A stretch of 63,402 nt of DNA from an uncultured Chlorobiaceae bacterium (lineage in GTDB: Bacteria > Bacteroidota > Chlorobiia > Chlorobiales > Chlorobiaceae): the NCBI GenBank assembly GCA_903824295.1, contig CAIJWE010000130.1:1-63402 (forward strand). The letters are read 5' to 3'. The position numbers and the translations under genes were made by a program. A model generated the notes under the pieces. It made no database searches. It saw nothing but the letters and a program-made list of their open reading frames with translations, and had not been told where the DNA came from. Of the stretch, positions 1 through 63,402 are shown piece by piece; the stretch's first letter is position 1; each line of letters begins with the position of its first letter.

Positions 1-8
1 ATCCTCAT
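1..8 (-). CDS. rpsM: Ribosomal protein S13, first codons only
   Basis: The minus strand opens ATG AGG AT at position 8, preceded by AAAGAGAAT, which fits a ribosome binding site. S13 proteins normally start Met-Arg-Ile, and rpsM normally follows rpmJ in this cluster. Only two full codons lie in the window, so the call rests on synteny and those two residues. The rest of the gene is beyond the left edge. Confidence 0.55.
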
Positions 9-41
9 ATTCTCTTTAAAGTTCTATTGTTTTTCTGAAGA

Positions 42-158
42 TCAACCCTGGCGCTGCTTATGGCTGGGATTTACTTTACAAATCACATATCTCTTGCCTT
101 TGCGCTTGACAATCCGACAGTGCTCACAGCGCTTTTTAATAGAAGAATATATTTTCAT
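42..158 (-). CDS. rpmJ: 50S ribosomal protein L36
   Basis: A 38-codon gene too short for ordinary gene calling. It begins [14 protein letters not shown] and ends NPSHKQRQG, the diagnostic L36 signature. The Cys-x2-Cys pair, the later Cys and the His near the C-terminus form the zinc site, so this is the zinc-binding (C+) form. L36 is a small, late-assembling protein of the large subunit. The gene lies between infA and rpsM, its usual place. A candidate promoter of its own lies 57 bases upstream of the start. Confidence 0.95.
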
Positions 159-214
159 AATAACACCCAGATGCAATGATTAAACTAACTAACCCGAAAC
201 CTGAAAAGGTCTGT

Positions 215-243
215 AATGTAATAAATAAAGATTAGAAAATCAA
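215..243 (-). promoter_or_regulatory. Candidate promoter upstream of rpmJ
   Basis: On the minus strand TTGATT (238-243) and TACATT (215-220) are separated by exactly 17 bases, in the AT-rich 109-base gap between infA and rpmJ. The same -10 hexamer with a -35-like box occurs upstream of yajC and rpsL. It could give the rpmJ-rpsM-distal genes independent expression. This is sequence reading only; no transcription start is known. Confidence 0.45.
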
Positions 244-267
244 TATTCAGAATACTTATTTCCTCAC

Positions 268-486
268 TTATTTATATCGATAGGTGATCCGTCCCTTGGA
301 GATATCGTAGGGAGATATCTGTACTTTGACTTTGTCACCAGGCAGGATCCTGATATAGTGCATCCTGATTTTACCAGATACATGCGCCAATACCTCAAGG
401 CTGTTTTCGAGTTTTACCTTGAACTGCGCATTTGGAAGTGCTTCCAGAATAACACCTTCAATCTCAATTGATTCTTCTTTGGCCAA
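268..486 (-). CDS. infA: Translation initiation factor IF-1
   Basis: A 72-residue single S1/OB-fold protein beginning [11 protein letters not shown], the standard IF-1 length and N-terminus. The motifs [18 protein letters not shown] and [12 protein letters not shown] match the family. IF-1 binds the A site of the 30S subunit and assists IF-2 and IF-3 during initiation. It follows map by 39 bases and precedes rpmJ, the usual order at the end of the spc operon. Confidence 0.97.
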
Positions 487-525
487 ATTGTCTGCTCCTT
501 TGTTTCGATAAAGTGTTGTATGCGA

Positions 526-1323
526 TCAAGAGTGTTTGCCATCAAGAAAGGTGCCGGTCAGTATTTCAGCTTTCCCTGCCCTGACGACTATCGTATGCTC
601 AAAATGTGCCGAGGGCTTCCCATCCTCTGTTACCGCAACCCATCCGCCGCGACGACTTACCGCCCTGCGAGACCGTCCCAAAGCGATCATGGGCTCAATG
701 GCGAGTGTCATGCCCTCTCGAAGTTTGACACCCGTATGCTTCCTTCCGTAATTTGGTACCGCCGGTTCCTCATGAAGTTCACTGCCAATACCGTGACCAA
801 CCATATTTTCAATTACACTGAACCTGAATGAACGTGCATAATCCTCTATGGCAGAAGAGATATCATGCAGACGGTTACCTTCAACGGCCATGGCAATACC
901 GCGATAAAGACATTCCCGGGTTGCATCAACAAGCTGCTGCACCTGTTCATCAATAATACCAAGCACAAAAGTACGTGCTGCATCACCATGATAGCCGCCC
1001 TTGTAGACACCACAGTCAACAGAGACAATATCTCCTTCGCGAACAACCCTCTTTATGCTCGGGATACCGTGTACAACCTCTTCATTGATAGAGACGCAGA
1101 GTGTTGCAGGGTAGGGCGTTACATCCGGATCGCCTTTCGGCGCATAATTGAGAAAACTTGGAACGGCATGATTATCGCGTATAAACTCCTCAGCCATTGT
1201 ATCGAGCTGTTTGGTCGTCATACCTGGCTTTATTTCCGTCTCGAGGAGATCAAGTACCTTTGCCACAAGGGCTCCGGACTCTCTCATCAATTCAATTTCC
1301 CGCTCACTTTTAATCGTGATCAT
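526..1323 (-). CDS. map: Methionine aminopeptidase type I
   Basis: A 265-residue enzyme that removes the initiator Met from nascent proteins. The five metal ligands are recognisable: Asp in SVDCG, Asp in GDAAR, His in GHGIG, Glu in IEPMI and Glu in FEHTI. There is no N-terminal zinc-finger extension, so it is the short type Ia form. It starts 10 bases after the secY stop and precedes infA, the usual arrangement in spc operons. Confidence 0.96.
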   Translation of the reverse strand: MITIKSEREIELMRESGALVAKVLDLLETEIKPGMTTKQLDTMAEEFIRDNHAVPSFLNYAPKGDPDVTPYPATLCVSINEEVVHGIPSIKRVVREGDIVSVDCGVYKGGYHGDAARTFVLGIIDEQVQQLVDATRECLYRGIAMAVEGNRLHDISSAIEDYARSFRFSVIENMVGHGIGSELHEEPAVPNYGRKHTGVKLREGMTLAIEPMIALGRSRRAVSRRGGWVAVTEDGKPSAHFEHTIVVRAGKAEILTGTFLDGKHS

Positions 1324-1333
1324 AATGTATGCA

Positions 1334-2665
1334 TTACCTGCCCTGTCTTCCGCGTGTCTTGCCTGACTTCATAAAACCATCATAGTGACGCATAAGCAGA
1401 TGGCTTTCAACCTGCTGCAAAGTGTCAAGACCAACACCGACAATGATCAAAAGACTTGTTCCACCGAAAAACTGGGCGAAACCTTGAGTTACATTGCCGA
1501 ACTTTGTCAGAAAAGTTGGAAGGATTGCTATAATTGCAAGCGATATGGCACCAGGAAGTGTGATCCGTGTCAGAATATTGTCAATAAAGTCGGCGGTGCT
1601 TTTTCCTGGCCGAACACCGGGAATAAATCCTCCCTGACGACGCATGGTATCGGCAACTTCCTTGGGGTTGAACGCAATCGCCGTATAAAAGTAGGTAAAG
1701 AAAACAATCATGGTACCGAACATCAGTGCATACCACCAGGAATCATAAGCCAACAAGGCAGCAATACTCTGCATCACCTCATTTTCCGGGAAAAACGAGA
1801 GAAACGTACCCGGCAGAAACATGATGGACTGCGCAAAAATAATCGGCATAACGCCGGCTGTATTGATCCGCATCGGAATATACTGGGTACTGCCTCCATA
1901 GACCTTGCGCCCGACAACCCGTTTGGCATGCTGCACAGGAACCCGTCGGGTGCCAACAGTAAGTATGACAACAAAAGCGACAATAGCGGCCATCATGGCA
2001 AGGATGATAATCTCAATAATCCAGTTCTTGCTTCCCAATGAAACAGAACGGAATTCAGCGACGAGCGCCTGAGGAAATCTCGCAAGAATACCGATCATGA
2101 TGATGAGCGAGATGCCATTACCTATTCCACGCTCCGTAATCTTCTCGCCAAGCCACATGACAAATACTGTTGAGGCCGTAAGAAGAACCACAACGGTTAT
2201 GGTGAAGAATATACCGGGATCAGGTACAACGATCTGGCCAAATGAGGCTGGACTCGCAAGACTGACGCTCACACCCCAAGACTGGAGTATCGCGATTAAG
2301 ACGGTTCCGTACCTCGTCATCTGGCTTATTTTCTGTCGGCCATCTTCCCCCTCTTTCTGAAGCTTCTGGAAATATGGTGTAACCGCTCCCAGCAACTGAA
2401 CAATGATCGATGCAGAAATGTAGGGCATGATGCCAAGAGAGAAAATCGATGCTCTGGCAAACGCTCCACCAACAAAAAGATCGAAAAGTCCAAAAAGATC
2501 GTTTGAATGGGTCTGAGATGCGCCTGACACTGCAGCCGCATCAACACCCGGAATGGTAATATGTGAACCAAGCCTGTAGACAAACAAGAGAAGAAGCGTA
2601 TAAAGGATCCGCTGACGGAGTTCAGGGATTTTATTGATGTTGCTTATACTTTCAGTAAGCTTCAT
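1334..2665 (-). CDS. secY: Protein translocase subunit SecY
   Basis: A 443-residue polytopic membrane protein with about ten hydrophobic segments. The plug and early TM region (YRLGSHITIPGVD), the GIGNGIS loop, and the late motif GGFIPGVRPG are SecY hallmarks. It forms the channel of SecYEG for secretion and membrane insertion. It lies 18 bases after rplO, the normal spc position. YajC, an accessory subunit, is encoded separately at 38286. Confidence 0.97.
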   Translation of the reverse strand: MKLTESISNINKIPELRQRILYTLLLLFVYRLGSHITIPGVDAAAVSGASQTHSNDLFGLFDLFVGGAFARASIFSLGIMPYISASIIVQLLGAVTPYFQKLQKEGEDGRQKISQMTRYGTVLIAILQSWGVSVSLASPASFGQIVVPDPGIFFTITVVVLLTASTVFVMWLGEKITERGIGNGISLIIMIGILARFPQALVAEFRSVSLGSKNWIIEIIILAMMAAIVAFVVILTVGTRRVPVQHAKRVVGRKVYGGSTQYIPMRINTAGVMPIIFAQSIMFLPGTFLSFFPENEVMQSIAALLAYDSWWYALMFGTMIVFFTYFYTAIAFNPKEVADTMRRQGGFIPGVRPGKSTADFIDNILTRITLPGAISLAIIAILPTFLTKFGNVTQGFAQFFGGTSLLIIVGVGLDTLQQVESHLLMRHYDGFMKSGKTRGRQGR

Positions 2666-2683
2666 AGCGTCCTTTTAACGGAT

Positions 2684-3238
2684 TCAGGGCTTGGTGGATT
2701 TTTTTGTTCCCTTTACCAACTTCGCCTTTGGTTTCAGGAGCGCATCTTCAAAAGGCAGATCTCTGACCTTGGAGGCCTCTTCAAGCGTACGGAACGCCTT
2801 GATGGCCGATCCACCTGCTGCGGTGATTTTTTCTTCGGCGCTTTTGCTGAACGCATGAGCGGTGATTTTAATCGCACTCGTGAGCTCTCCATTGCCGAGG
2901 ATCTTGAAATAGTCGGCATTGCTGGCATGGAGAAGCGACTTGAGATCAAAAATAGTTATCTCATTCTCTACAAGGCCGTCCTCTATCCATTTGTCGATCT
3001 GTGTCAGATTAACAGTGTTTACCGGCTTTTTATCAAGAGGGGTAAAACCGAATTTAGGCAGTCTCCGGTACACGGGTACCTGTCCACCTTCAATAATAGG
3101 TCTCTTGTAGCCGCTTCGTGACTGCTGACCATTGTTTCCCTTGCCAGCCGTCGTTCCGTTACCTGAACCTTGACCGCGGCCAACTCTCTTTTTGTTTTTT
3201 ACTGCGCCTTTTGCAGGACGAAGTGAACTTAAATCCAT
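2684..3238 (-). CDS. rplO: 50S ribosomal protein L15
   Basis: The chosen ATG at 3238 begins MDLSSLRPAKGAVKNKKRVG, typical of L15; an in-frame start at 3286 would overlap rpmD and has no family support. The Gly-rich N-terminal region (GRGQGSGNGTTAGKGNNGQ) threads into 23S rRNA. The 184-residue product is longer than the E. coli protein because of a basic C-terminal tail rich in Lys and Thr. Confidence 0.95.
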   Translation of the reverse strand: MDLSSLRPAKGAVKNKKRVGRGQGSGNGTTAGKGNNGQQSRSGYKRPIIEGGQVPVYRRLPKFGFTPLDKKPVNTVNLTQIDKWIEDGLVENEITIFDLKSLLHASNADYFKILGNGELTSAIKITAHAFSKSAEEKITAAGGSAIKAFRTLEEASKVRDLPFEDALLKPKAKLVKGTKKSTKP

Positions 3239-3272
3239 GGTTTCAATTCCCGACTTGCTATTAGTAAAAATC

Positions 3273-3458
3273 TTAGACCTCTTCAACCTTTACAAGGTGC
3301 TGCACAACCCTGATCTGTCCCCTGGTGCAGGGATTGTCCTGGCGGTCAACATGATAATGGGGTCTGCCAAGGCCAAGCGCTTCAATGGTAGCTCTCTGTT
3401 TTTTTGTGCAACCGATGATGCTACGCACCTGGGTAATTCTTAATATTTTCTCACTCAT
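3273..3458 (-). CDS. rpmD: 50S ribosomal protein L30
   Basis: A 61-residue protein beginning MSEKILRITQVRSIIGCTKK. It has the family core QRATIEALGLGRPHY, which ends in the conserved Arg-Pro-x-His segment. The ATG at 3458 is preferred over one five codons upstream, because that one abuts the rpsE stop and has no family match. L30 is a small protein of the large subunit, sitting between S5 and L15 genes as expected. Confidence 0.94.
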   Translation of the reverse strand: MSEKILRITQVRSIIGCTKKQRATIEALGLGRPHYHVDRQDNPCTRGQIRVVQHLVKVEEV

Positions 3459-3475
3459 GATCGCATTTGTCATTT

Positions 3476-3994
3476 TTAGCTTTCAAAAACCTCTTTAAGG
3501 CTCTTTGACCTTCTTTCACCCACATCATAGGCATCAGAAATACTCTGAAGTCCTTTGATAGCCGCTTTTACCACATTGTGCGGATTTGATGAACCAAGCG
3601 ATTTGGTCAGAATGTCATGAATACCGGCCATTTCAAGCACAGCGCGAACCGCTCCACCGGCTATAAGACCAGTACCAGGCGTTGCCGGCTTCATCATCAC
3701 TTTGGCGGAACCATACTTTGCCACAATCTGGTGAGGTATGGTGCCCTTGACAATCGGTACCTTGATGACATTCTTCTTGCCATCTTCAATTCCTTTTGCA
3801 ATCGCATCCTGTACTTCATTTGCCTTTCCCAGCCCGTAACCTACATGACCCTCTTTATCGCCAACGACAACAATAGCATTGAATCCGAAGCGTTTTCCAC
3901 CTTTGACAACTTTTGCAGTCCTGTTGATATGAACCAGTTTCTCTTTCAGATTTAATTCACCAGGTCTGATACTCTTAGCAGACGTTTTTGCCAT
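3476..3994 (-). CDS. rpsE: 30S ribosomal protein S5
   Basis: A 172-residue protein with the N-terminal double-stranded-RNA-binding fold ([21 protein letters not shown]) and the C-terminal S5 domain ([19 protein letters not shown]). It lies at the back of the 30S head-body junction and affects decoding accuracy. It starts 24 bases after rplR. Confidence 0.97.
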
Positions 3995-4018
3995 TTACCT
4001 ATCTCTTTGAAATGTTTT

Positions 4019-4378
4019 TTAAAAGATCAGTCCTGCTTCTCTCGCACCATCAGCCAATGCCTTGACTCTTCCATGATAACGAAATCCATTCCTGTCAAAT
4101 ACCACAGATGTTATCCCTGCTGCAAGAGCTTTCTGGCCAAGCTGGTTGCCGATGATACGGCACCGTTCTGACTTCGAACCCTGAAGCGTTGCATTATCCT
4201 TTGAAAGCGTTGAAACCGCCAATATGGTTGTGCTGCTGACATCATCAATCAACTGTGCGTAAATCTGGGAGAGGCTCCTGTAGACGCAAAGCCTTGGCTT
4301 TTCCTGGGTACCCTGGACATTGCCTCTGCTTCTGTCCTTGATTTTCTGCCTCCGGGAGGCTTTATCGATTTGACTCAT
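4019..4378 (-). CDS. rplR: 50S ribosomal protein L18
   Basis: A 119-residue protein with the L18 core: [18 protein letters not shown] near the middle and the C-terminal [23 protein letters not shown]. It binds 5S rRNA together with L5 and L25. The basic N-terminus contacts RNA. It sits in standard order between rplF and rpsE. Confidence 0.97.
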
Positions 4379-4436
4379 TCTCTTGAACCGTTGTATAATG
4401 TTATTGCCTGACTACTTGAGCTATTCCTTTCACTCT

Positions 4437-4976
4437 TTATTTACCTGCAGCCTTACCTTCCTTGCGGCGGATGACTTCTCCTTCATACTTGATACCCTTT
4501 CCACGGTAAGGTTCCGGTTTGCGGAATGAGCGGATCTTGGCAGCAACCTGCCCGACAAGCGCCTTGTCGATACCACTGACAAGAACAGTCACCTGATCCG
4601 GTACCTCGATTTTGATTTCATCAGGGGCCTTGAAATAGATCATATGTGAATAACCGAGCGTCAGGGCGAGCAAATCATTCTTCAACTCTGCACGATATCC
4701 AACTCCGGCGATTTCGAGTTTTCTGGTAAAACCTTTCGTGACACCGTCAACCATATTGCTGATAAGCACACGGTAAAGACCATGCTGGGCTTTTGCCTTT
4801 TTACTGTCATCGACTCTCACGACGGTAATAACACCGTTTTCTTCCGACACCGTTACCTGATCTGTCAGCCTCTGTTCAAGAGTGCCTTTAGGGCCGGATA
4901 CCCTGATAGTCGAGTCATTAATCTCTATTTTCGCCTGATTGCTCAGGGGTATGGGCATTTTTCCTATTCTTGACAT
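4437..4976 (-). CDS. rplF: 50S ribosomal protein L6
   Basis: A 179-residue, two-domain protein starting MSRIGKMPIPL. The C-terminal motif PEPYRGKGIKYEGEVIRRKEGK is diagnostic. L6 lies near the factor-binding stalk base and the sarcin-ricin loop. Spacing to rplR is 58 bases, larger than most gaps in this operon, but I see no hairpin in it. Confidence 0.97.
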   Translation of the reverse strand: MSRIGKMPIPLSNQAKIEINDSTIRVSGPKGTLEQRLTDQVTVSEENGVITVVRVDDSKKAKAQHGLYRVLISNMVDGVTKGFTRKLEIAGVGYRAELKNDLLALTLGYSHMIYFKAPDEIKIEVPDQVTVLVSGIDKALVGQVAAKIRSFRKPEPYRGKGIKYEGEVIRRKEGKAAGK

Positions 4977-5004
4977 GGTATTCTAATGCTCTTTGGCTTA
5001 TGAA

Positions 5005-5400
5005 TTAATAGATACGGAACAGGATTTCACCACCTACGCCCTGTGCCCTTGCCTCTTTATCCGTTATAACACCATTCGATGATGAAAGGATGTATAACCC
5101 GAGACCACCAAGATATTTTTTAATATCCTTTCCGTCATAGACACGCCGCCCCGGTTTGCTTACTCTTGTAATCTCCTTGATAGCAGGATCACCGTGCGCG
5201 GTATACTTAAGATCAATCCTCAGAAAAGGAAATTTTTCAGTGGTAATGACCGTAAAGTTCTTGATGTACCCTTTCTCTACGAGCAACTGAGAGAGGTTCT
5301 CCCTGAGCTTTGAATAGGGAATATCGGTTGTTTTATTTTTTGCTCTTCCCGCATTTCTGATACGGGTGATATAATCTGCAATAGAATCCGTTACAGGCAT
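5005..5400 (-). CDS. rpsH: 30S ribosomal protein S8
   Basis: A 131-residue protein starting [20 protein letters not shown] and ending in the conserved [18 protein letters not shown]8 binds helix 21 of 16S rRNA and in many bacteria represses spc-operon translation. Whether that feedback occurs here cannot be read from the sequence. Confidence 0.97.
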
Positions 5401-5462
5401 AGCGAACGTTGGTTACTTTCGAAAATGAACAAATACCTTACTTTAAATAAAAGAAAACCTGC

Positions 5463-5732
5463 TTACCAGCTTGCTTTCTTGACACCTGGCAACTTTCCTT
5501 CAAGTGCAAACTTGCGGAACATATGCCTGCACAACCCATACTTTGCATAAACGCCCCTTCCACGGCCTGTCAGCACACAACGGTTACGTACCCGTGTCGC
5601 AGAACTGTCTCTCGGCAGCTTGCGGAGAGCTTCATAGTCGCCAGCTTTAAGCAGCTCAGCACGGAGGACTGCATATTTCGCTACAAGCTTGATTCTCTTT
5701 TCGTTCCTTGCTATAACGCTTTTCTTGGCCAT
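5463..5732 (-). CDS. rpsN: 30S ribosomal protein S14, zinc-free type
   Basis: An 89-residue S14 of the long type. It lacks the four-Cys zinc ribbon of the short form and carries the core [28 protein letters not shown]14 sits in the 30S head near S3, S10 and S19. The zinc-free form contrasts with the zinc-binding L36 in the same operon. Confidence 0.97.
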
Positions 5733-5748
5733 CTGTTTTCTGAATTAT

Positions 5749-6336
5749 TTAGTTGTTCTTCTTTTTGAATGGCATTCCAAGTTCCGAAAGCAGCACGTAG
5801 GCCTCTTCGTCTGTAGAAGCGGACGTTACAAAACTGATATCCATTCCCGATATTCTCGGTACTTTATCAATATCGATTTCCGGAAATATTATCTGCTCCC
5901 TGACGCCAACAGTGTAGTTTCCACGGCCATCAAAGCTCGTATCGCTGAGCCCGCGGAAATCACGTATCCTTGGAACGGCAAGACTGACAAAACGGTCAAG
6001 AAACTCATACATTGCCTTGCGGCGAAGCGTTACGCGGCAGCCTATAGGTTGTCCTTCGCGTAATTTAAAGTTTGATATAGCTTTCTTTGATTTACGGATC
6101 TGCGGTCTCTGACCGGTAATCTGGGCAAGCTCCTGAAGGGCAATTTCAAGCAATTTGGGCTCTGCCGCTGCCGCTCCGACACCAATATTAATGGATATTT
6201 TTTCAAGTCTGGGAACCAGCATGACATTCTTGTACTGAAAACGCTCAATAAGATTAGGCGTTGCTTTTTCCTTGAAGAACGTTTCAAGTCTTGCCGGTGA
6301 AGGGGTTGACGGTGTCATCTCTTTATTCTTGTCCAT
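5749..6336 (-). CDS. rplE: 50S ribosomal protein L5
   Basis: The family core runs from [16 protein letters not shown] to the C-terminus, with the P-site-facing [20 protein letters not shown]5 binds 5S rRNA and contacts S13 across the subunit bridge. The start is uncertain: the ATG at 6336 (MDKNKEMT) gives 195 residues, while in-frame ATGs at 6384 and 6375 would add up to 16 more. No start has a strong ribosome binding site. The N-terminal 30 residues look poorly conserved. Confidence 0.93.
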
Positions 6337-6397
6337 CTTGTTCTTTATCAGTTTACCCGCGATGGTCTTGGTCATCGGGGACATTTAGTGGAAACAC

Positions 6398-6640
6398 TTA
6401 GCTTTTCTTCACATTTGAAGAGTGAATCGGGAACTCGCGCTCGATGATCGACCCCTGTGTCTGACCCTGTGCAGGGCGGGTATGACGCTTGCGGATATTG
6501 ACGCCTTCAACAATAACCCGGCTTTTAACGGGAAATACTTTCAAAATCTTTCCAGCCTTTCCTTTATCATTGCCGCTGATAACGACAACTGAGTCGTTTT
6601 TCTTGACGTGCAACTTAACCTTTTTAATCCCTGTTTTCAT
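6398..6640 (-). CDS. rplX: 50S ribosomal protein L24
   Basis: An 80-residue protein with the KOW motif region [20 protein letters not shown], followed by [17 protein letters not shown]24 initiates large-subunit assembly. It is shorter than the E. coli protein but complete at both ends. The gene is separated from rplN by a tRNA-Gly gene, which is unusual for this junction. Confidence 0.96.
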
Positions 6641-6674
6641 TTTTAACTGATATGATATTATTCATAAAATCCGG

Positions 6675-6747
6675 AGCGGGAGACGAGATTCGAACTCGCG
6701 ACCAACAGCTTGGAAGGCTGTGACTCTACCAACTGAGTTACTCCCGC
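6675..6747 (-). tRNA. tRNA-Gly (anticodon TCC)
   Basis: A full cloverleaf can be drawn on the minus strand: acceptor GCGGGAG/CTCCCGC, D stem ACTC/GAGT, anticodon stem ACAGC/GCTGT with loop CTTCCAA (anticodon TCC, reading GGA and likely GGG), a five-base variable loop, and T stem GCGAG/CTCGT with loop TTCGAAT (one G-T pair). The discriminator is T and CCA is not encoded. It lies between rplN and rplX, co-directional with them, so it would be excised from the ribosomal-protein transcript. Confidence 0.97.
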
Positions 6748-6757
6748 CTGTGACACC

Positions 6758-7126
6758 CTACAATACTTCTGGCGCCAACGAAACAATCTTCATAAATTTT
6801 CTGTCGCGAAGCTCTCTTGCTACCGGACCGAAAATACGTGTTCCCCTTGGCTCACCCTGTGCGTTGAGAAGAACAACTGCATTCTCGTCAAAGCGAATAT
6901 AGGAACCATCCTTTCTTCTCGACTCTTTTACACAGCGCACTACAACGGCCCTGCACACATCCTTCTTTTTTACTATACCACCTGGAACTGCTGCTTTGAC
7001 CGTTACAATAATCTGATCACCCAATGAGGCATAACGCCTCCCGGTTCCGCCGAAGACATGAATACAACGGACCTTCTTGGCTCCGCTGTTGTCGGCAACA
7101 ACCAGATTTGTTTCTTTCTGGATCAT
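6758..7126 (-). CDS. rplN: 50S ribosomal protein L14
   Basis: A 122-residue protein beginning [19 protein letters not shown], with the conserved [15 protein letters not shown] and [22 protein letters not shown] segments. L14 forms an intersubunit bridge. Its stop codon lies only 10 bases from the 5' end of the downstream tRNA-Gly gene. Confidence 0.97.
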
Positions 7127-7164
7127 CCTGTTTCAAACTTTAATAAATGTATAAAAATGCTCTC

Positions 7165-7449
7165 TTACCTGGCTTTTTCTATAATTTCGACCAAACGGCA
7201 ACTTTTTCTTTTGCTCAGCGGACGACACTCCACCACTTTGACCAGGTCACCGACTCCAGCTTCATTCTTTTCATCATGAGCTGTCAGCTTCGTTGTTTTC
7301 TTGAAATATTTTTTGTAAACCGGATGCTGTACGCTACGCTCTACAGCAACCACGCACGATTTATCCATTTTGTCACTGACAACCTTGCCCACCCAGCTTT
7401 TTTTTCTTCCCCTTACTGGAGCACTCTGTTCCATTGATGCACTGCCCAT
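7165..7449 (-). CDS. rpsQ: 30S ribosomal protein S17
   Basis: An OB-fold protein with the core [20 protein letters not shown] and [19 protein letters not shown]. Several in-frame ATGs exist (7500, 7464, 7449). I choose 7449 because GGAAG lies eight bases upstream, giving 94 residues. The upstream starts would overlap rpmC or lack a ribosome binding site. S17 is an early 16S-binding protein. Confidence 0.9.
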
Positions 7450-7496
7450 TTTATTTTCTTCCATGTAAGTAAACAGTTTTTTTGTTTGCCTTTCCG

Positions 7497-7703
7497 TCAA
7501 ACAGGGCTCGTTTCGGCAGCCGTAAGTTGATGGAGACGGTTTTTCATGCGCGCAATATCCCGCTTCGAATTGCGGAAAACCATAGGATTTTGCGGCTGCT
7601 CAATAACCTTAAAAAAATTGATATCGGCAAGTCTGTTTTCAAGCTCTTTGAGCCTGTCAATCAGTTCCTGTTTGCTGAGTGCCGCAATTTCATACTTTTT
7701 CAT
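7497..7703 (-). CDS. rpmC: 50S ribosomal protein L29
   Basis: A 68-residue helical protein starting [18 protein letters not shown], with the typical [13 protein letters not shown] segment near the end. A longer in-frame reading to 7847 would run through rplP and has no family similarity. L29 lies at the peptide exit tunnel near L23. It follows rplP by 22 bases. Confidence 0.95.
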
Positions 7704-7725
7704 AATAAGTAACCCTCGTATCGAA

Positions 7726-8151
7726 TTAGTTGCTCGGTTTATCTTCGTAATCAGGACGGACAATGAACCTGGTCTTGATGGGCAGCTTCTGTGCTGCAAG
7801 CCTGAAAGCCTCTGTGGCGACCTCTTTCGGCACTCCATCAGCCTCAAACATAATTCTTCCGGGCTTTACAACTGCTACCCAAAATTCTGGTGAACCTTTA
7901 CCAGATCCCATCCGTGTTTCTGCAGGTTTCTGGGTTACTGGTTTGTCCGGAAAAATTCTGATCCAGATTTTACCATCCCTTTTCATAAATCTCGTCATGG
8001 CAACACGTGCAGCCTCAATCTGACGGCTTGTTATCCATGCTGACTCAACTGCTTTCAGACCGAACGAACCGAAAGATACCGATGTACCACGTCCTGAATT
8101 GCCTTTCATCCGGCCTCGTTGTGTCTTTCTATATTTAACTCTCTTTGGCAT
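7726..8151 (-). CDS. rplP: 50S ribosomal protein L16
   Basis: The start [17 protein letters not shown] at 8151 is the classic L16 N-terminus; two further upstream codons (to 8157) are possible but atypical. The 141-residue product carries the conserved [25 protein letters not shown], which contacts A-site tRNA. It lies between rpsC and rpmC. Confidence 0.96.
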
Positions 8152-8200
8152 TAACATACAGGCAACTCCATTCTATTTTCTGATTGTATGGTACTTGATA

Positions 8201-8956
8201 TTATGATCGTTTGGTCCGATTGCGGCGCTTGCTGGTGCGAGTGTCGCGATTTCTTGCTCCTGGATCACTGCGTCTGTCCTTCATTCTCTTCATCTCTTCC
8301 TCTTCAATAGCGTCAATACGCTGTACAAGAACTTCACCCTTGTATACCCAAACCTTGATGCCGATGGTACCGGCTATGGTATGAGCGGTGACACTTGCAT
8401 AATCGACATTGGCACGAATGGTATGAAGCGGAATCTTGCCCTCTTTGTACTGCTCTGAGCGTGCAATTTCTGCTCCACCGAGTCGACCGCCACAGCGAAT
8501 CCTGACACCTTCAGCTCCAGAACGCATAGCCTGCTGAATAGCCTGCTTCATTGCCCTTCTGAATGATACACGATTCTCAAGCTGGTAGGCAATGTTGTCG
8601 CCAATCAACTGGGCCTCAATTTCCGGCTTTACCACTTCAACAACATCAATCTTCACCTCTTTGCCGGTAATACGACTCAGTTCCTGTGAAAGATTGTTGA
8701 TTTCCTCGCCTTTTCTGCCAACAACAGCACCAGGGCGAGCTGCATAGATATTTATCTTGACATGCTTCGTTGTTCTCTCAATAATAATGCGTGCAATGCC
8801 TGCTCTCTCCTTCTTCAGCCTTGCAAGAACATAAGTACGGATAACATGGTCCTGTTTGATCTTGTCCGATATAACCGGACTGTCATCATACCAGCGTGAA
8901 GCCCAGTCCCTGATAATTCCCAGCCTAAATCCAGTAGGATTAACTTTCTGACCCAA
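8201..8956 (-). CDS. rpsC: 30S ribosomal protein S3
   Basis: A 251-residue protein starting [13 protein letters not shown], with the KH domain GxxG region [12 protein letters not shown] and the C-terminal S3 domain ([19 protein letters not shown]). The tail is rich in Arg, Asp and Ser and is longer than in E. coli. S3 lies at the mRNA entry site. It follows rplV by 15 bases. Confidence 0.97.
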
Positions 8957-8971
8957 TGCTTTCTCCTTGTT

Positions 8972-9331
8972 TTATTTAGTTGCTGGATTTTTAACCTTAT
9001 CAATGACTATCGTAAGATGATTCGATCGTTTCCGAATCCTGAATGCCCGACCCATGGGAGCCGGAAGCGTTCTTTTCAGTGTCGTGCCTTCATCCACAAA
9101 GATGGTTTTAACGAAAAGCTCCTGGTCGCTGACCCTTTCATCAGGATTCAGTTGACCGTAATTTGCCACGGCTGACTTGAGCGTCATCATGACATTTCGC
9201 GATGCAGCCTTTGTTGAGTTGAGCAGAATGGCCTTGGCCAGATCAACCGGTTTTCCACGAACGAGACCCGCTACAAGACGCATCTTTCTTGGCGATGTTG
9301 GCGTATCCCGTAAAATTGCTTTAGCTTCCAT
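8972..9331 (-). CDS. rplV: 50S ribosomal protein L22
   Basis: A 119-residue protein with the L22 N-terminal core ([20 protein letters not shown]) and the beta-hairpin ending [20 protein letters not shown]. The hairpin lines the peptide exit tunnel and is a common site of macrolide-resistance changes. I see no obvious insertion or deletion there. Confidence 0.97.
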
Positions 9332-9361
9332 TGTAATCTTTACCCTTTCGCGTTATTCAAT

Positions 9362-9661
9362 TTATTTTTTTCTTGGTGCTGATCCGCCTTTTTCAGCCTT
9401 TCCACCACCAGCATGGCCGCGAAACGATCTCGTCGGGGCAAACTCTCCAAGCTTATGACCTACCATATTATCACCAACATAGACCGGCACATGGCTTTTA
9501 CCATTATGCACAGCAACAGTGTGACCAACAAAATCAGGTGAAATCATTGAACTTCTGGACCAGGTCTTTATAACCTTTTTTTCTTCCCTGCTATTCATGT
9601 CAAGGATCCGTTTTTCCAGTTTTATATCAATGAACGGTCCCTTTTTAAGTGATCTTGGCAT
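9362..9661 (-). CDS. rpsS: 30S ribosomal protein S19
   Basis: A 99-residue protein starting [12 protein letters not shown], with the core [22 protein letters not shown] and the conserved [15 protein letters not shown]. It forms the S13-S19 pair in the 30S head. The basic tail ends PRKK. Confidence 0.97.
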
Positions 9662-9694
9662 AATTCCTCTGCTTGTTGTTGTTAACCGCTATAG

Positions 9695-10534
9695 TTATTT
9701 GGCGTTTCTGCCTCGTACAATCAATTTCTGTGAAGCCTTTTTCTTGTTCCTCGTCTTCAGACCCTTGGCGAGCTGACCCCATGGAGACATAGGATGCTTT
9801 CTGCCACCGCCTGATTTAGACTTACCTTCACCACCACCCATCGGGTGATCGACCGGGTTCATCGCCATACCTCTTGTCTGGGGACGGATACCAAGCCAAC
9901 GACTTCTGCCTGCTTTGCCGAGAACCACATTTTCATGATCCGTATTTCCTACCACACCGATTGTGGCACGACACTCGACCCTGAGTTTGCGAATCTCGCC
10001 AGAAGGGAGCTTCAATGTAACATAATCTCCTTCACGAGCAGCAAGAACTGCGAATCCGCCTGCTGAGCGCACAATCTGACCACCCTTACCAGCCTTCATC
10101 TCAACATTATGAATGTCGGTACCAAGAGGAATATTTTTCAGAGGCATGGTGTTACCGGTCTTGATTTCGACCTTCTCTCCGCTCTCCACCTTGTCACCTA
10201 CATTTAAACCTTTAGGGGCGAGAATATAACGTTTTTCTCCGTCATTGTAATGCAATAATGCACTTCTTGATGAACGGTTCGGATCATACTCAATTGCAGC
10301 AACCGTTGCAGGAATTCCATCCTTGTTGCGCTTGAAATCGATAATCCTGTAATGCCTTTTGTGTCCACCACCTCTATGCCTTGAAGTCTTACGTCCAGCA
10401 GCGTTACGGCCACCTGACTTCTTTAAGGGCACAAGCAGGCTTTTTTCAGGCGTGCTTTTTGTGATTTCATCGAATGCAGGGTACGACATGAACCTTGACC
10501 CTGGCGTTACCGGCGCTAACTTCCTTATAGCCAT
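9695..10534 (-). CDS. rplB: 50S ribosomal protein L2
   Basis: A 279-residue protein with the full L2 architecture: N-terminal KPVTPG-like segment, [18 protein letters not shown], and the peptidyl-transferase-proximal [17 protein letters not shown], including the conserved His. The basic C-terminus is present. It is among the most conserved ribosomal proteins and is unambiguous here. Confidence 0.98.
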
Positions 10535-10565
10535 TTGAATGTATGATCTATCCTTTTTATGAGTA

Positions 10566-10877
10566 CTATCCTTCGCTCTTCTGGGCTGAACCTGAGTAAT
10601 AATCTATTGACTGGCCCTTTTCAAGAGTGATAATCGCTTTTTTCCAGTCACTTTTCTTTCCGGTAACCCTTCCCTTGCGGGTATTCTGGGCACGAGACTT
10701 GCCGAGGCAATTAATCGTACGAATCGATTTTACCTCAACACCAAATTTGTTCTCTACAGCTTTCTTGATATCAGTCTTGTCGGCATCAGGTTTCACGACA
10801 AAAACATACTGTCCTTTTTTCTCTGTCAGCCCGGTACTTTTTTCAGTCAACAAGGGGCGCAACAACGGGTTTATCAT
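10566..10877 (-). CDS. rplW: 50S ribosomal protein L23
   Basis: A 103-residue protein starting [15 protein letters not shown], with [20 protein letters not shown] and the loop leading to [14 protein letters not shown]23 docks the signal recognition particle and trigger factor at the exit tunnel. It lies in standard order between rplD and rplB. Confidence 0.96.
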
Positions 10878-10909
10878 CTCTTTAACTCCTTTTTTGGGGA
10901 AAACTCCAA

Positions 10910-11536
10910 TTACCCTAAAGTATCTTCTATTTTTTTCAGCGCCGTCTTCTGGACGAGTAACGTATGGCTATGAAGAATATCATAGGTAGAAGCCTTGTCG
11001 GCTGTCATGACATTCAATGCCGCGATATTCTTTCCGGATCTTGCAATGATCAGATCATACTCAGGCGTCAACATAAGAGTTTTTTTCTGAGAAAGACCAA
11101 GATTTTTCAGGATCTGGGCAAAAGGTTTTGTCTTGATGTTCTCAAAGATGAAATCCTCAATAACAAGAATCTGGCCAGCCTTCGCCTTCGAACTCAGTGC
11201 AGAGCGTCTTGCAAGAAGCTTTACCTTCTTGTTGACTTTCTGATCATAAGAGTGAGGCACAGGTCCGAATATGGTACCACCACCAATATTGAGAGGTGAA
11301 CGACTTGAACCCTGGCGCGCATTACCGGTACCTTTCTGGCGAAGGGGCTTTCTTCCGCCACCTCTTACCTCACCGCGTGTTTTGGTCTTGTGAGTTCCCT
11401 GCCGTCTGTTTGCGAGAATCGACTTGACGTCGAGGTACATCGCATGTTCAGATATTTCTGCGCCGAATATATCATCACGGAGCGTTACCACTTCCCCGGT
11501 TTCAGTTCCGCCGGTATTTAAGACTTTAAGTTCCAT
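10910..11536 (-). CDS. rplD: 50S ribosomal protein L4
   Basis: The ATG at 11536 ([14 protein letters not shown]) is chosen over one four codons upstream, because L4 families begin this way and the upstream start reaches the rplC stop. The 208-residue protein has the tunnel loop region [21 protein letters not shown]. In E. coli L4 also represses the S10 operon; no such leader is evident here. Confidence 0.96.
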
Positions 11537-11555
11537 AGCTTCGTGCATTCAGCAT

Positions 11556-12185
11556 TTACTTTTTTGTAGAAACAATCTTGACATAGGAATTCTTTGGTCC
11601 CGGCACCGATCCCTTGATGACAATAAGATTCGATTCCGGCATGATCTTGAATATTTCAAGATTCCTGACGGTAATATTATCTGATCCCATGCGTCCAGCC
11701 ATTCTGGTACCCTTGAAAACCCTTGACGGATCGGATGACGCACCAATAGAACCTGGCGCTCTCTGCCTGTCCGACTGACCATGTGTCCTCTGAGCACCGG
11801 AGAAGTTGTGGCGCTTCATCACACCAGCAAAACCTTTACCTTTCGAAACGCCGAGAACATTAATCTTCTCGCCCTCTTTGAACGATTCAACACTGACGGC
11901 ACTGCCAAGTTCCAGCTCCTGATTCAGCTCTGTAAAGTCAAACTCAGCCAGCTTGAACCCTGGGGTTACTCCGGCCTTTTTGTAATGTCCCTGCAGTGGC
12001 TTGCTGACATTTTTCTCTTTTCTTTCTCCGATACCAATCTGATAAGCATCGTAACCGTCCGTCTCAACACGCTTAACCTGTGTTACAAAGCATGGACCTG
12101 CCTGGATAATCGTGCAGGATACTGCTTCGCGTTTCTCATTGAATAAACGGGTCATGCCGATTTTTTTTCCAAGAATCGCACCCAT
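11556..12185 (-). CDS. rplC: 50S ribosomal protein L3
   Basis: A 209-residue protein starting [15 protein letters not shown]. The peptidyl-transferase-facing loop [20 protein letters not shown] and the [16 protein letters not shown] region are intact. L3 is an early assembly protein. It starts 23 bases after rpsJ. Confidence 0.97.
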
Positions 12186-12208
12186 ATCTGATTATCTTGT
12201 CTAATTCT

Positions 12209-12520
12209 TTAAGACGTAATTTCAACCTCAACGCCGCTTGGAAGTTCGAGCTTCCTCAGCATATCAATGGTTCTGGATGTCGGATTTATAATTTCGATCA
12301 ACCTCTTGTGAGAGGAAAAAGAAAACTGCTCACGGGACTTCTTGTCGACATGCGGAGACCGGTTTACGGTATAGACATGCGATTTTGTGGGCAGCGGTAT
12401 TGGACCAAAGATAATAGCGTCCGTCTGCTTGACCACATCAATAATCCTTAAGGCCCACTTATCAACCAGGCTATGGTCGTAAGACTTGAGCTTGATTCTT
12501 ATCTTTTGCTGTACAGCCAC
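12209..12520 (-). CDS. rpsJ: 30S ribosomal protein S10
   Basis: A 103-residue protein with the S10 core: [19 protein letters not shown], and [20 protein letters not shown] containing the conserved loop that binds NusB. It starts with GTG, with CAGGG placed upstream as ribosome binding site. Its start codon lies only 27 bases downstream of the tuf terminator, which leaves little room for an independent promoter. Confidence 0.97.
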
Positions 12521-12547
12521 TTGTCAACCCTGTTTCGTGTTATCAAT

Positions 12548-12578
12548 AAAAAAGGGACGGGATTTACTGCCCCGTCCC
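12548..12578 (-). terminator. Intrinsic terminator after tuf
   Basis: On the minus strand GGGACGGG (12571-12578) and CCCGTCCC (12554-12561) form a perfect 8-pair GC-rich stem with a nine-base loop, followed by six T. It lies 18 bases beyond the tuf stop and 27 bases before the rpsJ start codon. It separates the str half from the S10 half of the cluster, or acts as a partial attenuator between them. Confidence 0.9.
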
Positions 12579-12596
12579 GGGACGCCATACAATCTC

Positions 12597-13778
12597 TTAT
12601 TCAATAATCGAGGTAACGGAACCTGCACCAACCGTACGACCGCCCTCACGAATAGCAAAACGCAGCCCTTCATCCATAGCGATAGGGGCAAGCAACTCAA
12701 CCTCTACACCAAGGTTGTCACCAGGCATAACCATCTCGACGCCTTCAGGCAGCGTCACAGAACCGGTAACATCTGTGGTACGGAAGTAGAACTGGGGACG
12801 GTAACCGTTAAAGAACGGAGTATGACGGCCACCCTCTTCCTTCTTCAAAATATAAACCTCTGCCTTGAACTTGGTGTGCGGCTTGATCGTGCCTGGTTTG
12901 GCAATAACCATACCACGCTCGAGTTCAGTCTTGTCGACACCTCTGAGAAGAAGACCGGCGTTGTCGCCTGCCTGACCTTCATCGAGAAGCTTCTGGAACA
13001 TCTCGATACCGGTAACAACCGATTTGCGCGTTGGTCTCAGACCGACGATTTCGACCTCTTCGTTGATTTTGATACGGCCTCTCTCAATTCTGCCGGTACC
13101 AACCGTACCACGACCAGAAATTGAGAAGACATCTTCAACCGGCATCAGGAATGGTTTGTCGATATCGCGAACAGGCTCAGGGATAAATGAATCGACTGCA
13201 TCCATAAGCTCCATAATGGAAGCTTCAGCCTCCGGGTCACCCTCAAGAGCCTTCAGTGCTGAACCCTTGATGATCGGAATATCGTCGCCAGGGAAGTTGT
13301 ACTGGGTCAAAAGCTCCCGCAGCTCAAGCTCAACAAGCTCAATAAGCTCAGGATCAGCAATGTCAACCTTGTTCAGAAAAACAACAAGTGAAGGGACGTT
13401 TACCTGACGGGCAAGCAGAATGTGCTCGCGTGTCTGAGGCATAGGACCATCGGTACCTGCGACAACAAGAATCGCGCCATCCATCTGGGCAGCACCGGTG
13501 ATCATGTTTTTGATGTAATCAGCGTGGCCAGGACAGTCAATGTGCGCATAGTGGCGCTTTTTTGTCTGGTACTCAACGTGCGCTGTTGAAATGGTAATAC
13601 CGCGTTCTCTCTCTTCAGGAGCCTTATCGATACTGCCGAAATCACGTGCAGCAGCAAGTCCCTGCTTTGAAAGCACTGAGGTAATTGCAGCCGTCAAGGT
13701 GGTCTTGCCATGATCAACGTGACCAATGGTTCCTATATTAACATGGGGTTTATCCCTTTTGTAGGACTCTTTTGCCAT
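12597..13778 (-). CDS. tuf: Elongation factor Tu
   Basis: A 393-residue GTPase delivering aminoacyl-tRNA to the ribosome. The G motifs GHVDHGKT (about 19-26), DCPGH (about 81-85) and NKVD (about 136-139) are intact, as is switch I RERGITI. The C-terminal barrels end [11 protein letters not shown]. It lies after fusA as in many bacteria and is followed by a strong terminator. Confidence 0.98.
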
Positions 13779-13844
13779 AACTTGTCTCCGTGTCGGTTAT
13801 CTGTTATTGTTTGTGTAATTAAATCTGATACAGCCGTCGCCCGC

Positions 13845-15959
13845 CTAATCCGAATCCTTGCTTGTCCTCTTCTCCTGCAAAGCTTCCGCTATACTGCGTG
13901 GAACTTCGCGATAACAGTCAAACTCCATCGAATAATTCGCCCTTCCCTGACTCATCGAACGCAAGTCGGTCGAATAACCGAACATTGCTGAAAGCGGAAC
14001 CTTGGCGTTGACAAACTGAGCTCCAGCCCTCTGGCCCATACCTTCGATATGACCACGACGACTCGACAAATCACCCATGACATCACCAAGATATTCCTCT
14101 GGTGTAACAACCTCTACCTTCATGATCGGCTCAAGCAAAACCGGAGCCGCTTTTTTTGCTGCACCCTTGAACCCGATCGAACCGGCAATCTTGAAGGCCA
14201 TTTCTGAAGAGTCAACCTCATGATACTTGCCATCCAAAAGGGTAACCTTAATATCCTGCATCGGATAACCTGCAACAACACCGCCTTTCATCGCCTGTTG
14301 CACACCGGCATTAACCGCTGGAATATACTCTCTCGGAATAACTCCACCTTTGACGGCATCAACAAACTCATATCCTTTTCCCTCTTCAAGCGGCTCAACG
14401 CGGAGAACGACCAGACCGAACTGACCTTTACCACCGGACTGACGGACAAATTTGCCCTCAAACTCCACAGACTCTCTGATCGTTTCACGGTAAGCGACCT
14501 GCGGCTTGCCCACATTCGCTTCAACCTTGAACTCACGCTTGAGGCGGTCAACCAAAATCTCAAGATGAAGCTCACCCATACCTGCAATCAGCGTCTGACC
14601 AGTCTCATCATCAGTCTTAACCTTGAAGGTAGGATCCTCTTCAGCGAGCTTGGCAAGCGACATACCGAGCCTGTCAGAATCACTTTTGGTTTTCGGCTCA
14701 ATGGCAATCTGGATAACCGGCTCAGGAAAAACCATTTTCTCAAGCACCACCGGATAATTTTCATCACAAATGGTATCACCAGTCCTCACATCTTTCAACC
14801 CTACTGCCGCTGCGATATCACCGCAGTAGACACAATCTATATCCTCTCTCTTGTTGGAGTGCATTTGAAGCACCCTGCCGATCCGCTCTTTTTTGCCAGT
14901 CATGGTATTGAGCACATAACTGCCAGCCTTGAGAAAACCGGAATAAACTCTGAAAAATGTAAGCTTTCCGACAAACGGGTCAGTAGCAATCTTGAAGGCA
15001 AGCGCAGCAAATGGCTCCTCATCTTTCGGCTCGCGAGTCACCGACTCCTCTGTACGAGGGTGATGCCCTTCAACAGCTCCGACATCAACCGGAGATGCAA
15101 GATACTCAACAACCGCATCAAGCATAAACTGGACACCCTTGTTCTTGAAAGAGGATCCGCAAAGCACCGGAATAATGGTAACCTTGAGTGTCGCCTGGCG
15201 CAACACGTTTCTTACCTCTTCCTCAGTGATCTCCTCACCATTCAAATATTTTTCGAGAAGCGTGTCGTTATGCTCCGAAACCGCCTCAAGCATATTGATC
15301 CGCCATGTACGAGCCTCATTCTGAAGATCATGCGGAATATCGACTTCATCATAAGTGCTGCCATCTTCTTTATTATAGATGATGCCCTTCATTCTGATAA
15401 GATCAACGAAACCGGCAAAAATCTCGCCTTCGCCAATCGGTATCTGAAGAGGAACCGGATTAGCTCCGAGTCGCTCCCTGATAGCCTTGACCGTATCAAA
15501 AAAGTTTGCACCAGTCCTGTCCATCTTGTTGATATAGGCAATCCTCGGCACGCCATACTTGTTCGCCTGACGCCAAACAGTCTCAGACTGAGGCTCCACT
15601 CCACCAACCGCACAAAAAAGCGCTACAGCGCCATCAAGCACACGCAGGGAGCGTTCAACTTCAACCGTAAAATCGACATGACCAGGTGTATCAATAATAT
15701 TGATACGATGATTGATACCGACATAATTGCCAAACTTCGGTACCCAGAAACAGGTGGTCGCCGCAGAAGTGATGGTAATACCACGCTCCTTCTCCTGATC
15801 CATCCAGTCCATCGTCGCGCCGCCATCATGCACTTCGCCCATACGATGCAGACGTCCGGTATAATAGAGAATCCTCTCTGTTGTCGTCGTCTTTCCGGCA
15901 TCAATGTGAGCCATGATACCGATATTGCGTACTTTATCTAAATCAACCAGCCTTGCCAT
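13845..15959 (-). CDS. fusA: Elongation factor G
   Basis: A 704-residue five-domain translocase GTPase. Domain I shows [17 protein letters not shown] and the NKMDRTGA motif; domain IV carries the tip region [15 protein letters not shown], and the domain V end [17 protein letters not shown] is typical. There is no sign of the second, mitochondrial-like EF-G class. It is flanked by rpsG and tuf in classic str order. Confidence 0.98.
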
Positions 15960-15999
15960 AACAAAATTTTAGACCTTTTATCCACACTTTAACAAACTC

Positions 16000-16467
16000 T
16001 CAGAACCTGAAATGAGCAAATGCCTTGTTTGCATCAGCCATACGGTGTACCTCATCACGCTTTTTCACCGATGCACCCTGCTCATTGGCAGCATCCATCA
16101 ACTCAGCAGCAAGTTTCTCAGCCATCGAACGACCACCGCGCTTTCCGGCATAATTCTTCAACCAGCGGAATGCAAGCGCACCTCTGCGAGAAGCCTTGAC
16201 CTCCATCGGAATCTGATAGGTCGCACCGCCAACTCTCTTGCTCCGAACCTCAACAACAGGAGCAATATGCGACATAGCCTTGCGGTACACTTCAAGCGGA
16301 TCCTCTCCAGCAAGTTTTTCGGCAATGATAGCAAATGCATCATAGACTATCTTTGTAGCAACAGCCTTCTTACCATCAAGCATCACAGCATTGATAAAAC
16401 GAGCAACACTTTCGTCCCCGTAACGGAAATCAACACCGATTCTTTTATAGCCAACTTTTTTGGGCAT
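16000..16467 (-). CDS. rpsG: 30S ribosomal protein S7
   Basis: A 155-residue protein with the S7 core (VARFINAVMLDGKKAVA, VRSKRVGGATYQIPMEV, and the C-terminal KKRDEVHRMADANKAFAHFR). S7 nucleates the 30S head and lines the E site. Like many S7 proteins outside enterics it lacks the long C-terminal tail. Confidence 0.97.
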   Translation of the reverse strand: MPKKVGYKRIGVDFRYGDESVARFINAVMLDGKKAVATKIVYDAFAIIAEKLAGEDPLEVYRKAMSHIAPVVEVRSKRVGGATYQIPMEVKASRRGALAFRWLKNYAGKRGGRSMAEKLAAELMDAANEQGASVKKRDEVHRMADANKAFAHFRF

Positions 16468-16497
16468 GTTCTTCTCTGAATTTATGATTCTACTTAT

Positions 16498-16908
16498 CTA
16501 TCTCTTACCCTTGCCCTTGACAGGAGCCGGCACACCAGCTTTCGGCTGTTTCGCTCCGTATTTTGACCTGCTCTGCTTACGATCAGCAACACCGGACGTA
16601 TCCAACGAACCACGCACAATGTGATAACGTACACCAGGAAGATCCTTCACCCTGCCGCCGCGAATCAATACAATTGAATGCTCCTGCAGATTATGACCCT
16701 CTCCCGGAATATATGCTGTAACTTCAATCTTGTTGGACAACCTTACACGCGCAACTTTCCGTAACGCGGAGTTAGGCTTTTTTGGAGTTGTGGTGTAAAC
16801 ACGCGTACAAACCCCGCGTTTCTGCGGGCACTTTTCAAGCGCTGGTGACGCTGTTTTTGAGGCTTTTACACTTCTTCCGAGCCTGATGAGCTGCTGAATC
16901 GTCGGCAT
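16498..16908 (-). CDS. rpsL: 30S ribosomal protein S12
   Basis: The ATG at 16908 ([13 protein letters not shown]) has a GAGAG box six bases upstream; a longer reading to 17016 adds 36 hydrophobic, non-homologous residues and is rejected. The product has 136 residues. The decoding-site loops [18 protein letters not shown] and [12 protein letters not shown] carry the wild-type Lys residues where streptomycin resistance usually arises. Confidence 0.97.
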
Positions 16909-16988
16909 ACTGAAACTCTCTTTCTTTTTAAAAAACCTCTGATTACAAAAAAACGCAATGCAATGCTTAAAAATCCATAAGGACAGAC

Positions 16989-17016
16989 AATGTAAGCGAA
17001 TTATGAAAAAAACCAA
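16989..17016 (-). promoter_or_regulatory. Candidate promoter for the str operon
   Basis: On the minus strand TTGGTT (17011-17016) and TACATT (16989-16994) lie 16 bases apart, about 80 bases upstream of the rpsL start. The -10 hexamer is the same as upstream of rpmJ and yajC. The surrounding region is AT-rich. The rest of the 451-base gap (16909-17359) shows no gene I can support. Confidence 0.4.
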
Positions 17017-17290
17017 AACCTAAATGAATATATTTTGTCTTCTGAGGAAAAAAATCCTTCACATACCCGACCACCCCCCTGAACAGAGCAACCGCGCCTG
17101 CGAAGCTCTCCAAAACGTCCCTTTATCATTATAGAGCCCTCGTCACAAACCAGTCTCGGCGGGACACCAAAGCTGATGCGAGACTTCCATTCACCAACTT
17201 GCTATTGTCCGTAGCGAGCCTCAAATCAAGCCTGAAAATGGTGGTACACTTTCCGAGAATACTCAAATAGCTCCTGACTTGCACAAAAAA

Positions 17291-17339
17291 GCAAAACGGT
17301 TTGCTTTGCCAATCATGACCGTATGACCTGATTGGCAAA
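17291..17339 (-). terminator. Hairpin region ending the glycan operon
   Basis: About 20 bases beyond the stop of the YfhO-like gene there is a perfect 11-base inverted repeat (17305-17315 and 17329-17339, TTTGCCAATCA). Immediately after it on the minus strand comes a second small hairpin (GCAAA/TTTGC), followed by six T at 17286-17291. Together they could terminate the long minus-strand operon. The two-hairpin arrangement is not a textbook terminator. Confidence 0.5.
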
Positions 17340-17359
17340 TACCTGCCGTACAAGCTCAA

Positions 17360-19876
17360 TTAGCTCCGCTGAAACCGCCTGCCGATAACTCCCCCAACCA
17401 CCATCATCAGCGCAACCCCAAAGGCTCCAAGCGATATCCTCTGCCCGGTTTCAAACCCGCTTCGGTCGTAAGAGAACCGGACTTCCCTGCTGCCTGACGG
17501 AACCACAACACCACGCAGCAACCCGTTCACCTTCACCATTGCGGCTTCCCTGCCGTCGATCTGCACCTTCCATCGAAGCGGGTAATACAACTCGCTGACA
17601 ACGAGAAATGCTTCGCCGGGAGCGGATACCTTCACAACCGTCGCTTCGGCTGTTGCATTAAGCGAGGTGATCGTTGCTGGTGCAAATGTTCGGGCCCCTC
17701 TCCACAGTGAACCATCAACATAGGCCTCACCCGCAGGTGCCTGATCATCAAGAATGCGGGCAAAGAGCTCTTCGTTGCTCTTCATGGCGGTCACGCGGTT
17801 GGCGAACCAGGCTCTTGGGGCTGTTTGCTGAAGCCGATAGACAAACGCGGTGACCGGGCCGCTTGCCAGTTGCAGTATGCCGGTTTTGACCAGCTCAAAT
17901 GCCGGGTGCTCAACGGGTTGTTGGCTGATGATGTAGCCGACATTGAGCATCCGCATCACATTGAGACTTGCGAGGTTCTCTGTTTTTGCAAGAAAATCCT
18001 CGTAAATCTTGAGTTTGGCTGGATGGTAGCCGCCGACTGACTCAATGCCGAAAAGGGCAAACTTGTTCTCCGTAAAGAGTTCACCGGCAGGGTAAATTCT
18101 GAAGGGTACTTTCTGTGCAGCAAGGTAGCGGGTGATGTCGTCAGGGCGGAAGGCCGGATCCACCATGCGGCTCTCGGTATAGAGCGGAGGACGCAGGGAG
18201 TCGGCAGAGGGATAGATAATCTGCATATCCATCCAGATAAGATCGCCAAGCGCAAGGAAAAAGAGCAGCATGCCGGTCATTTTGTGGGAGAGCTTCCCCT
18301 TGATGCTGAGCCAGAGTACTCCTCCAAACAGAGAAGCAAGAATCAGAACAATCCAGAAACTGCCCGTCAGATTATCCCAGCGCACCTTATTAACCATAAA
18401 GGCAAGGTCAAAACTTCCAACCTGAGGCTCGGGAAAAAGTGAACGGAAGAAGCTCTCGATAGGCTGTTCAAAAAGAAGAAAGAGAAGCAGAGTGACGGCA
18501 AGAAACAGCGCTCCGATTTTGATAGGTTTCAACAGCCGCTCCGGCTTACGCTGAAGCAGGTCGTTGACTCCAATAGCAGCAAGAAAGGAGATGATCAGGT
18601 AGAGTATGATGAGCGCCATAGAGGGCACCCTGAATCGACTGAAAAGAGGCGCAAAATGGTAAAAGAGATCGAAAACCGGGCTGAAAAACCGGCCAAAAGA
18701 GAGCAACATCGCAAGGAGCAGAGCTGCAATAAAAAACCAGGTCATCGGCTCTTTTCGGCGGATAACGGCGCCCGCAACGGCAAGCAGCAGCACCACAATA
18801 CCGGCATAATGGGGAAAGTCGGTAAAGGGCATGAAACCCCAGTAGGTCACTCCGCCAAATCCAAAAACTCCCGGCACAAGAAACGTGAGCAGTTCCAGCG
18901 GGTGCATAGACCAGAGCGTAGCATACTCCCACGCTGAACCGCCACCCTGTGCAGCCATCCCCCGCACCGAATATGCCGCATACTGTGATGCAGGCAAGTA
19001 GATTGCGGCTGACATGGCAACACCGCAACCCAGCGCCAAAACCAACAACAACAACACCCGAACCTTCCCGTAGGGGCCGCCCTCATCAACGCCACTATAA
19101 CTACCTGCATGACCGCCCTCGTGCCCCTCACCACCTGCAAGTCCACCCCCGTCACCGCCCGGCACAACAGGAGGCCTCCCTGAAACCACCATATTTTTTG
19201 CATGCCCCGCCCCGCGCTTAAAAACAAACAAAACAACAGCCAGTAGCAGCACAAGCAGCCACGAATACCAGGCAATCTGAACATGGGAGCGCTGCAACTG
19301 AAACCCGGCAAGCAGCGCAAGTATCCCGGCATCAAGAAGCCTGCCTCGCTCAAAGAGGCGCATGGTTGCCCAGAGCATCCAGGGCATGTAGGCCACGGTC
19401 ATAAGCTGGCTTCCATGACCATGCATCAGCATGGCGGTCATGTAGGGGTTGAGCATAAAAAGCGCGCCGCCAAAAGGGGCGGCTAGGGTGGTAAGGCCGT
19501 ACTGGCGAAGAAAAAGGAAAACTCCCAAACCGGCAAAGACAAGATGAAGGAGCTGCAGAACGATACTGTCGGTTTGGAAGAGGTTTAAAACAACGTTGGG
19601 GTAATAGAGCCCGCTGAGATAGCTGAAAGCCTCCACGGTCGGCATCCCCGAAAAGAGCCAGGGCTGCCAGAGCGGATAGGCTCCGGTTTGGCTCTGAAGC
19701 TTGTCGAGCGCCAGGGTTGAAGCGTGAGGAATGAGGGAATCAGGTGCAAGAAGGGTGTTCGACTGAAACACCAGCGGATAAAAGAGCAGCAACAGCAAAA
19801 GGGTGTAGCCGCCAAAAAGGGTGAGCAACGGAAGAATCTTTTTCTGCACAGTGTTATGGCTTTGGTTTTTTGTCAA
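17360..19876 (-). CDS. YfhO-like large membrane protein
   Basis: An 838-residue polytopic protein: hydrophobic segments cluster in the first ~550 residues, followed by a large soluble C-terminal part and one final membrane segment. It resembles the YfhO family, which belongs with membrane glycosyltransferases or cell-surface glycan modifiers; the exact reaction is unknown. The frame opens with TTG at 19876, overlapping the flippase end by 23 bases; a GTG at 19849 is an alternative. Residues about 229-270 are an odd Gly-rich insert between two membrane segments that looks repeat-derived. It is the last gene of the glycan operon. Confidence 0.8.
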   Translation of the reverse strand: MTKNQSHNTVQKKILPLLTLFGGYTLLLLLLFYPLVFQSNTLLAPDSLIPHASTLALDKLQSQTGAYPLWQPWLFSGMPTVEAFSYLSGLYYPNVVLNLFQTDSIVLQLLHLVFAGLGVFLFLRQYGLTTLAAPFGGALFMLNPYMTAMLMHGHGSQLMTVAYMPWMLWATMRLFERGRLLDAGILALLAGFQLQRSHVQIAWYSWLLVLLLAVVLFVFKRGAGHAKNMVVSGRPPVVPGGDGGGLAGGEGHEGGHAGSYSGVDEGGPYGKVRVLLLLVLALGCGVAMSAAIYLPASQYAAYSVRGMAAQGGGSAWEYATLWSMHPLELLTFLVPGVFGFGGVTYWGFMPFTDFPHYAGIVVLLLAVAGAVIRRKEPMTWFFIAALLLAMLLSFGRFFSPVFDLFYHFAPLFSRFRVPSMALIILYLIISFLAAIGVNDLLQRKPERLLKPIKIGALFLAVTLLLFLLFEQPIESFFRSLFPEPQVGSFDLAFMVNKVRWDNLTGSFWIVLILASLFGGVLWLSIKGKLSHKMTGMLLFFLALGDLIWMDMQIIYPSADSLRPPLYTESRMVDPAFRPDDITRYLAAQKVPFRIYPAGELFTENKFALFGIESVGGYHPAKLKIYEDFLAKTENLASLNVMRMLNVGYIISQQPVEHPAFELVKTGILQLASGPVTAFVYRLQQTAPRAWFANRVTAMKSNEELFARILDDQAPAGEAYVDGSLWRGARTFAPATITSLNATAEATVVKVSAPGEAFLVVSELYYPLRWKVQIDGREAAMVKVNGLLRGVVVPSGSREVRFSYDRSGFETGQRISLGAFGVALMMVVGGVIGRRFQRS
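19067..19192 (-). repeat. G-rich repeat-like insert inside the YfhO-like gene
   Basis: This 126-base stretch is open in the host frame and encodes Pro/Gly/Asp/Glu-rich residues (for example GGDGGGLAGGEGHEGG) between two hydrophobic segments, where a short loop is expected. It is strongly G-rich on the coding strand and ends in a GGGCGGCCCCTACGGG-type sequence. As far as I remember, that resembles dispersed short repeats in Chlorobi and cyanobacterial genomes. The repeat assignment needs a genome search. Confidence 0.5.
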
Positions 19877-21350
19877 GAAAGGGCAGGTGGCGCAAGATAA
19901 TCTCTCTCTCCTCCTCTTCCAACTTCAGGAGAAGCAGCAATACCGTAAAGCAGCCAAGCGCGAGGAGTACTCCTGCCACCAGCCCGGCAAAGGGTGGCAG
20001 AGTGAGCAGCCACGGGCGCACGGCCATGAGGAGCAGGGCTGCTGACAAGCCTGCTGCAAGAGGCTTCCAGAGCGCATGACCGAAAGGGTGAATGTTCAGG
20101 ATGCGGCGAATTTCAACAAGGCGGAGAGCGGAGAGCATCAAAAAGAGCAGCAGTGTGGCAAGGGCGGCGCCGTTCAGCCCCATCCGTGGAATCAGGAGCA
20201 GGTTCAGCACCACCTGCAAGCCGAGGGCAGCGAGAGCGTTGAGGAGGCTGAGCCGCGCATGGCCGGTCATGGCGAGTACCGTGGCCGAGAGGCCGAAGGT
20301 GGCTTGCAGAAAGGAGGCCGCCGTCAAAAGCAGCAGCGCAACTGCTCCTCCGTCAGCAAAGCGGGCACCGAACACAGAGAGCACCAATTCAGGAAGCACC
20401 ATGAAGAGGATGGCCGGAGGAAGAACCACCGTGACAATCCAGCGCGTCACCATCTTGTAGATTTGCCCGATCTCCGCGTTCTGCCTCCCCGTATGCAGTT
20501 CAGCAATCATCGGCGCAGCTATACCGGTGAATGCAAGCAACACGGAGCGAATGAGCCCCGCCGTTCTGGCCGCAGGATGGTAGAGACCGACCGTCGCCGT
20601 ATCGGTGAGCATTCCAAGCATCATCACATCAAGCCAGTGGCTCATCATGCTCAAGAGCGAGACTGCCATGAAGGGAAGTGCGTAGGCAAGCATCGCCTTG
20701 TCCGGACGAGCGTACAGAATATCGGATGGAAGCACCCCGCTGATGGTGAAAAGCTGAGAACGAATCCAGAAGAATGCACCCGCGCCTGCCAGAGCAAAGG
20801 GCAAAAAAAGGGCGCTATCCTGGCCTGCCGTGTAACGAAAGAGAATGGTGAGCAACAGCAGAAAAAGAGGACTGAGCACCTGTGTGGCGATAATTTTGGG
20901 CTTGAGCTGCCTGAACGACTGCATGGCATGGCCAAAGAGGAGGGTTGCCACATTGAAGGGAATGGCCGCCGCATAGCAGCAGAGCGTAAGCTGCAGCAGG
21001 CGGCTGCCGTTGAGCTGAGAGGCAATGGGCGCTGAAAAGAGAAGGAGCAGAAGCGCCACAAAGAGTGACAGGGCGATGCTTGTTTTCAACGCGGAACCGA
21101 TCACCGCCTTCTGGCGAAGAGTATCACCACTGTACAGACTGACGAAGCGCAACAATCCCGAATCGAGCCCTGCAACCGCAACCACCTCGGCAATCTGTAT
21201 AACAGCAATGGCGAGGGCGTAGGTGCCAAGAGCGTCAACCCCGAGAAGCCTTGCCACAACAAGGTTATAGCCGAAGCGGACCGTCTGGCCGAAAAGAAAT
21301 CCGGCAAAGGAGAAGCCTGCCTGACCGGCTATGTCAGCATTGCGACTCAT
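19854..21350 (-). CDS. Wzx-type polysaccharide flippase
   Basis: A 498-residue protein of about 12-14 membrane segments. Its N-terminus (AGQAGFSFAGFLFGQTVRFGYNLVVARLLG) is typical of the polysaccharide transporter branch of the MOP superfamily. It probably flips lipid-linked oligosaccharide across the inner membrane. The ATG at 21350 overlaps the stop of the upstream glycosyltransferase as ATGA, indicating translational coupling; an upstream in-frame start would lie inside that gene. Confidence 0.88.
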   Translation of the reverse strand: MSRNADIAGQAGFSFAGFLFGQTVRFGYNLVVARLLGVDALGTYALAIAVIQIAEVVAVAGLDSGLLRFVSLYSGDTLRQKAVIGSALKTSIALSLFVALLLLLFSAPIASQLNGSRLLQLTLCCYAAAIPFNVATLLFGHAMQSFRQLKPKIIATQVLSPLFLLLLTILFRYTAGQDSALFLPFALAGAGAFFWIRSQLFTISGVLPSDILYARPDKAMLAYALPFMAVSLLSMMSHWLDVMMLGMLTDTATVGLYHPAARTAGLIRSVLLAFTGIAAPMIAELHTGRQNAEIGQIYKMVTRWIVTVVLPPAILFMVLPELVLSVFGARFADGGAVALLLLTAASFLQATFGLSATVLAMTGHARLSLLNALAALGLQVVLNLLLIPRMGLNGAALATLLLFLMLSALRLVEIRRILNIHPFGHALWKPLAAGLSAALLLMAVRPWLLTLPPFAGLVAGVLLALGCFTVLLLLLKLEEEEREIILRHLPFLDKKPKP

Positions 21351-22540
21351 GGGCGGTTCTCCTGCCACCCTTTCTCCAGCTCCTGCACCATGGAGGCTGC
21401 AAGGGCGTCCCAACTGTGCTGCCGGGCAAATGCCTGCCGCGCCTCAACACGCCGGTCGGCCATTGCCTCGGGCACCATGCCGATAAACTCCTCGTGCGAC
21501 CGAGCAACATGCACCACCTCCCGCGCCCGCTCCACGGCACTGCAATAGTTCATCGAGAGCACCGGCACACCCGCTGCACAATATTCATAGAGCTTGTTGG
21601 GATGGGAGACCCCTTTCAACGCACCGGAGAGGAGCGGCATCAAGGCAAGATCGAAGCGCTGCACCCATGCAGGAAGTTCGGCATACTCAATTTTTCCGAA
21701 ATAGTGAACATTTGGCAAGGCGTTGATCGCCTCCTGTTTTTTCCACCACTCCCGCTGATAGGCTGGGCCGAGAAGGACAATCTGGCACTCCGGCCATGCG
21801 CAGGCTGTGGCGGCCATCAGGGTAGTGTCGAGCCAGTCCATCGCCCCCGCATAGCCCAGAATCTTCCCCTCAAGCCTGGAGAGAGCGGCTGGCTTCTCAA
21901 AACGGAAACCCGCAAAATGGTTGAACTCCACGCCATTGCCCAGTTCAACCGTGCGCAAACCGGTCGGCAACTTGAGCTGACTGGTCAGTTCGCGGCTCAC
22001 ACTGAAAACAAGATGCACGCTGGAAATATAGGAGTCGAGAGAGCCCTTCAGCCACGAAGGAGTCCCCGGAAAGGCAAGATGGTCATCATTGGCATCATAA
22101 AAGCGGAGGCGACAAGGAAGATAGGCGGCAACCCTGCCCCAATAGATATTGCTCAAACCGATGATCCTTTTAGAAGAGCCAAATCCGAGCATGGCCACCC
22201 AGAAGAGCATCAGCACCATGCCGGGCAGGGAGAGGAGCGCTCGCAGCAACGGGATGTTGAGCAGTCGTCCAATCCTGAAGGGGACACTCTTCAGAAAGGG
22301 AACGCTGACAACCCAGATCCGCCCTCTTTTGACCGGGAGCCAGTGGTGGCGGCGACCCAAAGCGTAGGGCTCAATGAAAAGAATGCTCCAGTTCTCCGGA
22401 AAGCGGCACAACAGGCGCTGCTTCCTCGTTGAGAGAAAATCCCACTGTATCTCGGAAAACCAGACAAGCCTGAACCGGCGGTGCGGGCTGGAGGAGGCTC
22501 CCTTATCGGACGGCAAGTTCATAGATCTGCACTTTTTCAT
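21347..22540 (-). CDS. Glycosyltransferase, GT4-like
   Basis: A protein of about 397 residues with two Rossmann-like halves. The C-terminal half shows the GT-B pattern: LGYAGAMDWLDT, IVLLGPAYQREWW, NVHYFGKIEYAELPAWVQRFDLALMP, and the nucleotide-binding GVSHPNKLYEYCAAGVPVLS. It probably adds a sugar to the operon's glycan. The start is uncertain: ATG at 22540 or 22522; both overlap the end of the methyltransferase gene. The open frame extends further upstream but would be inside that gene. Confidence 0.85.
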   Translation of the reverse strand: MKKCRSMNLPSDKGASSSPHRRFRLVWFSEIQWDFLSTRKQRLLCRFPENWSILFIEPYALGRRHHWLPVKRGRIWVVSVPFLKSVPFRIGRLLNIPLLRALLSLPGMVLMLFWVAMLGFGSSKRIIGLSNIYWGRVAAYLPCRLRFYDANDDHLAFPGTPSWLKGSLDSYISSVHLVFSVSRELTSQLKLPTGLRTVELGNGVEFNHFAGFRFEKPAALSRLEGKILGYAGAMDWLDTTLMAATACAWPECQIVLLGPAYQREWWKKQEAINALPNVHYFGKIEYAELPAWVQRFDLALMPLLSGALKGVSHPNKLYEYCAAGVPVLSMNYCSAVERAREVVHVARSHEEFIGMVPEAMADRRVEARQAFARQHSWDALAASMVQELEKGWQENRP

Positions 22541-23066
22541 ACCATGCCCGCAAGAGCGGCTTGAGTCCCGTAAGATAAAACAACGGATGGCGGATACGAA
22601 ACTCCGCGCTTCGGAGAACGGTAAACCCGGCACGCGTGAAGAGTAAACGGGCTGAGTGGCGCGTCATTTCATGAAAATGGTCGGGGCTTGCAAGAACGGG
22701 CGGTTTCCAGAGAGGCATAGAGACAAAAAGCCGTGCATCTTTGCCTGCCAAGAGCCGCTTGATTTCAAGCAGGGCATAAAGCGGGTTGTAGAGATGCTCA
22801 AGCACCTCAAAGGCGGTCACCACTCCGAAGCAGCCCGAAAGTGGTTCAAGATCAAGGTCGACCATTGTATTGTCGAAGGTGCAGCCGAAATGCTGCTCCA
22901 GCAATGCGGTAAAGGGTGTTCGGTCGCCCAGATCGAGCCCGCTGGCAAGTGTGCCGGCGGAAAGTGAAGAGCCCGCAAGAAATTCGAGGGTTTTCCGCCA
23001 CCGGACAGCGTGGGCCGGATCGCTGAGATAGGCTCCATCAATGACGGTTCTGCAACTGCTCTCCAT
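22503..23066 (-). CDS. Class I SAM-dependent methyltransferase
   Basis: A 187-residue protein. SAM-binding motif I is ASGLDLGDRTPF, motif II VDLDLEPLSG, and the post-motif FEVLEHLYNPLYALLEIKRLL is typical of the Methyltransf_11/23 families acting on small molecules or glycans. It begins four bases after the GT2 stop. Its position within a run of glycosyltransferases suggests a sugar or glycan substrate; the substrate itself cannot be read from the sequence. Confidence 0.82.
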   Translation of the reverse strand: MESSCRTVIDGAYLSDPAHAVRWRKTLEFLAGSSLSAGTLASGLDLGDRTPFTALLEQHFGCTFDNTMVDLDLEPLSGCFGVVTAFEVLEHLYNPLYALLEIKRLLAGKDARLFVSMPLWKPPVLASPDHFHEMTRHSARLLFTRAGFTVLRSAEFRIRHPLFYLTGLKPLLRAWYEKVQIYELAVR

Positions 23067-23069
23067 GCT

Positions 23070-23906
23070 CTATTTTCTCCTGATCGATAACACATCCCAA
23101 AAACTTCCGGCAAGACGGAGAGGAAGCAGAATCAGGTAGAGCACCATGCCGCTCCATGCCCGGTGTTTGCTGAACAGATAGAGGTCGCCGACACTTTTTT
23201 TTACAAGCTTCCTGAGCGGGCTTCGGCTAAGCGATGCCGATACCTTGTGCCATACCCTTGAAGAGGGGACATAGTTGATAGTCATCCCCCGAGCGCGAAT
23301 CCGCAGGGAGAGATCAACATCCTCCGCGTACATCCTGAACCCTTCATCAAAACCGCCAACAGCCTCAAAATCACAGCAGCGCATGGCAAAACAGCAACCC
23401 GTCGCATAACCGGTGACGCCGGGGGAGTCAAACTGCGGAGCATCTTTTTTTCTCAACCCGACGTGGCGGATCAGGCCGGTCGAAAGCCTCACCATTCCAC
23501 CGGCGTACCAGAGCGTGTCGGGCCGATCGAGATAGAAAATTTTCGGCACCGCAATTCCTGCCAAGGGGTTGCGTTGCAGCGTTTCAAGCAGTGGTGCACA
23601 AAAATCGGCATCAGCAATAGTATCGTTGTTCAGAAAGATGATGAATTCGGCACCCAGTTCCTGAACCCTCCGGAATCCGGCATTGTTGCCTCCTGCATAG
23701 CCGATATTAGAGGGAATAAGCAGCAGCTTCATATCCGCAAATACCTCCCGGATCCTCTCCACAGAGCCATCGGTTGAACCGTTATCGACAACCAATACCC
23801 GGCATGAGGGCGACCTGACTGCGGCAAGCGACTCCAGACAGGCAAGGGTATCCTCTGCGCCGTTCCAGTTCAACACCACAATACAGCTCAAGGGCGTAAT
23901 CATCAC
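23070..23906 (-). CDS. Glycosyltransferase family 2
   Basis: A 278-residue GT-A enzyme. It has the N-terminal VVLNWNGAEDTLACLESL, the DNGSTDGS nucleotide-binding motif, the acidic metal-binding FLNNDT and the acceptor-side MYAEDVDLSLRIRARG with the catalytic ED. These are typical of rhamnosyltransferase-like family 2 members. A C-terminal hydrophobic stretch may anchor it to the membrane. It overlaps the upstream GT4 gene by ATGA. Confidence 0.9.
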   Translation of the reverse strand: MMITPLSCIVVLNWNGAEDTLACLESLAAVRSPSCRVLVVDNGSTDGSVERIREVFADMKLLLIPSNIGYAGGNNAGFRRVQELGAEFIIFLNNDTIADADFCAPLLETLQRNPLAGIAVPKIFYLDRPDTLWYAGGMVRLSTGLIRHVGLRKKDAPQFDSPGVTGYATGCCFAMRCCDFEAVGGFDEGFRMYAEDVDLSLRIRARGMTINYVPSSRVWHKVSASLSRSPLRKLVKKSVGDLYLFSKHRAWSGMVLYLILLPLRLAGSFWDVLSIRRK

Positions 23907-25042
23907 CTCTTTGCGGCTATGGATTCAAGAAAGCCGCCTGCTGCGTCAGCAAAGGAGTCCCAGGAAAAGTCGCGGCTGAAAGATTCGATAGCCGTACGCA
24001 TGGATTCAAGCTCAAGCTTCTCCCGGCAGTCAAGAAATTCGCAAACCGCCCCGGCAAGCCCATCCGACGAACAGTCTCGGGCAACCCAGCCGGTTTTGCC
24101 GTGACGAACCATCTCGGGAAGGGCTCCTGCCGGTGTGACAATGACCGGCAAGCCATGACCGTAGGCAAACTGCACCACTCCCGACTGTGTTGCACTGCGG
24201 TAGGGAAGCACGACCGCATCAGCCGCAGCAAAAAAAAGAGCCGTGCGCTCAGGGGAAACATAGCCGGCATAGAGATCGACGCTCCCCTCAATTCCAAGCT
24301 GAGCAATAAGCGCACGGTAACTCGCGGCACGCTCATGAAAGTGGCCAGCAACCACAAGGCGGAGCGCTGGCTCCCTCTGAAGCATCGCCGGCATGGCACG
24401 GAGCATCGTATCAAGCCCCTTGTAGCGACGCACATAGCCGAAAAAAAGGAGCACCGGCGAATGAATATCCAAATTGAGCGCACTGCGGGCATCCACCGCC
24501 GAAAAACTCTTGCAATCCGGCTCATAGAGGGGATGAAAGAGTTGCAGCAGAGGAATATCGGGCATGGCCGCACGCACCTCCTGCGAAACTGTACCAGAAA
24601 GTGTCACCACTCCATCGGCAGAAGCGGCAAGCAGCCTCTGCATCAGTGGCTCGAAAAAAAAAGATTCATGTGAAGAGAGGTTATGGAGCAATACCACCAT
24701 CCTGATACCAGTCAGACGGCGTATCACAAAATAGAGCGGTGCAAGAAATCCGCTCCAGTAGGCCACCAGCAGCAGTTCCGGCTTTAGTGACCTGAGGCGC
24801 CGAACAACTCCAAACCATGTGAACGGGTTAAAAAGCACCAGACGCGCCTCACCAAAAAGAGCGATATCGAGCACCCCAGACCCTTCAACTCCCCCTTTGA
24901 CCAGAAAATCGGGGTAAAGCGCCCTGAAAGCAAAAGGAGTGAGCGCATATCCCCGGCTTTGAAGGGCATCCCTCAGCTCTCCGCTGAACCGGGCAATCCC
25001 GCCTTTCAGAGGAGAAAAAGGAGATATGAAGGCAATTTGCAA
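23903..25042 (-). CDS. Glycosyltransferase family 4
   Basis: A 379-residue GT-B enzyme starting MQIAFISPFSPLKGGIARF. The C-terminal half has LLFFGYVRRYKGLDTMLRAM, RLVVAGHFHERAASYRALI, and the donor-binding GVVQFAYGHGLPVIVTPAGALPEMV. It begins two bases after the HPr gene stops and overlaps the GT2 gene by four bases, so these are probably co-translated. The sugar specificity cannot be read from the sequence. Confidence 0.9.
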   Translation of the reverse strand: MQIAFISPFSPLKGGIARFSGELRDALQSRGYALTPFAFRALYPDFLVKGGVEGSGVLDIALFGEARLVLFNPFTWFGVVRRLRSLKPELLLVAYWSGFLAPLYFVIRRLTGIRMVVLLHNLSSHESFFFEPLMQRLLAASADGVVTLSGTVSQEVRAAMPDIPLLQLFHPLYEPDCKSFSAVDARSALNLDIHSPVLLFFGYVRRYKGLDTMLRAMPAMLQREPALRLVVAGHFHERAASYRALIAQLGIEGSVDLYAGYVSPERTALFFAAADAVVLPYRSATQSGVVQFAYGHGLPVIVTPAGALPEMVRHGKTGWVARDCSSDGLAGAVCEFLDCREKLELESMRTAIESFSRDFSWDSFADAAGGFLESIAAKR

Positions 25043-25044
25043 TG

Positions 25045-25311
25045 CTAAACCTCTCCGAAACCCTGCTCAAAAAACTCCACCAACTGGCGCGAGGCCTCGT
25101 CAGCATCCACGCCATCAAGCTTGAGCGTCAAGCGTGTCCCTTTTGGGGCAGCAAGGCTCATGACACCAATAATTGACTTTGCATTAATTTCAACACCCTG
25201 CATCTCGATAAAAAAATCGGATTTGAAACGGGACGCGAGTTTGACCACTGCTGCCGCAGGTCTGGTATGCAGCCCTGCCTTGTTTTTAACGACAACTTCC
25301 TGAACAATCAC
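25045..25311 (-). CDS. ptsH: HPr phosphocarrier protein
   Basis: An 88-residue HPr: the active-site motif KAGLHTRPAA carries the phosphorylatable His near position 15, and AKSIIGVMSLAA carries the regulatory Ser near position 46. It starts with GTG. HPr passes phosphate from EI to PTS EIIA domains. No EI gene or complete sugar transporter lies here, so the role is probably regulatory. It sits directly upstream of a glycosyltransferase (two-base gap). An EIIA domain is encoded at 53467-55140. Confidence 0.93.
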   Translation of the reverse strand: MIVQEVVVKNKAGLHTRPAAAVVKLASRFKSDFFIEMQGVEINAKSIIGVMSLAAPKGTRLTLKLDGVDADEASRQLVEFFEQGFGEV

Positions 25312-25341
25312 GAATTTCTGATCCCTTTTTGTAAAATTAAG

Positions 25342-25809
25342 TTACAATGTTTTCACCATTGCAATCTCATCGCAGGCCATAAGTTTGGGGCAATGAGTGC
25401 AATCCCTCCATATTTTCTGCGGAAAATACTCTTTCTTGATTTCGCTGTAGCCAAGTCGGCGAAAAAACTCACGACTGAGCGTCAAAACAAAAACCTCCAC
25501 AACCCCCTCTTCGCGCAGAACCGTCTCGGCCTTTTCAACCAGCAAGCGACCTATACCCTTCATTTTATAGCGGTTAAAGACGGCCAGCGAACGAATTTCA
25601 GCCAGCTTCAGGGTATAGAATGCAATAGCACAGCAGCCAATCACCTCACCGTTGTATTCAGCAACAAAAAAGTTACGAATATTTTCAACAATATTCTCGC
25701 CGGAACGCTCCAGCATGATTCCCTGACGCGCATACTCTGCCGTGATAGCGGAAATTGCAGGGGCGTCGGCCAGACGCGCATACCTGATAGAGAGTTCAGC
25801 CTGTTGCAT
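25342..25809 (-). CDS. GNAT N-acetyltransferase, ArgA-like
   Basis: A 155-residue single GNAT domain with the acetyl-CoA loop RYKMKGIGRLLVEKAE and the preceding beta strand IRSLAVFNR. The overall pattern (VEVFVLTLSREFFRRLGYSEI, then a short Cys-containing tail near the end) resembles the small amino-acid acetyltransferases annotated as N-acetylglutamate synthase-like. It ends three bases before obg begins, on the same strand. A role in arginine synthesis is possible but unproven. Confidence 0.78.
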   Translation of the reverse strand: MQQAELSIRYARLADAPAISAITAEYARQGIMLERSGENIVENIRNFFVAEYNGEVIGCCAIAFYTLKLAEIRSLAVFNRYKMKGIGRLLVEKAETVLREEGVVEVFVLTLSREFFRRLGYSEIKKEYFPQKIWRDCTHCPKLMACDEIAMVKTL

Positions 25810-25811
25810 GA

Positions 25812-26825
25812 TTACGCGATATTTTCATCCTGCGATTCAGCACTCCTGGTGCGACCCGACACCTCCCGCCAGAGTTCATCCTTGAGCTCCTTCAGCCCAT
25901 GACCTGAGACGGCCGATATCTGAAGCACCTTGACTCCCTCTTCAAGGGGTGGAATTTCAAGCTCTTCAGCGGCGATATCCATTTTTGTCACCACCACCAT
26001 CCTCGGTTTGTCGAGCAGTGATGGCTCAAATTTTTCAAGCTCACCAAGGATCGTGCGGTATTCATCGGCAATATCGGGTGAATCAGCCGAAATAAGGATG
26101 GCCAGTATTTTCGTGCGCTCAATATGACGTAAAAACTGCAACCCAAGTCCCTTCCCCTCTGCCGCACCCTCAATGATTCCTGGAATATCGGCCATCACAA
26201 ACGATTTGTAATCCTCATAGCGCACAATGCCAAGATTGGGCACCAGCGTCGTAAAGGGATAATCAGCAATTTTCGGTTTGGCCGCGCTGATAACCGAAAT
26301 AAGTGTTGATTTGCCCGCATTGGGAAATCCAACCAGACCAACATCGGCCATGAGCTTCAACTCCATATTGAGCGTCATCAGCTCACCTTTCTGACCCGGC
26401 TCGGCATAACGGGGAGCCTGACGGGTTGGCGTGGCGAAGTGCTGGTTGCCACGACCTCCTTTGCCCCCTTTGGCAATCATGATCTCCTGATCCTCACCCG
26501 TCAAATCGGCAATGATCTCATTGGTTTCACCATTTCTCACAATGGTACCACACGGTACAGCAATGACAATATCCGCCCCGTCTCTGCCCGTTTTACGTGC
26601 TCCCTGCCCATGCACACCACGAACAGCGATATACTTCTTTTTATATTTGAAATCGAGAAGGGTGGTCAACTGCCGGTTGGTTCTCAGCCATACATGGCCT
26701 CCCCGACCGCCATCGCCCCCGTCCGGCCCCCCCTTGGGCACAAACTTCTCTCTCCGAAAACTGACACACCCTTTTCCGCCGTCTCCAGCCTGAACAAAAA
26801 TAGACGCACTATCAACAAACTTCAC
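25812..26825 (-). CDS. obgE: Obg family ribosome-assembly GTPase
   Basis: A 337-residue protein with the Gly-rich Obg fold (residues 1-158, e.g. [11 protein letters not shown]) followed by a GTPase domain: [12 protein letters not shown] (Walker A), [16 protein letters not shown] (switch II), VTKMDI (NKxD). It is shorter than forms carrying a C-terminal OCT domain. Obg helps late 50S maturation and links to stress signalling. It is the first gene of the minus-strand operon that continues into the glycan genes. Confidence 0.96.
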
Positions 26826-26897
26826 TCACACACCTGCCTTTTGAATAATCTTTCTCTTTCTCTATTTTAACATGCAACATCCAAACCTGTAAAAAAC

Positions 26898-27155
26898 ATG
26901 ACCGCCACCCACATCAGTAAACCTCCTATCGAAGAGCTTATCTCCCGGCTTGAAGAGATCACCCGTACTATCGAAAATCCGGAAACCGGCCTTGAAAACT
27001 CCATCGGCATGTACGAGGAGGGACTCGCCATTGCCGAAAACTGTAAAAAAAGACTGCTCGAAGCCCGAAAAAAAATTGAGGTGATCAACCCGGAGCTTGC
27101 AAAAAACTGGCCCGAATCACCGCGCATAAAAGATCTTTTCGACAACGAATCCTGA
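26898..27155 (+). CDS. xseB: Exodeoxyribonuclease VII small subunit
   Basis: An 85-residue helical protein with the family pattern PIEELISRLEEITRTIENPETGLENSIGMYEEGLAIAENCKKRL. The small subunit wraps XseA in a complex that degrades single-stranded DNA. It is divergent from obg and its end lies eight bases from the convergent gatB stop. The large subunit gene is not in this window. Confidence 0.95.
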   Translation: MTATHISKPPIEELISRLEEITRTIENPETGLENSIGMYEEGLAIAENCKKRLLEARKKIEVINPELAKNWPESPRIKDLFDNES

Positions 27156-27162
27156 AAACGGC

Positions 27163-28590
27163 TCACCCCTCGAGTTTCTTCAACAACACATCATTGACCA
27201 TCTGGGGATTGGCCTTCCCTTTCATCTGGCTCATACACTGACCAACAAAAAAGCCGAGCAGCTTGGTTTTTCCACCACGATAGGCAGCCAACTGGCCGGG
27301 GTTTGCATCAAGAATTCCCTGTACAACTCGTTCAATCGCAGCACTGTCCGAAACCTGTGCAAGCCCTTCCCGTTCAACAATTTCGGCTGGCGAATCACCA
27401 CTCTTCAGCATCAGTTCAAACACCTGCTTGGCAATGGTGTTACTGATCACACCCTTTCCAATCAGAGCAATCAAACCGCCAAGTCGCTGTGGAAGAATTG
27501 AGAACTCAGCAATATCAAGATAGCTCTCTTTCAGCGTGCGCATCACCTCCCCCATCACCCAGTTTGATGAGGCCTTTGCATCACCCGAAATTCTGGCGGT
27601 CTCCTCAAAATAGTCGGCCAACTCCCGCTCAACAGTCAACACTGCGGCATCGTAGGCTGGAATGGCATACTCTTCGGAAAAACGAACAGCACGTTCTTCA
27701 GGAAACTCGGGAAGCTCAAGCAAAATACGATCAATCATCTCCTGATCAACAAGCACCGGCACCAGATCGGGATCAGGGAAGTAACGATAGTCATGGGCAA
27801 ACTCCTTGCCACGCATGGAACGGGTCTCACCCTTGTCGGCATCCCAGAGACGCGTCTCCTGCAGAATAACGCCACCACTTTCCAAAATCGCTGTATGGCG
27901 TTCGACTTCGTATTCTATAGCCTTTTCAACGTTCTTGAAGGAGTTCATATTCTTGATCTCGGAACGGGTACCATACTCCTCTGCCCCGACTGGCCGCAAA
28001 GAGACGTTGGCATCACAGCGAAGGCTTCCCTCCTCCATGTTACCATCCGAAATACCAAGATACTTGACAATCTGGCGCACCTTCTGCAGATAGGCCGAAG
28101 CCTCTTTCGGAGTGCGAAGATCAGGATAACTCACAATCTCAAGCAACGGCACTCCGCTGCGATTAAGATCAATATAGGTCTCCTCGCCGATGTCATGAAT
28201 CGACTTGCCGGCGTCCTCCTCAATGTGGATTCTGATCAGCCGGATATCACGCTTCCCCTCTCCAGCATCAATATGTACCATCCCCTCACTGCAAATCGGC
28301 TCTTCAAACTGCGAAATCTGATACCCCTTCGGTAAATCCGGATAAAAATAGTTTTTCCGGGCAAGCACAGAGTGGGGTGCTATGCTGCATCCCGTTGCAA
28401 GCCCGAGCTTTACGGCGTCCTCAACCACGCGACGGTTCAATACCGGCAACGCACCGGGAAGTGCGAGACAGACCGGGCAGACATTGGTATTGGCCGATTT
28501 GCCAAACTGCGCAGAACAGCCACAAAAGGCTTTGCTTACGGTATTGAGCTGACAATGAACTTCAAGGCCAACCACTAATTCATACTTCAT
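27163..28590 (-). CDS. gatB: Aspartyl/glutamyl-tRNA amidotransferase subunit B
   Basis: A 475-residue subunit of GatCAB, starting [17 protein letters not shown]. The kinase-like cradle motif [22 protein letters not shown] and the C-terminal YqeY-type tail ([22 protein letters not shown]) are present. It converts Glu-tRNA-Gln or Asp-tRNA-Asn to the amide forms. The gatA and gatC genes are elsewhere. It faces xseB convergently with a seven-base gap and no room for a hairpin. Confidence 0.97.
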
Positions 28591-28665
28591 TGCAAAAATT
28601 AACGTTATTGAAAAAACAGCGGTGTACTTGCCCCGAAATCTTTCCTGCTTATAAAAAACGGCATA

Positions 28666-29199
28666 TCAGTAAGGTTTATAGGAAAACTTCTGACCGCCAA
28701 CGGTTGCCTCAGCCATAACGCCAGCCTTGGGAAGAATAAAAACAGCCACTCCGTTGGAGTAATCGGTATTGGTTGCCATCCCCTTCGTAACCATGATGGC
28801 CGTAACCTGAGCGCTCAAAACAAAATTACCATGTTTGAAATGATCAAAGTCTTTACGACTTCTAAAAAAAATGATTTCAGAAAAAGACTGGCCCCCAAGT
28901 TGCGGACCCACATTAATCTGGGTGATCATTGACCGTCCCACAAGACTATTTTGTTCATAGACATATCCCTTACCACGTCCACCGCCAAAGAGCAGGAAGC
29001 CGCCCTTATACACGTCGGGAAAAACAACAAACCCATAGGCATTTTCAAAAAAACGGGATAACCCGGAATGTCCCCTGAAAGAATCAGCCGACGCCCTTGC
29101 GTGTGCCTCGTCAGCAGGATCCCAACCTGCCATCGCCGAAGAACAGAAAACCCCTGCAAACAAAAGGGCAAGAGTAACAATTTTCATCATTTTCATCAT
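28666..29199 (-). CDS. SYLF-domain secreted lipid-binding protein
   Basis: A 177-residue protein with a signal peptide (MMKMMKIVTLALLFAGVFC, cleaved near AMA-GW). The mature part matches the SYLF/Ysc84 family: GFVVFPDVYKGGFLLFGGGRG, and MITQINVGPQLGGQSFSEII. Such domains bind phosphoinositides in eukaryotes; in bacteria the role is unclear. An ATG at 29199 with AAGG upstream is chosen over an earlier one. Two TACATTGTA-like motifs lie 50-80 bases upstream. It appears to be a single-gene unit. Confidence 0.83.
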   Translation of the reverse strand: MMKMMKIVTLALLFAGVFCSSAMAGWDPADEAHARASADSFRGHSGLSRFFENAYGFVVFPDVYKGGFLLFGGGRGKGYVYEQNSLVGRSMITQINVGPQLGGQSFSEIIFFRSRKDFDHFKHGNFVLSAQVTAIMVTKGMATNTDYSNGVAVFILPKAGVMAEATVGGQKFSYKPY

Positions 29200-29338
29200 T
29201 GTCGCCTTTTTTTTCTTGTTAAATAAAAGCAAAGCATAGAAATCATACAATGATATGCAAGTTACAATGTACGATTTTCAGCGATAAATTCCCGCAACGA
29301 ACCTGCTTCAGAACGCTACAGAAACCCCGAAGTCCCTT

Positions 29339-29689
29339 TCACTGACTGGTAGCAAGAGCATTCTTCACGGTGTTTTTCCGTGCATCAATCCTTTTGACGA
29401 CATATTTCGCAACTTCTTGTATTGCAACAGCACTTTTCACCTCCACACCGATCATCATCCGCAAAGCAACTACCAGAGGCTCAAGATGAGGCTCAGCAGG
29501 AGAATCGACGAGAATGCCAAGCGCTTCCTGGGCGCACCCCGATGCCGCCAGTTCCACAAAAAGCTCTGAATAATCTGCAATAACGTGTGTGGTACTGAGT
29601 TTTTCACCCTTGAGCTGATAAATCTTCAGTGCGTGATGTGTATGTTTGGACGGGATAGCGTCGCAGCATCCATCCGTTGGATGAATCAT
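29339..29689 (-). CDS. Hypothetical protein, possible remnant
   Basis: A 116-residue frame I do not recognise. Residues about 40-105 look protein-like, with amphipathic helices (YSELFVELAASGCAQEALG and LEPLVVALRMMIGVEVKSA), while the N-terminus is rich in Cys and His. The C-terminal part resembles, from memory only, short helical tails of large regulatory ATPases in Chlorobi. It lies directly downstream of the broken clpB end, so it could be the remaining part of an inserted or fused gene. The start is uncertain. Confidence 0.45.
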   Translation of the reverse strand: MIHPTDGCCDAIPSKHTHHALKIYQLKGEKLSTTHVIADYSELFVELAASGCAQEALGILVDSPAEPHLEPLVVALRMMIGVEVKSAVAIQEVAKYVVKRIDARKNTVKNALATSQ

Positions 29690-29811
29690 GATACCCTGCT
29701 ACACGTGCACCTGTTCATTGCGGATGACTTATAAAATATGGGGTGGCGCAGAAACGCTCTCCCGGCATGCACCAGGAGAGATTTGCAATAACGATCTTGA
29801 TAAAAAAAGAA

Positions 29812-31134
29812 TTACCCCCCTACTTCGATCTCGCGCTTCAGGGCTTCACGTTCGATTTCAAGACGCCGGATTTCCCGGTTTATCCGGTCAAGCTCTTCGG
29901 GACTGCTGTCGATTTCAAGGCGAAGACGCGATGAGGCCTCGTCAATCAAGTCAATCGCCTTGTCGGGCAAAAAACGATCGGCAATATAGCGGTTGGAAAG
30001 TTCGGCGGCGGCAACAATGGCCGCATCCTTTATACGCACACCGTGAAGAATCTCATATTACCCCTTGAGGCCGCGGAGAATCGATACGGTATCTTCCACA
30101 CTCGGCTGATCGACCAGGACGGTCTGAAAGCGCCGTTCGAGAGCAGCGTCCTTTTCGATATGCTTGCGGTACTCGTCAAGCGTGGTAGCCCCGATACAGC
30201 GCAGTTCACCGCGAGCAAGCGCAGGCTTGAGGATATTGGCCGCATCCATGGATCCTTCAGCAGACCCGGCACCCACAAGCAGGTGAAGTTCATCAATAAA
30301 AAGAATAATCTCGCCATCGGCCGACTGCACCTCACGCACCACCGCTTTCAGGCGCTCCTCAAACTCTCCACGGAACTTGGCTCCGGCAACAAGCTGGGCA
30401 ATGTCGAGCGCCGCAATCTGCTTGCTTTTAAGGTTTTCAGGCACATCGCCAGCCACAATGCGTTGTGCGATTCCCTCGACCAACGCGGTCTTGCCAACCC
30501 CTGGCTCTCCGATCAGTACCGGATTGTTCTTGGTACGGCGACTAAGAATCTGCAGCACCCTGCGAATCTCCTCATCACGACCGATAACCGGATCAAGTTT
30601 ACCCTTGCGCGCCTGATCATTGAGGTTTCGCGAATATTTTTTCAGTGAATTATAGCTCTCCTCCGCGCTCTGGCTGGTCACGCGCTGAGTCCCACGGATA
30701 GTGGTAAGCACCTTGAGAATAGAGTTACGATTAAATCCCGCATCCTGCAACATCCGAGAAACAGGAACCCCTGCTTCGCTCATGGCAATCAACAGATGTT
30801 CCGAGCTGATATACTCATCCTTCAGACTTTCGGCCTCTTTCAGCGCAACGTCAAAAACCTTGCCAAGATTCTGTGAAAGATACTGTCCCGTAGCCGATGC
30901 TCCAGTGACCTTTGGAATTCGACCGATTTCGCGCTCAAGCGCCGTTTGCAGCATCTCTGACTGAGCCTCGAGCTTCTGCGCTATCTGCACGGCAATACTG
31001 CTGCTGTCATCAAACATAACAGCAAGAAGATGTTCCGGCTCTATCTGCTGATGCTGATGGCTGCCAGCAAGAGACGATGCTGCCTGCAAGGCCTCCTGGG
31101 CCTTCAAGGTAAATTTGTTCGGATCAAACTGCAT
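29812..31134 (-). pseudogene. clpB: Truncated and interrupted clpB
   Basis: Residues 1-358 (31134 to 30058) match the ClpB N-domain and first AAA domain: [13 protein letters not shown] (Walker A), [14 protein letters not shown] (Walker B), and ERRFQTV (Arg finger). A TAA stop follows LRGLKG. The frame continues without a shift into [25 protein letters not shown] and the start of the middle domain, ending at a second TAA at 29812. The second AAA domain is missing. This is therefore in-frame nonsense plus a C-terminal truncation. If translated to the first stop it would be a half-size N+NBD1 protein. Confidence 0.88.
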
Positions 31135-31164
31135 GGTTCTGACTGTTTAGTTAAACGTTCAGGC

Positions 31165-31467
31165 TCAGGACTTGTTGTGCTCTGCAGAAGATGATGATTG
31201 CGGCATGTTCCTTATAAAGGCACCAACCACAAGCCGCAAGATCTGACTGCTCGTCGTCAAAAGCTCAACACTTTTCTCCTGGATGTGTCGCTGGGTATCA
31301 AGTTGCTCCTTGAACTGCTCCACACATGCCGGATCATAATCACCCTCACTGACATAGTCATCAATCACCTCTTCTGCTTGAGCAAATGGCATGTTGAAAA
31401 CCTTCAATCCAAGCTTCGCCTTCTCGAAAGAGTCAAGCGCTTTTCTACCACTGTTTTGCTGCTCCAT
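31165..31467 (-). CDS. Hypothetical protein, Chlorobi type
   Basis: A 100-residue protein without a recognised domain. It is acidic-basic mixed and probably helical (KALDSFEKAKLGLKVFNMP, then DPACVEQFKEQLDTQRHIQEK). The last third has a hydrophobic run (SQILRLVVGAFIRNM), perhaps membrane-associated. It sits between batB and the clpB pseudogene, 30 bases upstream of the latter. A TACATT motif lies about 55 bases before the start. Confidence 0.55.
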   Translation of the reverse strand: MEQQNSGRKALDSFEKAKLGLKVFNMPFAQAEEVIDDYVSEGDYDPACVEQFKEQLDTQRHIQEKSVELLTTSSQILRLVVGAFIRNMPQSSSSAEHNKS

Positions 31468-31586
31468 AACGTCTCTGTTTTTCGTCTGAAAATGAACTGC
31501 TTTTACTTGATTGTAATGGTTAATGTAATAATTTTTTCAACAAGAACTGAGTAATGCCCTCCTTGAGCGACTCGCCGATGAGCCAC

Positions 31587-32612
31587 TTACCTCGGCCTTG
31601 CACCACCTGGCCACGAACATGTTTCAATAAGCAAAAAAACAAGGCCTGCCGCCAGAAAATAGCGATAAAGCGGTTCACGCTCGCCCGGCTCCATCACCCA
31701 GCGGGAGGCCGCCGCAATGCGGTTGATACGATCGGAAACCGCCCCGTAAACAGTCTGCTCTGCCCTGCTATGAACGTAAAATCCACCTGCATCACGGGCC
31801 AGCATCTGCAATGTTTCAGCCCTGAAACTGGTCATCACCACTCTTCCGTTTTCATCACGCTTGACTCCATCCCCGGCCTCTCCTGTGGGAATCACCACAG
31901 GCTGACGCATGCCAACCCCTATGACAAAAAGATGAATACCGGCCTCTTTCAACTGCTGAACCGCTTGCCGTACCTCACCGGTATGATCCTCACCGTCACT
32001 CAGCAGAACCACAATCTTCTCCCCTTTTACCCCTGCCACTGTGCGTTCCGATTGCGGTTCAAGGATGTTCCCTGCAAGCTCAAGAGCGGCATGAAAAGAG
32101 GTTCCCTGCTCCTCAATAAGATCGGGTGACGCCATGCCAAGCAGGGCATCAAAGGCCTCCTTATCAGTCGTGAGCGGGCACTGAACGAGAGGACTGGCGG
32201 CAAAAAGGAGAAGAGCCCTTCGTCCGCCCTTGACCATACGACTGATACTCGAAATCTCCTGCTTCGCCTGCCCGAGACGATCGGGCAGAACATCCCTTGC
32301 TCTCATACTTCGGGAAATATCAAGCATAAAAACGATATCTGCACCTTTGCGCAATACAGGCTGGCCTCCACTGCAAAACCGCGGGCCTGCCATGGCAAAC
32401 AACAACAATGCGATACCACAAAATAGCAACACTTTTTTGAACACCACAACCCTCATTGACACACCTCGCAGCATACCGTCAGCCACAGACGACCCGACAA
32501 CGGCCTCACGTGCCTGACGCAACCTCACGACTCCATAGCCAAAAATCAAGGCAAGAGGCATCAAAAAAAGCAAGCATCCAATATATTCAGGCCTGGCAAA
32601 ACACATGGTCAC
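31587..32612 (-). CDS. BatB-type von Willebrand A membrane protein
   Basis: A 341-residue protein with two N-terminal membrane segments, a VWA domain and a last membrane segment. The metal-ion-dependent adhesion site is intact: DISRSMRARD (DxSxS), with SDGEDH later. Bat proteins belong to the MoxR/aerotolerance clusters, likely helping fold or load metalloproteins or envelope complexes. It follows BatA with a 34-base gap. Confidence 0.85.
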   Translation of the reverse strand: MTMCFARPEYIGCLLFLMPLALIFGYGVVRLRQAREAVVGSSVADGMLRGVSMRVVVFKKVLLFCGIALLLFAMAGPRFCSGGQPVLRKGADIVFMLDISRSMRARDVLPDRLGQAKQEISSISRMVKGGRRALLLFAASPLVQCPLTTDKEAFDALLGMASPDLIEEQGTSFHAALELAGNILEPQSERTVAGVKGEKIVVLLSDGEDHTGEVRQAVQQLKEAGIHLFVIGVGMRQPVVIPTGEAGDGVKRDENGRVVMTSFRAETLQMLARDAGGFYVHSRAEQTVYGAVSDRINRIAAASRWVMEPGEREPLYRYFLAAGLVFLLIETCSWPGGARPR

Positions 32613-32646
32613 ATTCCATGATAATCAACATTTCAATATCCATAAG

Positions 32647-33663
32647 CTATGGAATCCTGAGAAGTCGGGTATTTGACAAAAATGCCTCAAGAAAAAGCAG
32701 CAGAAGCACGAGCAGCAAAAGCTGAAAAAACAATTCTGAACGATGCTCCATAACCGGTCCGGCAAACCTTTTTTTTTCAAGCCGATCTATCGCTCTGATC
32801 GTTTCATCAAATGCTGCCGGATCCTCAACCCTGAAATAGCCACCACCAGTCGTTCGGGCAATTCCCTGAAGCGACTCCTCATCTTTCTGCAAATGAGTAG
32901 TGCTCTCCCCGGATGGATCACGGCCTCCTGCTGCAACGTTAAAACCCGCATCGACGACATAAATTCTGATTCCACTACGGGCGGCAATCCCGGCAGCCGT
33001 GGCGGGCCCAATCTCGCCAGTATTATTTTCACCATCAGTAACAAGAATAAGTACCTTATGCAACGACTCCGATGCTTTGAGCCGGTTGACCGCGATAAGA
33101 ATCGCTGAACCAATTGCGGTACCGTCATCCTGTATTACCCCGGATGAAAGACGGTCAAGCAGCATGGCAAGAACATCATGATCAAGCGTCAACGGACACT
33201 GCGTATACCCCTTTCCCCGAAAGACCACAAGACCAATCCGGTCGTTCGAACGACGCAAAACAAAGCTGCGGGCAACTTCCCGGGCCGCATCAAGGCGGCT
33301 TTTACCGCCAAAATCAGCCTGAAGCATGGATTCCGAAATATCAAGCGCGAGCATCACGTCGATGCCCTTCGATTCGGCTTCCGTCTGACGAAAAAGAAAG
33401 TAAGGGCCCGTAAGCGCCAGAACAGAGAGCACAACAGCGCTCCACCGCAACCATTGCGGCAACTGACGCAACCAGAGACGAGCTTCAAAACCTGAATCCC
33501 GCAACCGCTCAAGAGCAGGAAAAAGGATCGCTGGAGCCCTGTCATGACGTTTCAGCCGAGCCCGTAACCAGACAGAAAAAGCAAAAAGCGGCAGCAGCAA
33601 CAGCCACCAGGGTTCCGTCATTCCAAAGCGAGGCATACGGGCAAACCACTCCAGCATGGGCAT
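32647..33663 (-). CDS. BatA-type von Willebrand A membrane protein
   Basis: A 338-residue protein: two N-terminal membrane segments, then a VWA domain with intact MIDAS (LDISESMLQADF) and TDGENNTGE, then a final hydrophobic segment at the C-terminus. Paralogous to the downstream BatB, it lies in a MoxR-linked cluster. The preceding 235-base gap (33664-33898) shows no gene I can support. Confidence 0.86.
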   Translation of the reverse strand: MPMLEWFARMPRFGMTEPWWLLLLPLFAFSVWLRARLKRHDRAPAILFPALERLRDSGFEARLWLRQLPQWLRWSAVVLSVLALTGPYFLFRQTEAESKGIDVMLALDISESMLQADFGGKSRLDAAREVARSFVLRRSNDRIGLVVFRGKGYTQCPLTLDHDVLAMLLDRLSSGVIQDDGTAIGSAILIAVNRLKASESLHKVLILVTDGENNTGEIGPATAAGIAARSGIRIYVVDAGFNVAAGGRDPSGESTTHLQKDEESLQGIARTTGGGYFRVEDPAAFDETIRAIDRLEKKRFAGPVMEHRSELFFQLLLLVLLLLFLEAFLSNTRLLRIP

Positions 33664-33898
33664 AATTTATTTATCTCAAAAATACAAAATCAGAAGCAAA
33701 CTGGCAGAAACATCAAAAATCTGCAAATCAAAAAAAATACGTTACGCGCTGATTCACTCTTCCTCAGCCAGAAAAAACGCTTCCGGGCTACTGAATGCAG
33801 TATGCTGCAGTATACGTTATTATTATGTTGCAGTCGAATGGCCCCTGCTTTTTTCACGTTACCCTTATCGTGCGCAGTCACTCGTTGAACAATCACTT

Positions 33899-34867
33899 TT
33901 ACCCCTCTGCCTTTGGGACACGGGTGGAGCGAATCACTTCTGAAGCTTTTTTGAGTGACTGACGTGACTCTTCGACATCGGGACGACTGTCGGCAAATTT
34001 GACAAGATCAGCCTGTTTGAGAAGGTTCATGATGCTTTCAAATCCAGCAACACCAATCTTTTTCAAGTCACGTTCAATCTCTTGCGTTACCGCTTCGAGT
34101 GCACTGATGCGGTAGTGGTTTTCAAGAAAGGAGCGCATGATATTACTGAGCTCCTCATAGCATTCGTGCGGAGGCATCCCCGCTGATAGACTTGAACCGA
34201 GTTTTCGGAGCTTCCGCTGGGCAACCTGCCCTGAATCAACCCGCTCAGCACTGTTGCGCACCGTGCGTTTAAGTAAAAAAAGCAGCAGAAGCACCATACC
34301 GGCAACACCAAACACTCCAGCCACAACGCTCATCATCAGAAGAGAGGGAATCGAGGGTTTCAGGGGTGGCTTGAGAGGCCGGAGTTCACGGATGGAGGAG
34401 TCGGTGAGCGCCCGAACAAAGAGCGAAACTGAGGGCGTATAGGGCACTCTTTTTGTTACCCTTCCCTGAAGATCCCTGAACACCACGGTAAAGGGCGGAA
34501 GAGGCTGACGACCACGGCCAAACACGGCAAGCTCAAGCTCGAACTCTTCCGTTCCCGCTCCGGAAATGGGAAACGAAGAGGTGTGTTTTCGCCCGATCAG
34601 CTCAAAAAGGTGCTTGGCAAGGGAGTCACTCAGGCCGAAACCTTCCAGTGCAGCCACCTCTTTTGCTGAATGATGAACCGTAATCAAACAGCGAACACGG
34701 TCGCCGACAAGAGCGCTATCAGGAATAACCTTTACTGTTATCCGGGACGGCACCTCTCTGTCTGCACCGAAAAGTGGAGAAAAGGGCTCCAGAGGGAAGA
34801 GGAAAAGGAGCAGAAAAAGAAGCCACTTTTGAAGCCCGATTTTCTGAAATTCAGAGCTTGCGTTCAC
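33899..34867 (-). CDS. BatD-like membrane protein
   Basis: About 322 residues if started at GTG 34867, overlapping the DUF58 gene by 17 bases; the frame is open to 34969 but that part lies inside the DUF58 gene. A signal-like hydrophobic segment (WLLFLLLFLFPLEPFS) is followed by an immunoglobulin-like BatD domain, a central membrane segment, and a cytoplasmic helical region rich in charged residues (e.g. EAVTQEIERDLKKIGV). It probably partners BatA and BatB. The start codon is an inference. Confidence 0.65.
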   Translation of the reverse strand: MNASSEFQKIGLQKWLLFLLLFLFPLEPFSPLFGADREVPSRITVKVIPDSALVGDRVRCLITVHHSAKEVAALEGFGLSDSLAKHLFELIGRKHTSSFPISGAGTEEFELELAVFGRGRQPLPPFTVVFRDLQGRVTKRVPYTPSVSLFVRALTDSSIRELRPLKPPLKPSIPSLLMMSVVAGVFGVAGMVLLLLFLLKRTVRNSAERVDSGQVAQRKLRKLGSSLSAGMPPHECYEELSNIMRSFLENHYRISALEAVTQEIERDLKKIGVAGFESIMNLLKQADLVKFADSRPDVEESRQSLKKASEVIRSTRVPKAEG

Positions 34868-35759
34868 GATTGCGGAAAAAAGAGTTGAGGTCACCCCGAA
34901 ACGGGCGATCAGTGTCGAGAAAAACCGAGTCGATGCGCATGCGCCGGAGTCGCTGACGGAGCTCATCATGCTGTCTTGATTGCTCCTGCCGATATCGCTC
35001 TATTTCGCGACGGTTGCCGCCATCGATCGTGAGCCGCAGGCCGGTTTCCGGCTCTTCCAGGTCGAGCAGACCGCTGTAAGGAAGCGCTTTGTCGAGTGGG
35101 TCACTGATGTGCACAAGAATAAAATCGTGACGGGTATTGAGCAGCTTCATCCCTTTTTCGTAATCACTGTCGACGAGGTCGGTCAAGAGAAAAATGATCT
35201 CCTGTCGCTTGCGGGTATAACGGATAAAGGAGAGGGCCGCGCCAATATTGGTAGTGCGGCTTCTTGGCTTCAATCGAACAAGCTCTTCAAGAATGACCAG
35301 CACATGATAACGCCCTTTTCGGGGTGGAATATAGGTTTCGACCCGGTCAGTAAAAACGAGAAGTCCAACCTTGTCGTTGTTCTGGAGTGCGCTGAAAGCA
35401 AGCACTGCACTCACTTCAAGGGCAAGATCCTTTTTGCTCTGCTTCCGGCTGCCGAAAAGCATCGATGCAGAGGCGTCAACAACAAGAAGAAGGCTCCGCT
35501 CCCGCTCTTCGGTAAAGAGCTTGACATAGAGCTCGTGCTTTCGGGCGGAGGTATTCCAGTCAATGGAACGAACATCATCACCGTACTGGTATTCGCGGAC
35601 ATTGCTGAATTCGATTCCCTTACCCTTGAACGATGAGTGGTATTCACCGCTGAACAACTCGCTGGCCATGCGCTTCGAGCGAATTTCAACACGCCTTATG
35701 ATATTCTGGAGCTCTTTCAATCGCTCTTCACTCTTTTCCATAGCCCACTCCACGCTCAT
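34851..35759 (-). CDS. DUF58-domain protein
   Basis: A 302-residue soluble protein with the DUF58 signature YGDDVRSIDWNTSARKHELYVKLFTEERER, part of a VWA-like fold carrying VVDASASML. These proteins almost always follow MoxR ATPases, as here (15-base gap), and are thought to be their substrates or adaptors. Confidence 0.9.
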   Translation of the reverse strand: MSVEWAMEKSEERLKELQNIIRRVEIRSKRMASELFSGEYHSSFKGKGIEFSNVREYQYGDDVRSIDWNTSARKHELYVKLFTEERERSLLLVVDASASMLFGSRKQSKKDLALEVSAVLAFSALQNNDKVGLLVFTDRVETYIPPRKGRYHVLVILEELVRLKPRSRTTNIGAALSFIRYTRKRQEIIFLLTDLVDSDYEKGMKLLNTRHDFILVHISDPLDKALPYSGLLDLEEPETGLRLTIDGGNRREIERYRQEQSRQHDELRQRLRRMRIDSVFLDTDRPFRGDLNSFFRNRERKL

Positions 35760-35774
35760 GTTCTGTCGCCAAAA

Positions 35775-36773
35775 TTATGGAACCTGCACATGCTGCAAGA
35801 TCTGCCGGATAATATCGTCAGGTTTGATGTTGTCAGCCTCAGCTTCATATCCCGGTCTTATACGGTGGCGAAGGGTATCGTAAGCGATAGCCTTAACATC
35901 TTCAGGAGTTATATATGGCCGATGCTGTAAAAACGCATGCGCTTTTGCGGCAAGAAGAAGAAATATTGAGGCCCTTGGAGAGGCGCCATACTCTATCATT
36001 GCTTCAAGATTGGCCATGCCGTATTTGGCTGGTTTTCTGGTAGCAACAACAAGGTCAACAATATAGCGTTGCACTCTCGGGTCAACGTAAATTCGATCAA
36101 TCAGTGCCCTTGCTCTGGAAATATCGTGAGGCTGCACAACCGGCATGACCGGCAACTTGCTGGCAATGGTCGCCGATTGCAGCATGATTTCAAGTTCCTC
36201 ATCGTATGAAGGATAATCGACAAGAATCTTCATCATAAAACGGTCAACCTGCGCTTCCGGAAGAATATAGGTACCTTCATGTTCAATCGGGTTCTGGGTC
36301 GCCATCACCATAAAGGGCTCCTGCAAGGGGAATGTCTGACTGCCGATCGTTACCTGATGCTCCTGCATTGCCTCCAGCAGTGCGGACTGCACTTTGGCTG
36401 GTGAACGGTTGATTTCATCGGCAAGGATAACATTGGCAAAAACCGGCCCCTTGCGGGGATAGAACTCCATATCTTTCGGATTGTAAATCATCGTTCCGAT
36501 GAGGTCGGCTGGCAACATATCCGGGGTAAACTGGATGCGCTGGAACTTTAGATTCATTGCGGATGCAAAGGTCCTGATAATAAGCGTTTTGGCAAGTCCA
36601 GGCACACCCTCAAGCAAAATATGGCCATTAACGAGCATGGCAATAAAAATCCTGCTGATCACCTCCTGCTGGCCGATAATCCGTAGCGAAAGCTGTTCCT
36701 GCGCATGTTCGAGAAAACGGGAGGCATCCGTTATCTGCACTCCAAGCTCTTCCAGTTCTACTGCATGCTGCAT
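35775..36773 (-). CDS. MoxR-family AAA+ ATPase
   Basis: A 332-residue AAA+ ATPase. It has the glycine-rich Walker A GVPGLAKTLIIRTF, Walker B VILADEINRSPAKVQSALLEAM, sensor 1 MATQNPIEHEGT, and the C-terminal lid with the RHRIRPGYEAEA motif typical of MoxR. It heads the MoxR-DUF58-BatD-like-BatA-BatB operon, whose products probably act as a chaperone system at the membrane. Confidence 0.93.
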   Translation of the reverse strand: MQHAVELEELGVQITDASRFLEHAQEQLSLRIIGQQEVISRIFIAMLVNGHILLEGVPGLAKTLIIRTFASAMNLKFQRIQFTPDMLPADLIGTMIYNPKDMEFYPRKGPVFANVILADEINRSPAKVQSALLEAMQEHQVTIGSQTFPLQEPFMVMATQNPIEHEGTYILPEAQVDRFMMKILVDYPSYDEELEIMLQSATIASKLPVMPVVQPHDISRARALIDRIYVDPRVQRYIVDLVVATRKPAKYGMANLEAMIEYGASPRASIFLLLAAKAHAFLQHRPYITPEDVKAIAYDTLRHRIRPGYEAEADNIKPDDIIRQILQHVQVP

Positions 36774-36903
36774 GATGCCTCCCCTCTCTTCTGCTTGTTA
36801 TGGAAACCTCTCAATAGTCTGCTGTGTGCGCCAATCCCCTCATCATCGCAGGCCGTAAAATAACCTTTATTTTTTTTGAATCGATTTGCCTCCGGCACGC
36901 TCA

Positions 36904-37131
36904 TCAAGCTTTCTTGAAGAAACCCTTGAAACCAAAAAACACCATGGCTAACCCGCCGACCGTCGCGGGCCATACATAAAGATCGGGGATATAGATGAAG
37001 CTATTGAGAAGACCGAACTCCGGAGCCATGATAAGCATAAGATTTGAACCGAGAAGAATCATAATCACATGGAGTGCGCTTACCTTCTCGCGCGGTTTGC
37101 TATTGTTAACTGGATTGTTAGCTTTGCCCAT
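36904..37131 (-). CDS. Small two-segment membrane protein
   Basis: The ATG at 37131 (MGKANNPVNNSKPREKVS) gives 75 residues. A longer reading exists, but its first 33 residues overlap tsaD upstream DNA. Two hydrophobic segments (LHVIMILLGSNLMLIMAP and VWPATVGGLAMVFFGFKG) are separated by a short loop, ending in basic FFKKA. The family is unknown to me. It is divergent from tsaD with a 23-base gap, so the two may share a promoter region. Confidence 0.6.
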   Translation of the reverse strand: MGKANNPVNNSKPREKVSALHVIMILLGSNLMLIMAPEFGLLNSFIYIPDLYVWPATVGGLAMVFFGFKGFFKKA

Positions 37132-37154
37132 AGTTCTACAGAAAAAATTATACC

Positions 37155-38216
37155 ATGAATATTTTAGGCATTGAAACCAGTTGTGACGAAACATCCGCAG
37201 CAATGCTTTGCCACGGAGAGGTACGCTCAAATGTGGTCAGTTCACAACGCTGCCACACACTTTTCGGCGGCGTAGTGCCGGAACTGGCTTCACGAGAACA
37301 CGAACGGCTTATTGTTGCAATTGTGGAGGCTGCCGTAACAGAGTCTAATATACGAAAAAATGAACTTGATGTCATAGCGGCGACTGCCGGGCCGGGATTA
37401 ATCGGTGCCGTCATGGTAGGCCTCTGTTTTGCCCAAGGCATGGCATACGCTCTCAAAATCCCTTTTGTTCCGGTCAATCACATTGAAGCCCATATCTTCT
37501 CGCCCTTTATTAACGAGGGCTCGTCTTATCCCCCCCCTGAAGGAAGATTTGTTTCGTTGACGGTTTCCGGTGGCCACACCCTTCTCTCTCTGGTAGAGCA
37601 GGATCTCTCCTACAGGGTTATTGGCCGGACACTTGACGATGCTGCCGGAGAGGCATTCGACAAAACCGGCAAGATGCTCGGCCTCCCCTACCCGGCAGGT
37701 CCGGTGATTGACAAGCTGGCAATGAGTGGAAATCCAGCCTTCCACCTCTTCCCGCGGGCGCTCACCTCTGCGTCACAGAGCAGTAAAAATTATCATGGAA
37801 ATTTTGATTTCAGCTTTTCAGGCCTGAAAACATCTGTGCTCACCTGGCTGCAGAAACAGAGTGCGGAATATATTGAAGCGCATAAGGCAGATATTGCCGC
37901 ATCAATCCAATCGGCCATCGTCAGCGTACTGGTAGAAAAAACCATTGCCGCAGCACGCAGCCAGAGAATCAAGGCGGTGTCAATGGCTGGAGGAGTGAGT
38001 GCTAATTCGGCATTGAGAAACGCAATGAAAACGGCTTGCGATAAAGCTGGCATCACGCTGCATGTTCCCGCCGCCGTCTACTCAACCGATAACGCAGCCA
38101 TGATCGCCACTCTTGCCAGCCTGAAACTCTCCCGAGGCATGAGAGCTGAATGCCGTTATAATATTGCGCCTTACGCAAGCTTTACCGCCGGAGCCCGCAA
38201 GGCGGGATTGAAATAG
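37155..38216 (+). CDS. tsaD: tRNA threonylcarbamoyladenosine synthase TsaD
   Basis: A 353-residue ASKHA-fold protein with the metal-binding motif [10 protein letters not shown], the phosphate loops SGGHT and STDNAAM, and an N-terminal [12 protein letters not shown]. It transfers the threonylcarbamoyl group to A37 of ANN-reading tRNAs with TsaB and TsaE. It may be divergently transcribed with the small membrane protein. Confidence 0.97.
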
Positions 38217-38236
38217 TGCCATAAATACATTACATT
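38208..38236 (+). promoter_or_regulatory. Candidate promoter for yajC
   Basis: TTGAAA (38208-38213), overlapping the tsaD stop, and TACATT (38231-38236) are separated by exactly 17 bases, 50 bases before the yajC start. A near-palindromic TTACATTGT overlaps the -10. It matches the pattern seen upstream of rpmJ and rpsL. Sequence reading only. Confidence 0.5.
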
Positions 38237-38285
38237 GTTGCTCTCAAAAAAATCAGCTACGTTTTTTTAATATTACGATACCGCC

Positions 38286-38642
38286 ATGTTCAATACGCTA
38301 CTCTCACTGTTTCTCTTTGCGCCTCCTGTTGCAGGCCAGGCGGCACCGAATCCGCTTATTCAAATTGTACCGCTGGTACTTATCTTTGTTGTATTTTACT
38401 TCTTCATGATCCGTCCCCAGCAGAAAAAGCAGAAGGATCGCGAAAAAGTGCTCGATAGCCTGAAAAGAGGCGACAAGGTTATCACCATAGGCGGAGCCCA
38501 TGGGACTGTTGCCGGAATCGATACGGAGAAAAAAACCGTGCTTGTTCAGGTCAATGATTCCACAAAAATCACTTTTGACCGCACCGCCATTGCCAATATT
38601 GAAAAACAGGAAACTGGCGACAAACTTTCGACCAAGGAATAA
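38286..38642 (+). CDS. yajC: Preprotein translocase subunit YajC
   Basis: A 118-residue protein with one membrane segment ([21 protein letters not shown]), the RPQQK signature, and the C-terminal soluble domain ([17 protein letters not shown]). YajC associates with SecDF and SecYEG. It begins 70 bases after tsaD and ends 8 bases before carA. Confidence 0.95.
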
Positions 38643-38650
38643 GAAGTATC

Positions 38651-39775
38651 ATGCAACCAGCAGCAGCAAAATTGGTACTGGAAAACGGATCTGTCTATAA
38701 TGGAACAGCATTCGGCCACATCGGGGAAACAACCGGTGAAGTGGTTTTCAATACATCGCATACCGGATACCAGGAAATTCTCACCGACCCCTCTTATGCC
38801 GGCCAGATGGTGATGATGACCTATCCACTTATCGGGAACTACGGTATCAATCCGACTGATAACGAATCGGATAAAATATGGGCTTCGGCCTTTATTGTTC
38901 ATGAAGTATCGCGCATCCACAGCAACTTCGAGGCAACAGAGAGTCTTGACTCTTGCCTCAAGAGAGCTGGAGTCATGGGCCTTGCCGGTATTGATACCCG
39001 GAAGCTTGTGCGCGAAATCCGTGAAAAGGGCGCCATGAGAGGCGTCATCTCCGCTCTTGAAACCAATGAGGAGACTCTGAGGGAAAAGGCCTTTCAAAGC
39101 CCTGAAATGAGTGGCCGCGACCTGGTCAAAACCGTTACAACCAGCGAAAATTATTCTCTGGAAAAGGAGCATGCCCGGTACCATGTCGCAGCATTCGACT
39201 ACGGCATCAAAACAAATATTCTGCGTATGCTGCAGGATGCTGGATGCCGGGTGACCGTCCTGAATGCCGGAACAACGGCCGATGAGGTGATACAACTGAA
39301 TCCTGATGGCATTTTTCTTTCGAACGGCCCTGGTGATCCCTCGGCTGTTGATTATGCCATTGAGACCATCAAGCAGCTTGTTGACTATAACCGCACAACC
39401 AGGCCACTGCCGATCTTCGGTATCTGCCTCGGCCACCAACTGCTCTCTCTGGCTTTCGGTGCGACAACCTACAAACTGAAATTCGGTCATCACGGCAGCA
39501 ATCACCCGGTTAAAAATCTTGCAAGCAGGAAGATCGAGATAACATCACAGAACCACGGATTTGCGGTCGAGATGAAATCACTGCCTGAAGAGCTTGAAAT
39601 GACCCATCTCAACCTCTACGATACGACCGTTGAGGGAGTCCGTCACAAAAATCTTCCCTGTTTTTCGGTACAGTACCACCCGGAAGCGGCACCAGGACCG
39701 CACGATTCGCACTACCTCTTTGAAGAGTTCACCTCACTTATGGATTTAACTCAACCCATTATTCCTACGAGATGA
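38651..39775 (+). CDS. carA: Carbamoyl-phosphate synthase small subunit
   Basis: A 374-residue glutamine amidotransferase. The catalytic Cys lies in [15 protein letters not shown], and the His and Glu of the triad in the [15 protein letters not shown] region near the end. The N-terminal domain ([23 protein letters not shown]) is typical. It makes ammonia for carbamoyl phosphate, feeding arginine and pyrimidine synthesis. The carB gene is not nearby; the next gene starts inside its stop codon (ATGA). Confidence 0.97.
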
Positions 39776-40908
39776 AAAAAAGATTATTCACGCCAGGACC
39801 TACACCTGTACCAGAAAATGTCATGCTTCGCATGGCTGCTCCGATTATCCACCACAGGAACCCTGAGTTTATGGAGATTTTGACCAGGGTTCACGAGGAT
39901 CTCAAGTATCTCTTCAGAACGACACAGCCAGTCGTTGTGCTCAGTTGTTCAGGTACCGGAGGCATGGAGGCGACAATTTCGAGCCTCTTTAAACAAGGCG
40001 ACAAGGTCATCACCGTCAATGCCGGCAAGTTTGGCGAGCGGTGGGGCGAGCTGGTGCGCATCTTCACTGGTAACTGCGTTGAAGAAAAGGTCACATGGGG
40101 TTCGGCCATTCAGCCTGAACGACTTGCAGAGCTGCTCAAAGCGCATCCTGATGCGAAAGGAGTCTGCCTAACTCATTCAGAAACATCAACCGGCACTGCC
40201 GCCGATATCCAGACGCTCAGTGCCCTGATTCGCGAACAGTCGGATGCGCTTGTGCTGGTCGACGGCATCACTGCTGTCGGTGCCCACGAATTTCATTTTG
40301 ACGACTGGGGTGTCGATATCTGCATCACCGGTTCACAGAAAGGACTCATGATGCCACCGGGCCTCGCACTGGTCGCCGTTTCAGAACGGGCGCAGGACAT
40401 CATCAAGGGACAAAGCATGACGCAATACTACCTGAGCCTGAAACACGCACTCAAGGCTCATGCTGGCGACGATACTCCCTTCACTCCGGCCGTTTCGCTT
40501 GTCATCGGCCTCGACGAAGCATTGCAGATGATCAAGGCTGAAGGCATTGAGCATATCTGGAAACGTCACGAAAGCCTCGCAGACGCCTGCCGTCAAGGGT
40601 GTAATGCACTTGGCATGAAGCTTTTCAGTAACTCCCCGTCGTTTGCGGTAACTCCGGTATGGCTTCCCGAAGGAGTAAAGTGGTCAGCATTCAACAAGGC
40701 GCTGAAAAACAGCAACGGCATAACGGTTGCCGCTGGCCAGGATGACTATAAAGACAAAATTTTCCGTATCTCTCATCTCGGTTTTTATGATGAGCTCGAC
40801 ATGCTGACCGTCATCGGCGGTATTGAGCGGGCTTTGAAGGAGATTAACTTTCCGTTTGAGATCGGTGCTGGCGTCAGTGCCGTACAGAAAGCATTTCTTG
40901 GCAACTGA
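39772..40908 (+). CDS. Class V aminotransferase
   Basis: A 378-residue PLP enzyme, starting [18 protein letters not shown], of the alanine-glyoxylate/serine-pyruvate aminotransferase group. The PLP Lys lies in [12 protein letters not shown], and the cofactor-binding region around [14 protein letters not shown] is intact. Some relatives are annotated as the small subunit of a soluble hydrogenase; I see no hydrogenase context here. It overlaps carA by four bases, so it is probably co-translated with it. Confidence 0.87.
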
Positions 40909-40928
40909 GCCACGGGAGTGCTTTTGCC

Positions 40929-41591
40929 ATGATTCTCCTGCACACTCTCCTGCTTGTTTTTGCACTCGCACCTTCAATGCAGGAGATGCTCGGAGAGTAC
41001 CGTTTGCAGCTTAAAGCCGATGCACTCTATGAGCATCGAGCGTACAGCGAAGCGGAGAGTACGTTCAGGCAGATTGCCACCCTGCCAGCACAAAAAGGCA
41101 GCGCCTCTGCCAGCTTCAATCTCGCCTGCGCCCTTTACATGCAGGGAAAATATCCTGAATCGGCAACACTTTTTTCATTCAGCGCAAAGCCCGGCAGCAA
41201 AGAGCGGTCACTCGGGCTGAACGCCATGTTCAATGAAGGCAATTCGCTTGCCATGAGAGCTGTCGGAAGCAACGGAAAAGCGGAAAAAAAGATACTCTTC
41301 CGCCAATCGCTCAATCGCTTCAAGGCCGTACTTCTGACCGACCCGGGTGAAAATGATGCGAAAATCAACTATGAAATTGTTCGACGTTACCTTGATGAAC
41401 TGGAGAGGTCGGAGCTGCCCCACTCTGGCTCCGAAAAGAAGAGCACTCCTCCCCCATCCTCCGGTATCAGTCAGGACACAGCAGAACGGCTGCTTGAGAA
41501 TGCCCGTCTGGAGGAATCCGCACTGATGAAGAACCTTCCCCGGACAAGCAAAGCTACTGGACAAGGCAGCAAGAATAATCAGGACTGGTAG
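40929..41591 (+). CDS. BatC-like TPR protein
   Basis: A 220-residue protein: an N-terminal hydrophobic segment (signal or anchor), then TPR-like helices (ADALYEHRAYSEAESTFRQI and ASFNLACALYMQGKYPESA). The region after DPGENDAKINYEIVRRYLDEL matches BatC family patterns, and the C-terminal tail is Pro-, Ser- and Lys-rich. BatC normally sits in the MoxR/Bat operon, but here it lies on the opposite strand, about 4 kb from that cluster. Confidence 0.68.
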   Translation: MILLHTLLLVFALAPSMQEMLGEYRLQLKADALYEHRAYSEAESTFRQIATLPAQKGSASASFNLACALYMQGKYPESATLFSFSAKPGSKERSLGLNAMFNEGNSLAMRAVGSNGKAEKKILFRQSLNRFKAVLLTDPGENDAKINYEIVRRYLDELERSELPHSGSEKKSTPPPSSGISQDTAERLLENARLEESALMKNLPRTSKATGQGSKNNQDW

Positions 41592-41597
41592 GGCGGA

Positions 41598-43043
41598 ATG
41601 CATTCACAAAAAAAAGTAGTATTGGTCTTTCTTCCATCGGAAAGCGGTGTTGACGGTGCCCGTTCACTCTACGGCGAAAAAGAGATAAACCCTCTATCAA
41701 AATGGTTTAACCGTTCGCTCAGAACCATCATCAAGCAGAGCCAGTTTGCCATTCCGCCGCTCTCACTCATGATTCTCAGCTCTCTTGAGGTACCGGGAGT
41801 CGAGCAGTCTATTTGCGACATGCGCTTTGACCAGTTTCCCATTCACGAAACCTGGGATCTCGTTGGCATCAGTGTCCAGACCGGAATGGCAAAACAGGCC
41901 TTTGCCCTTGCCGACAAGCTTCGCTCTGCCGGTTTCGCAGTCGTACTGGGAGGTGCACATGTTACCCTCTTCGCCGACTCATGCCGACCCCACGCAGACG
42001 TTCTTGTTCTCGGAGAGGCTGACGACCTCTGGAAGATAGTGCTGAAAGACCTTGCAGCAGGCACCCTCAAGCCGCTCTATCAATCCAGCAGCTTTCCCGA
42101 TCTCGGAATCTCAAGGCCTGTCAGTAAACGGTCACTGATCAAAAGCCGCTACTTTACAACAAATCTGATTCAGACAGGAAGAGGGTGCCAATACAGTTGC
42201 GACTTCTGTAATGTGCATCTTTTGAACGGTCGCAGCCTGCGCAGGAGAGCAATTCAGGACGTTGTCAGTGAAGTTGAGCGGTTTCAGCAGCATGACCGAC
42301 GAATCTTCTTTTTTGTCGATGACTCTATAAACGCAGACCCACTTTATGCCCGGGAACTCTTCCGTCAGCTCACTCCCCTGAAAATCCGGTGGTTCGGACA
42401 AGCCACAACAACCCTTGGCCAGCAGCATGAATTGCTTGAAACCTTCAGCCGATCAGGATGTCAGGCGCTTCTGGTTGGAATAGAGAGCATTGAGACAAAA
42501 AGCCGAAGCGCACATAAAAAAAACCAGAACAGGGCGGGAGAACTTGTCGGTGCAATTAAAAAAATCAGAGAAGCTGGAATCAGCCTTTATGGCAGTTTTA
42601 TTTACGGCCTCGATGGAGATACGCTCGATACTCCTGCGGCAATTCTTGATTTTATAGACGACACAAGACTCGATGTCCCCGGCATCAACATTTTACGCCC
42701 CACTCCGGGAACACAGGTTTTTGAACGGCTCCGCGAAGAGGGGCGACTGCTCTTTGATCCCCTCGACGTCACTGCATACCGTTACTCCTTTGGTCAGGAG
42801 ATGCTTTACAAGCCTAAAAATATTCCACTCGATGCCTTTATTGAAAGCTACTCCGCCCTTACCCGGCAAGTGTTCAGCACAAAAAATGCCATCACAAGAG
42901 GCTTTGCAGCTCCAAGGGCTAAAAGTGCGGTAATGCTCTTTAATCTCTTCTATGCCCATCTCTACAGCCTCTCCCGCCATGACCTGCGCTGTCAGCTTGA
43001 AACGGGAAAGAAAGAAAAAACCATTTTGCCATACGCCAAATAA
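41598..43043 (+). CDS. B12-binding-domain radical SAM protein
   Basis: A 481-residue enzyme. The N-terminal part (about 1-170) looks like the cobalamin-binding fold, with VGISVQTGMAKQAFALADKL and VVLGGAHVTLFADSC. The radical SAM core has the 4Fe-4S motif GRGCQYSCDFCNVH. The family includes ring-modifying enzymes of pigment and hopanoid pathways, but the substrate cannot be read here. It starts six bases after the BatC-like gene, so it is probably in the same transcript. Confidence 0.8.
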   Translation: MHSQKKVVLVFLPSESGVDGARSLYGEKEINPLSKWFNRSLRTIIKQSQFAIPPLSLMILSSLEVPGVEQSICDMRFDQFPIHETWDLVGISVQTGMAKQAFALADKLRSAGFAVVLGGAHVTLFADSCRPHADVLVLGEADDLWKIVLKDLAAGTLKPLYQSSSFPDLGISRPVSKRSLIKSRYFTTNLIQTGRGCQYSCDFCNVHLLNGRSLRRRAIQDVVSEVERFQQHDRRIFFFVDDSINADPLYARELFRQLTPLKIRWFGQATTTLGQQHELLETFSRSGCQALLVGIESIETKSRSAHKKNQNRAGELVGAIKKIREAGISLYGSFIYGLDGDTLDTPAAILDFIDDTRLDVPGINILRPTPGTQVFERLREEGRLLFDPLDVTAYRYSFGQEMLYKPKNIPLDAFIESYSALTRQVFSTKNAITRGFAAPRAKSAVMLFNLFYAHLYSLSRHDLRCQLETGKKEKTILPYAK

Positions 43044-43108
43044 TTTTTAAACTGTGCGACAATGTTTTTAACCCGCACCCGGTACAACAATCTAAACCTG
43101 TATCAACA

Positions 43109-43825
43109 ATGACCATGAAGCCCTTCCTCCCTTTTTTGACCGTGACTCTTTTTTTGCTCAGTGCATGCGGCCTCGAAAAACCACCAGCCTCACTTAAGTT
43201 TCCTGGTGCAACGGAAGATGCCGCACCAGTCGCTCCGACTGCAACGGCTGAGGTACCCTCAGACCCGAAACTGGCTGCAGGTAAAGTGGTCTATGACGCC
43301 AACTGTGCCGCATGTCACGATGCGGGTATGATGGGGGCGCCGAAACCCGGAGACGTAGCCGCATGGGCACCACGTATTGCACAAGGTGCAGAGGTGATGA
43401 CGAAAAACTCGATCGCAGGCTTTACCGGCAAGGCCGGCATGATGCCGGCAAAAGGTGGAAATGCCAGTTTGACCGACGAAGAGGTAACCAACGCTGTTGC
43501 CTTCATGGCCGACAAATCAAAAGGCGCAACAGCAACTGCTGCAACCCCGGCAGTGGCCCCGGCAGCAGCACTGGCCGACGGCAAGACACTCTATGACGCC
43601 AACTGTGCCTCATGTCACGAATCGGGCATGATGGGCGCTCCGAAACCAGGAGACAAGGCCGTATGGGCGCCACGTATCGCTCAAGGAAAGGCCCTGCTTG
43701 TCAGCCATTCAACCGATGGATTCAAGGGCAAGCTTGGCATGATGCCCGCAAAAGGCGGAAATGCTGCACTTACCGCTGCTGAAATATCGAGCATCGTTAC
43801 CTATATGACCGACAAATCAAAGTAA
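43109..43825 (+). CDS. Tandem di-heme cytochrome c-555-like lipoprotein
   Basis: A 238-residue protein with a lipobox LLSAC (Cys20), so it is likely anchored in the inner or outer membrane facing the periplasm. It holds two c-555-like domains with heme motifs CAACH (66-70) and CASCH (166-170), exactly 100 residues apart. Each has a Met-rich ligand segment, GMMPAKGG (about 110-117 and 210-217). The domains also share MMGAPKPGD and AWAPRIAQG-like stretches, showing an internal duplication. It probably relays electrons in the periplasm, as c-555 does from sulfide or thiosulfate oxidation. A strong terminator follows. Confidence 0.92.
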   Translation: MTMKPFLPFLTVTLFLLSACGLEKPPASLKFPGATEDAAPVAPTATAEVPSDPKLAAGKVVYDANCAACHDAGMMGAPKPGDVAAWAPRIAQGAEVMTKNSIAGFTGKAGMMPAKGGNASLTDEEVTNAVAFMADKSKGATATAATPAVAPAAALADGKTLYDANCASCHESGMMGAPKPGDKAVWAPRIAQGKALLVSHSTDGFKGKLGMMPAKGGNAALTAAEISSIVTYMTDKSK

Positions 43826-43846
43826 GCCACAAGGCTCTTTTTTACC

Positions 43847-43880
43847 AAGCGGGAACTGGCAAAACCAGTTCCCGCTTTTT
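43847..43880 (+). terminator. Intrinsic terminator after the di-heme cytochrome
   Basis: AAGCGGGAACTGG (43847-43859) pairs perfectly with CCAGTTCCCGCTT (43865-43877) across a CAAAA loop, followed by TTTTT overlapping the stem end. It is a classic intrinsic terminator on the plus strand. Confidence 0.94.
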
Positions 43881-43921
43881 GTCCCGAAATCATGGCAAAC
43901 GTAAAATATTCCTCCTGCCGT

Positions 43922-43950
43922 TTGGAATGATCATATATTATTCGTATTAA
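43922..43950 (+). promoter_or_regulatory. Candidate promoter for the 44031 cytochrome
   Basis: TTGGAA (43922-43927) and TATTAA (43945-43950) are 17 bases apart, about 80 bases before the start codon and just after a terminator, where a new promoter is needed. The intervening bases are AT-rich. Sequence reading only. Confidence 0.4.
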
Positions 43951-44030
43951 CAATTGTGTACAACACATATACACACAAGAAAACAATACCAGCCCGTCAT
44001 CCAAAAAAACGTTAAAGAGGAGTAACCCCT

Positions 44031-44375
44031 ATGTCCCGTTTTATCTCAACCGCGATTTGTGCACTCTTTGTCTGTTCAATCTGTTCAACAGAAGCTTCCG
44101 CAGCAGGAAATGCCACGAAAGGTAAAGCCGTTTACGATGCCAATTGCACTGCCTGCCACGCCACAGGAATCGGTGGCAGCCCAAAATTAGGTGACAAAGT
44201 TGCATGGGCACCACGCATTAAACAGGGAGAAGCTGTACTAACCACACATGCGATCAAAGGCTTCAAGACCCCCGGCAGCACAGGTATGGCAATGATGCCG
44301 AAAGCTGGCAAACCAACTCTCAGTGATGCAGATATCGCCAATGCCACCGCTTACATTGTCAAAAGCTCAAAATAG
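44031..44375 (+). CDS. Monoheme cytochrome c-555-like protein
   Basis: A 114-residue protein with a Sec signal peptide cleaved near ASA-AG (about residue 24) and one heme motif CTACH (C39, C42, H43). The rest follows the c-555 pattern: GSPKLGDKVAWAPRIKQG and the likely Met ligand in AMMPKAG. The first 20 residues match those of the next gene almost residue for residue. Likely a soluble periplasmic electron carrier in sulfur-compound oxidation. Confidence 0.93.
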   Translation: MSRFISTAICALFVCSICSTEASAAGNATKGKAVYDANCTACHATGIGGSPKLGDKVAWAPRIKQGEAVLTTHAIKGFKTPGSTGMAMMPKAGKPTLSDADIANATAYIVKSSK

Positions 44376-44414
44376 AGCGATCTTTCTTTTCCCGACGCCA
44401 TACATGTTGTGACT

Positions 44415-44438
44415 GATTACCTCGAACGAGTAGTAATC
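44415..44438. repeat. Inverted repeat between the two small cytochrome genes
   Basis: GATTAC-CTCG-AA-CGAG-TA-GTAATC forms an almost perfect palindrome (one TA bulge), 66 bases before the second cytochrome gene. It has no T tract in either direction, so an operator or mRNA hairpin is more likely than a terminator. No protein can be assigned. Confidence 0.45.
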
Positions 44439-44503
44439 ATATTGTGTTTTTCACAAGGCGAAATACCACTTTCATACAAAACTAACAATAAAGGAGTATT
44501 CCT

Positions 44504-44836
44504 ATGTCCCGTTTTATTTCTCCTGCACTTTGTGCAATTTTTGCCTGTTCAATCTGCTCAACTGTAGCATCAGCCAGCGACCTTGCTGCGGGGAAAACCC
44601 TGTACGATGCAAACTGTTCTGCATGTCACAACACCGGTCTTGGCGGAGCGCCAAAACTTGGAGACAAAGCTGCATGGGCTCCACGTAACGCTCAAGGAAT
44701 TGATGTGCTTGTAAGCCATGCCGTGAATGGATTCGACGGAACGTCAGGATCAATGCCTGCAAAAGGCGGTGTCGCAACGCTGACCGATGCCCAGATCGGC
44801 GATATAGTGGGCTACATGGCAGAACAGGGTAAATAA
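44504..44836 (+). CDS. Monoheme cytochrome c-555
   Basis: A 110-residue protein with a Sec signal peptide and the heme motif CSACH (C38, C41, H42). The mature part follows c-555 of Chlorobium very closely (YDANCSACHNTGLGGAPKLG, then KAAWAPRNAQG), with the likely Met ligand in SGSMPAKGG and the C-terminal DIVGYMAEQGK. It is probably the main or a duplicate c-555. A GC-rich terminator follows. Confidence 0.94.
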   Translation: MSRFISPALCAIFACSICSTVASASDLAAGKTLYDANCSACHNTGLGGAPKLGDKAAWAPRNAQGIDVLVSHAVNGFDGTSGSMPAKGGVATLTDAQIGDIVGYMAEQGK

Positions 44837-44856
44837 ACTATTCTCCTCTCAAAATT

Positions 44857-44885
44857 AAAAGGGCGGGATAGTTTCCCGCCCTTTT
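44857..44885 (+). terminator. Intrinsic terminator after cytochrome c-555
   Basis: AAAAGGGCGGGA (44857-44868) pairs with TCCCGCCCTTTT (44874-44885) across a five-base loop. The A-rich 5' side and T-rich 3' side make it usable from both strands. Confidence 0.93.
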
Positions 44886-45034
44886 ACTTTTCCCGCCATC
44901 CACCTCTTTGACAAGACACTCAACGTTTCCATTTTCAGAGAAACGTGACCGCAACAATGCTGTATACTTGAAAATCGGTTGAAAAAGTGTAACTATCGGG
45001 ATAGTAAAATTTGTACACCAAAATTTGTTTTGTA

Positions 45035-45838
45035 ATGAATAACCATCTTCATCTTGGCTTTGTCGGAACAGGAAGAATTGCCCGTGCGCTGATTGCTGGT
45101 CTCAGCCAGAGAGAACAGACGGTTCTTGTTGGCTTTGACAAGGAACCAGCCGCTCTTGCCTCCATTGCTGCCGATTACCCTCTGCTGCCTTGTCACTCAA
45201 TTGAAGAGGTTGCCCTGAAAGCGCAAGTTATTATTATTGCCGTCAAACCATACCAGATGGAGGAGGTGCTCGGGGCGCTGAAGCCCTCACTTACCACCGA
45301 TCACCTGCTTGTCAGCGTTGCTGCAGGAATTTCTTCAGAATATATCCGTAAAAATGCAGGCGAAAACATCAGGGTCATCAGGGTCATGCCCAATACTCCA
45401 GCCTTTGTTGGTGAAGGAATGACCGCCCTGTGTCGGGGCAAAATGGCTTCAGAAGCGGATATTCTTCTCGCTTCAACTCTTTTCAGCTCGATTGGACGGG
45501 TAGCAATTCTTGATGAGTTGCAGATGGATGCGGCAACCGCCCTTTCCGGAAGCGGACCGGCTTACATGTTTCATATACTGAATTCTCTGGCCGAAGGGGG
45601 GGTGCAGTGCGGTCTGTCACGTCAGGAGGCCCTGCTCCTTGGTGCGCAAACCATGATCGGGGCTGCAAAAATGGTGCTTTCTGGACGAAAAGGCCCGGAA
45701 GAGCTCAAGCAGGAGGTCACGACGCCGGGCGGAACAACAGAGGCAGGGCTGAAGATCATGGATGAAAACAACATTCAGCAGATTCTGGTCGCAACAGTTG
45801 CCGCCGCTGCAGCACGCTCCAGGGAACTTATGAAATAA
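45035..45838 (+). CDS. proC: Pyrroline-5-carboxylate reductase
   Basis: A 267-residue enzyme. The N-terminal Rossmann fold (LGFVGTGRIARALIAGL) binds NAD(P)H, and the C-terminal half has the family signature TSSGSGPAY-like (ALSGSGPAYMFHILNSLAEGG) and GGTTEAGLKIM. It makes proline from P5C. The ATG at 45035 is chosen over a TTG 24 bases upstream. It ends six bases before batD. Confidence 0.95.
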   Translation: MNNHLHLGFVGTGRIARALIAGLSQREQTVLVGFDKEPAALASIAADYPLLPCHSIEEVALKAQVIIIAVKPYQMEEVLGALKPSLTTDHLLVSVAAGISSEYIRKNAGENIRVIRVMPNTPAFVGEGMTALCRGKMASEADILLASTLFSSIGRVAILDELQMDAATALSGSGPAYMFHILNSLAEGGVQCGLSRQEALLLGAQTMIGAAKMVLSGRKGPEELKQEVTTPGGTTEAGLKIMDENNIQQILVATVAAAAARSRELMK

Positions 45839-45843
45839 CCGAT

Positions 45844-47193
45844 ATGGCTGCATTCTTTGCGCGTTACCGGCACCTCCACCTGTCCATGCTCATCATGGTG
45901 GTATTTTGTACTCCGGCCATCGCCGGAGCATCACGACTTCAGGAAAACAGACCATTTCTTGCGTCCTCAATAAACAACAACCACCCATTTACAGGCCAGG
46001 AAGTGCTCCTGACCTACAAGCTCTATTTCAGGGATGTCGCACCAAAAATATCCAATGAAGTGCCCCCTTCTCTTCAGGGGTTGTGGGCAAAGGAGGCTGA
46101 AACTGAGCGCTTTATCAAAAGTAACCCGGCAACAGTTCGTGGAGAGCACTTCAGATGTGCTGTTGTAAAACAATTCAAACTGGTACCCATCCAGACCGGA
46201 ACAATTACTGTTGCCGGATACAGCATGCTCTGCACTCTGCCGCAAGAAAATAGTGCTCCCGACCAAAAAGAGCCCTCTGACCGCAGTTTACGCATCACTG
46301 CGCCCGCCATAACCATCTCTGCACGTGCACTTCCTGAACCAGTACCTGAAAAACATTCAGGTGCCGTAGGTATCTTTTCTCTCAACCTTATTCCAAGCCG
46401 AGAGAAGCTGAAAATTGGAGAGTCACTATCCCTGAAGCTCATACTCACCGGAACAGGAAGCCTCCTGACCCTTGAACTACCCGGCATTCAACTCCCCGAA
46501 AGCTTCCGGCAAAATCCTCCAGAAAGAACAACGGCCCTGAATAAAGGGTCTGAGACGAGCTCTGGCTCCATCACATCAACAACTCTTGCCTGGCCTCAAT
46601 CAGAAGGTAATTTTCTTATTCCGGCAACAACCCTTGTTGTCTTCAACCCCGACACACAACAATTCAGCACCCTTCATTCGAAATCGATTGCCATAAGAGT
46701 AGATGCAGCATCACGAACAGCAGCAGAAGGAGGAGAAAAGCCTCTCACCGACCCCTCAGAACAAAAGAGTACTCGAAGCACACTCTTGTCAACCGTCGCA
46801 ATTGCACTGCTGTTGCTGATAAGCTGTGGCGTCATTGTCCTGATCAGAAAAAATCAGCTAACCAATACAAAAAAATTGGTAGCCGATGACCAGACTGAGC
46901 ACTTGCCTGAAATCGGAAAATCTGCAAGAACCATGAAACAGAGGCTTTTAGACTTGCTTGCAGAGGCGGGTATAAAGAGTCCCGGAGGCCTTACAAGGAC
47001 AGAGTTACATGATGCACTGCAGGAGATCAATATCCCGGATGAAACACGCGCAGAACTCCCCGCCGTGCTTGACTCACTTGATAAAATCCTCTACAGCACC
47101 GTCGAAGAAAAGGAGAGTCGTATCCCGGACAGAATAACGGCCAAAGTTAACGCACTGCTGAAGGCGTTAAAAAAAGTGAGCTCATTGCGCTGA
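45844..47193 (+). CDS. BatD family membrane protein
   Basis: A 449-residue protein: signal peptide (MLIMVVFCTPAIAGA), a long periplasmic beta-rich region (SINNNHPFTGQEVLLTYKLYF), a membrane segment about residues 315-335 (LLSTVAIALLLLISCGVIVLI), and a cytoplasmic helical tail. This matches BatD of Bacteroides aerotolerance operons. It is separate from the MoxR cluster here and follows proC closely, so the proC-batD pairing may be a transcription unit. Confidence 0.78.
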   Translation: MAAFFARYRHLHLSMLIMVVFCTPAIAGASRLQENRPFLASSINNNHPFTGQEVLLTYKLYFRDVAPKISNEVPPSLQGLWAKEAETERFIKSNPATVRGEHFRCAVVKQFKLVPIQTGTITVAGYSMLCTLPQENSAPDQKEPSDRSLRITAPAITISARALPEPVPEKHSGAVGIFSLNLIPSREKLKIGESLSLKLILTGTGSLLTLELPGIQLPESFRQNPPERTTALNKGSETSSGSITSTTLAWPQSEGNFLIPATTLVVFNPDTQQFSTLHSKSIAIRVDAASRTAAEGGEKPLTDPSEQKSTRSTLLSTVAIALLLLISCGVIVLIRKNQLTNTKKLVADDQTEHLPEIGKSARTMKQRLLDLLAEAGIKSPGGLTRTELHDALQEINIPDETRAELPAVLDSLDKILYSTVEEKESRIPDRITAKVNALLKALKKVSSLR

Positions 47194-47225
47194 AAAAAAA
47201 GCCCTCAACGAGAAAACGGAACGAA

Positions 47226-48053
47226 TCAAGCAGACCCAAAAAGCGCAAGAGCACGGTCAGGATAATCGGTGATAATCCCTTCGGCACCAATGTATTTCAT
47301 GGCAAGCATCTCTTCTGTACTGTTCACCGTCCAGGGTATCATCCTGATACCCCGGGCATGAAGGGTTTCCGTTATCTCCCGATCAACAAGAGAGAAATGG
47401 GGATTAATATAGCCAGGGACAAAGCCGAGATCCTGCAAAAACAGGTCAACGCTTTTTAATTTATCAATCAACAGGCCATAGCAAAGCCTGGGGTTTAATC
47501 TCCAGGCTTCCTGGAGCACCCGGCAATCAAAAGACTGTATTCTGACACGCCACAACAACCCGGCTTCCTCAACAACCCGAAGCACAAGTGCGGCATAGTA
47601 GTCTGGAGAGGGATGAAGGAGCCCATCCTGCTGAAGCCATGACTTTATTTCAAGATTATAGATCATCGTCCCCTGCATGGCCGACGATGCCATAAAAGCC
47701 TCAACGGTCTGAAATACCGTGGAAAGAAGCGGCTTGCAAGCGGCAACGCGCACCTGTCCTGGAAATGATGGATCGGGGATACCACAGTCAAAAGAGGCAA
47801 TATCCTGATAGCTCATTTCATAGAGGATATAACGCCCCTGCTCTTCAATGCCGAGTGGACGACCGTAAGGATCAGCACAAAGAGGAGCGGAAAGCGAGGG
47901 GTCATGAGAAACGACAATCTGCTGATCTTTTGAGACCATAAGATCAAGTTCAAGAACCCTGATGCCAAGAGTGGCCGCATGACAGAATGCCTGCAGTGTA
48001 TTTTCGGGAAAGAGGGCTCTCCCGCCACGATGAGCCTGTATTTCAAAAGACAT
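47226..48053 (-). CDS. Glycerophosphodiester phosphodiesterase
   Basis: A 275-residue TIM-barrel enzyme, starting MSFEIQAHRGGRALFPENTLQAF, with the HRG...PENT signature, ELDLMVSKDQQIVVSHDPSL (catalytic Glu, Asp and His) and MIYNLEIKSW. It hydrolyses glycerophosphodiesters to glycerol-3-phosphate. There is no signal peptide at this start; a longer frame to 48137 is not supported. It is convergent with batD. Confidence 0.9.
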   Translation of the reverse strand: MSFEIQAHRGGRALFPENTLQAFCHAATLGIRVLELDLMVSKDQQIVVSHDPSLSAPLCADPYGRPLGIEEQGRYILYEMSYQDIASFDCGIPDPSFPGQVRVAACKPLLSTVFQTVEAFMASSAMQGTMIYNLEIKSWLQQDGLLHPSPDYYAALVLRVVEEAGLLWRVRIQSFDCRVLQEAWRLNPRLCYGLLIDKLKSVDLFLQDLGFVPGYINPHFSLVDREITETLHARGIRMIPWTVNSTEEMLAMKYIGAEGIITDYPDRALALFGSA

Positions 48054-48176
48054 AACGATCAGTGTATCGCCGCCATGACAGAACCATATTGAACAAAATC
48101 TCCTTTTTTGAAGGGCTATCTTTCTGGAGAGGAACATCGGTAGCCAACAATTCCAAAAAAACGCGCACCTTGGCGA

Positions 48177-48482
48177 TTATGGGTTCCGCTTGCCGGATGC
48201 AGCACGCGGTACTTTTGAAAAGTTTTTCTTTTTCGGTTTTCTTTTCTGGATTTTATTCCCGTCCGTACTTTTTGAAAGGGAATTGCCAGCACCGCTCACA
48301 CCGAAAAAAGTAGACGAAGCATTGCTTCTGTTTTTGTTAAAGCGGTTTTTGCGATACTTTTTTTCAAGGTCGGCATAGGGACTGGGAGGATCTGGAGAGG
48401 TATTGTGGTTATTAAAATTCGGTTCGTCAATGACCTCATCAACATCATCCAAAACCACGTCGGGATGAACTTTATTAAGCAA
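48177..48482 (-). CDS. Hypothetical small basic-tailed protein
   Basis: A 101-residue frame starting at TTG, since no ATG or GTG lies in it. The first 25 residues are acidic (DVVLDDVDEVIDE) and the C-terminal 60 are very basic (KKYRKNRFNKNRSN and KIQKRKPKKKNFSK). I do not recognise it; similar sequences might be nucleic-acid-binding. The composition is not random-like, but the start is weak. Confidence 0.4.
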   Translation of the reverse strand: MLNKVHPDVVLDDVDEVIDEPNFNNHNTSPDPPSPYADLEKKYRKNRFNKNRSNASSTFFGVSGAGNSLSKSTDGNKIQKRKPKKKNFSKVPRAASGKRNP

Positions 48483-48694
48483 GTTTTTTCTGTTTATGTT
48501 CCAAAATCAAGAGCGTTCTTTTTTACTCAGGATTATTTCTGAAGGGAGTTTAATTTACGATTTTAGAATCAAAATACAAGAAATAGTATTAGCCCTTGAT
48601 TCAAGGAGAAGAGCCTGATAACGTTTTTGCGTTGCTTCCTGTCTGTATAAGTAGTAAATTTGGGTATATCTTATAAAAAAAACGGAGCTCTACC

Positions 48695-48865
48695 ATGGAT
48701 ATTCGCAGATTGATTCTTGCCGTGATTCTTCCTCCAGCATCAGTCACCAACAAGGAGGTCGGGACAATCATGCTGACCGGACTTCTTACCTTGCTCGGCT
48801 GGCTGCCCGGTGTTGCCTTTGCTCTGTTCATGATAAACCAGGAGACGCGGCAGGCAAAGTCCTGA
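48695..48865 (+). CDS. YqaE/Pmp3-family small membrane protein
   Basis: A 56-residue gene missed by ordinary length cut-offs. MDIRRLILAVILPPAS and the second hydrophobic segment LLTLLGWLPGVAFALFMI are the family pattern (ILPP then LLGWLPGVxHA). GGAG lies ten bases before the ATG. These peptides help salt and cold tolerance in yeast and plants. Its 3' end overlaps the convergent metal-transport permease gene by 38 bases. Confidence 0.83.
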   Translation: MDIRRLILAVILPPASVTNKEVGTIMLTGLLTLLGWLPGVAFALFMINQETRQAKS

Positions 48866-49679
48866 CAAATCGCCACGCATGTGCCAGGAGAAAGAAAAAC
48901 CCGGCGACAAGAATGATGGTTGCTCCTGATGCAATATCGAGCAGGCAGGAGAGCCATAACCCGCAGATGCTGAAAAAGGCCGAAAGCACAACGGCCCGAA
49001 TCATCATGCCGGGCAGACTGCGACTCAACATCCGCGCTATGGCCGCAGGAATGGTTAGCAGTGCAATCACCATGACGATACCCACAACACGCACCATAAC
49101 GACAACAGTCAGAGCAATCAGGCAGAGCATCAGCAGATAGAGTGCCGTTGTTTTCAGCCCGGAGACTGCTGCATACTCCTCATCAAAGGAGATGGCGAGA
49201 AACTCCTTGCTGAGAAGCCACACCACAACAATAATCACCAGATCGAGCAGCATGATCATCCAGAGATCAAATGACGGAACCGTCAGAATATTGCCGAAGA
49301 GATAGCTGAAAAGATCAGGCGCATATCCCGGTTTAAGACCGATACAGATTACCCCGACCGCCATCCCGACTGCCCAGAAGGTACCGATTGCTGTATCCTC
49401 TGCAACCTTGGCCTTTTTGCTCAAAAGACCGATAGCCAGCGCCGCGGCCAGACTGAACGGGATAACACCGAGAAGCGGGTTGATTCCAAGGTAGTAGCCG
49501 ACCCCTATCCCGCCAAACGCCGTATGAGCTATACCGCCGCTGATAAAACCAATCTTTTTCACCACCACGTAGGTGCCGATGATACCACAGGCAACACTGG
49601 AAAGAAGCGCGGCAAGAAGGGCGTTGCGCATGAATTCAAAAGCAAATATCTCCTGTAGCATACCGTTTGTGCTGGTCAA
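48828..49679 (-). CDS. znuB: Metal ABC transporter permease, ZnuB type
   Basis: A 283-residue membrane protein of about seven hydrophobic segments, with AHTAFGGIGVGYYLGI and GIVMVIALLTIPAAIARML typical of zinc/manganese importer permeases. It overlaps the ATPase gene by ATGA. Metal choice (Zn, Mn or Fe) cannot be settled from the permease alone. Confidence 0.88.
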   Translation of the reverse strand: MTSTNGMLQEIFAFEFMRNALLAALLSSVACGIIGTYVVVKKIGFISGGIAHTAFGGIGVGYYLGINPLLGVIPFSLAAALAIGLLSKKAKVAEDTAIGTFWAVGMAVGVICIGLKPGYAPDLFSYLFGNILTVPSFDLWMIMLLDLVIIVVVWLLSKEFLAISFDEEYAAVSGLKTTALYLLMLCLIALTVVVMVRVVGIVMVIALLTIPAAIARMLSRSLPGMMIRAVVLSAFFSICGLWLSCLLDIASGATIILVAGFFFLLAHAWRFVRTLPAASPGLS

Positions 49680-50401
49680 GAATTCAATGAAACCGGTTTT
49701 TGCGTGGCAGCCACTCCAAGGGACTCCCTGTCAGCAGTCACGTCTGGCTCGTGCAGCTCAAGCGTCACATTCAGAGTGGCAATTTTGGTCACATAACGGC
49801 TTATAAGGGCCGTATCGTGCGTCACAAGAACAATGGTGAGCCTCTCTTTCAACCGCTCGATCAGATCATAAATGGTCGTTTTCATCTGCGGATCAATACT
49901 TGCCGTCGGCTCATCAAGCAGAAGCAATTCCGGCTCTCCGGCGAGCGCACGGGCAATAAGGGCCCGCTGCAGCTCCCCTCCCGACAAGTCGCCTATTCTG
50001 CGCTCAACCAGCCGTTCAACACCAGCCTGATGGATCGCCTCATCAACGACCTCCCTGTCGAGACGGTTATAGTGCTGAAAAAGTTTTTTTTTCGACAACC
50101 GACCCATCAGCACCAGATCACGGACACTGATGGGAAATTCACGGTCAAAAAAGAGCCGCTGGGGCACGTAGCCGATGCGCCCCGGGGAGCTTCCTGGCTG
50201 CCCGCCGAAAACCATCACCCTCCCTGCTGAAAAGCGCTCCAACCCGAGAATCACCCTGAGCAGCGTCGTTTTGCCCCCGCCATTAGGACCGACAAGCCCG
50301 AGAAAATCACCGTCACCGACCGACAGGGTCACACCATCAAGCACCCTCACGCCGCCAAGATCGACTGAAAGTCGGTCACATTCGATTACTGGCGGCTTCA
50401 T
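49676..50401 (-). CDS. znuC: Metal ABC transporter ATPase, ZnuC type
   Basis: A 241-residue ABC ATPase: Walker A GPNGGGKTTLLRV, signature LSGGELQRALIARAL, Walker B ELLLLDEPTASID, H-loop VTHD. It sits between the permease and binding-protein genes, and the ATGA overlaps on both sides show one translation-coupled operon. Confidence 0.93.
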   Translation of the reverse strand: MKPPVIECDRLSVDLGGVRVLDGVTLSVGDGDFLGLVGPNGGGKTTLLRVILGLERFSAGRVMVFGGQPGSSPGRIGYVPQRLFFDREFPISVRDLVLMGRLSKKKLFQHYNRLDREVVDEAIHQAGVERLVERRIGDLSGGELQRALIARALAGEPELLLLDEPTASIDPQMKTTIYDLIERLKERLTIVLVTHDTALISRYVTKIATLNVTLELHEPDVTADRESLGVAATQKPVSLNS

Positions 50402-51276
50402 CGCATGGTTTCAATAAAGGCAGTTGTCGCACGCCGAAGGTTATTCTGATAATCAGATGAGAGAGGGTCAACACTGCGGATCGTGCCACCAATTTCCCGT
50501 GCAATGGTTTCTGCCTGAGAAGAGCTGAACTGTGGAGAGACAAAAACGACCGTGATATGATTCGCCTTTGCTTGTTCAATGATACGCTGCATCTGCCGTG
50601 GAGTGAGCGTCTTGCCCTCTTCCTCAACCGCAATCTGCTGAAGCCGGAAAGCTTCAGCGTAATAGCCCCACGCCGGATGAAAAACTAAAAAGCGCCGGTT
50701 CTTTAACCCGGAAAGCTCTCGCAGAATCTCCCGTTCAAGCAACTGCAGTTCAGCCTGAAGCTTTGCTGAGTTGGCCGCATACTCTGCCCCATGAGCGGGA
50801 TCAGCCGCAGCAAGGGCTCGTTCAATATTCTTGGCAATGATCATACCGTTTCCCGGAGAGAGCCAGTAATGAGGATCGTAACGCCCATCCTGATGCACCA
50901 ACCCATCATGCTTGACTCGAAGCAGGCGAATACCCTCAACTCCATTACAAAGCCGCAAGGAGCGGTTAATCGACAAAAAACGCTCCATCCAGTCCAACTC
51001 AAACTCGACCCCTGAACCGGCCTTGACAAACAGTGCGGCATCACCAAGTCGAGCCATCTGCCGGGGGGAGGGCTCATAACTGTGCGGATTTCCGCCTGGC
51101 GGCACCATCACCGATACGGCAACATGAGTGCCCCCGATTCTTTCAGCAAAATATGCGAGCGGAGCAATGGAGGTAACAACCTGCAACGTTCCCGTTTCGG
51201 CTGGCCGGGCGCAGCCATCCAGAACAAGAACAAGAAACAGAAGCATATAAAAAAAATTCCTTACGATATTCGCCAT
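50398..51276 (-). CDS. znuA: Zinc-type solute-binding lipoprotein, ZnuA
   Basis: About 292 residues with a lipoprotein signal (FFYMLLFLVLVLDGC, lipobox LDGC). The cluster-A metal ligands are present: His in PGGNPHSYEPSP, His in DPHYWL, His in VFHPAWG, and Asp in SVDPLSSD. There is no His-rich loop. The ATG at 51276 is chosen; one three codons upstream is possible. Confidence 0.9.
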   Translation of the reverse strand: MANIVRNFFYMLLFLVLVLDGCARPAETGTLQVVTSIAPLAYFAERIGGTHVAVSVMVPPGGNPHSYEPSPRQMARLGDAALFVKAGSGVEFELDWMERFLSINRSLRLCNGVEGIRLLRVKHDGLVHQDGRYDPHYWLSPGNGMIIAKNIERALAAADPAHGAEYAANSAKLQAELQLLEREILRELSGLKNRRFLVFHPAWGYYAEAFRLQQIAVEEEGKTLTPRQMQRIIEQAKANHITVVFVSPQFSSSQAETIAREIGGTIRSVDPLSSDYQNNLRRATTAFIETMR

Positions 51277-51306
51277 TCCATCCACTGTTAACCGTTAATG
51301 CAAGAT

Positions 51307-51331
51307 AAGGGCGGATCCTTCATCCGCCCTT
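51307..51331. terminator. Hairpin between leuA and znuA
   Basis: AAGGGCGGAT and ATCCGCCCTT form a perfect 10-pair stem with a five-base loop, 95 bases past the leuA stop and 31 bases before the znuA start on the minus strand. The 3' tail is only weakly T-rich, so it may be an imperfect terminator of leuA or a regulatory hairpin ahead of znuA. Confidence 0.55.
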
Positions 51332-51425
51332 ACCTGAAGATACAAAAAATGGTTGCGCTCTTCCGTTAAAGGAGAAAACATCGTAACAAGCCGAAAAAAA
51401 ATGATACCGCTGGAACTACATGCTC

Positions 51426-53108
51426 TCACGGCAGCCTGTTCAGCGCGCTGACCGTTGCCTTGATTGAGGCAAGGCTGATATTTGAATCAATCCCGGCACC
51501 AAAGGAGATCCGTCCATCGGCACAGCCAATCTTGATATAGGCTACGGCAAGCGCTCCGGCACTGCGCCCGATAGCATGTTCCGCATATTCGTCAACACTG
51601 AAATCGAGACCACTCTCCCTGACAAATCCCTTCACAAATGCATCAAGAGGACCATTCCCTTGTGCCTCAAAGCTGAACTCCCGCTCTCTGCTCTGCACAA
51701 CACAGGTTATGGTGGTATCCTCTTCATCTTGGCGCCGAGGCTCCTCGTCATCCCAACTGATATGGCACTTCTTAAGGGTAATCGGCTCCCGGATCTTCAC
51801 ATACTCTGCATGAAACAGTTCATGAATCTGCTCCACCGACAACTCGACACCGGTCGAGTCAGCAACGGCCTGGACAGCTTCAGCAAAATCAGGCTGCATC
51901 CATTTCGGTATCTGGATGCCATACTCTTTCTCAAGCACATAGGCCACACCACCTTTACCTGACTGGCTGTTGATACGAACAATCGCCTCATAGTTGCAAC
52001 CAACGTCCTCGGGGTCGATCGGCAAATAGGGAACCGCCCAGACACCTCCGGGTGAGAGCGGTTGCGCTTTCATTCCCTTGCTGATTGCATCCTGGTGTGA
52101 ACCGGAAAATGCTGTGTAGACCAGCTCACCCGAATAAGGGTGACGGGCATGAATATCCATGCGGGTACAACGGCGGTAGACTTCGCGAATCCTCGGTAGA
52201 TCCGAAAAATCAAGTTCAGGATCAATACCCTGAGTGAAGAGGTTCAGTGCCATAGTCACAACATCCATGTTACCACACCGCTCGCCATTGCCGAACAATG
52301 CCCCCTCAACCCTGTCTGCTCCGGCCATCAAAGCCAATTCAGCAGTCGCCACAGCCGTACCACGATCATTATGGGCATGAACGCTGATCAGAACCGCATC
52401 ACGCGCCTTAATGTTGCGGCAGAACCACTCAATCCGGTCGGCATACATATTCGGCGACGACATTTCAACCGTTGAGGGCAGATTCAAAATAATTTTGTCA
52501 TCCGCCGAGGCACCCCATGCATCCATCACCGCATGACAGACATCAAGCGCATAGTCGAGCTCCGTACCAGTAAAACTTTCCGGACTGTACTCGAAACGGA
52601 TAACGGCATCGCCGCACTCATCCTTGAGTCGACGAACAAGCGCGGTACCTTCTATAGCGATCGCCTTGATCTCCTCCCTGTTTTTACGAAAAACAACATC
52701 CCGCTGCAGCGTAGACGTCGAGTTGTAGAGATGCACGATGGCACGTTTCGCACCGCTTATGGAAGCAAATGTCTTGCGAATCAGATGCTCCCGCGCCTGG
52801 GTCAACACCTGGATCGTGACATCTTCAGGAATAAGGTGCTCCTCTATCAGTCTGCGCACAAATGCAAATTCCGTTGCAGAAGCGGAAGGAAAGCCCACCT
52901 CAATCTCCTTGAACCCGATGGATACAAGAAGCTGAAACATAGATACCTTTTCCTCAACACTCATCGGCACCGGCAGCGCCTGATTACCGTCACGAAGATC
53001 CACACTGCACCATATCGGTGCTTTCGTGATCCGTTTGTCGGGCCAGCTCCTTGCGGTAATGGCCACCGAAGGGTAGGCTGCGTACTTCTGATACTTCATC
53101 TTTTTCAT
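51426..53108 (-). CDS. leuA: 2-isopropylmalate synthase, long type
   Basis: A 560-residue enzyme of the type-2 (actinobacterial/yeast-like) class. The catalytic barrel starts KAPIWCSVDLRDGNQAL and contains VHAHNDRGTAVATAELA. The C-terminal regulatory domain (GPLDAFVKGFVRESGLDFSVDEYAEHA) is intact, so leucine feedback inhibition is likely. It condenses acetyl-CoA with 2-ketoisovalerate, the first committed step of leucine synthesis. It is preceded by a leucine leader-attenuator, a second level of control. Confidence 0.96.
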   Translation of the reverse strand: MKKMKYQKYAAYPSVAITARSWPDKRITKAPIWCSVDLRDGNQALPVPMSVEEKVSMFQLLVSIGFKEIEVGFPSASATEFAFVRRLIEEHLIPEDVTIQVLTQAREHLIRKTFASISGAKRAIVHLYNSTSTLQRDVVFRKNREEIKAIAIEGTALVRRLKDECGDAVIRFEYSPESFTGTELDYALDVCHAVMDAWGASADDKIILNLPSTVEMSSPNMYADRIEWFCRNIKARDAVLISVHAHNDRGTAVATAELALMAGADRVEGALFGNGERCGNMDVVTMALNLFTQGIDPELDFSDLPRIREVYRRCTRMDIHARHPYSGELVYTAFSGSHQDAISKGMKAQPLSPGGVWAVPYLPIDPEDVGCNYEAIVRINSQSGKGGVAYVLEKEYGIQIPKWMQPDFAEAVQAVADSTGVELSVEQIHELFHAEYVKIREPITLKKCHISWDDEEPRRQDEEDTTITCVVQSREREFSFEAQGNGPLDAFVKGFVRESGLDFSVDEYAEHAIGRSAGALAVAYIKIGCADGRISFGAGIDSNISLASIKATVSALNRLP

Positions 53109-53140
53109 GGTACCTTTTCCTTTTTTTATCCTTTAAAACG

Positions 53141-53170
53141 AAAAAACCACCTACCCCAGGAGGGCGGCGG
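53141..53170 (-). terminator. Attenuator terminator before leuA
   Basis: On the minus strand CCGCC-G-CCC (53170 to 53162) pairs with GGG-TA-GGTGG (53156 to 53147) as a 5+3 stem with one G-T pair and a five-base loop, followed by six T (53146-53141) and then more T-rich DNA. It lies about 40 bases after the leader stop and about 30 before the leuA ATG. The loop-side CCCTCC can instead pair with the leader region (see findings). Confidence 0.85.
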
Positions 53171-53205
53171 CTTTATCAATGTTCTCTCTCTTGCTGAAAA
53201 ACGAA

Positions 53206-53292
53206 CTAAAAGACACCTCCCTCCGGAGCCACGCTGCTGAGAAGCAACAGGGCCAATGAGAGCAGGAGGTTATTCAGGTTCGTTGCACGCAT
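53206..53292 (-). CDS. Leucine leader peptide
   Basis: A 28-codon open frame on the minus strand starting ATG at 53292 and ending TAG. Nine codons are Leu, including runs at 9-11 and 15-18. It sits about 100 bases before leuA and is followed by a terminator hairpin, the classic layout of leucine attenuation leaders. A low supply of charged tRNA-Leu would stall the ribosome in this peptide. Confidence 0.86.
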   Translation of the reverse strand: MRATNLNNLLLSLALLLLSSVAPEGGVF

Positions 53293-53466
53293 GGTCAGCA
53301 CAGAAATTCAACAGATCAATTCATCAACTTTTTTTAAAAATAAAAAAATTGCTGACGCATACAATGTAAGCTGCAATATTTTTTGATACCCCGAAACCCG
53401 CAAAAATAGATGGAACTGCAAAAAAAGGACCCCGTTAAGTTCCGGAACACAATAAAAAAATATCTG

Positions 53467-55140
53467 TTAACGAGACGGGGTTGACCAGTTCCTTATAATC
53501 CGGAGAATTTCTTTTTTGCTCCTGGCTCGAAGCATCAGACTGCGCCACTGGCTGTCGGAAGCCATTTTGCTGATGGCACCCAGCAGTCTGATGTGACTGT
53601 TCGGGTCGAAAAAAGGTGAGAGTATCAGAAACATGATACGGGCAGTATTGCTGGATTCCTTGTCATAAATACCAATTTTATGAACCCCGATAACCATAAC
53701 CGGTTTCTTTAAATGGTCAAGTCGGGCATGAGGAATGGCGATCTCCTCCCCGATAAAGGTACCACCCTGTTTTTCCCTGGCAAGCAGACTGTTGAAAGCA
53801 CTGGTTTCGTCAATATCGGGATCAATGATGCAGCATTCGTGCAAAAGCTGGAGAATGGCATCTTCTTTTTCAACAACGCTCTCCCACAACACAACCCTTG
53901 CATTCCGGATCGGTTCCTGCCATGCATTGCAAGGCTGTTTTCCTGTCGGAATCGCCTCTCTTATGACTGAAAGATACTCTGTTAAAGGGTTTTGCGCCGG
54001 AAGGGCGACCTCTTCCCTCGTATCGAGCACAATCACGCTGATACCCCGGCACTGGCTGATCAATCGTTCAATAATGGTCTGATGCCCCTGGATGCGCTGC
54101 CAAAAAGGCAGTTTTCGTCCTGAATTACCAATGATAATGTGCCCTACCCGGTACTCTCTGGCAAACTGAAGAATAGTTTTAACCACATCATCTCCTTTGT
54201 AGGTAAATACCGTTGCACCAAGCTGCTGGGCCAGTGCAAGCGTATTGGAAAGCATTCGCTGTACCTTGGCATCAATATTGGTCGGACTGTCGGAAAGAGT
54301 CTGAACATAGACCGCATACCAGTTTCTGTTCAGGCGTCCTGCAATACGCGATGCATAGCGCAATATCGTTTCACAGTTCCGGGTTTTTGAACTGAGACAA
54401 ACCATCACCTGATCAGGATTGGAAGCCGATTCATCAGGAAGCTGGTTCCGGCGCTTCGAATCAAGCTGGGCGGCAAGTTCTCTTAACGTCAACTCCCGAA
54501 GCTGCTCAAGGTTTTCAGGCCTGAAAAAGTTTGAAAGAGCAGCTTCCGTTCGACCGGGAAGATAGACTTTTCCTTCACTCAATCGTTGCCTCAGATCATC
54601 GGCCGTGATATCGACATTGACAAGCTGATCGGCCAAAGCAAGCATCCGGTCTGGCACCCGCTCCTTGACCTTTACTCCGGTTGCATGCTCTACCGTCTCA
54701 TAAAGGCTTTCGATATGCTGGATGTTCAATGTCGAAATGACATGAATACCGGCAGCAAGAATTTCTTCGACATCCTCATACCGCTTGGAATTTCTGCTTC
54801 CGGGAACATTCGTATGTGCAAGTTCGTCGACAAGAACAACGGAAGGATTGCGCTGCAGAATCGCATCCATGTCCATTTCGGTAATTTCAATACCCCGGTA
54901 CAGAATGCTTTTACGCGCAATGATTTCGAGACCGGAAAGGAGCGCTTCCGTCTCTTTCCTCTGGTGAGTTTCCACAAGGCCGACAACAACATCAATACCA
55001 TTATCCTTAAGACGTCTTGCTTCCTGCAGCATCTGCCAGGTTTTCCCTACACCGGCGCAGTAGCCGACATAGATTTTAAGCTTTCCCTGTTGCGACTGCT
55101 GGATGAGACGCAAAAAACTGTCAGCCCGGTTGCTCTCCAT
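53467..55140 (-). CDS. Truncated KdpD sensor domain fused to a PTS EIIA domain
   Basis: A 557-residue soluble protein. Residues 1-220 form the KdpD N-terminal domain: GYCAGVGKTWQMLQEA (Walker A-like), VVLVDELAHTNVPGSRN, and STLNIQHIESL. Residues about 240-370 form a universal stress protein domain. Residues about 405-557 form an EIIA (fructose/Ntr-type) domain with the likely phosphorylatable His471 in IAIPHARLD. There are no membrane segments and no histidine kinase domain. E. coli KdpD carries those. It is the last gene of the kdp operon. Confidence 0.9.
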   Translation of the reverse strand: MESNRADSFLRLIQQSQQGKLKIYVGYCAGVGKTWQMLQEARRLKDNGIDVVVGLVETHQRKETEALLSGLEIIARKSILYRGIEITEMDMDAILQRNPSVVLVDELAHTNVPGSRNSKRYEDVEEILAAGIHVISTLNIQHIESLYETVEHATGVKVKERVPDRMLALADQLVNVDITADDLRQRLSEGKVYLPGRTEAALSNFFRPENLEQLRELTLRELAAQLDSKRRNQLPDESASNPDQVMVCLSSKTRNCETILRYASRIAGRLNRNWYAVYVQTLSDSPTNIDAKVQRMLSNTLALAQQLGATVFTYKGDDVVKTILQFAREYRVGHIIIGNSGRKLPFWQRIQGHQTIIERLISQCRGISVIVLDTREEVALPAQNPLTEYLSVIREAIPTGKQPCNAWQEPIRNARVVLWESVVEKEDAILQLLHECCIIDPDIDETSAFNSLLAREKQGGTFIGEEIAIPHARLDHLKKPVMVIGVHKIGIYDKESSNTARIMFLILSPFFDPNSHIRLLGAISKMASDSQWRSLMLRARSKKEILRIIRNWSTPSR

Positions 55141-55175
55141 AGTTTTTCCTTCCTCGATGCAATCCCTTTGAGATA

Positions 55176-55763
55176 TTATTTCTGCAGCCGGTCAAGCGAC
55201 CTGTTGAGTTGCAGCACATTCACAAGCGACTCGTTCAATAAGGCAATGGTGATTTTTCCACATGCCGGATCATTGATCACCCTCATCACCTGATCGATGG
55301 AAAGACCCCTTGCAAGGGCAACTCTTGATGCCTGAAATCGAGCAGACGCAATCGAAATATGCGGGTCAAGACCGCTGCCTGAAGCGGAAACAAGATCAGC
55401 AGGAGCTTTTTCCCCTTTTTTCAGTGCAAAGGCACCAAGCAGATTCTCGCTTCTCTGGCGCATTGCAAGTGATGCAGGCGAAAGATTACTTCCACCTGCA
55501 CCGGCAGCATTCCATGATACTGCCGATGGTCGGGACCAGAAGTATTCAGGCCGGGTAAACTGCTGACCAATAAGTTCACTGCCGATAACCTCTCCCTTTT
55601 CAGAACAGAGAAGAGAGCCCGTCGCAGAATAGGGTACAACCTGAGCAGCAAGCAGTACGATGACGGTATACAACCCGCTGCAGATCACCACAGTAAAGGG
55701 AAGAATACGCAAGGAGGCCGCTGATTGCCGAATGAAATTCCTGAATGTGAGCATTGTTTTCAT
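55176..55763 (-). CDS. kdpC: Potassium-transporting ATPase subunit C
   Basis: A 195-residue protein with one N-terminal membrane segment and the family motifs SLLCSEKGEVIGSELIGQ, FWSRPSAVSWNAAGAGGSNL and VSASGSGLDPHIS. KdpC helps assemble the KdpFABC complex and may act as a catalytic chaperone. It lies 18 bases after kdpB and 35 before the KdpD-EIIA gene. Confidence 0.96.
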   Translation of the reverse strand: MKTMLTFRNFIRQSAASLRILPFTVVICSGLYTVIVLLAAQVVPYSATGSLLCSEKGEVIGSELIGQQFTRPEYFWSRPSAVSWNAAGAGGSNLSPASLAMRQRSENLLGAFALKKGEKAPADLVSASGSGLDPHISIASARFQASRVALARGLSIDQVMRVINDPACGKITIALLNESLVNVLQLNRSLDRLQK

Positions 55764-55781
55764 GGTAATGACATATTTTTT

Positions 55782-57866
55782 TTATACAAGGCCCGTCAAG
55801 GCAATAAGCATATCAATAAGCTTGATACCTGCAAATGGCACCACTACTCCCCCAAAACCGTAGATGATCAGATTTTTCCGAAGCGTAGCATCGGCTCCCA
55901 TCGGACGGTATTTGACACCCTTTATCGCAATAGGTATCAGCAAAGGAATGATAATGGCATTAAAAATCAAAGACGAGAGAATTGCACTCTCCGGTGTTGC
56001 CAGATGCATGATGTTGAGCACAGCGAGCCCCGGAATTGCCAGAACAAACATGGCCGGAATAATGGCAAAGTACTTGGCAACATCGTTGGCAATAGAAAAC
56101 GTCGTCAGCGCTCCTCTTGTCATAAGCAACTGCTTGCCAATCTCAATGATCTCAATGAGTTTTGTCGGATCACTGTCAAGATCGACCATATTGCCAGCCT
56201 CTTTGGCCGCCTGGGTGCCAGAGTTCATGGCAACGCCGATATCAGCCTGGGCAAGCGCCGGTGCGTCATTGGTGCCATCCCCCATCATGGCAAGCAGTCT
56301 TCCTCCCTGCTGTTCCTTTCGGATATAGGCCAGCTTGTCTTCAGGGCGGGCTTCGGCTATGTAGTCATCAACACCTGCCTGTGCCGCAATGGCTGCGGCC
56401 GTAAGCGGGTTGTCACCGGTCACCATAACGACACGCAGGCCCATGGCACGAAGCCGGGCAAATCGCAGAGATATGCCCGGTTTGAGAATATCAGACAAGG
56501 CAATAACACCAAGAAGCTCTTTGCCATCAGCAACTGCAATAGGGGTCATCCCTTTGCGGGCAACGTCATCAACAAGCCCCTGCATTTGTTCGGAAACATT
56601 GCCGCCCAGATGTTTACAATAGTTTATAAGAGTATCCGGCGCCCCCTTGCGCAAACTCTGACCATCCGGAAAATCAATACCGCTCATTCGGGTTTGTGCT
56701 GAAAACTGCACAACAGTTCCAGCACCATCCTCAGCCCCCCTGATCCCGAGCATTTTTTCAGCGAGGATAATGATGGACTTTCCTTCAGGTGTCTGATCGC
56801 CGAATGAAGCCTTCATCGCCACAGTCGCAAGACGCTCCCTGCTGATGCCAGGCAAAGGGAAATAATCCGTTGCCTGGCGGTTGCCTATCGTTATGGTACC
56901 TGTCTTGTCAAGCAGAAGTGTATCAATATCGCCGGCCAGCTCTACGGCTTTACCACTCTTTGCCAGTACATTGGCCGAAAGCGCACGGTCCATCCCGGCA
57001 ATCCCTATGGCAGAAAGCAATGCACCGATAGTGGTGGGAATAAGACAGACAAGCAGAGCAACCAGAGTCGGTACCGGAAGCGTGATACCAAAATATTTGC
57101 CGATTGGCCACAGTGTACCGGTTACCAGTAAAAAGGCAAGGGTAAGACCGGCAAGTGTTACCGTCAGCGCAAGTTCATTCGGTGTTTTCTGCCGGATTGC
57201 TCCTTCAACAAGAGCGATCATTTTATCAAGAAAAGAGTTGCCGGCGGAAACAGAAATACGCACAACGATATGGTCCGAAAGAACTCTTGTTCCTCCAACG
57301 ACTCCCGACCGGTCACCGCCGGCCTCCCTTACCACCGGAGCCGACTCACCGGTAATAGCGGATTCATCAACCATCGCAGCCCCTTCAACAACCTCTCCAT
57401 CTCCAGGGATGGTTTCGCCTGTCAAAACAATCACACGGTCACCTTCTCGAAGCTCGTCAGAACTTACCGACTCCTCTTTACCATCTTTCACTCGCCTGGC
57501 AACCGTATTCTGACGTGTTCGTTTGAGGCTATCAGTCTGAGCCTTGCCCCGAGCTTCCGCCAAAGCTTCAGCAAAGTTTGAAAACATGACGGTAAGCCAC
57601 AGAATAACCATGACCGCGACAGTATAGTTCTGGTGCAGAGCTCCTGTCGTTGCATTTAAAACAGCAATAAGCGTTGTTAACACCGCTCCTGCTTCTGTAA
57701 CAAACATGACAGGATTTTTTACCATGGCTCTCGGATCAAGCATCACTAATGACCGGCCGAGAGCACTCATAACAAGCTCTCTTTCAAAAATTGAGGATGT
57801 TCTTGTCTGCCGGCGCTCTGATTTTGCCTGATCATAGATATTCGGCAAAGGATTATTTTTCATCAT
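55782..57866 (-). CDS. kdpB: Potassium-transporting P-type ATPase, subunit B
   Basis: A catalytic subunit of about 694 residues. The phosphorylation motif [14 protein letters not shown], the TGES motif [10 protein letters not shown] and the hinge [16 protein letters not shown] are intact. The start is ambiguous: a TTG at 57905 overlaps the kdpA stop, but an ATG at 57866 (MMKNNPLPN) is more conventional. The enzyme drives high-affinity K+ uptake when potassium is scarce. Confidence 0.96.
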
Positions 57867-57901
57867 ATTGTCATTATGAATTCGTTGAAAACTTCCCGGT
57901 T

Positions 57902-59572
57902 TCAATGCATGTTTACTGTCAGATGATCGGCGACGGGACCAAGGACGGCTACCGGTAAAAAAAGCAGTGCCCCGATAAAAACAACACTACCCAGAATGAT
58001 GAGTCCAAACAGCAGTGTATCGGTTCTGAGCGTTCCTGCTGTTACCGGAACAGGCTTTTTTTCCGACAGCGAACCGGCAATGGCAAGTGGTAGAATGATC
58101 GGGATATAGCGTGCCAGGAGCATGACCATACCTGTGGCAATGTTCCAGGAAACAGTGTTATCACCAAGCCCCTCGAAACCTGAACCGTTGTTGGCTGCAG
58201 CAGAGGTAAACTCGTAGAGAATTTCTGTAAACCCGTGAGCTCCGCTATTCAGCACCGTTCCTGCCCCTGCCGGAGTTGCCGCAAAAAGTGCTGTTCCCCC
58301 AAGAATCAGTGCAGGATGAACCAGCAAAGCAAGCAGCGCAAGCGTCATTTCTCGGGTTTCAACCTTTCGGCCAAAATATTCCGGCGTACGGCCAACCATC
58401 ATGCCGCAGATAAAAACACCGACAATGATAAAAATAAACATGTTGATGAGGCCCACGCCCACACCGCCAAACACAACATTCATCCACATACCGGCAAGTG
58501 GAACAAGAGCGGTCAGCGGGTTAAGACTGTCGTGCATACAGTTGACGGAGCCATTACTCGTCGCTGTGGTCATCGCAGCCCACAGAGCACCGGCACCGTA
58601 GCCAAAGCGAAGTTCCTTACCCTCAAGATTTGAAACCACCTCAACCGGCAGGCCAGCAAGCGCTGGAGCAGGGGCCCCTTCAAGCCAGATCACTGCACCA
58701 CATTTCAGGACAAGAAGCGCCATCATGACAGAAAAGATGACAACAGCATCACGCATACGTCCCGTAATACGGCCGAACATCCAGACCGCAGCCATCGGAA
58801 TCAGAACAATACTGATGCATGCAACCATATTGGTAAAGAAGGAAGGGTTCTCGAAAGGATGGGCTGAATTTGGCCCGAACCATCCGCCGCCATTGGTGCC
58901 CAATTGTTTAATCGCCTCCAGGGCGGCAACAGGACCGCGTACGATTGTTTGGGTTGCATTCTCAAGAGTATGGGCTATTACTGCACCGTCCAGCGTCATC
59001 GGAACACCTCCCGCAAGAAGGAGCAGGGCAACAAGCAGCGCAAGCGGAAGCAGAACAAAACATGTCGTCCGCATCAAATCGCTGTAAAAATTACCAACCG
59101 TTTTTTTCCCGCCAAGCGCTCTGGCAAGGGCTGCAAGAGCTGAAAGTCCAGTAGCCGCTGACACAAACTGCAACCACATTAATCCGAAAAGTTGGGAAAA
59201 ATAGCTCATGGACACCTCTCCGGAATAGTGCTGAAGATTGGTGTTCGTTACAAACGATGCCGCGATATTAAAGATAAGGCTTGCCTCAAGCGGGCCTTTC
59301 GCATCGGGATTCAATGGAAGCCACTGCTGCAGGGCAAGGATAATCGTCACAAATACGAACATCACAACGTTGAACATTATCATGGAAAAGAGATAGCGCT
59401 GCCACTCCTGTTCCTCTACCGCAGCCAACCCTCCCACTTTGCTGAAAACCCCTGATGTCAGGCGGCCAAAGCCTGACCCCCGGCCAGGTTCTATCACTCT
59501 TGCCATGGCGTATCCGAGAGGCCACGACAGAAGGACGGGAACAATCAGCACCAATAAAAAAAGCAGTAACAT
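57902..59572 (-). CDS. kdpA: Potassium-transporting ATPase subunit A
   Basis: A 556-residue membrane protein, the K+-binding subunit. The selectivity-filter-like segments ([37 protein letters not shown], and [18 protein letters not shown], and the late [11 protein letters not shown]) are intact. It overlaps kdpB at its stop and starts 12 bases after kdpF. Confidence 0.97.
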
Positions 59573-59584
59573 GACTTGATGGTT

Positions 59585-59665
59585 TTAAAATTTCTCAGGA
59601 TTGACAATTGCAAAAAGCAGATAAACCAGGCAGGCGAAAAACGTGAGTAAAACAACAACATCCAT
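59585..59665 (-). CDS. kdpF: KdpF-like stabilising peptide
   Basis: A 26-residue single membrane segment (VVVLLTFFACLVYLLFAIV) ending in NPEKF, the hallmark of KdpF. It is too short for usual annotation. A strong AGGAGG lies eight bases before the ATG. KdpF stabilises the complex and contacts bound lipid. Its ATG is one base beyond the stop of the preceding 34-codon ORF, so the two are probably coupled. Confidence 0.9.
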   Translation of the reverse strand: MDVVVLLTFFACLVYLLFAIVNPEKF

Positions 59666-59666
59666 A

Positions 59667-59771
59667 TCAGCCTCCTATATGAAAAATTACACCTGACAAT
59701 GCTGCAAAACCTGCAAGAATCAGAAAAATGAGGATACCGCAAAACAAGTAGTGATAAATATCTATAAACAT
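59667..59771 (-). CDS. 34-residue membrane peptide upstream of kdpF
   Basis: A short frame with its own AAAGGAGA box. It is a single hydrophobic segment (CGILIFLILAGFAALSGVIF). It ends in TGA one base before the kdpF ATG, and its last codons contain the kdpF ribosome binding site. The product may be a second KdpF-like subunit or simply a coupling device. Not recognised; no annotated family comes to mind. Confidence 0.68.
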   Translation of the reverse strand: MFIDIYHYLFCGILIFLILAGFAALSGVIFHIGG

Positions 59772-59810
59772 CCTATCTCCTTTTATTAATAAGCCTTGTA
59801 GATAATTATA

Positions 59811-61622
59811 TTATGCTTTTCTGTTTTTTTGAACGGGCAGGGTGAATTGAAAAACTGAACCCTTGCCCGTTTGGCTTTGAGCACTTACGGTTCCTCCATG
59901 AGCTTCAACGATCTCCTTGACTATACTGAGACCGAGTCCGATACCGCTTTCTGCCGGCTGTCCGGGAACCCTGTAAAACTGTTCAAAAAGATGAATAATA
60001 TGTTCCGGAGAAATACCTTCTCCAGTGTCTTCAACGGTAAAGCGGATGGTATCCTGATCGTCGGCAGCACGTACCGTAACGGTTCCCCCTGGAGGGGTAA
60101 ACCGCAATGCATTTGACAGGAGATTGGCAAAAACATGACGGACGCGTTCGGGATCGGCCATGACATCGGGCAGCCCTTCCGCAATAGCGTGTTCAAGTTT
60201 TACACCCTGGTCACGGGCATTGAGCGCAAAGGCCTCTATTCCTTCAGCACACATGCGGGAAGGTGATACCGGATGAATGTTCAGATGTGCTTTTCCGTAC
60301 TCTATCCGGTTGAGGTCCAGCAGATCATCAAGAATATGCTCCAACCGTTCACTTTCATCCCGTGCAGCAAACAGCAGGTCGGCCTGTTGTTCATTCAGAT
60401 TACCGACACGCTCTTCAAGCAGCAAATGGATCGACATCCTCAAGGAGGTCAAGGGAGTTTTCAGTTGATGTGAAACGGTCGCAATAACACTGCGCTTCAG
60501 TTCGAGCTGTTCAAAAACCTGTGTGACATCCCTGAGGATCAGAGCTGTTCCGGCTGAAACAGAAACTGCGAGAGGTTGGAAAAAGTACTCACGATTACCG
60601 ACAAAGTGCTGGATAAAACCATCGGGTACTTCCGATTCAGATGCATAATCCCTGTTTGAAGCGCTCTGAAGCAATCCACACAACCACTTGTGACCGAGAT
60701 CGCGAACATTGACTCCCGGTTTCAGACCGAAATAGCGTTCTGCGGTTTCAGTCGATATTTCAACAACTCCCTTAAGGTCAAGAACTGCTACCGGAGAAGG
60801 AAGAACCTTAAACACCTCCTGTGTGGCACTTCGGGTCCGGAGCAGGGTATCCATATCGCTTTTGCGCATTTTGCGCAGAGTTGCCGCCATTTCATTAAAT
60901 GACCTTGAAAGCGTTCCAATTTCATCGTTTGAAGTGGTATCAAGCACAAGATCAAGGTTTCCCATTCTAATCTCTTCTGCCGAAGCAATAAGCTTTTGAA
61001 TCGGCAGAAGAATCCAGCGATGTGACTGATATCCGAAAAGCAGAGCAATAACCGCACTGGCCAGAATTGCCGCAAGCATGGTGTTATGAGCAGTTGCGGC
61101 CATCAGGCGGGCATTATCGTTTGCCTGATGCATATTGGACTGGTTCATTTCAAGCACCTCACCGGAGAGCTGCTTGATTTCACGAAAAAGTGGGTGCAGA
61201 ATTGAAAAATATTGATTCTGCCTCAGTGAGAGAGGTTCAGACGGGTCAGTAACCCGTTCAAGTACTCTTGCATACTCCATGAACAGCTCCCCGATCCGCA
61301 AAGCTTTCTGCTCTTCTCCGGGCAAGGTGATATTGCCGAGCTCAACCTGCAGTGCATGACGGAAGTTCTCTTCGTGCAGCCGGACAGCCGTCATTCCTTC
61401 ATTATAATGACCGGCAAAGGTAAACAATACTCCGCTGTCAATACGCTCAAGAGACGCTGTCATATTCTGGCAGGCAACGACGCTGCGATAGTTCTGCTTG
61501 AGCATGACATCAATAGCTCCGCCAAGTAAATCGATCTGCCTGATGGTGAGAACACCCATGGCTGCAACAATAAGAAGCAGACCACCAAACCCGAGCAAAA
61601 GTTTTTGTCGTATACCAATCAT
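59811..61622 (-). CDS. Membrane sensor histidine kinase, KinB/NtrB-like
   Basis: A 603-residue protein: membrane segments at about 7-29 and 178-200 flank a periplasmic four-helix-like region; then HAMP, a PAS-like domain (VLPSPVAVLDLKGVVEIST), an H-box ATVSHQLKTPLTSLRMSI, N-box FANLLSNALRFTPPGG, and ATP-binding GIGLGLSIVKEIVEAHGG. It lies between the sigma54-type regulator gene and the kdp genes, so it likely senses an envelope signal for this locus. Confidence 0.92.
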   Translation of the reverse strand: MIGIRQKLLLGFGGLLLIVAAMGVLTIRQIDLLGGAIDVMLKQNYRSVVACQNMTASLERIDSGVLFTFAGHYNEGMTAVRLHEENFRHALQVELGNITLPGEEQKALRIGELFMEYARVLERVTDPSEPLSLRQNQYFSILHPLFREIKQLSGEVLEMNQSNMHQANDNARLMAATAHNTMLAAILASAVIALLFGYQSHRWILLPIQKLIASAEEIRMGNLDLVLDTTSNDEIGTLSRSFNEMAATLRKMRKSDMDTLLRTRSATQEVFKVLPSPVAVLDLKGVVEISTETAERYFGLKPGVNVRDLGHKWLCGLLQSASNRDYASESEVPDGFIQHFVGNREYFFQPLAVSVSAGTALILRDVTQVFEQLELKRSVIATVSHQLKTPLTSLRMSIHLLLEERVGNLNEQQADLLFAARDESERLEHILDDLLDLNRIEYGKAHLNIHPVSPSRMCAEGIEAFALNARDQGVKLEHAIAEGLPDVMADPERVRHVFANLLSNALRFTPPGGTVTVRAADDQDTIRFTVEDTGEGISPEHIIHLFEQFYRVPGQPAESGIGLGLSIVKEIVEAHGGTVSAQSQTGKGSVFQFTLPVQKNRKA

Positions 61623-61754
61623 ATTATTTTACCTCCTGATCTTTATTATCAAATACCGTACCACGGCCACAACCCCTGAATAATCGAGGATAATCAGGGG
61701 CACCGGTCAGCGCAACCTTGTAAAAATCAATGAAGAAGCAAATAAGTGATTGCA

Positions 61755-61790
61755 TTTTTCAATCCTCTTCGAACAAAGAGGATTGAAAAA
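61755..61790. repeat. Perfect 15-base inverted repeat between kinase and regulator genes
   Basis: TTTTTCAATCCTCTT (61755-61769) is repeated in inverse (61776-61790) with a six-base loop. The T run is on the 5' side and the A run on the 3' side in both readings, so it is not an intrinsic terminator in either direction. It could be a protein-binding site. It lies within the 271-base gap (61623-61893) that also contains an imperfect CCCCTGA/TCAGGGG palindrome (61674-61700). Confidence 0.6.
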
Positions 61791-61893
61791 ATCAGAAGAG
61801 GGGCCAAACCCTGGCTGGTAAGACTATAAAAGGAATACCATGCGCATAGGTGGCAAACAAATTCCATTACATGTGGCGGAGCGGTATTGGCAA

Positions 61894-63225
61894 TTAAATC
61901 CGGTATTGTTTCCGTTTTCTCCAGAGTGTAGCCTGATCAATACCCAGGAGCTCTGCGGCTTCCTGAAGTGATTTAGTTGACGCGAGAATACGACGGATAT
62001 GATTTTCTTCGATCACATCAAGGGTCAACGGATCTCCAATGCGCACCGGATGCGCTTTTGAAAAAATCATTTCAGGCAGAAGCTCCACACCAATCCGCTC
62101 AGTTTTACTCAGAATCACAGCGCGTTCAACCACATTGCGCAACTCCCGGACATTGCCCGGCCATGAATAGGTTTTGAGGGCAAGCAAGGCACTCTCGGTA
62201 AATCCATCGAGGTTTTTGTGGTTCTGGGAAGCAAAAAACTTCAGCATGTTTCCGGCAAGCTGCTCAACATCGTCAGCTCTGCCTGCAAGCGGAGGTAAAT
62301 CAATCTGGATAACATTCAGCCGGTAAAAAAGGTCTTCACGGAAACGCCCCTCCCGGACCGCCCTCTCAAGATCCATATTGGTAGCGGCAATGATCCGTAC
62401 ATCCGCTTTGCGCGACTGATAATCACCGATCCGCTCATACTCCCGATCCTGAAGAAAACGAAGCAGTTTGGGCTGAATTGAAAGGGGAAGATCTCCTATT
62501 TCATCAAGAAAGAGTGACCCACCTTCGCATGAAGAGACCCTTCCCGGATTATCCCGGACCGCCCCGGTAAATGAGCCCTTGACATGACCGAAAAGCTCGC
62601 TTTCAAGGAGCTCATGACTTAAGGAAGGGCAGGAAATAACCCCGAATGGTTTTTCTGCCCTGCTGCTCCAGTTGTGAATCGATCGAGCAAGAACAGTTTT
62701 TCCCGTCCCGCTCGGACCCCGCAGCAACACAACAGCCTCAGAAGAGGCAACCTGGCGGGCCAGCTCCACAACCTTCTGCATGGCAGGATAACGGGAAACA
62801 AACGTTACTTCCGGATGCATACGGCTGAGATCCTCCTGTAAAGAGGCAATGCGCTGCTCCATACCGCACACCGCAGCAAGACGCTTGATGACCAGCTCAA
62901 GCTGATCGGGTGTAAACGGCTTTGGAATATAGTCTGCTGCGCCCCTCCTCATGGCTTCAACAGCCGTATCGATAGAAGCATAAGCGGTGATGACGACAAC
63001 CTTGATCCATGGATAGGCATTCTGGAACGACTGCACCAGTTCAAGACCGTTTTCAGTTCCCAAACGCAAATCGACAAATGCGAGGTCAAAAATCCGCAGT
63101 TCAGCCTCTGCATGGGCATCGCGGGAGTTGCTGACCGCTTTCACACCATACCCGCGCGATTCCATAAAAACCGTCAGCGTCTTGCGAATATTGATTTCAT
63201 CATCAACAATGAGAACATTGAGCAT
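61894..63225 (-). CDS. NtrC-type sigma54-dependent response regulator
   Basis: A 443-residue regulator: receiver domain with phosphorylatable Asp in FVDLRLG and DD at the start (MLNVLIVDDE), AAA+ domain with GPSGTGKTVLARSIH (Walker A), the sigma54-contact loop FGHVKGSFTGAV (variant of GAFTGA), and FLDEIGDLPLSIQPKLL (Walker B), then a Fis-type HTH LQEAAELLGIDQATLWRKRKQY. The ATG at 63225 is used; a longer frame to 63306 is rejected as it adds a non-receiver hydrophobic segment. It implies sigma54 control of a nearby target, perhaps kdp. Confidence 0.93.
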   Translation of the reverse strand: MLNVLIVDDEINIRKTLTVFMESRGYGVKAVSNSRDAHAEAELRIFDLAFVDLRLGTENGLELVQSFQNAYPWIKVVVITAYASIDTAVEAMRRGAADYIPKPFTPDQLELVIKRLAAVCGMEQRIASLQEDLSRMHPEVTFVSRYPAMQKVVELARQVASSEAVVLLRGPSGTGKTVLARSIHNWSSRAEKPFGVISCPSLSHELLESELFGHVKGSFTGAVRDNPGRVSSCEGGSLFLDEIGDLPLSIQPKLLRFLQDREYERIGDYQSRKADVRIIAATNMDLERAVREGRFREDLFYRLNVIQIDLPPLAGRADDVEQLAGNMLKFFASQNHKNLDGFTESALLALKTYSWPGNVRELRNVVERAVILSKTERIGVELLPEMIFSKAHPVRIGDPLTLDVIEENHIRRILASTKSLQEAAELLGIDQATLWRKRKQYRI

Positions 63226-63333
63226 AAGAGATGCCGATACAGGCAAGTTGTTGATATTTTCACGCAGTCCATGTATTAATATCACGCATAACCAGATTAA
63301 TGCCAAACACTGGAGAGGAAATGGGCGGGAAAG

Positions 63334-63373
63334 AAAAAAGGCACTACACCGTGCTTAGTGTACTGCCTTTTTT
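63334..63373. terminator. Bidirectional terminator at the right end
   Basis: AAAAAAGGCACTACAC (63334-63349) and GTGTACTGCCTTTTTT (63358-63373) form a 15-pair stem with one C-C mismatch and an eight-base loop. It has an A run before and a T run after, so it works on both strands. On the minus strand it would terminate the tRNA transcript before the regulator gene. Confidence 0.88.
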
Positions 63374-63376
63374 GTG

Positions 63377-63402
63377 CTCCGCGGGCAGGACTCGAACCTG
63401 CA
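63377..63402 (-). tRNA. 3' part of a tRNA, possibly tRNA-Asn
   Basis: On the minus strand the T arm is complete (GCAGG / TTCGAGT / CCTGC), followed by the acceptor 3' strand CCGCGGA and discriminator G, without encoded CCA. The anticodon lies beyond the window. The acceptor sequence and G discriminator fit tRNA-Asn, but other tRNAs are possible. Confidence 0.75.

Follow-up and report, generated by a model that had tools for sequence, protein, structure and literature searches.

A leucine-rich leader ORF, an intrinsic terminator and a competing antiterminator lie directly upstream of leuA in an uncultured Chlorobiaceae bacterium, and we consider it highly likely that together they constitute a ribosome-mediated transcription attenuator of this gene. 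Leucine shortage very probably switches leuA on through the leader and its competing hairpins. The hallmarks of such an element were found as follows: a short ORF rich in the end product precedes a biosynthetic gene (9 of 28 codons are Leu, and a Leu-rich leader occurs in 71 of 75 upstream regions), a conserved intrinsic terminator (53174-53141) lies between this ORF and the gene, and a mutually exclusive antiterminator is present that is strong at equilibrium in the window and weaker in many relatives. What the analysis shows is that these components are present, that they exclude each other in folding models and that they are conserved. Coordinates refer to the window, which is the whole 63,402-nucleotide stretch of DNA that was analyzed (contig CAIJWE010000130.1), and leuA and the features described upstream of it are all on its minus strand.

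Leader ORF, terminator and antiterminator upstream of leuA

The leader ORF, for which we propose the name leuL, occupies 53206-53292 and codes for MRATNLNNLLLSLALLLLSSVAPEGGVF followed by a UAG stop, an assignment based on the sequence and on family homologues. Its Leu codons are at positions 6, 9-11, 13 and 15-18, and thus the 28-codon frame with nine Leu codons and runs at 9-11 and 15-18 reported by the first-pass annotation is confirmed at 53292-53206. Codons 9-11 (CTC CTG CTC, 53260-53268) form the first Leu run and codons 15-18 (CTG TTG CTT CTC, 53239-53250) the main run, which is the proposed ribosome stall site; both runs are also evident in aligned leaders. The codon CUA is absent from the window's own leuL. 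Of the 697 ORFs in the window that start with ATG and span 15-45 codons (nested starts included), only two had at least 32% Leu together with two runs of at least three Leu, one being leuL directly before leuA and the other a small ORF at 32751 (-). The control that decides against a chance occurrence is the retention of the element across the family, described below.

A terminator scan and family pairing both locate an intrinsic terminator with a T run at 53141-53174 (approximately -18 kcal/mol), where the same annotation had placed one ahead of leuA. The stem, AAAGCCGCCGCCCU / GGGGU-A-GGUGGUUUU, spans 53174-53143 with the T run reaching 53141, and the leuA ATG (53108) is 32 nt beyond it. The 5' arm of this terminator has a second potential partner. 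Specifically, duplex folding of 53224-53209 with 53174-53159 gives a 14 bp antiterminator with two mismatches (GGAGGG-A-GGUG-U-CUUU : AAAG-C-CGCC-G-CCCUCC) and an energy of -22.4 kcal/mol. Its 5' half, segment 2 (GGAGGGAGGUGUCUUU, 53209-53224), corresponds to codons 23-28 of leuL, and its 3' half, segment 3 (AAAGCCGCCGCCCUCC, 53159-53174), is the terminator 5' arm plus the start of the loop; pair counts across relatives also support both halves. When the upstream partner was dinucleotide-shuffled 200 times, no shuffle paired equally well (z -3.7). Since the antiterminator takes up the entire terminator 5' arm, the two structures are mutually exclusive. The core GGAGGG:CCCUCC pairing had been recognized in the first-pass annotation and does exist, but its extent had been underestimated; likewise CCGGAGGG had been placed correctly at 53226-53219, though it covers codons 23-25 and not 22-25.

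Two additional hairpins are predicted in the leader RNA. One covers the Leu run (GGCC...GGCU, 53227-53254) in both the MFE and centroid folds and resembles a 1:2-type protector, and in these same folds it is flanked by a CUCUC:GGAGGG pairing that hides segment 2. The other is a small GUUC...GAAC hairpin (53181-53206), supported by pair counts, that begins within the leuL stop codon and would make the antiterminator loop shorter.

Effect of ribosome position on the predicted fold

We modeled the consequences of translation by removing the RNA covered by a ribosome, treating RNA from 13 nt past the first base of the A-site codon as free, and computing the probability that the terminator forms. 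In the window this probability is 0.15 with the A site on codon 8, stays within 0.00-0.17 over codons 9-17, climbs to 0.47 for codon 18 and 0.82 for codon 19, and lies at 0.91-0.94 between codon 20 and the stop codon (0.94 at the stop itself), while without a ribosome it is 0.91. In this model, therefore, stalling within the Leu run, and not beyond it, would block the terminator, which supports the earlier proposal that a stall at Leu codons 15-18 favors antitermination and a finished peptide favors termination. A ribosome with its A site on any of codons 1-4 also gives a low probability, and at the very start of the ORF the model is therefore not Leu-specific. Among 70 family sequences, 20 exhibit a strong equilibrium switch and 57 a difference in the right direction. 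In the remaining relatives the terminator wins at equilibrium, so that there the antiterminator would have to form before the terminator 3' arm is made.

From these folds we infer termination in vivo, ribosome stalling and a response to leucine along the following lines. RNA polymerase would start approximately 35-40 nt upstream of leuL. A shortage of charged Leu-tRNA would slow translation at codons 9-18 and leave 53224-53209 free to pair with the whole terminator 5' arm at 53174-53159, and formation of this antiterminator would preclude the terminator and allow leuA to be transcribed. When leucine is plentiful the ribosome would reach the UAG and cover 53224-53209, so that the terminator at 53174-53141 could fold and transcription would stop ahead of leuA. 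Should the leader not be translated at all, it would fold on itself and the terminator would be expected to form too.

Conservation, translation and transcription start of the leader

Among 75 distinct leuA upstream regions from Chlorobiaceae, which include both Chlorobium and Chlorobaculum, 71 have a Leu-rich leader, with a similar distance to the terminator across the family. Chlorobium leaders follow the pattern N-LLL-x-L-x-LLL...(R/E)GG(A/V)F, and Chlorobaculum leaders are shorter, as exemplified by MNTVNNMLLLTLSLTGLTCLRGSAL. In the first Leu run, the first two aligned columns hold Leu, encoded by various codons, in 57-58 of 71 leaders, and in the main run three of the four aligned columns hold Leu in 51-66 of about 71. 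At these kept positions five or six kinds of Leu codon occur, including CTG, CTT, CTC, CTA and TTG. The Leu run is thus retained in close and distant Chlorobiaceae while its codons change synonymously, indicating selection on the amino acid and hence on translation. There is also a marked choice of codon, as CUA makes up 14.8% of Leu codons in the leaders (77/520, distributed over 47 of the 71 leaders) as compared to 0.5% in the leuA coding sequences (13/2770). The Fisher p value for this enrichment is about 3e-50, which overstates the case since the sequences are related and not independent.

A few relatives depart from this arrangement. The leader is missing in L050, L061, L021/L046 and L105, the latter two entries being cases in which a tRNA-Asn gene is found at the place of the leader (L046:2336-2408 and L105:2337-2409, two Chlorobium genomes) with the terminator still present immediately after it; in these genomes leuA might be transcribed by readthrough from the tRNA-Asn gene. 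In L073, L044, L024, L047, L051 and L052 the leader ORF ends approximately 15-20 nt sooner (for example LLLRALWL followed by a stop), and most of these early-stop relatives, including L073, L044, L024 and L047, keep the G-rich antiterminator RNA. The late Gly-rich leader codons are themselves segment 2, and an early stop with retention of this RNA sets the function of the peptide apart from that of the RNA.

A family promoter-like motif, TTGCAN-N16-TAT(A/T)TT, makes it most likely that transcription begins ahead of the leader. The best sigma-70-like match ends approximately 36-50 nt before the leader ATG, mostly 41-50 nt, in 45 of 70 relatives. The putative promoter in the window is TTGTAT (53364-53359), a 16 nt spacer and TATTTT (53342-53337), which is weak when taken alone, draws on its position in the family, and is absent from the sigma-70 scan list at the stricter threshold of that scan. 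The kdp gene upstream, whose end is at 53467, has a terminator-like site behind it at 53448-53429 in the terminator scan, which argues for a separate promoter of the leuA leader transcript. This upstream gene (53467-55140) belongs to a kdp gene group and codes for a KdpD-like sensor without the kinase part, in which a PtsN/fructose-PTS IIA-like domain (about residues 416-550) follows the KdpD N-terminal half (residues 6-378). Finally, a Shine-Dalgarno-like sequence precedes leuA in 58 of 70 sequences and the leader ATG in only 1 of 70, so the efficiency of leader translation is uncertain.

Conservation of the RNA structures and alternative explanations

Pair counts over 50 sequences show that both hairpins are conserved and that their covariation is modest. 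The first-pass annotation had named loss of the Leu codons or of the hairpins in close relatives, or a transcription start downstream of the leader, as grounds for rejecting its proposal, and the family comparison speaks against each of these, for the start by sequence inference. In the terminator 92.7% of cells are paired, a value reached by 0 of 500 shuffles, and one pair is changed on both sides, from C-G to U-A, in eight sequences. For the antiterminator plus the small hairpin 85.5% of cells are paired and five pairs are changed on both sides, in 29 cells (2 of 500 shuffles as high), with the GUUC/GAAC hairpin alone having 90.5% of cells paired and a C-G to U-A change in four sequences. 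Paired cells and covariation scores for both structures are above nearly all shuffles and above all slid versions, and slid terminators and antiterminators have far less pairing. The covariation is modest because the count of pairs changed on both sides is no higher than in shuffles, and it is inflated by relatedness. Native 3:4 arms pair better than species-swapped arms, with no permutation as good, and native 2:3 arms also do so more weakly (0.3% of permutations as good). We used species swaps and pair counts for the family since segment 2 is G-rich by composition, which makes dinucleotide shuffles of it a weak comparison there; against such shuffles the antiterminator has a z of -3.7 in the window and a family mean of only -1.1.

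We also built a covariance model from Chlorobium sequences and used it to search a phylum-wide sample of 198 genomes. One match upstream of leuA was obtained per genome in 44 of 44 Chlorobiaceae genomes, among them 14 Chlorobaculum-type genomes of a second genus that had been left out of model building, and the match positions coincide with where the leuA upstream regions lie in each of them. No convincing match was found in the 154 genomes outside of the Chlorobiaceae. The few other matches have E values of 7e-5 to 7e-4 per genome, which is about what chance would give for that many genomes, and weak second matches occur in G036 (E 1.3e-4) and, in a separate search, in G040 (E 5e-5). That separate search gave no match in relative G062, where a tRNA-Asn gene is in the place of the leader.

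In one alternative, the terminator hairpin would simply act constitutively and in part, or would mark where an upstream transcript ends, while the ORF stays untranslated and leuA is expressed by leaky readthrough or from another promoter; the lack of a Shine-Dalgarno sequence at the leader and the tRNA-Asn genomes L046 and L105, which keep the terminator in the absence of a leader, would fit such an arrangement. We nevertheless regard it as improbable, since retention of Leu despite codon changes and the enrichment of CUA both need translation, nearly all relatives have a segment 2 capable of pairing along the full terminator 5' arm, and the upstream kdp gene has a terminator-like site of its own. 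Slightly less probable still is that leuA is controlled by a translation-level element or a non-ribosomal RNA sensor, such as a riboswitch or a protein-bound attenuator, to which the Leu-rich ORF would be secondary. Proteins or riboswitches do serve amino-acid genes in several bacteria, both the GUUC hairpin and segment 2 show conservation at the RNA level, and some relatives with an early ORF end keep the G-rich RNA. However, apart from tRNA there is no Rfam match at the gathering threshold in the window or its relatives, only non-significant matches are obtained for the leader region at E up to 10, the conserved feature is an ORF with Leu codons where ribosome stalling needs them, and the leuA start codon and Shine-Dalgarno sequence are outside of the hairpins. 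That the Leu-rich ORF arose by chance or is of a small membrane type, with no relation to leuA, as the similarly Leu-rich ORF at 32751 (-) could suggest, is already contradicted by its conservation before leuA in 71 of 75 regions at a similar distance to the terminator, and can be set aside as most improbable.

leuA, the branched-chain pathway and a second leader before ilvD

The gene that the proposed attenuator would regulate, leuA (51426-53108), codes for a 2-isopropylmalate synthase of the long, 'yeast-type' form, whose scores against NCBIfam NF002991 (857 bits) and TIGR00970 (732 bits) both exceed the cut-off. Within the sampled phylum this type is found in Chlorobiaceae only. This leuA is distinct from the leuA of the ilv-leu operon. 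Specifically, the window's genome also has an ilvD-ilvB-ilvN-ilvC-leuB-leuA1-leuC-leuD cluster in which leuA1 is of the ordinary bacterial type (TIGR00973). The two loci of Chlorobaculum type that were examined (L249, L251) and one from Chlorobium (L250) have no leuA1 at this place; only a homologue of approximately 28% identity is present after leuD, so that the attenuated long leuA is probably the sole such enzyme there. In the window's genome (L247:7744-12123) a 1166-aa PAS-histidine-kinase-like gene and a formylglycine-enzyme-like gene are located between ilvB and ilvN, and in relatives L248 and L252 ilvB and ilvN are likewise approximately 3 kb apart.

Across the Chlorobiaceae ilvD is likewise preceded by a leader ORF, of approximately 46-60 codons with an Ile/Val/Leu-rich 3' end (L247:3500-3853 on G000:C38; also L255-L284, L249, L285 and L286). 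Over 29 loci the last 20 codons are 51% Ile/Val/Leu as compared to 10% in the rest, a richness that looks reduced in the window's own genome. The same leader is present in two more distant members of the order, which by their taxonomic position would be Chloroherpetonaceae. Conserved CCCAAGUCC and GGCUUCGGG segments that are able to pair with each other follow the leader, and a weak terminator-like hairpin is also found downstream, making this sequence a second candidate attenuator, for the ilv-leu operon. It supports the view that leader peptides are used for the whole branch with codons fitting each operon. Upstream of trpE, pheA and hisG in the same genomes we saw no conserved Trp, Phe or His leader, and this, together with the Ile/Val/Leu-rich ilvD leader, is a specificity control in favor of the leuA attenuator.

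Relation to known leucine attenuators

Leader-peptide attenuators are textbook regulators in Proteobacteria, were predicted in Actinobacteria and were later found in Firmicutes. The enterobacterial leuL of the Salmonella and E. coli leuLABCD operons resembles the Chlorobiaceae leader in having approximately 28 codons with a Leu run, in serving the same pathway step and in having an antiterminator that overlaps the terminator. Gly codons late in the ORF are also common to both. In contrast to leuL, the Chlorobiaceae leader controls a stand-alone long-type leuA and not leuABCD, its antiterminator extends to the leader stop codon, it lacks a Shine-Dalgarno sequence, and in the window it contains no CUA. 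It also differs in having no match to Rfam RF00512 (Leu_leader), either in the window at the gathering threshold or in the leader region at E up to 10, and searches of the same scope gave no T-box match. An Rfam match to TD-1, at E 0.07 and with 24 bits where the cut-off is 64.5, was rejected.

The enrichment of rare CUA control codons in Chlorobiaceae leaders is shared with the leu attenuator of S. typhimurium, where replacing CUA by CUG lowers sensitivity (Carter et al., 1986, as described in PMC1183508). Leader-peptide control of leuA has been predicted in Actinobacteria by comparative genomics (Seliverstov et al., 2005, PMC1262725); this is a different phylum. In Staphylococcus aureus a Leu-rich attenuator peptide is described as controlling the ilv-leu operon (PMC5794164), an example of such a peptide on branched-chain amino acid genes outside of Proteobacteria, although that system as described involves a whole branched-chain operon and belongs to a Firmicute in which CodY is used as well, whereas the Chlorobiaceae leader serves leuA alone. 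Naville and Gautheret (2010, PMC2965389) noted that no leader-peptide system had been shown beyond Proteobacteria and Actinobacteria before their Firmicutes cases, and a survey that included Chlorobiales suggested a gamma-proteobacterial origin with few transfers for the Rfam amino-acid attenuators (Sun et al., 2013, PMC3766115). The first-pass annotation had supposed that a Chlorobi version may be undescribed, and our full-text literature search indeed returned no paper on leu attenuation in Chlorobi, with the qualification that Lopatovskaya et al. (2010, 10.1134/S0026893310010164), which was outside of that search, may mention Chlorobi. The mechanism is thus of a classic class, ribosome-mediated attenuation, and the Chlorobiaceae leuA element is new and lineage-specific within the searched literature.

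The nearest leuA genes from outside the family (Elusimicrobia L095, Omnitrophota L098 and gamma-proteobacteria L102-L104, L106 and L108-L110) lack a convincing Leu-rich leader upstream, and a joint transfer of leader and gene from these is therefore not supported. We lean slightly toward the view that Chlorobiaceae evolved their own branched-chain attenuation, consisting of a leuA leader without a Shine-Dalgarno sequence and an older, longer Ile/Val/Leu ilvD leader shared with Chloroherpetonaceae, in which case the leuA leader would be a convergent copy of the enterobacterial solution that includes its CUA control codons. The presence of a Leu attenuator throughout this family of green sulfur bacteria, with the rare codon chosen in the same way, bears on the question of spread versus repeated origin, and the more than 70 distinct sequences provide material for a curated RNA family.
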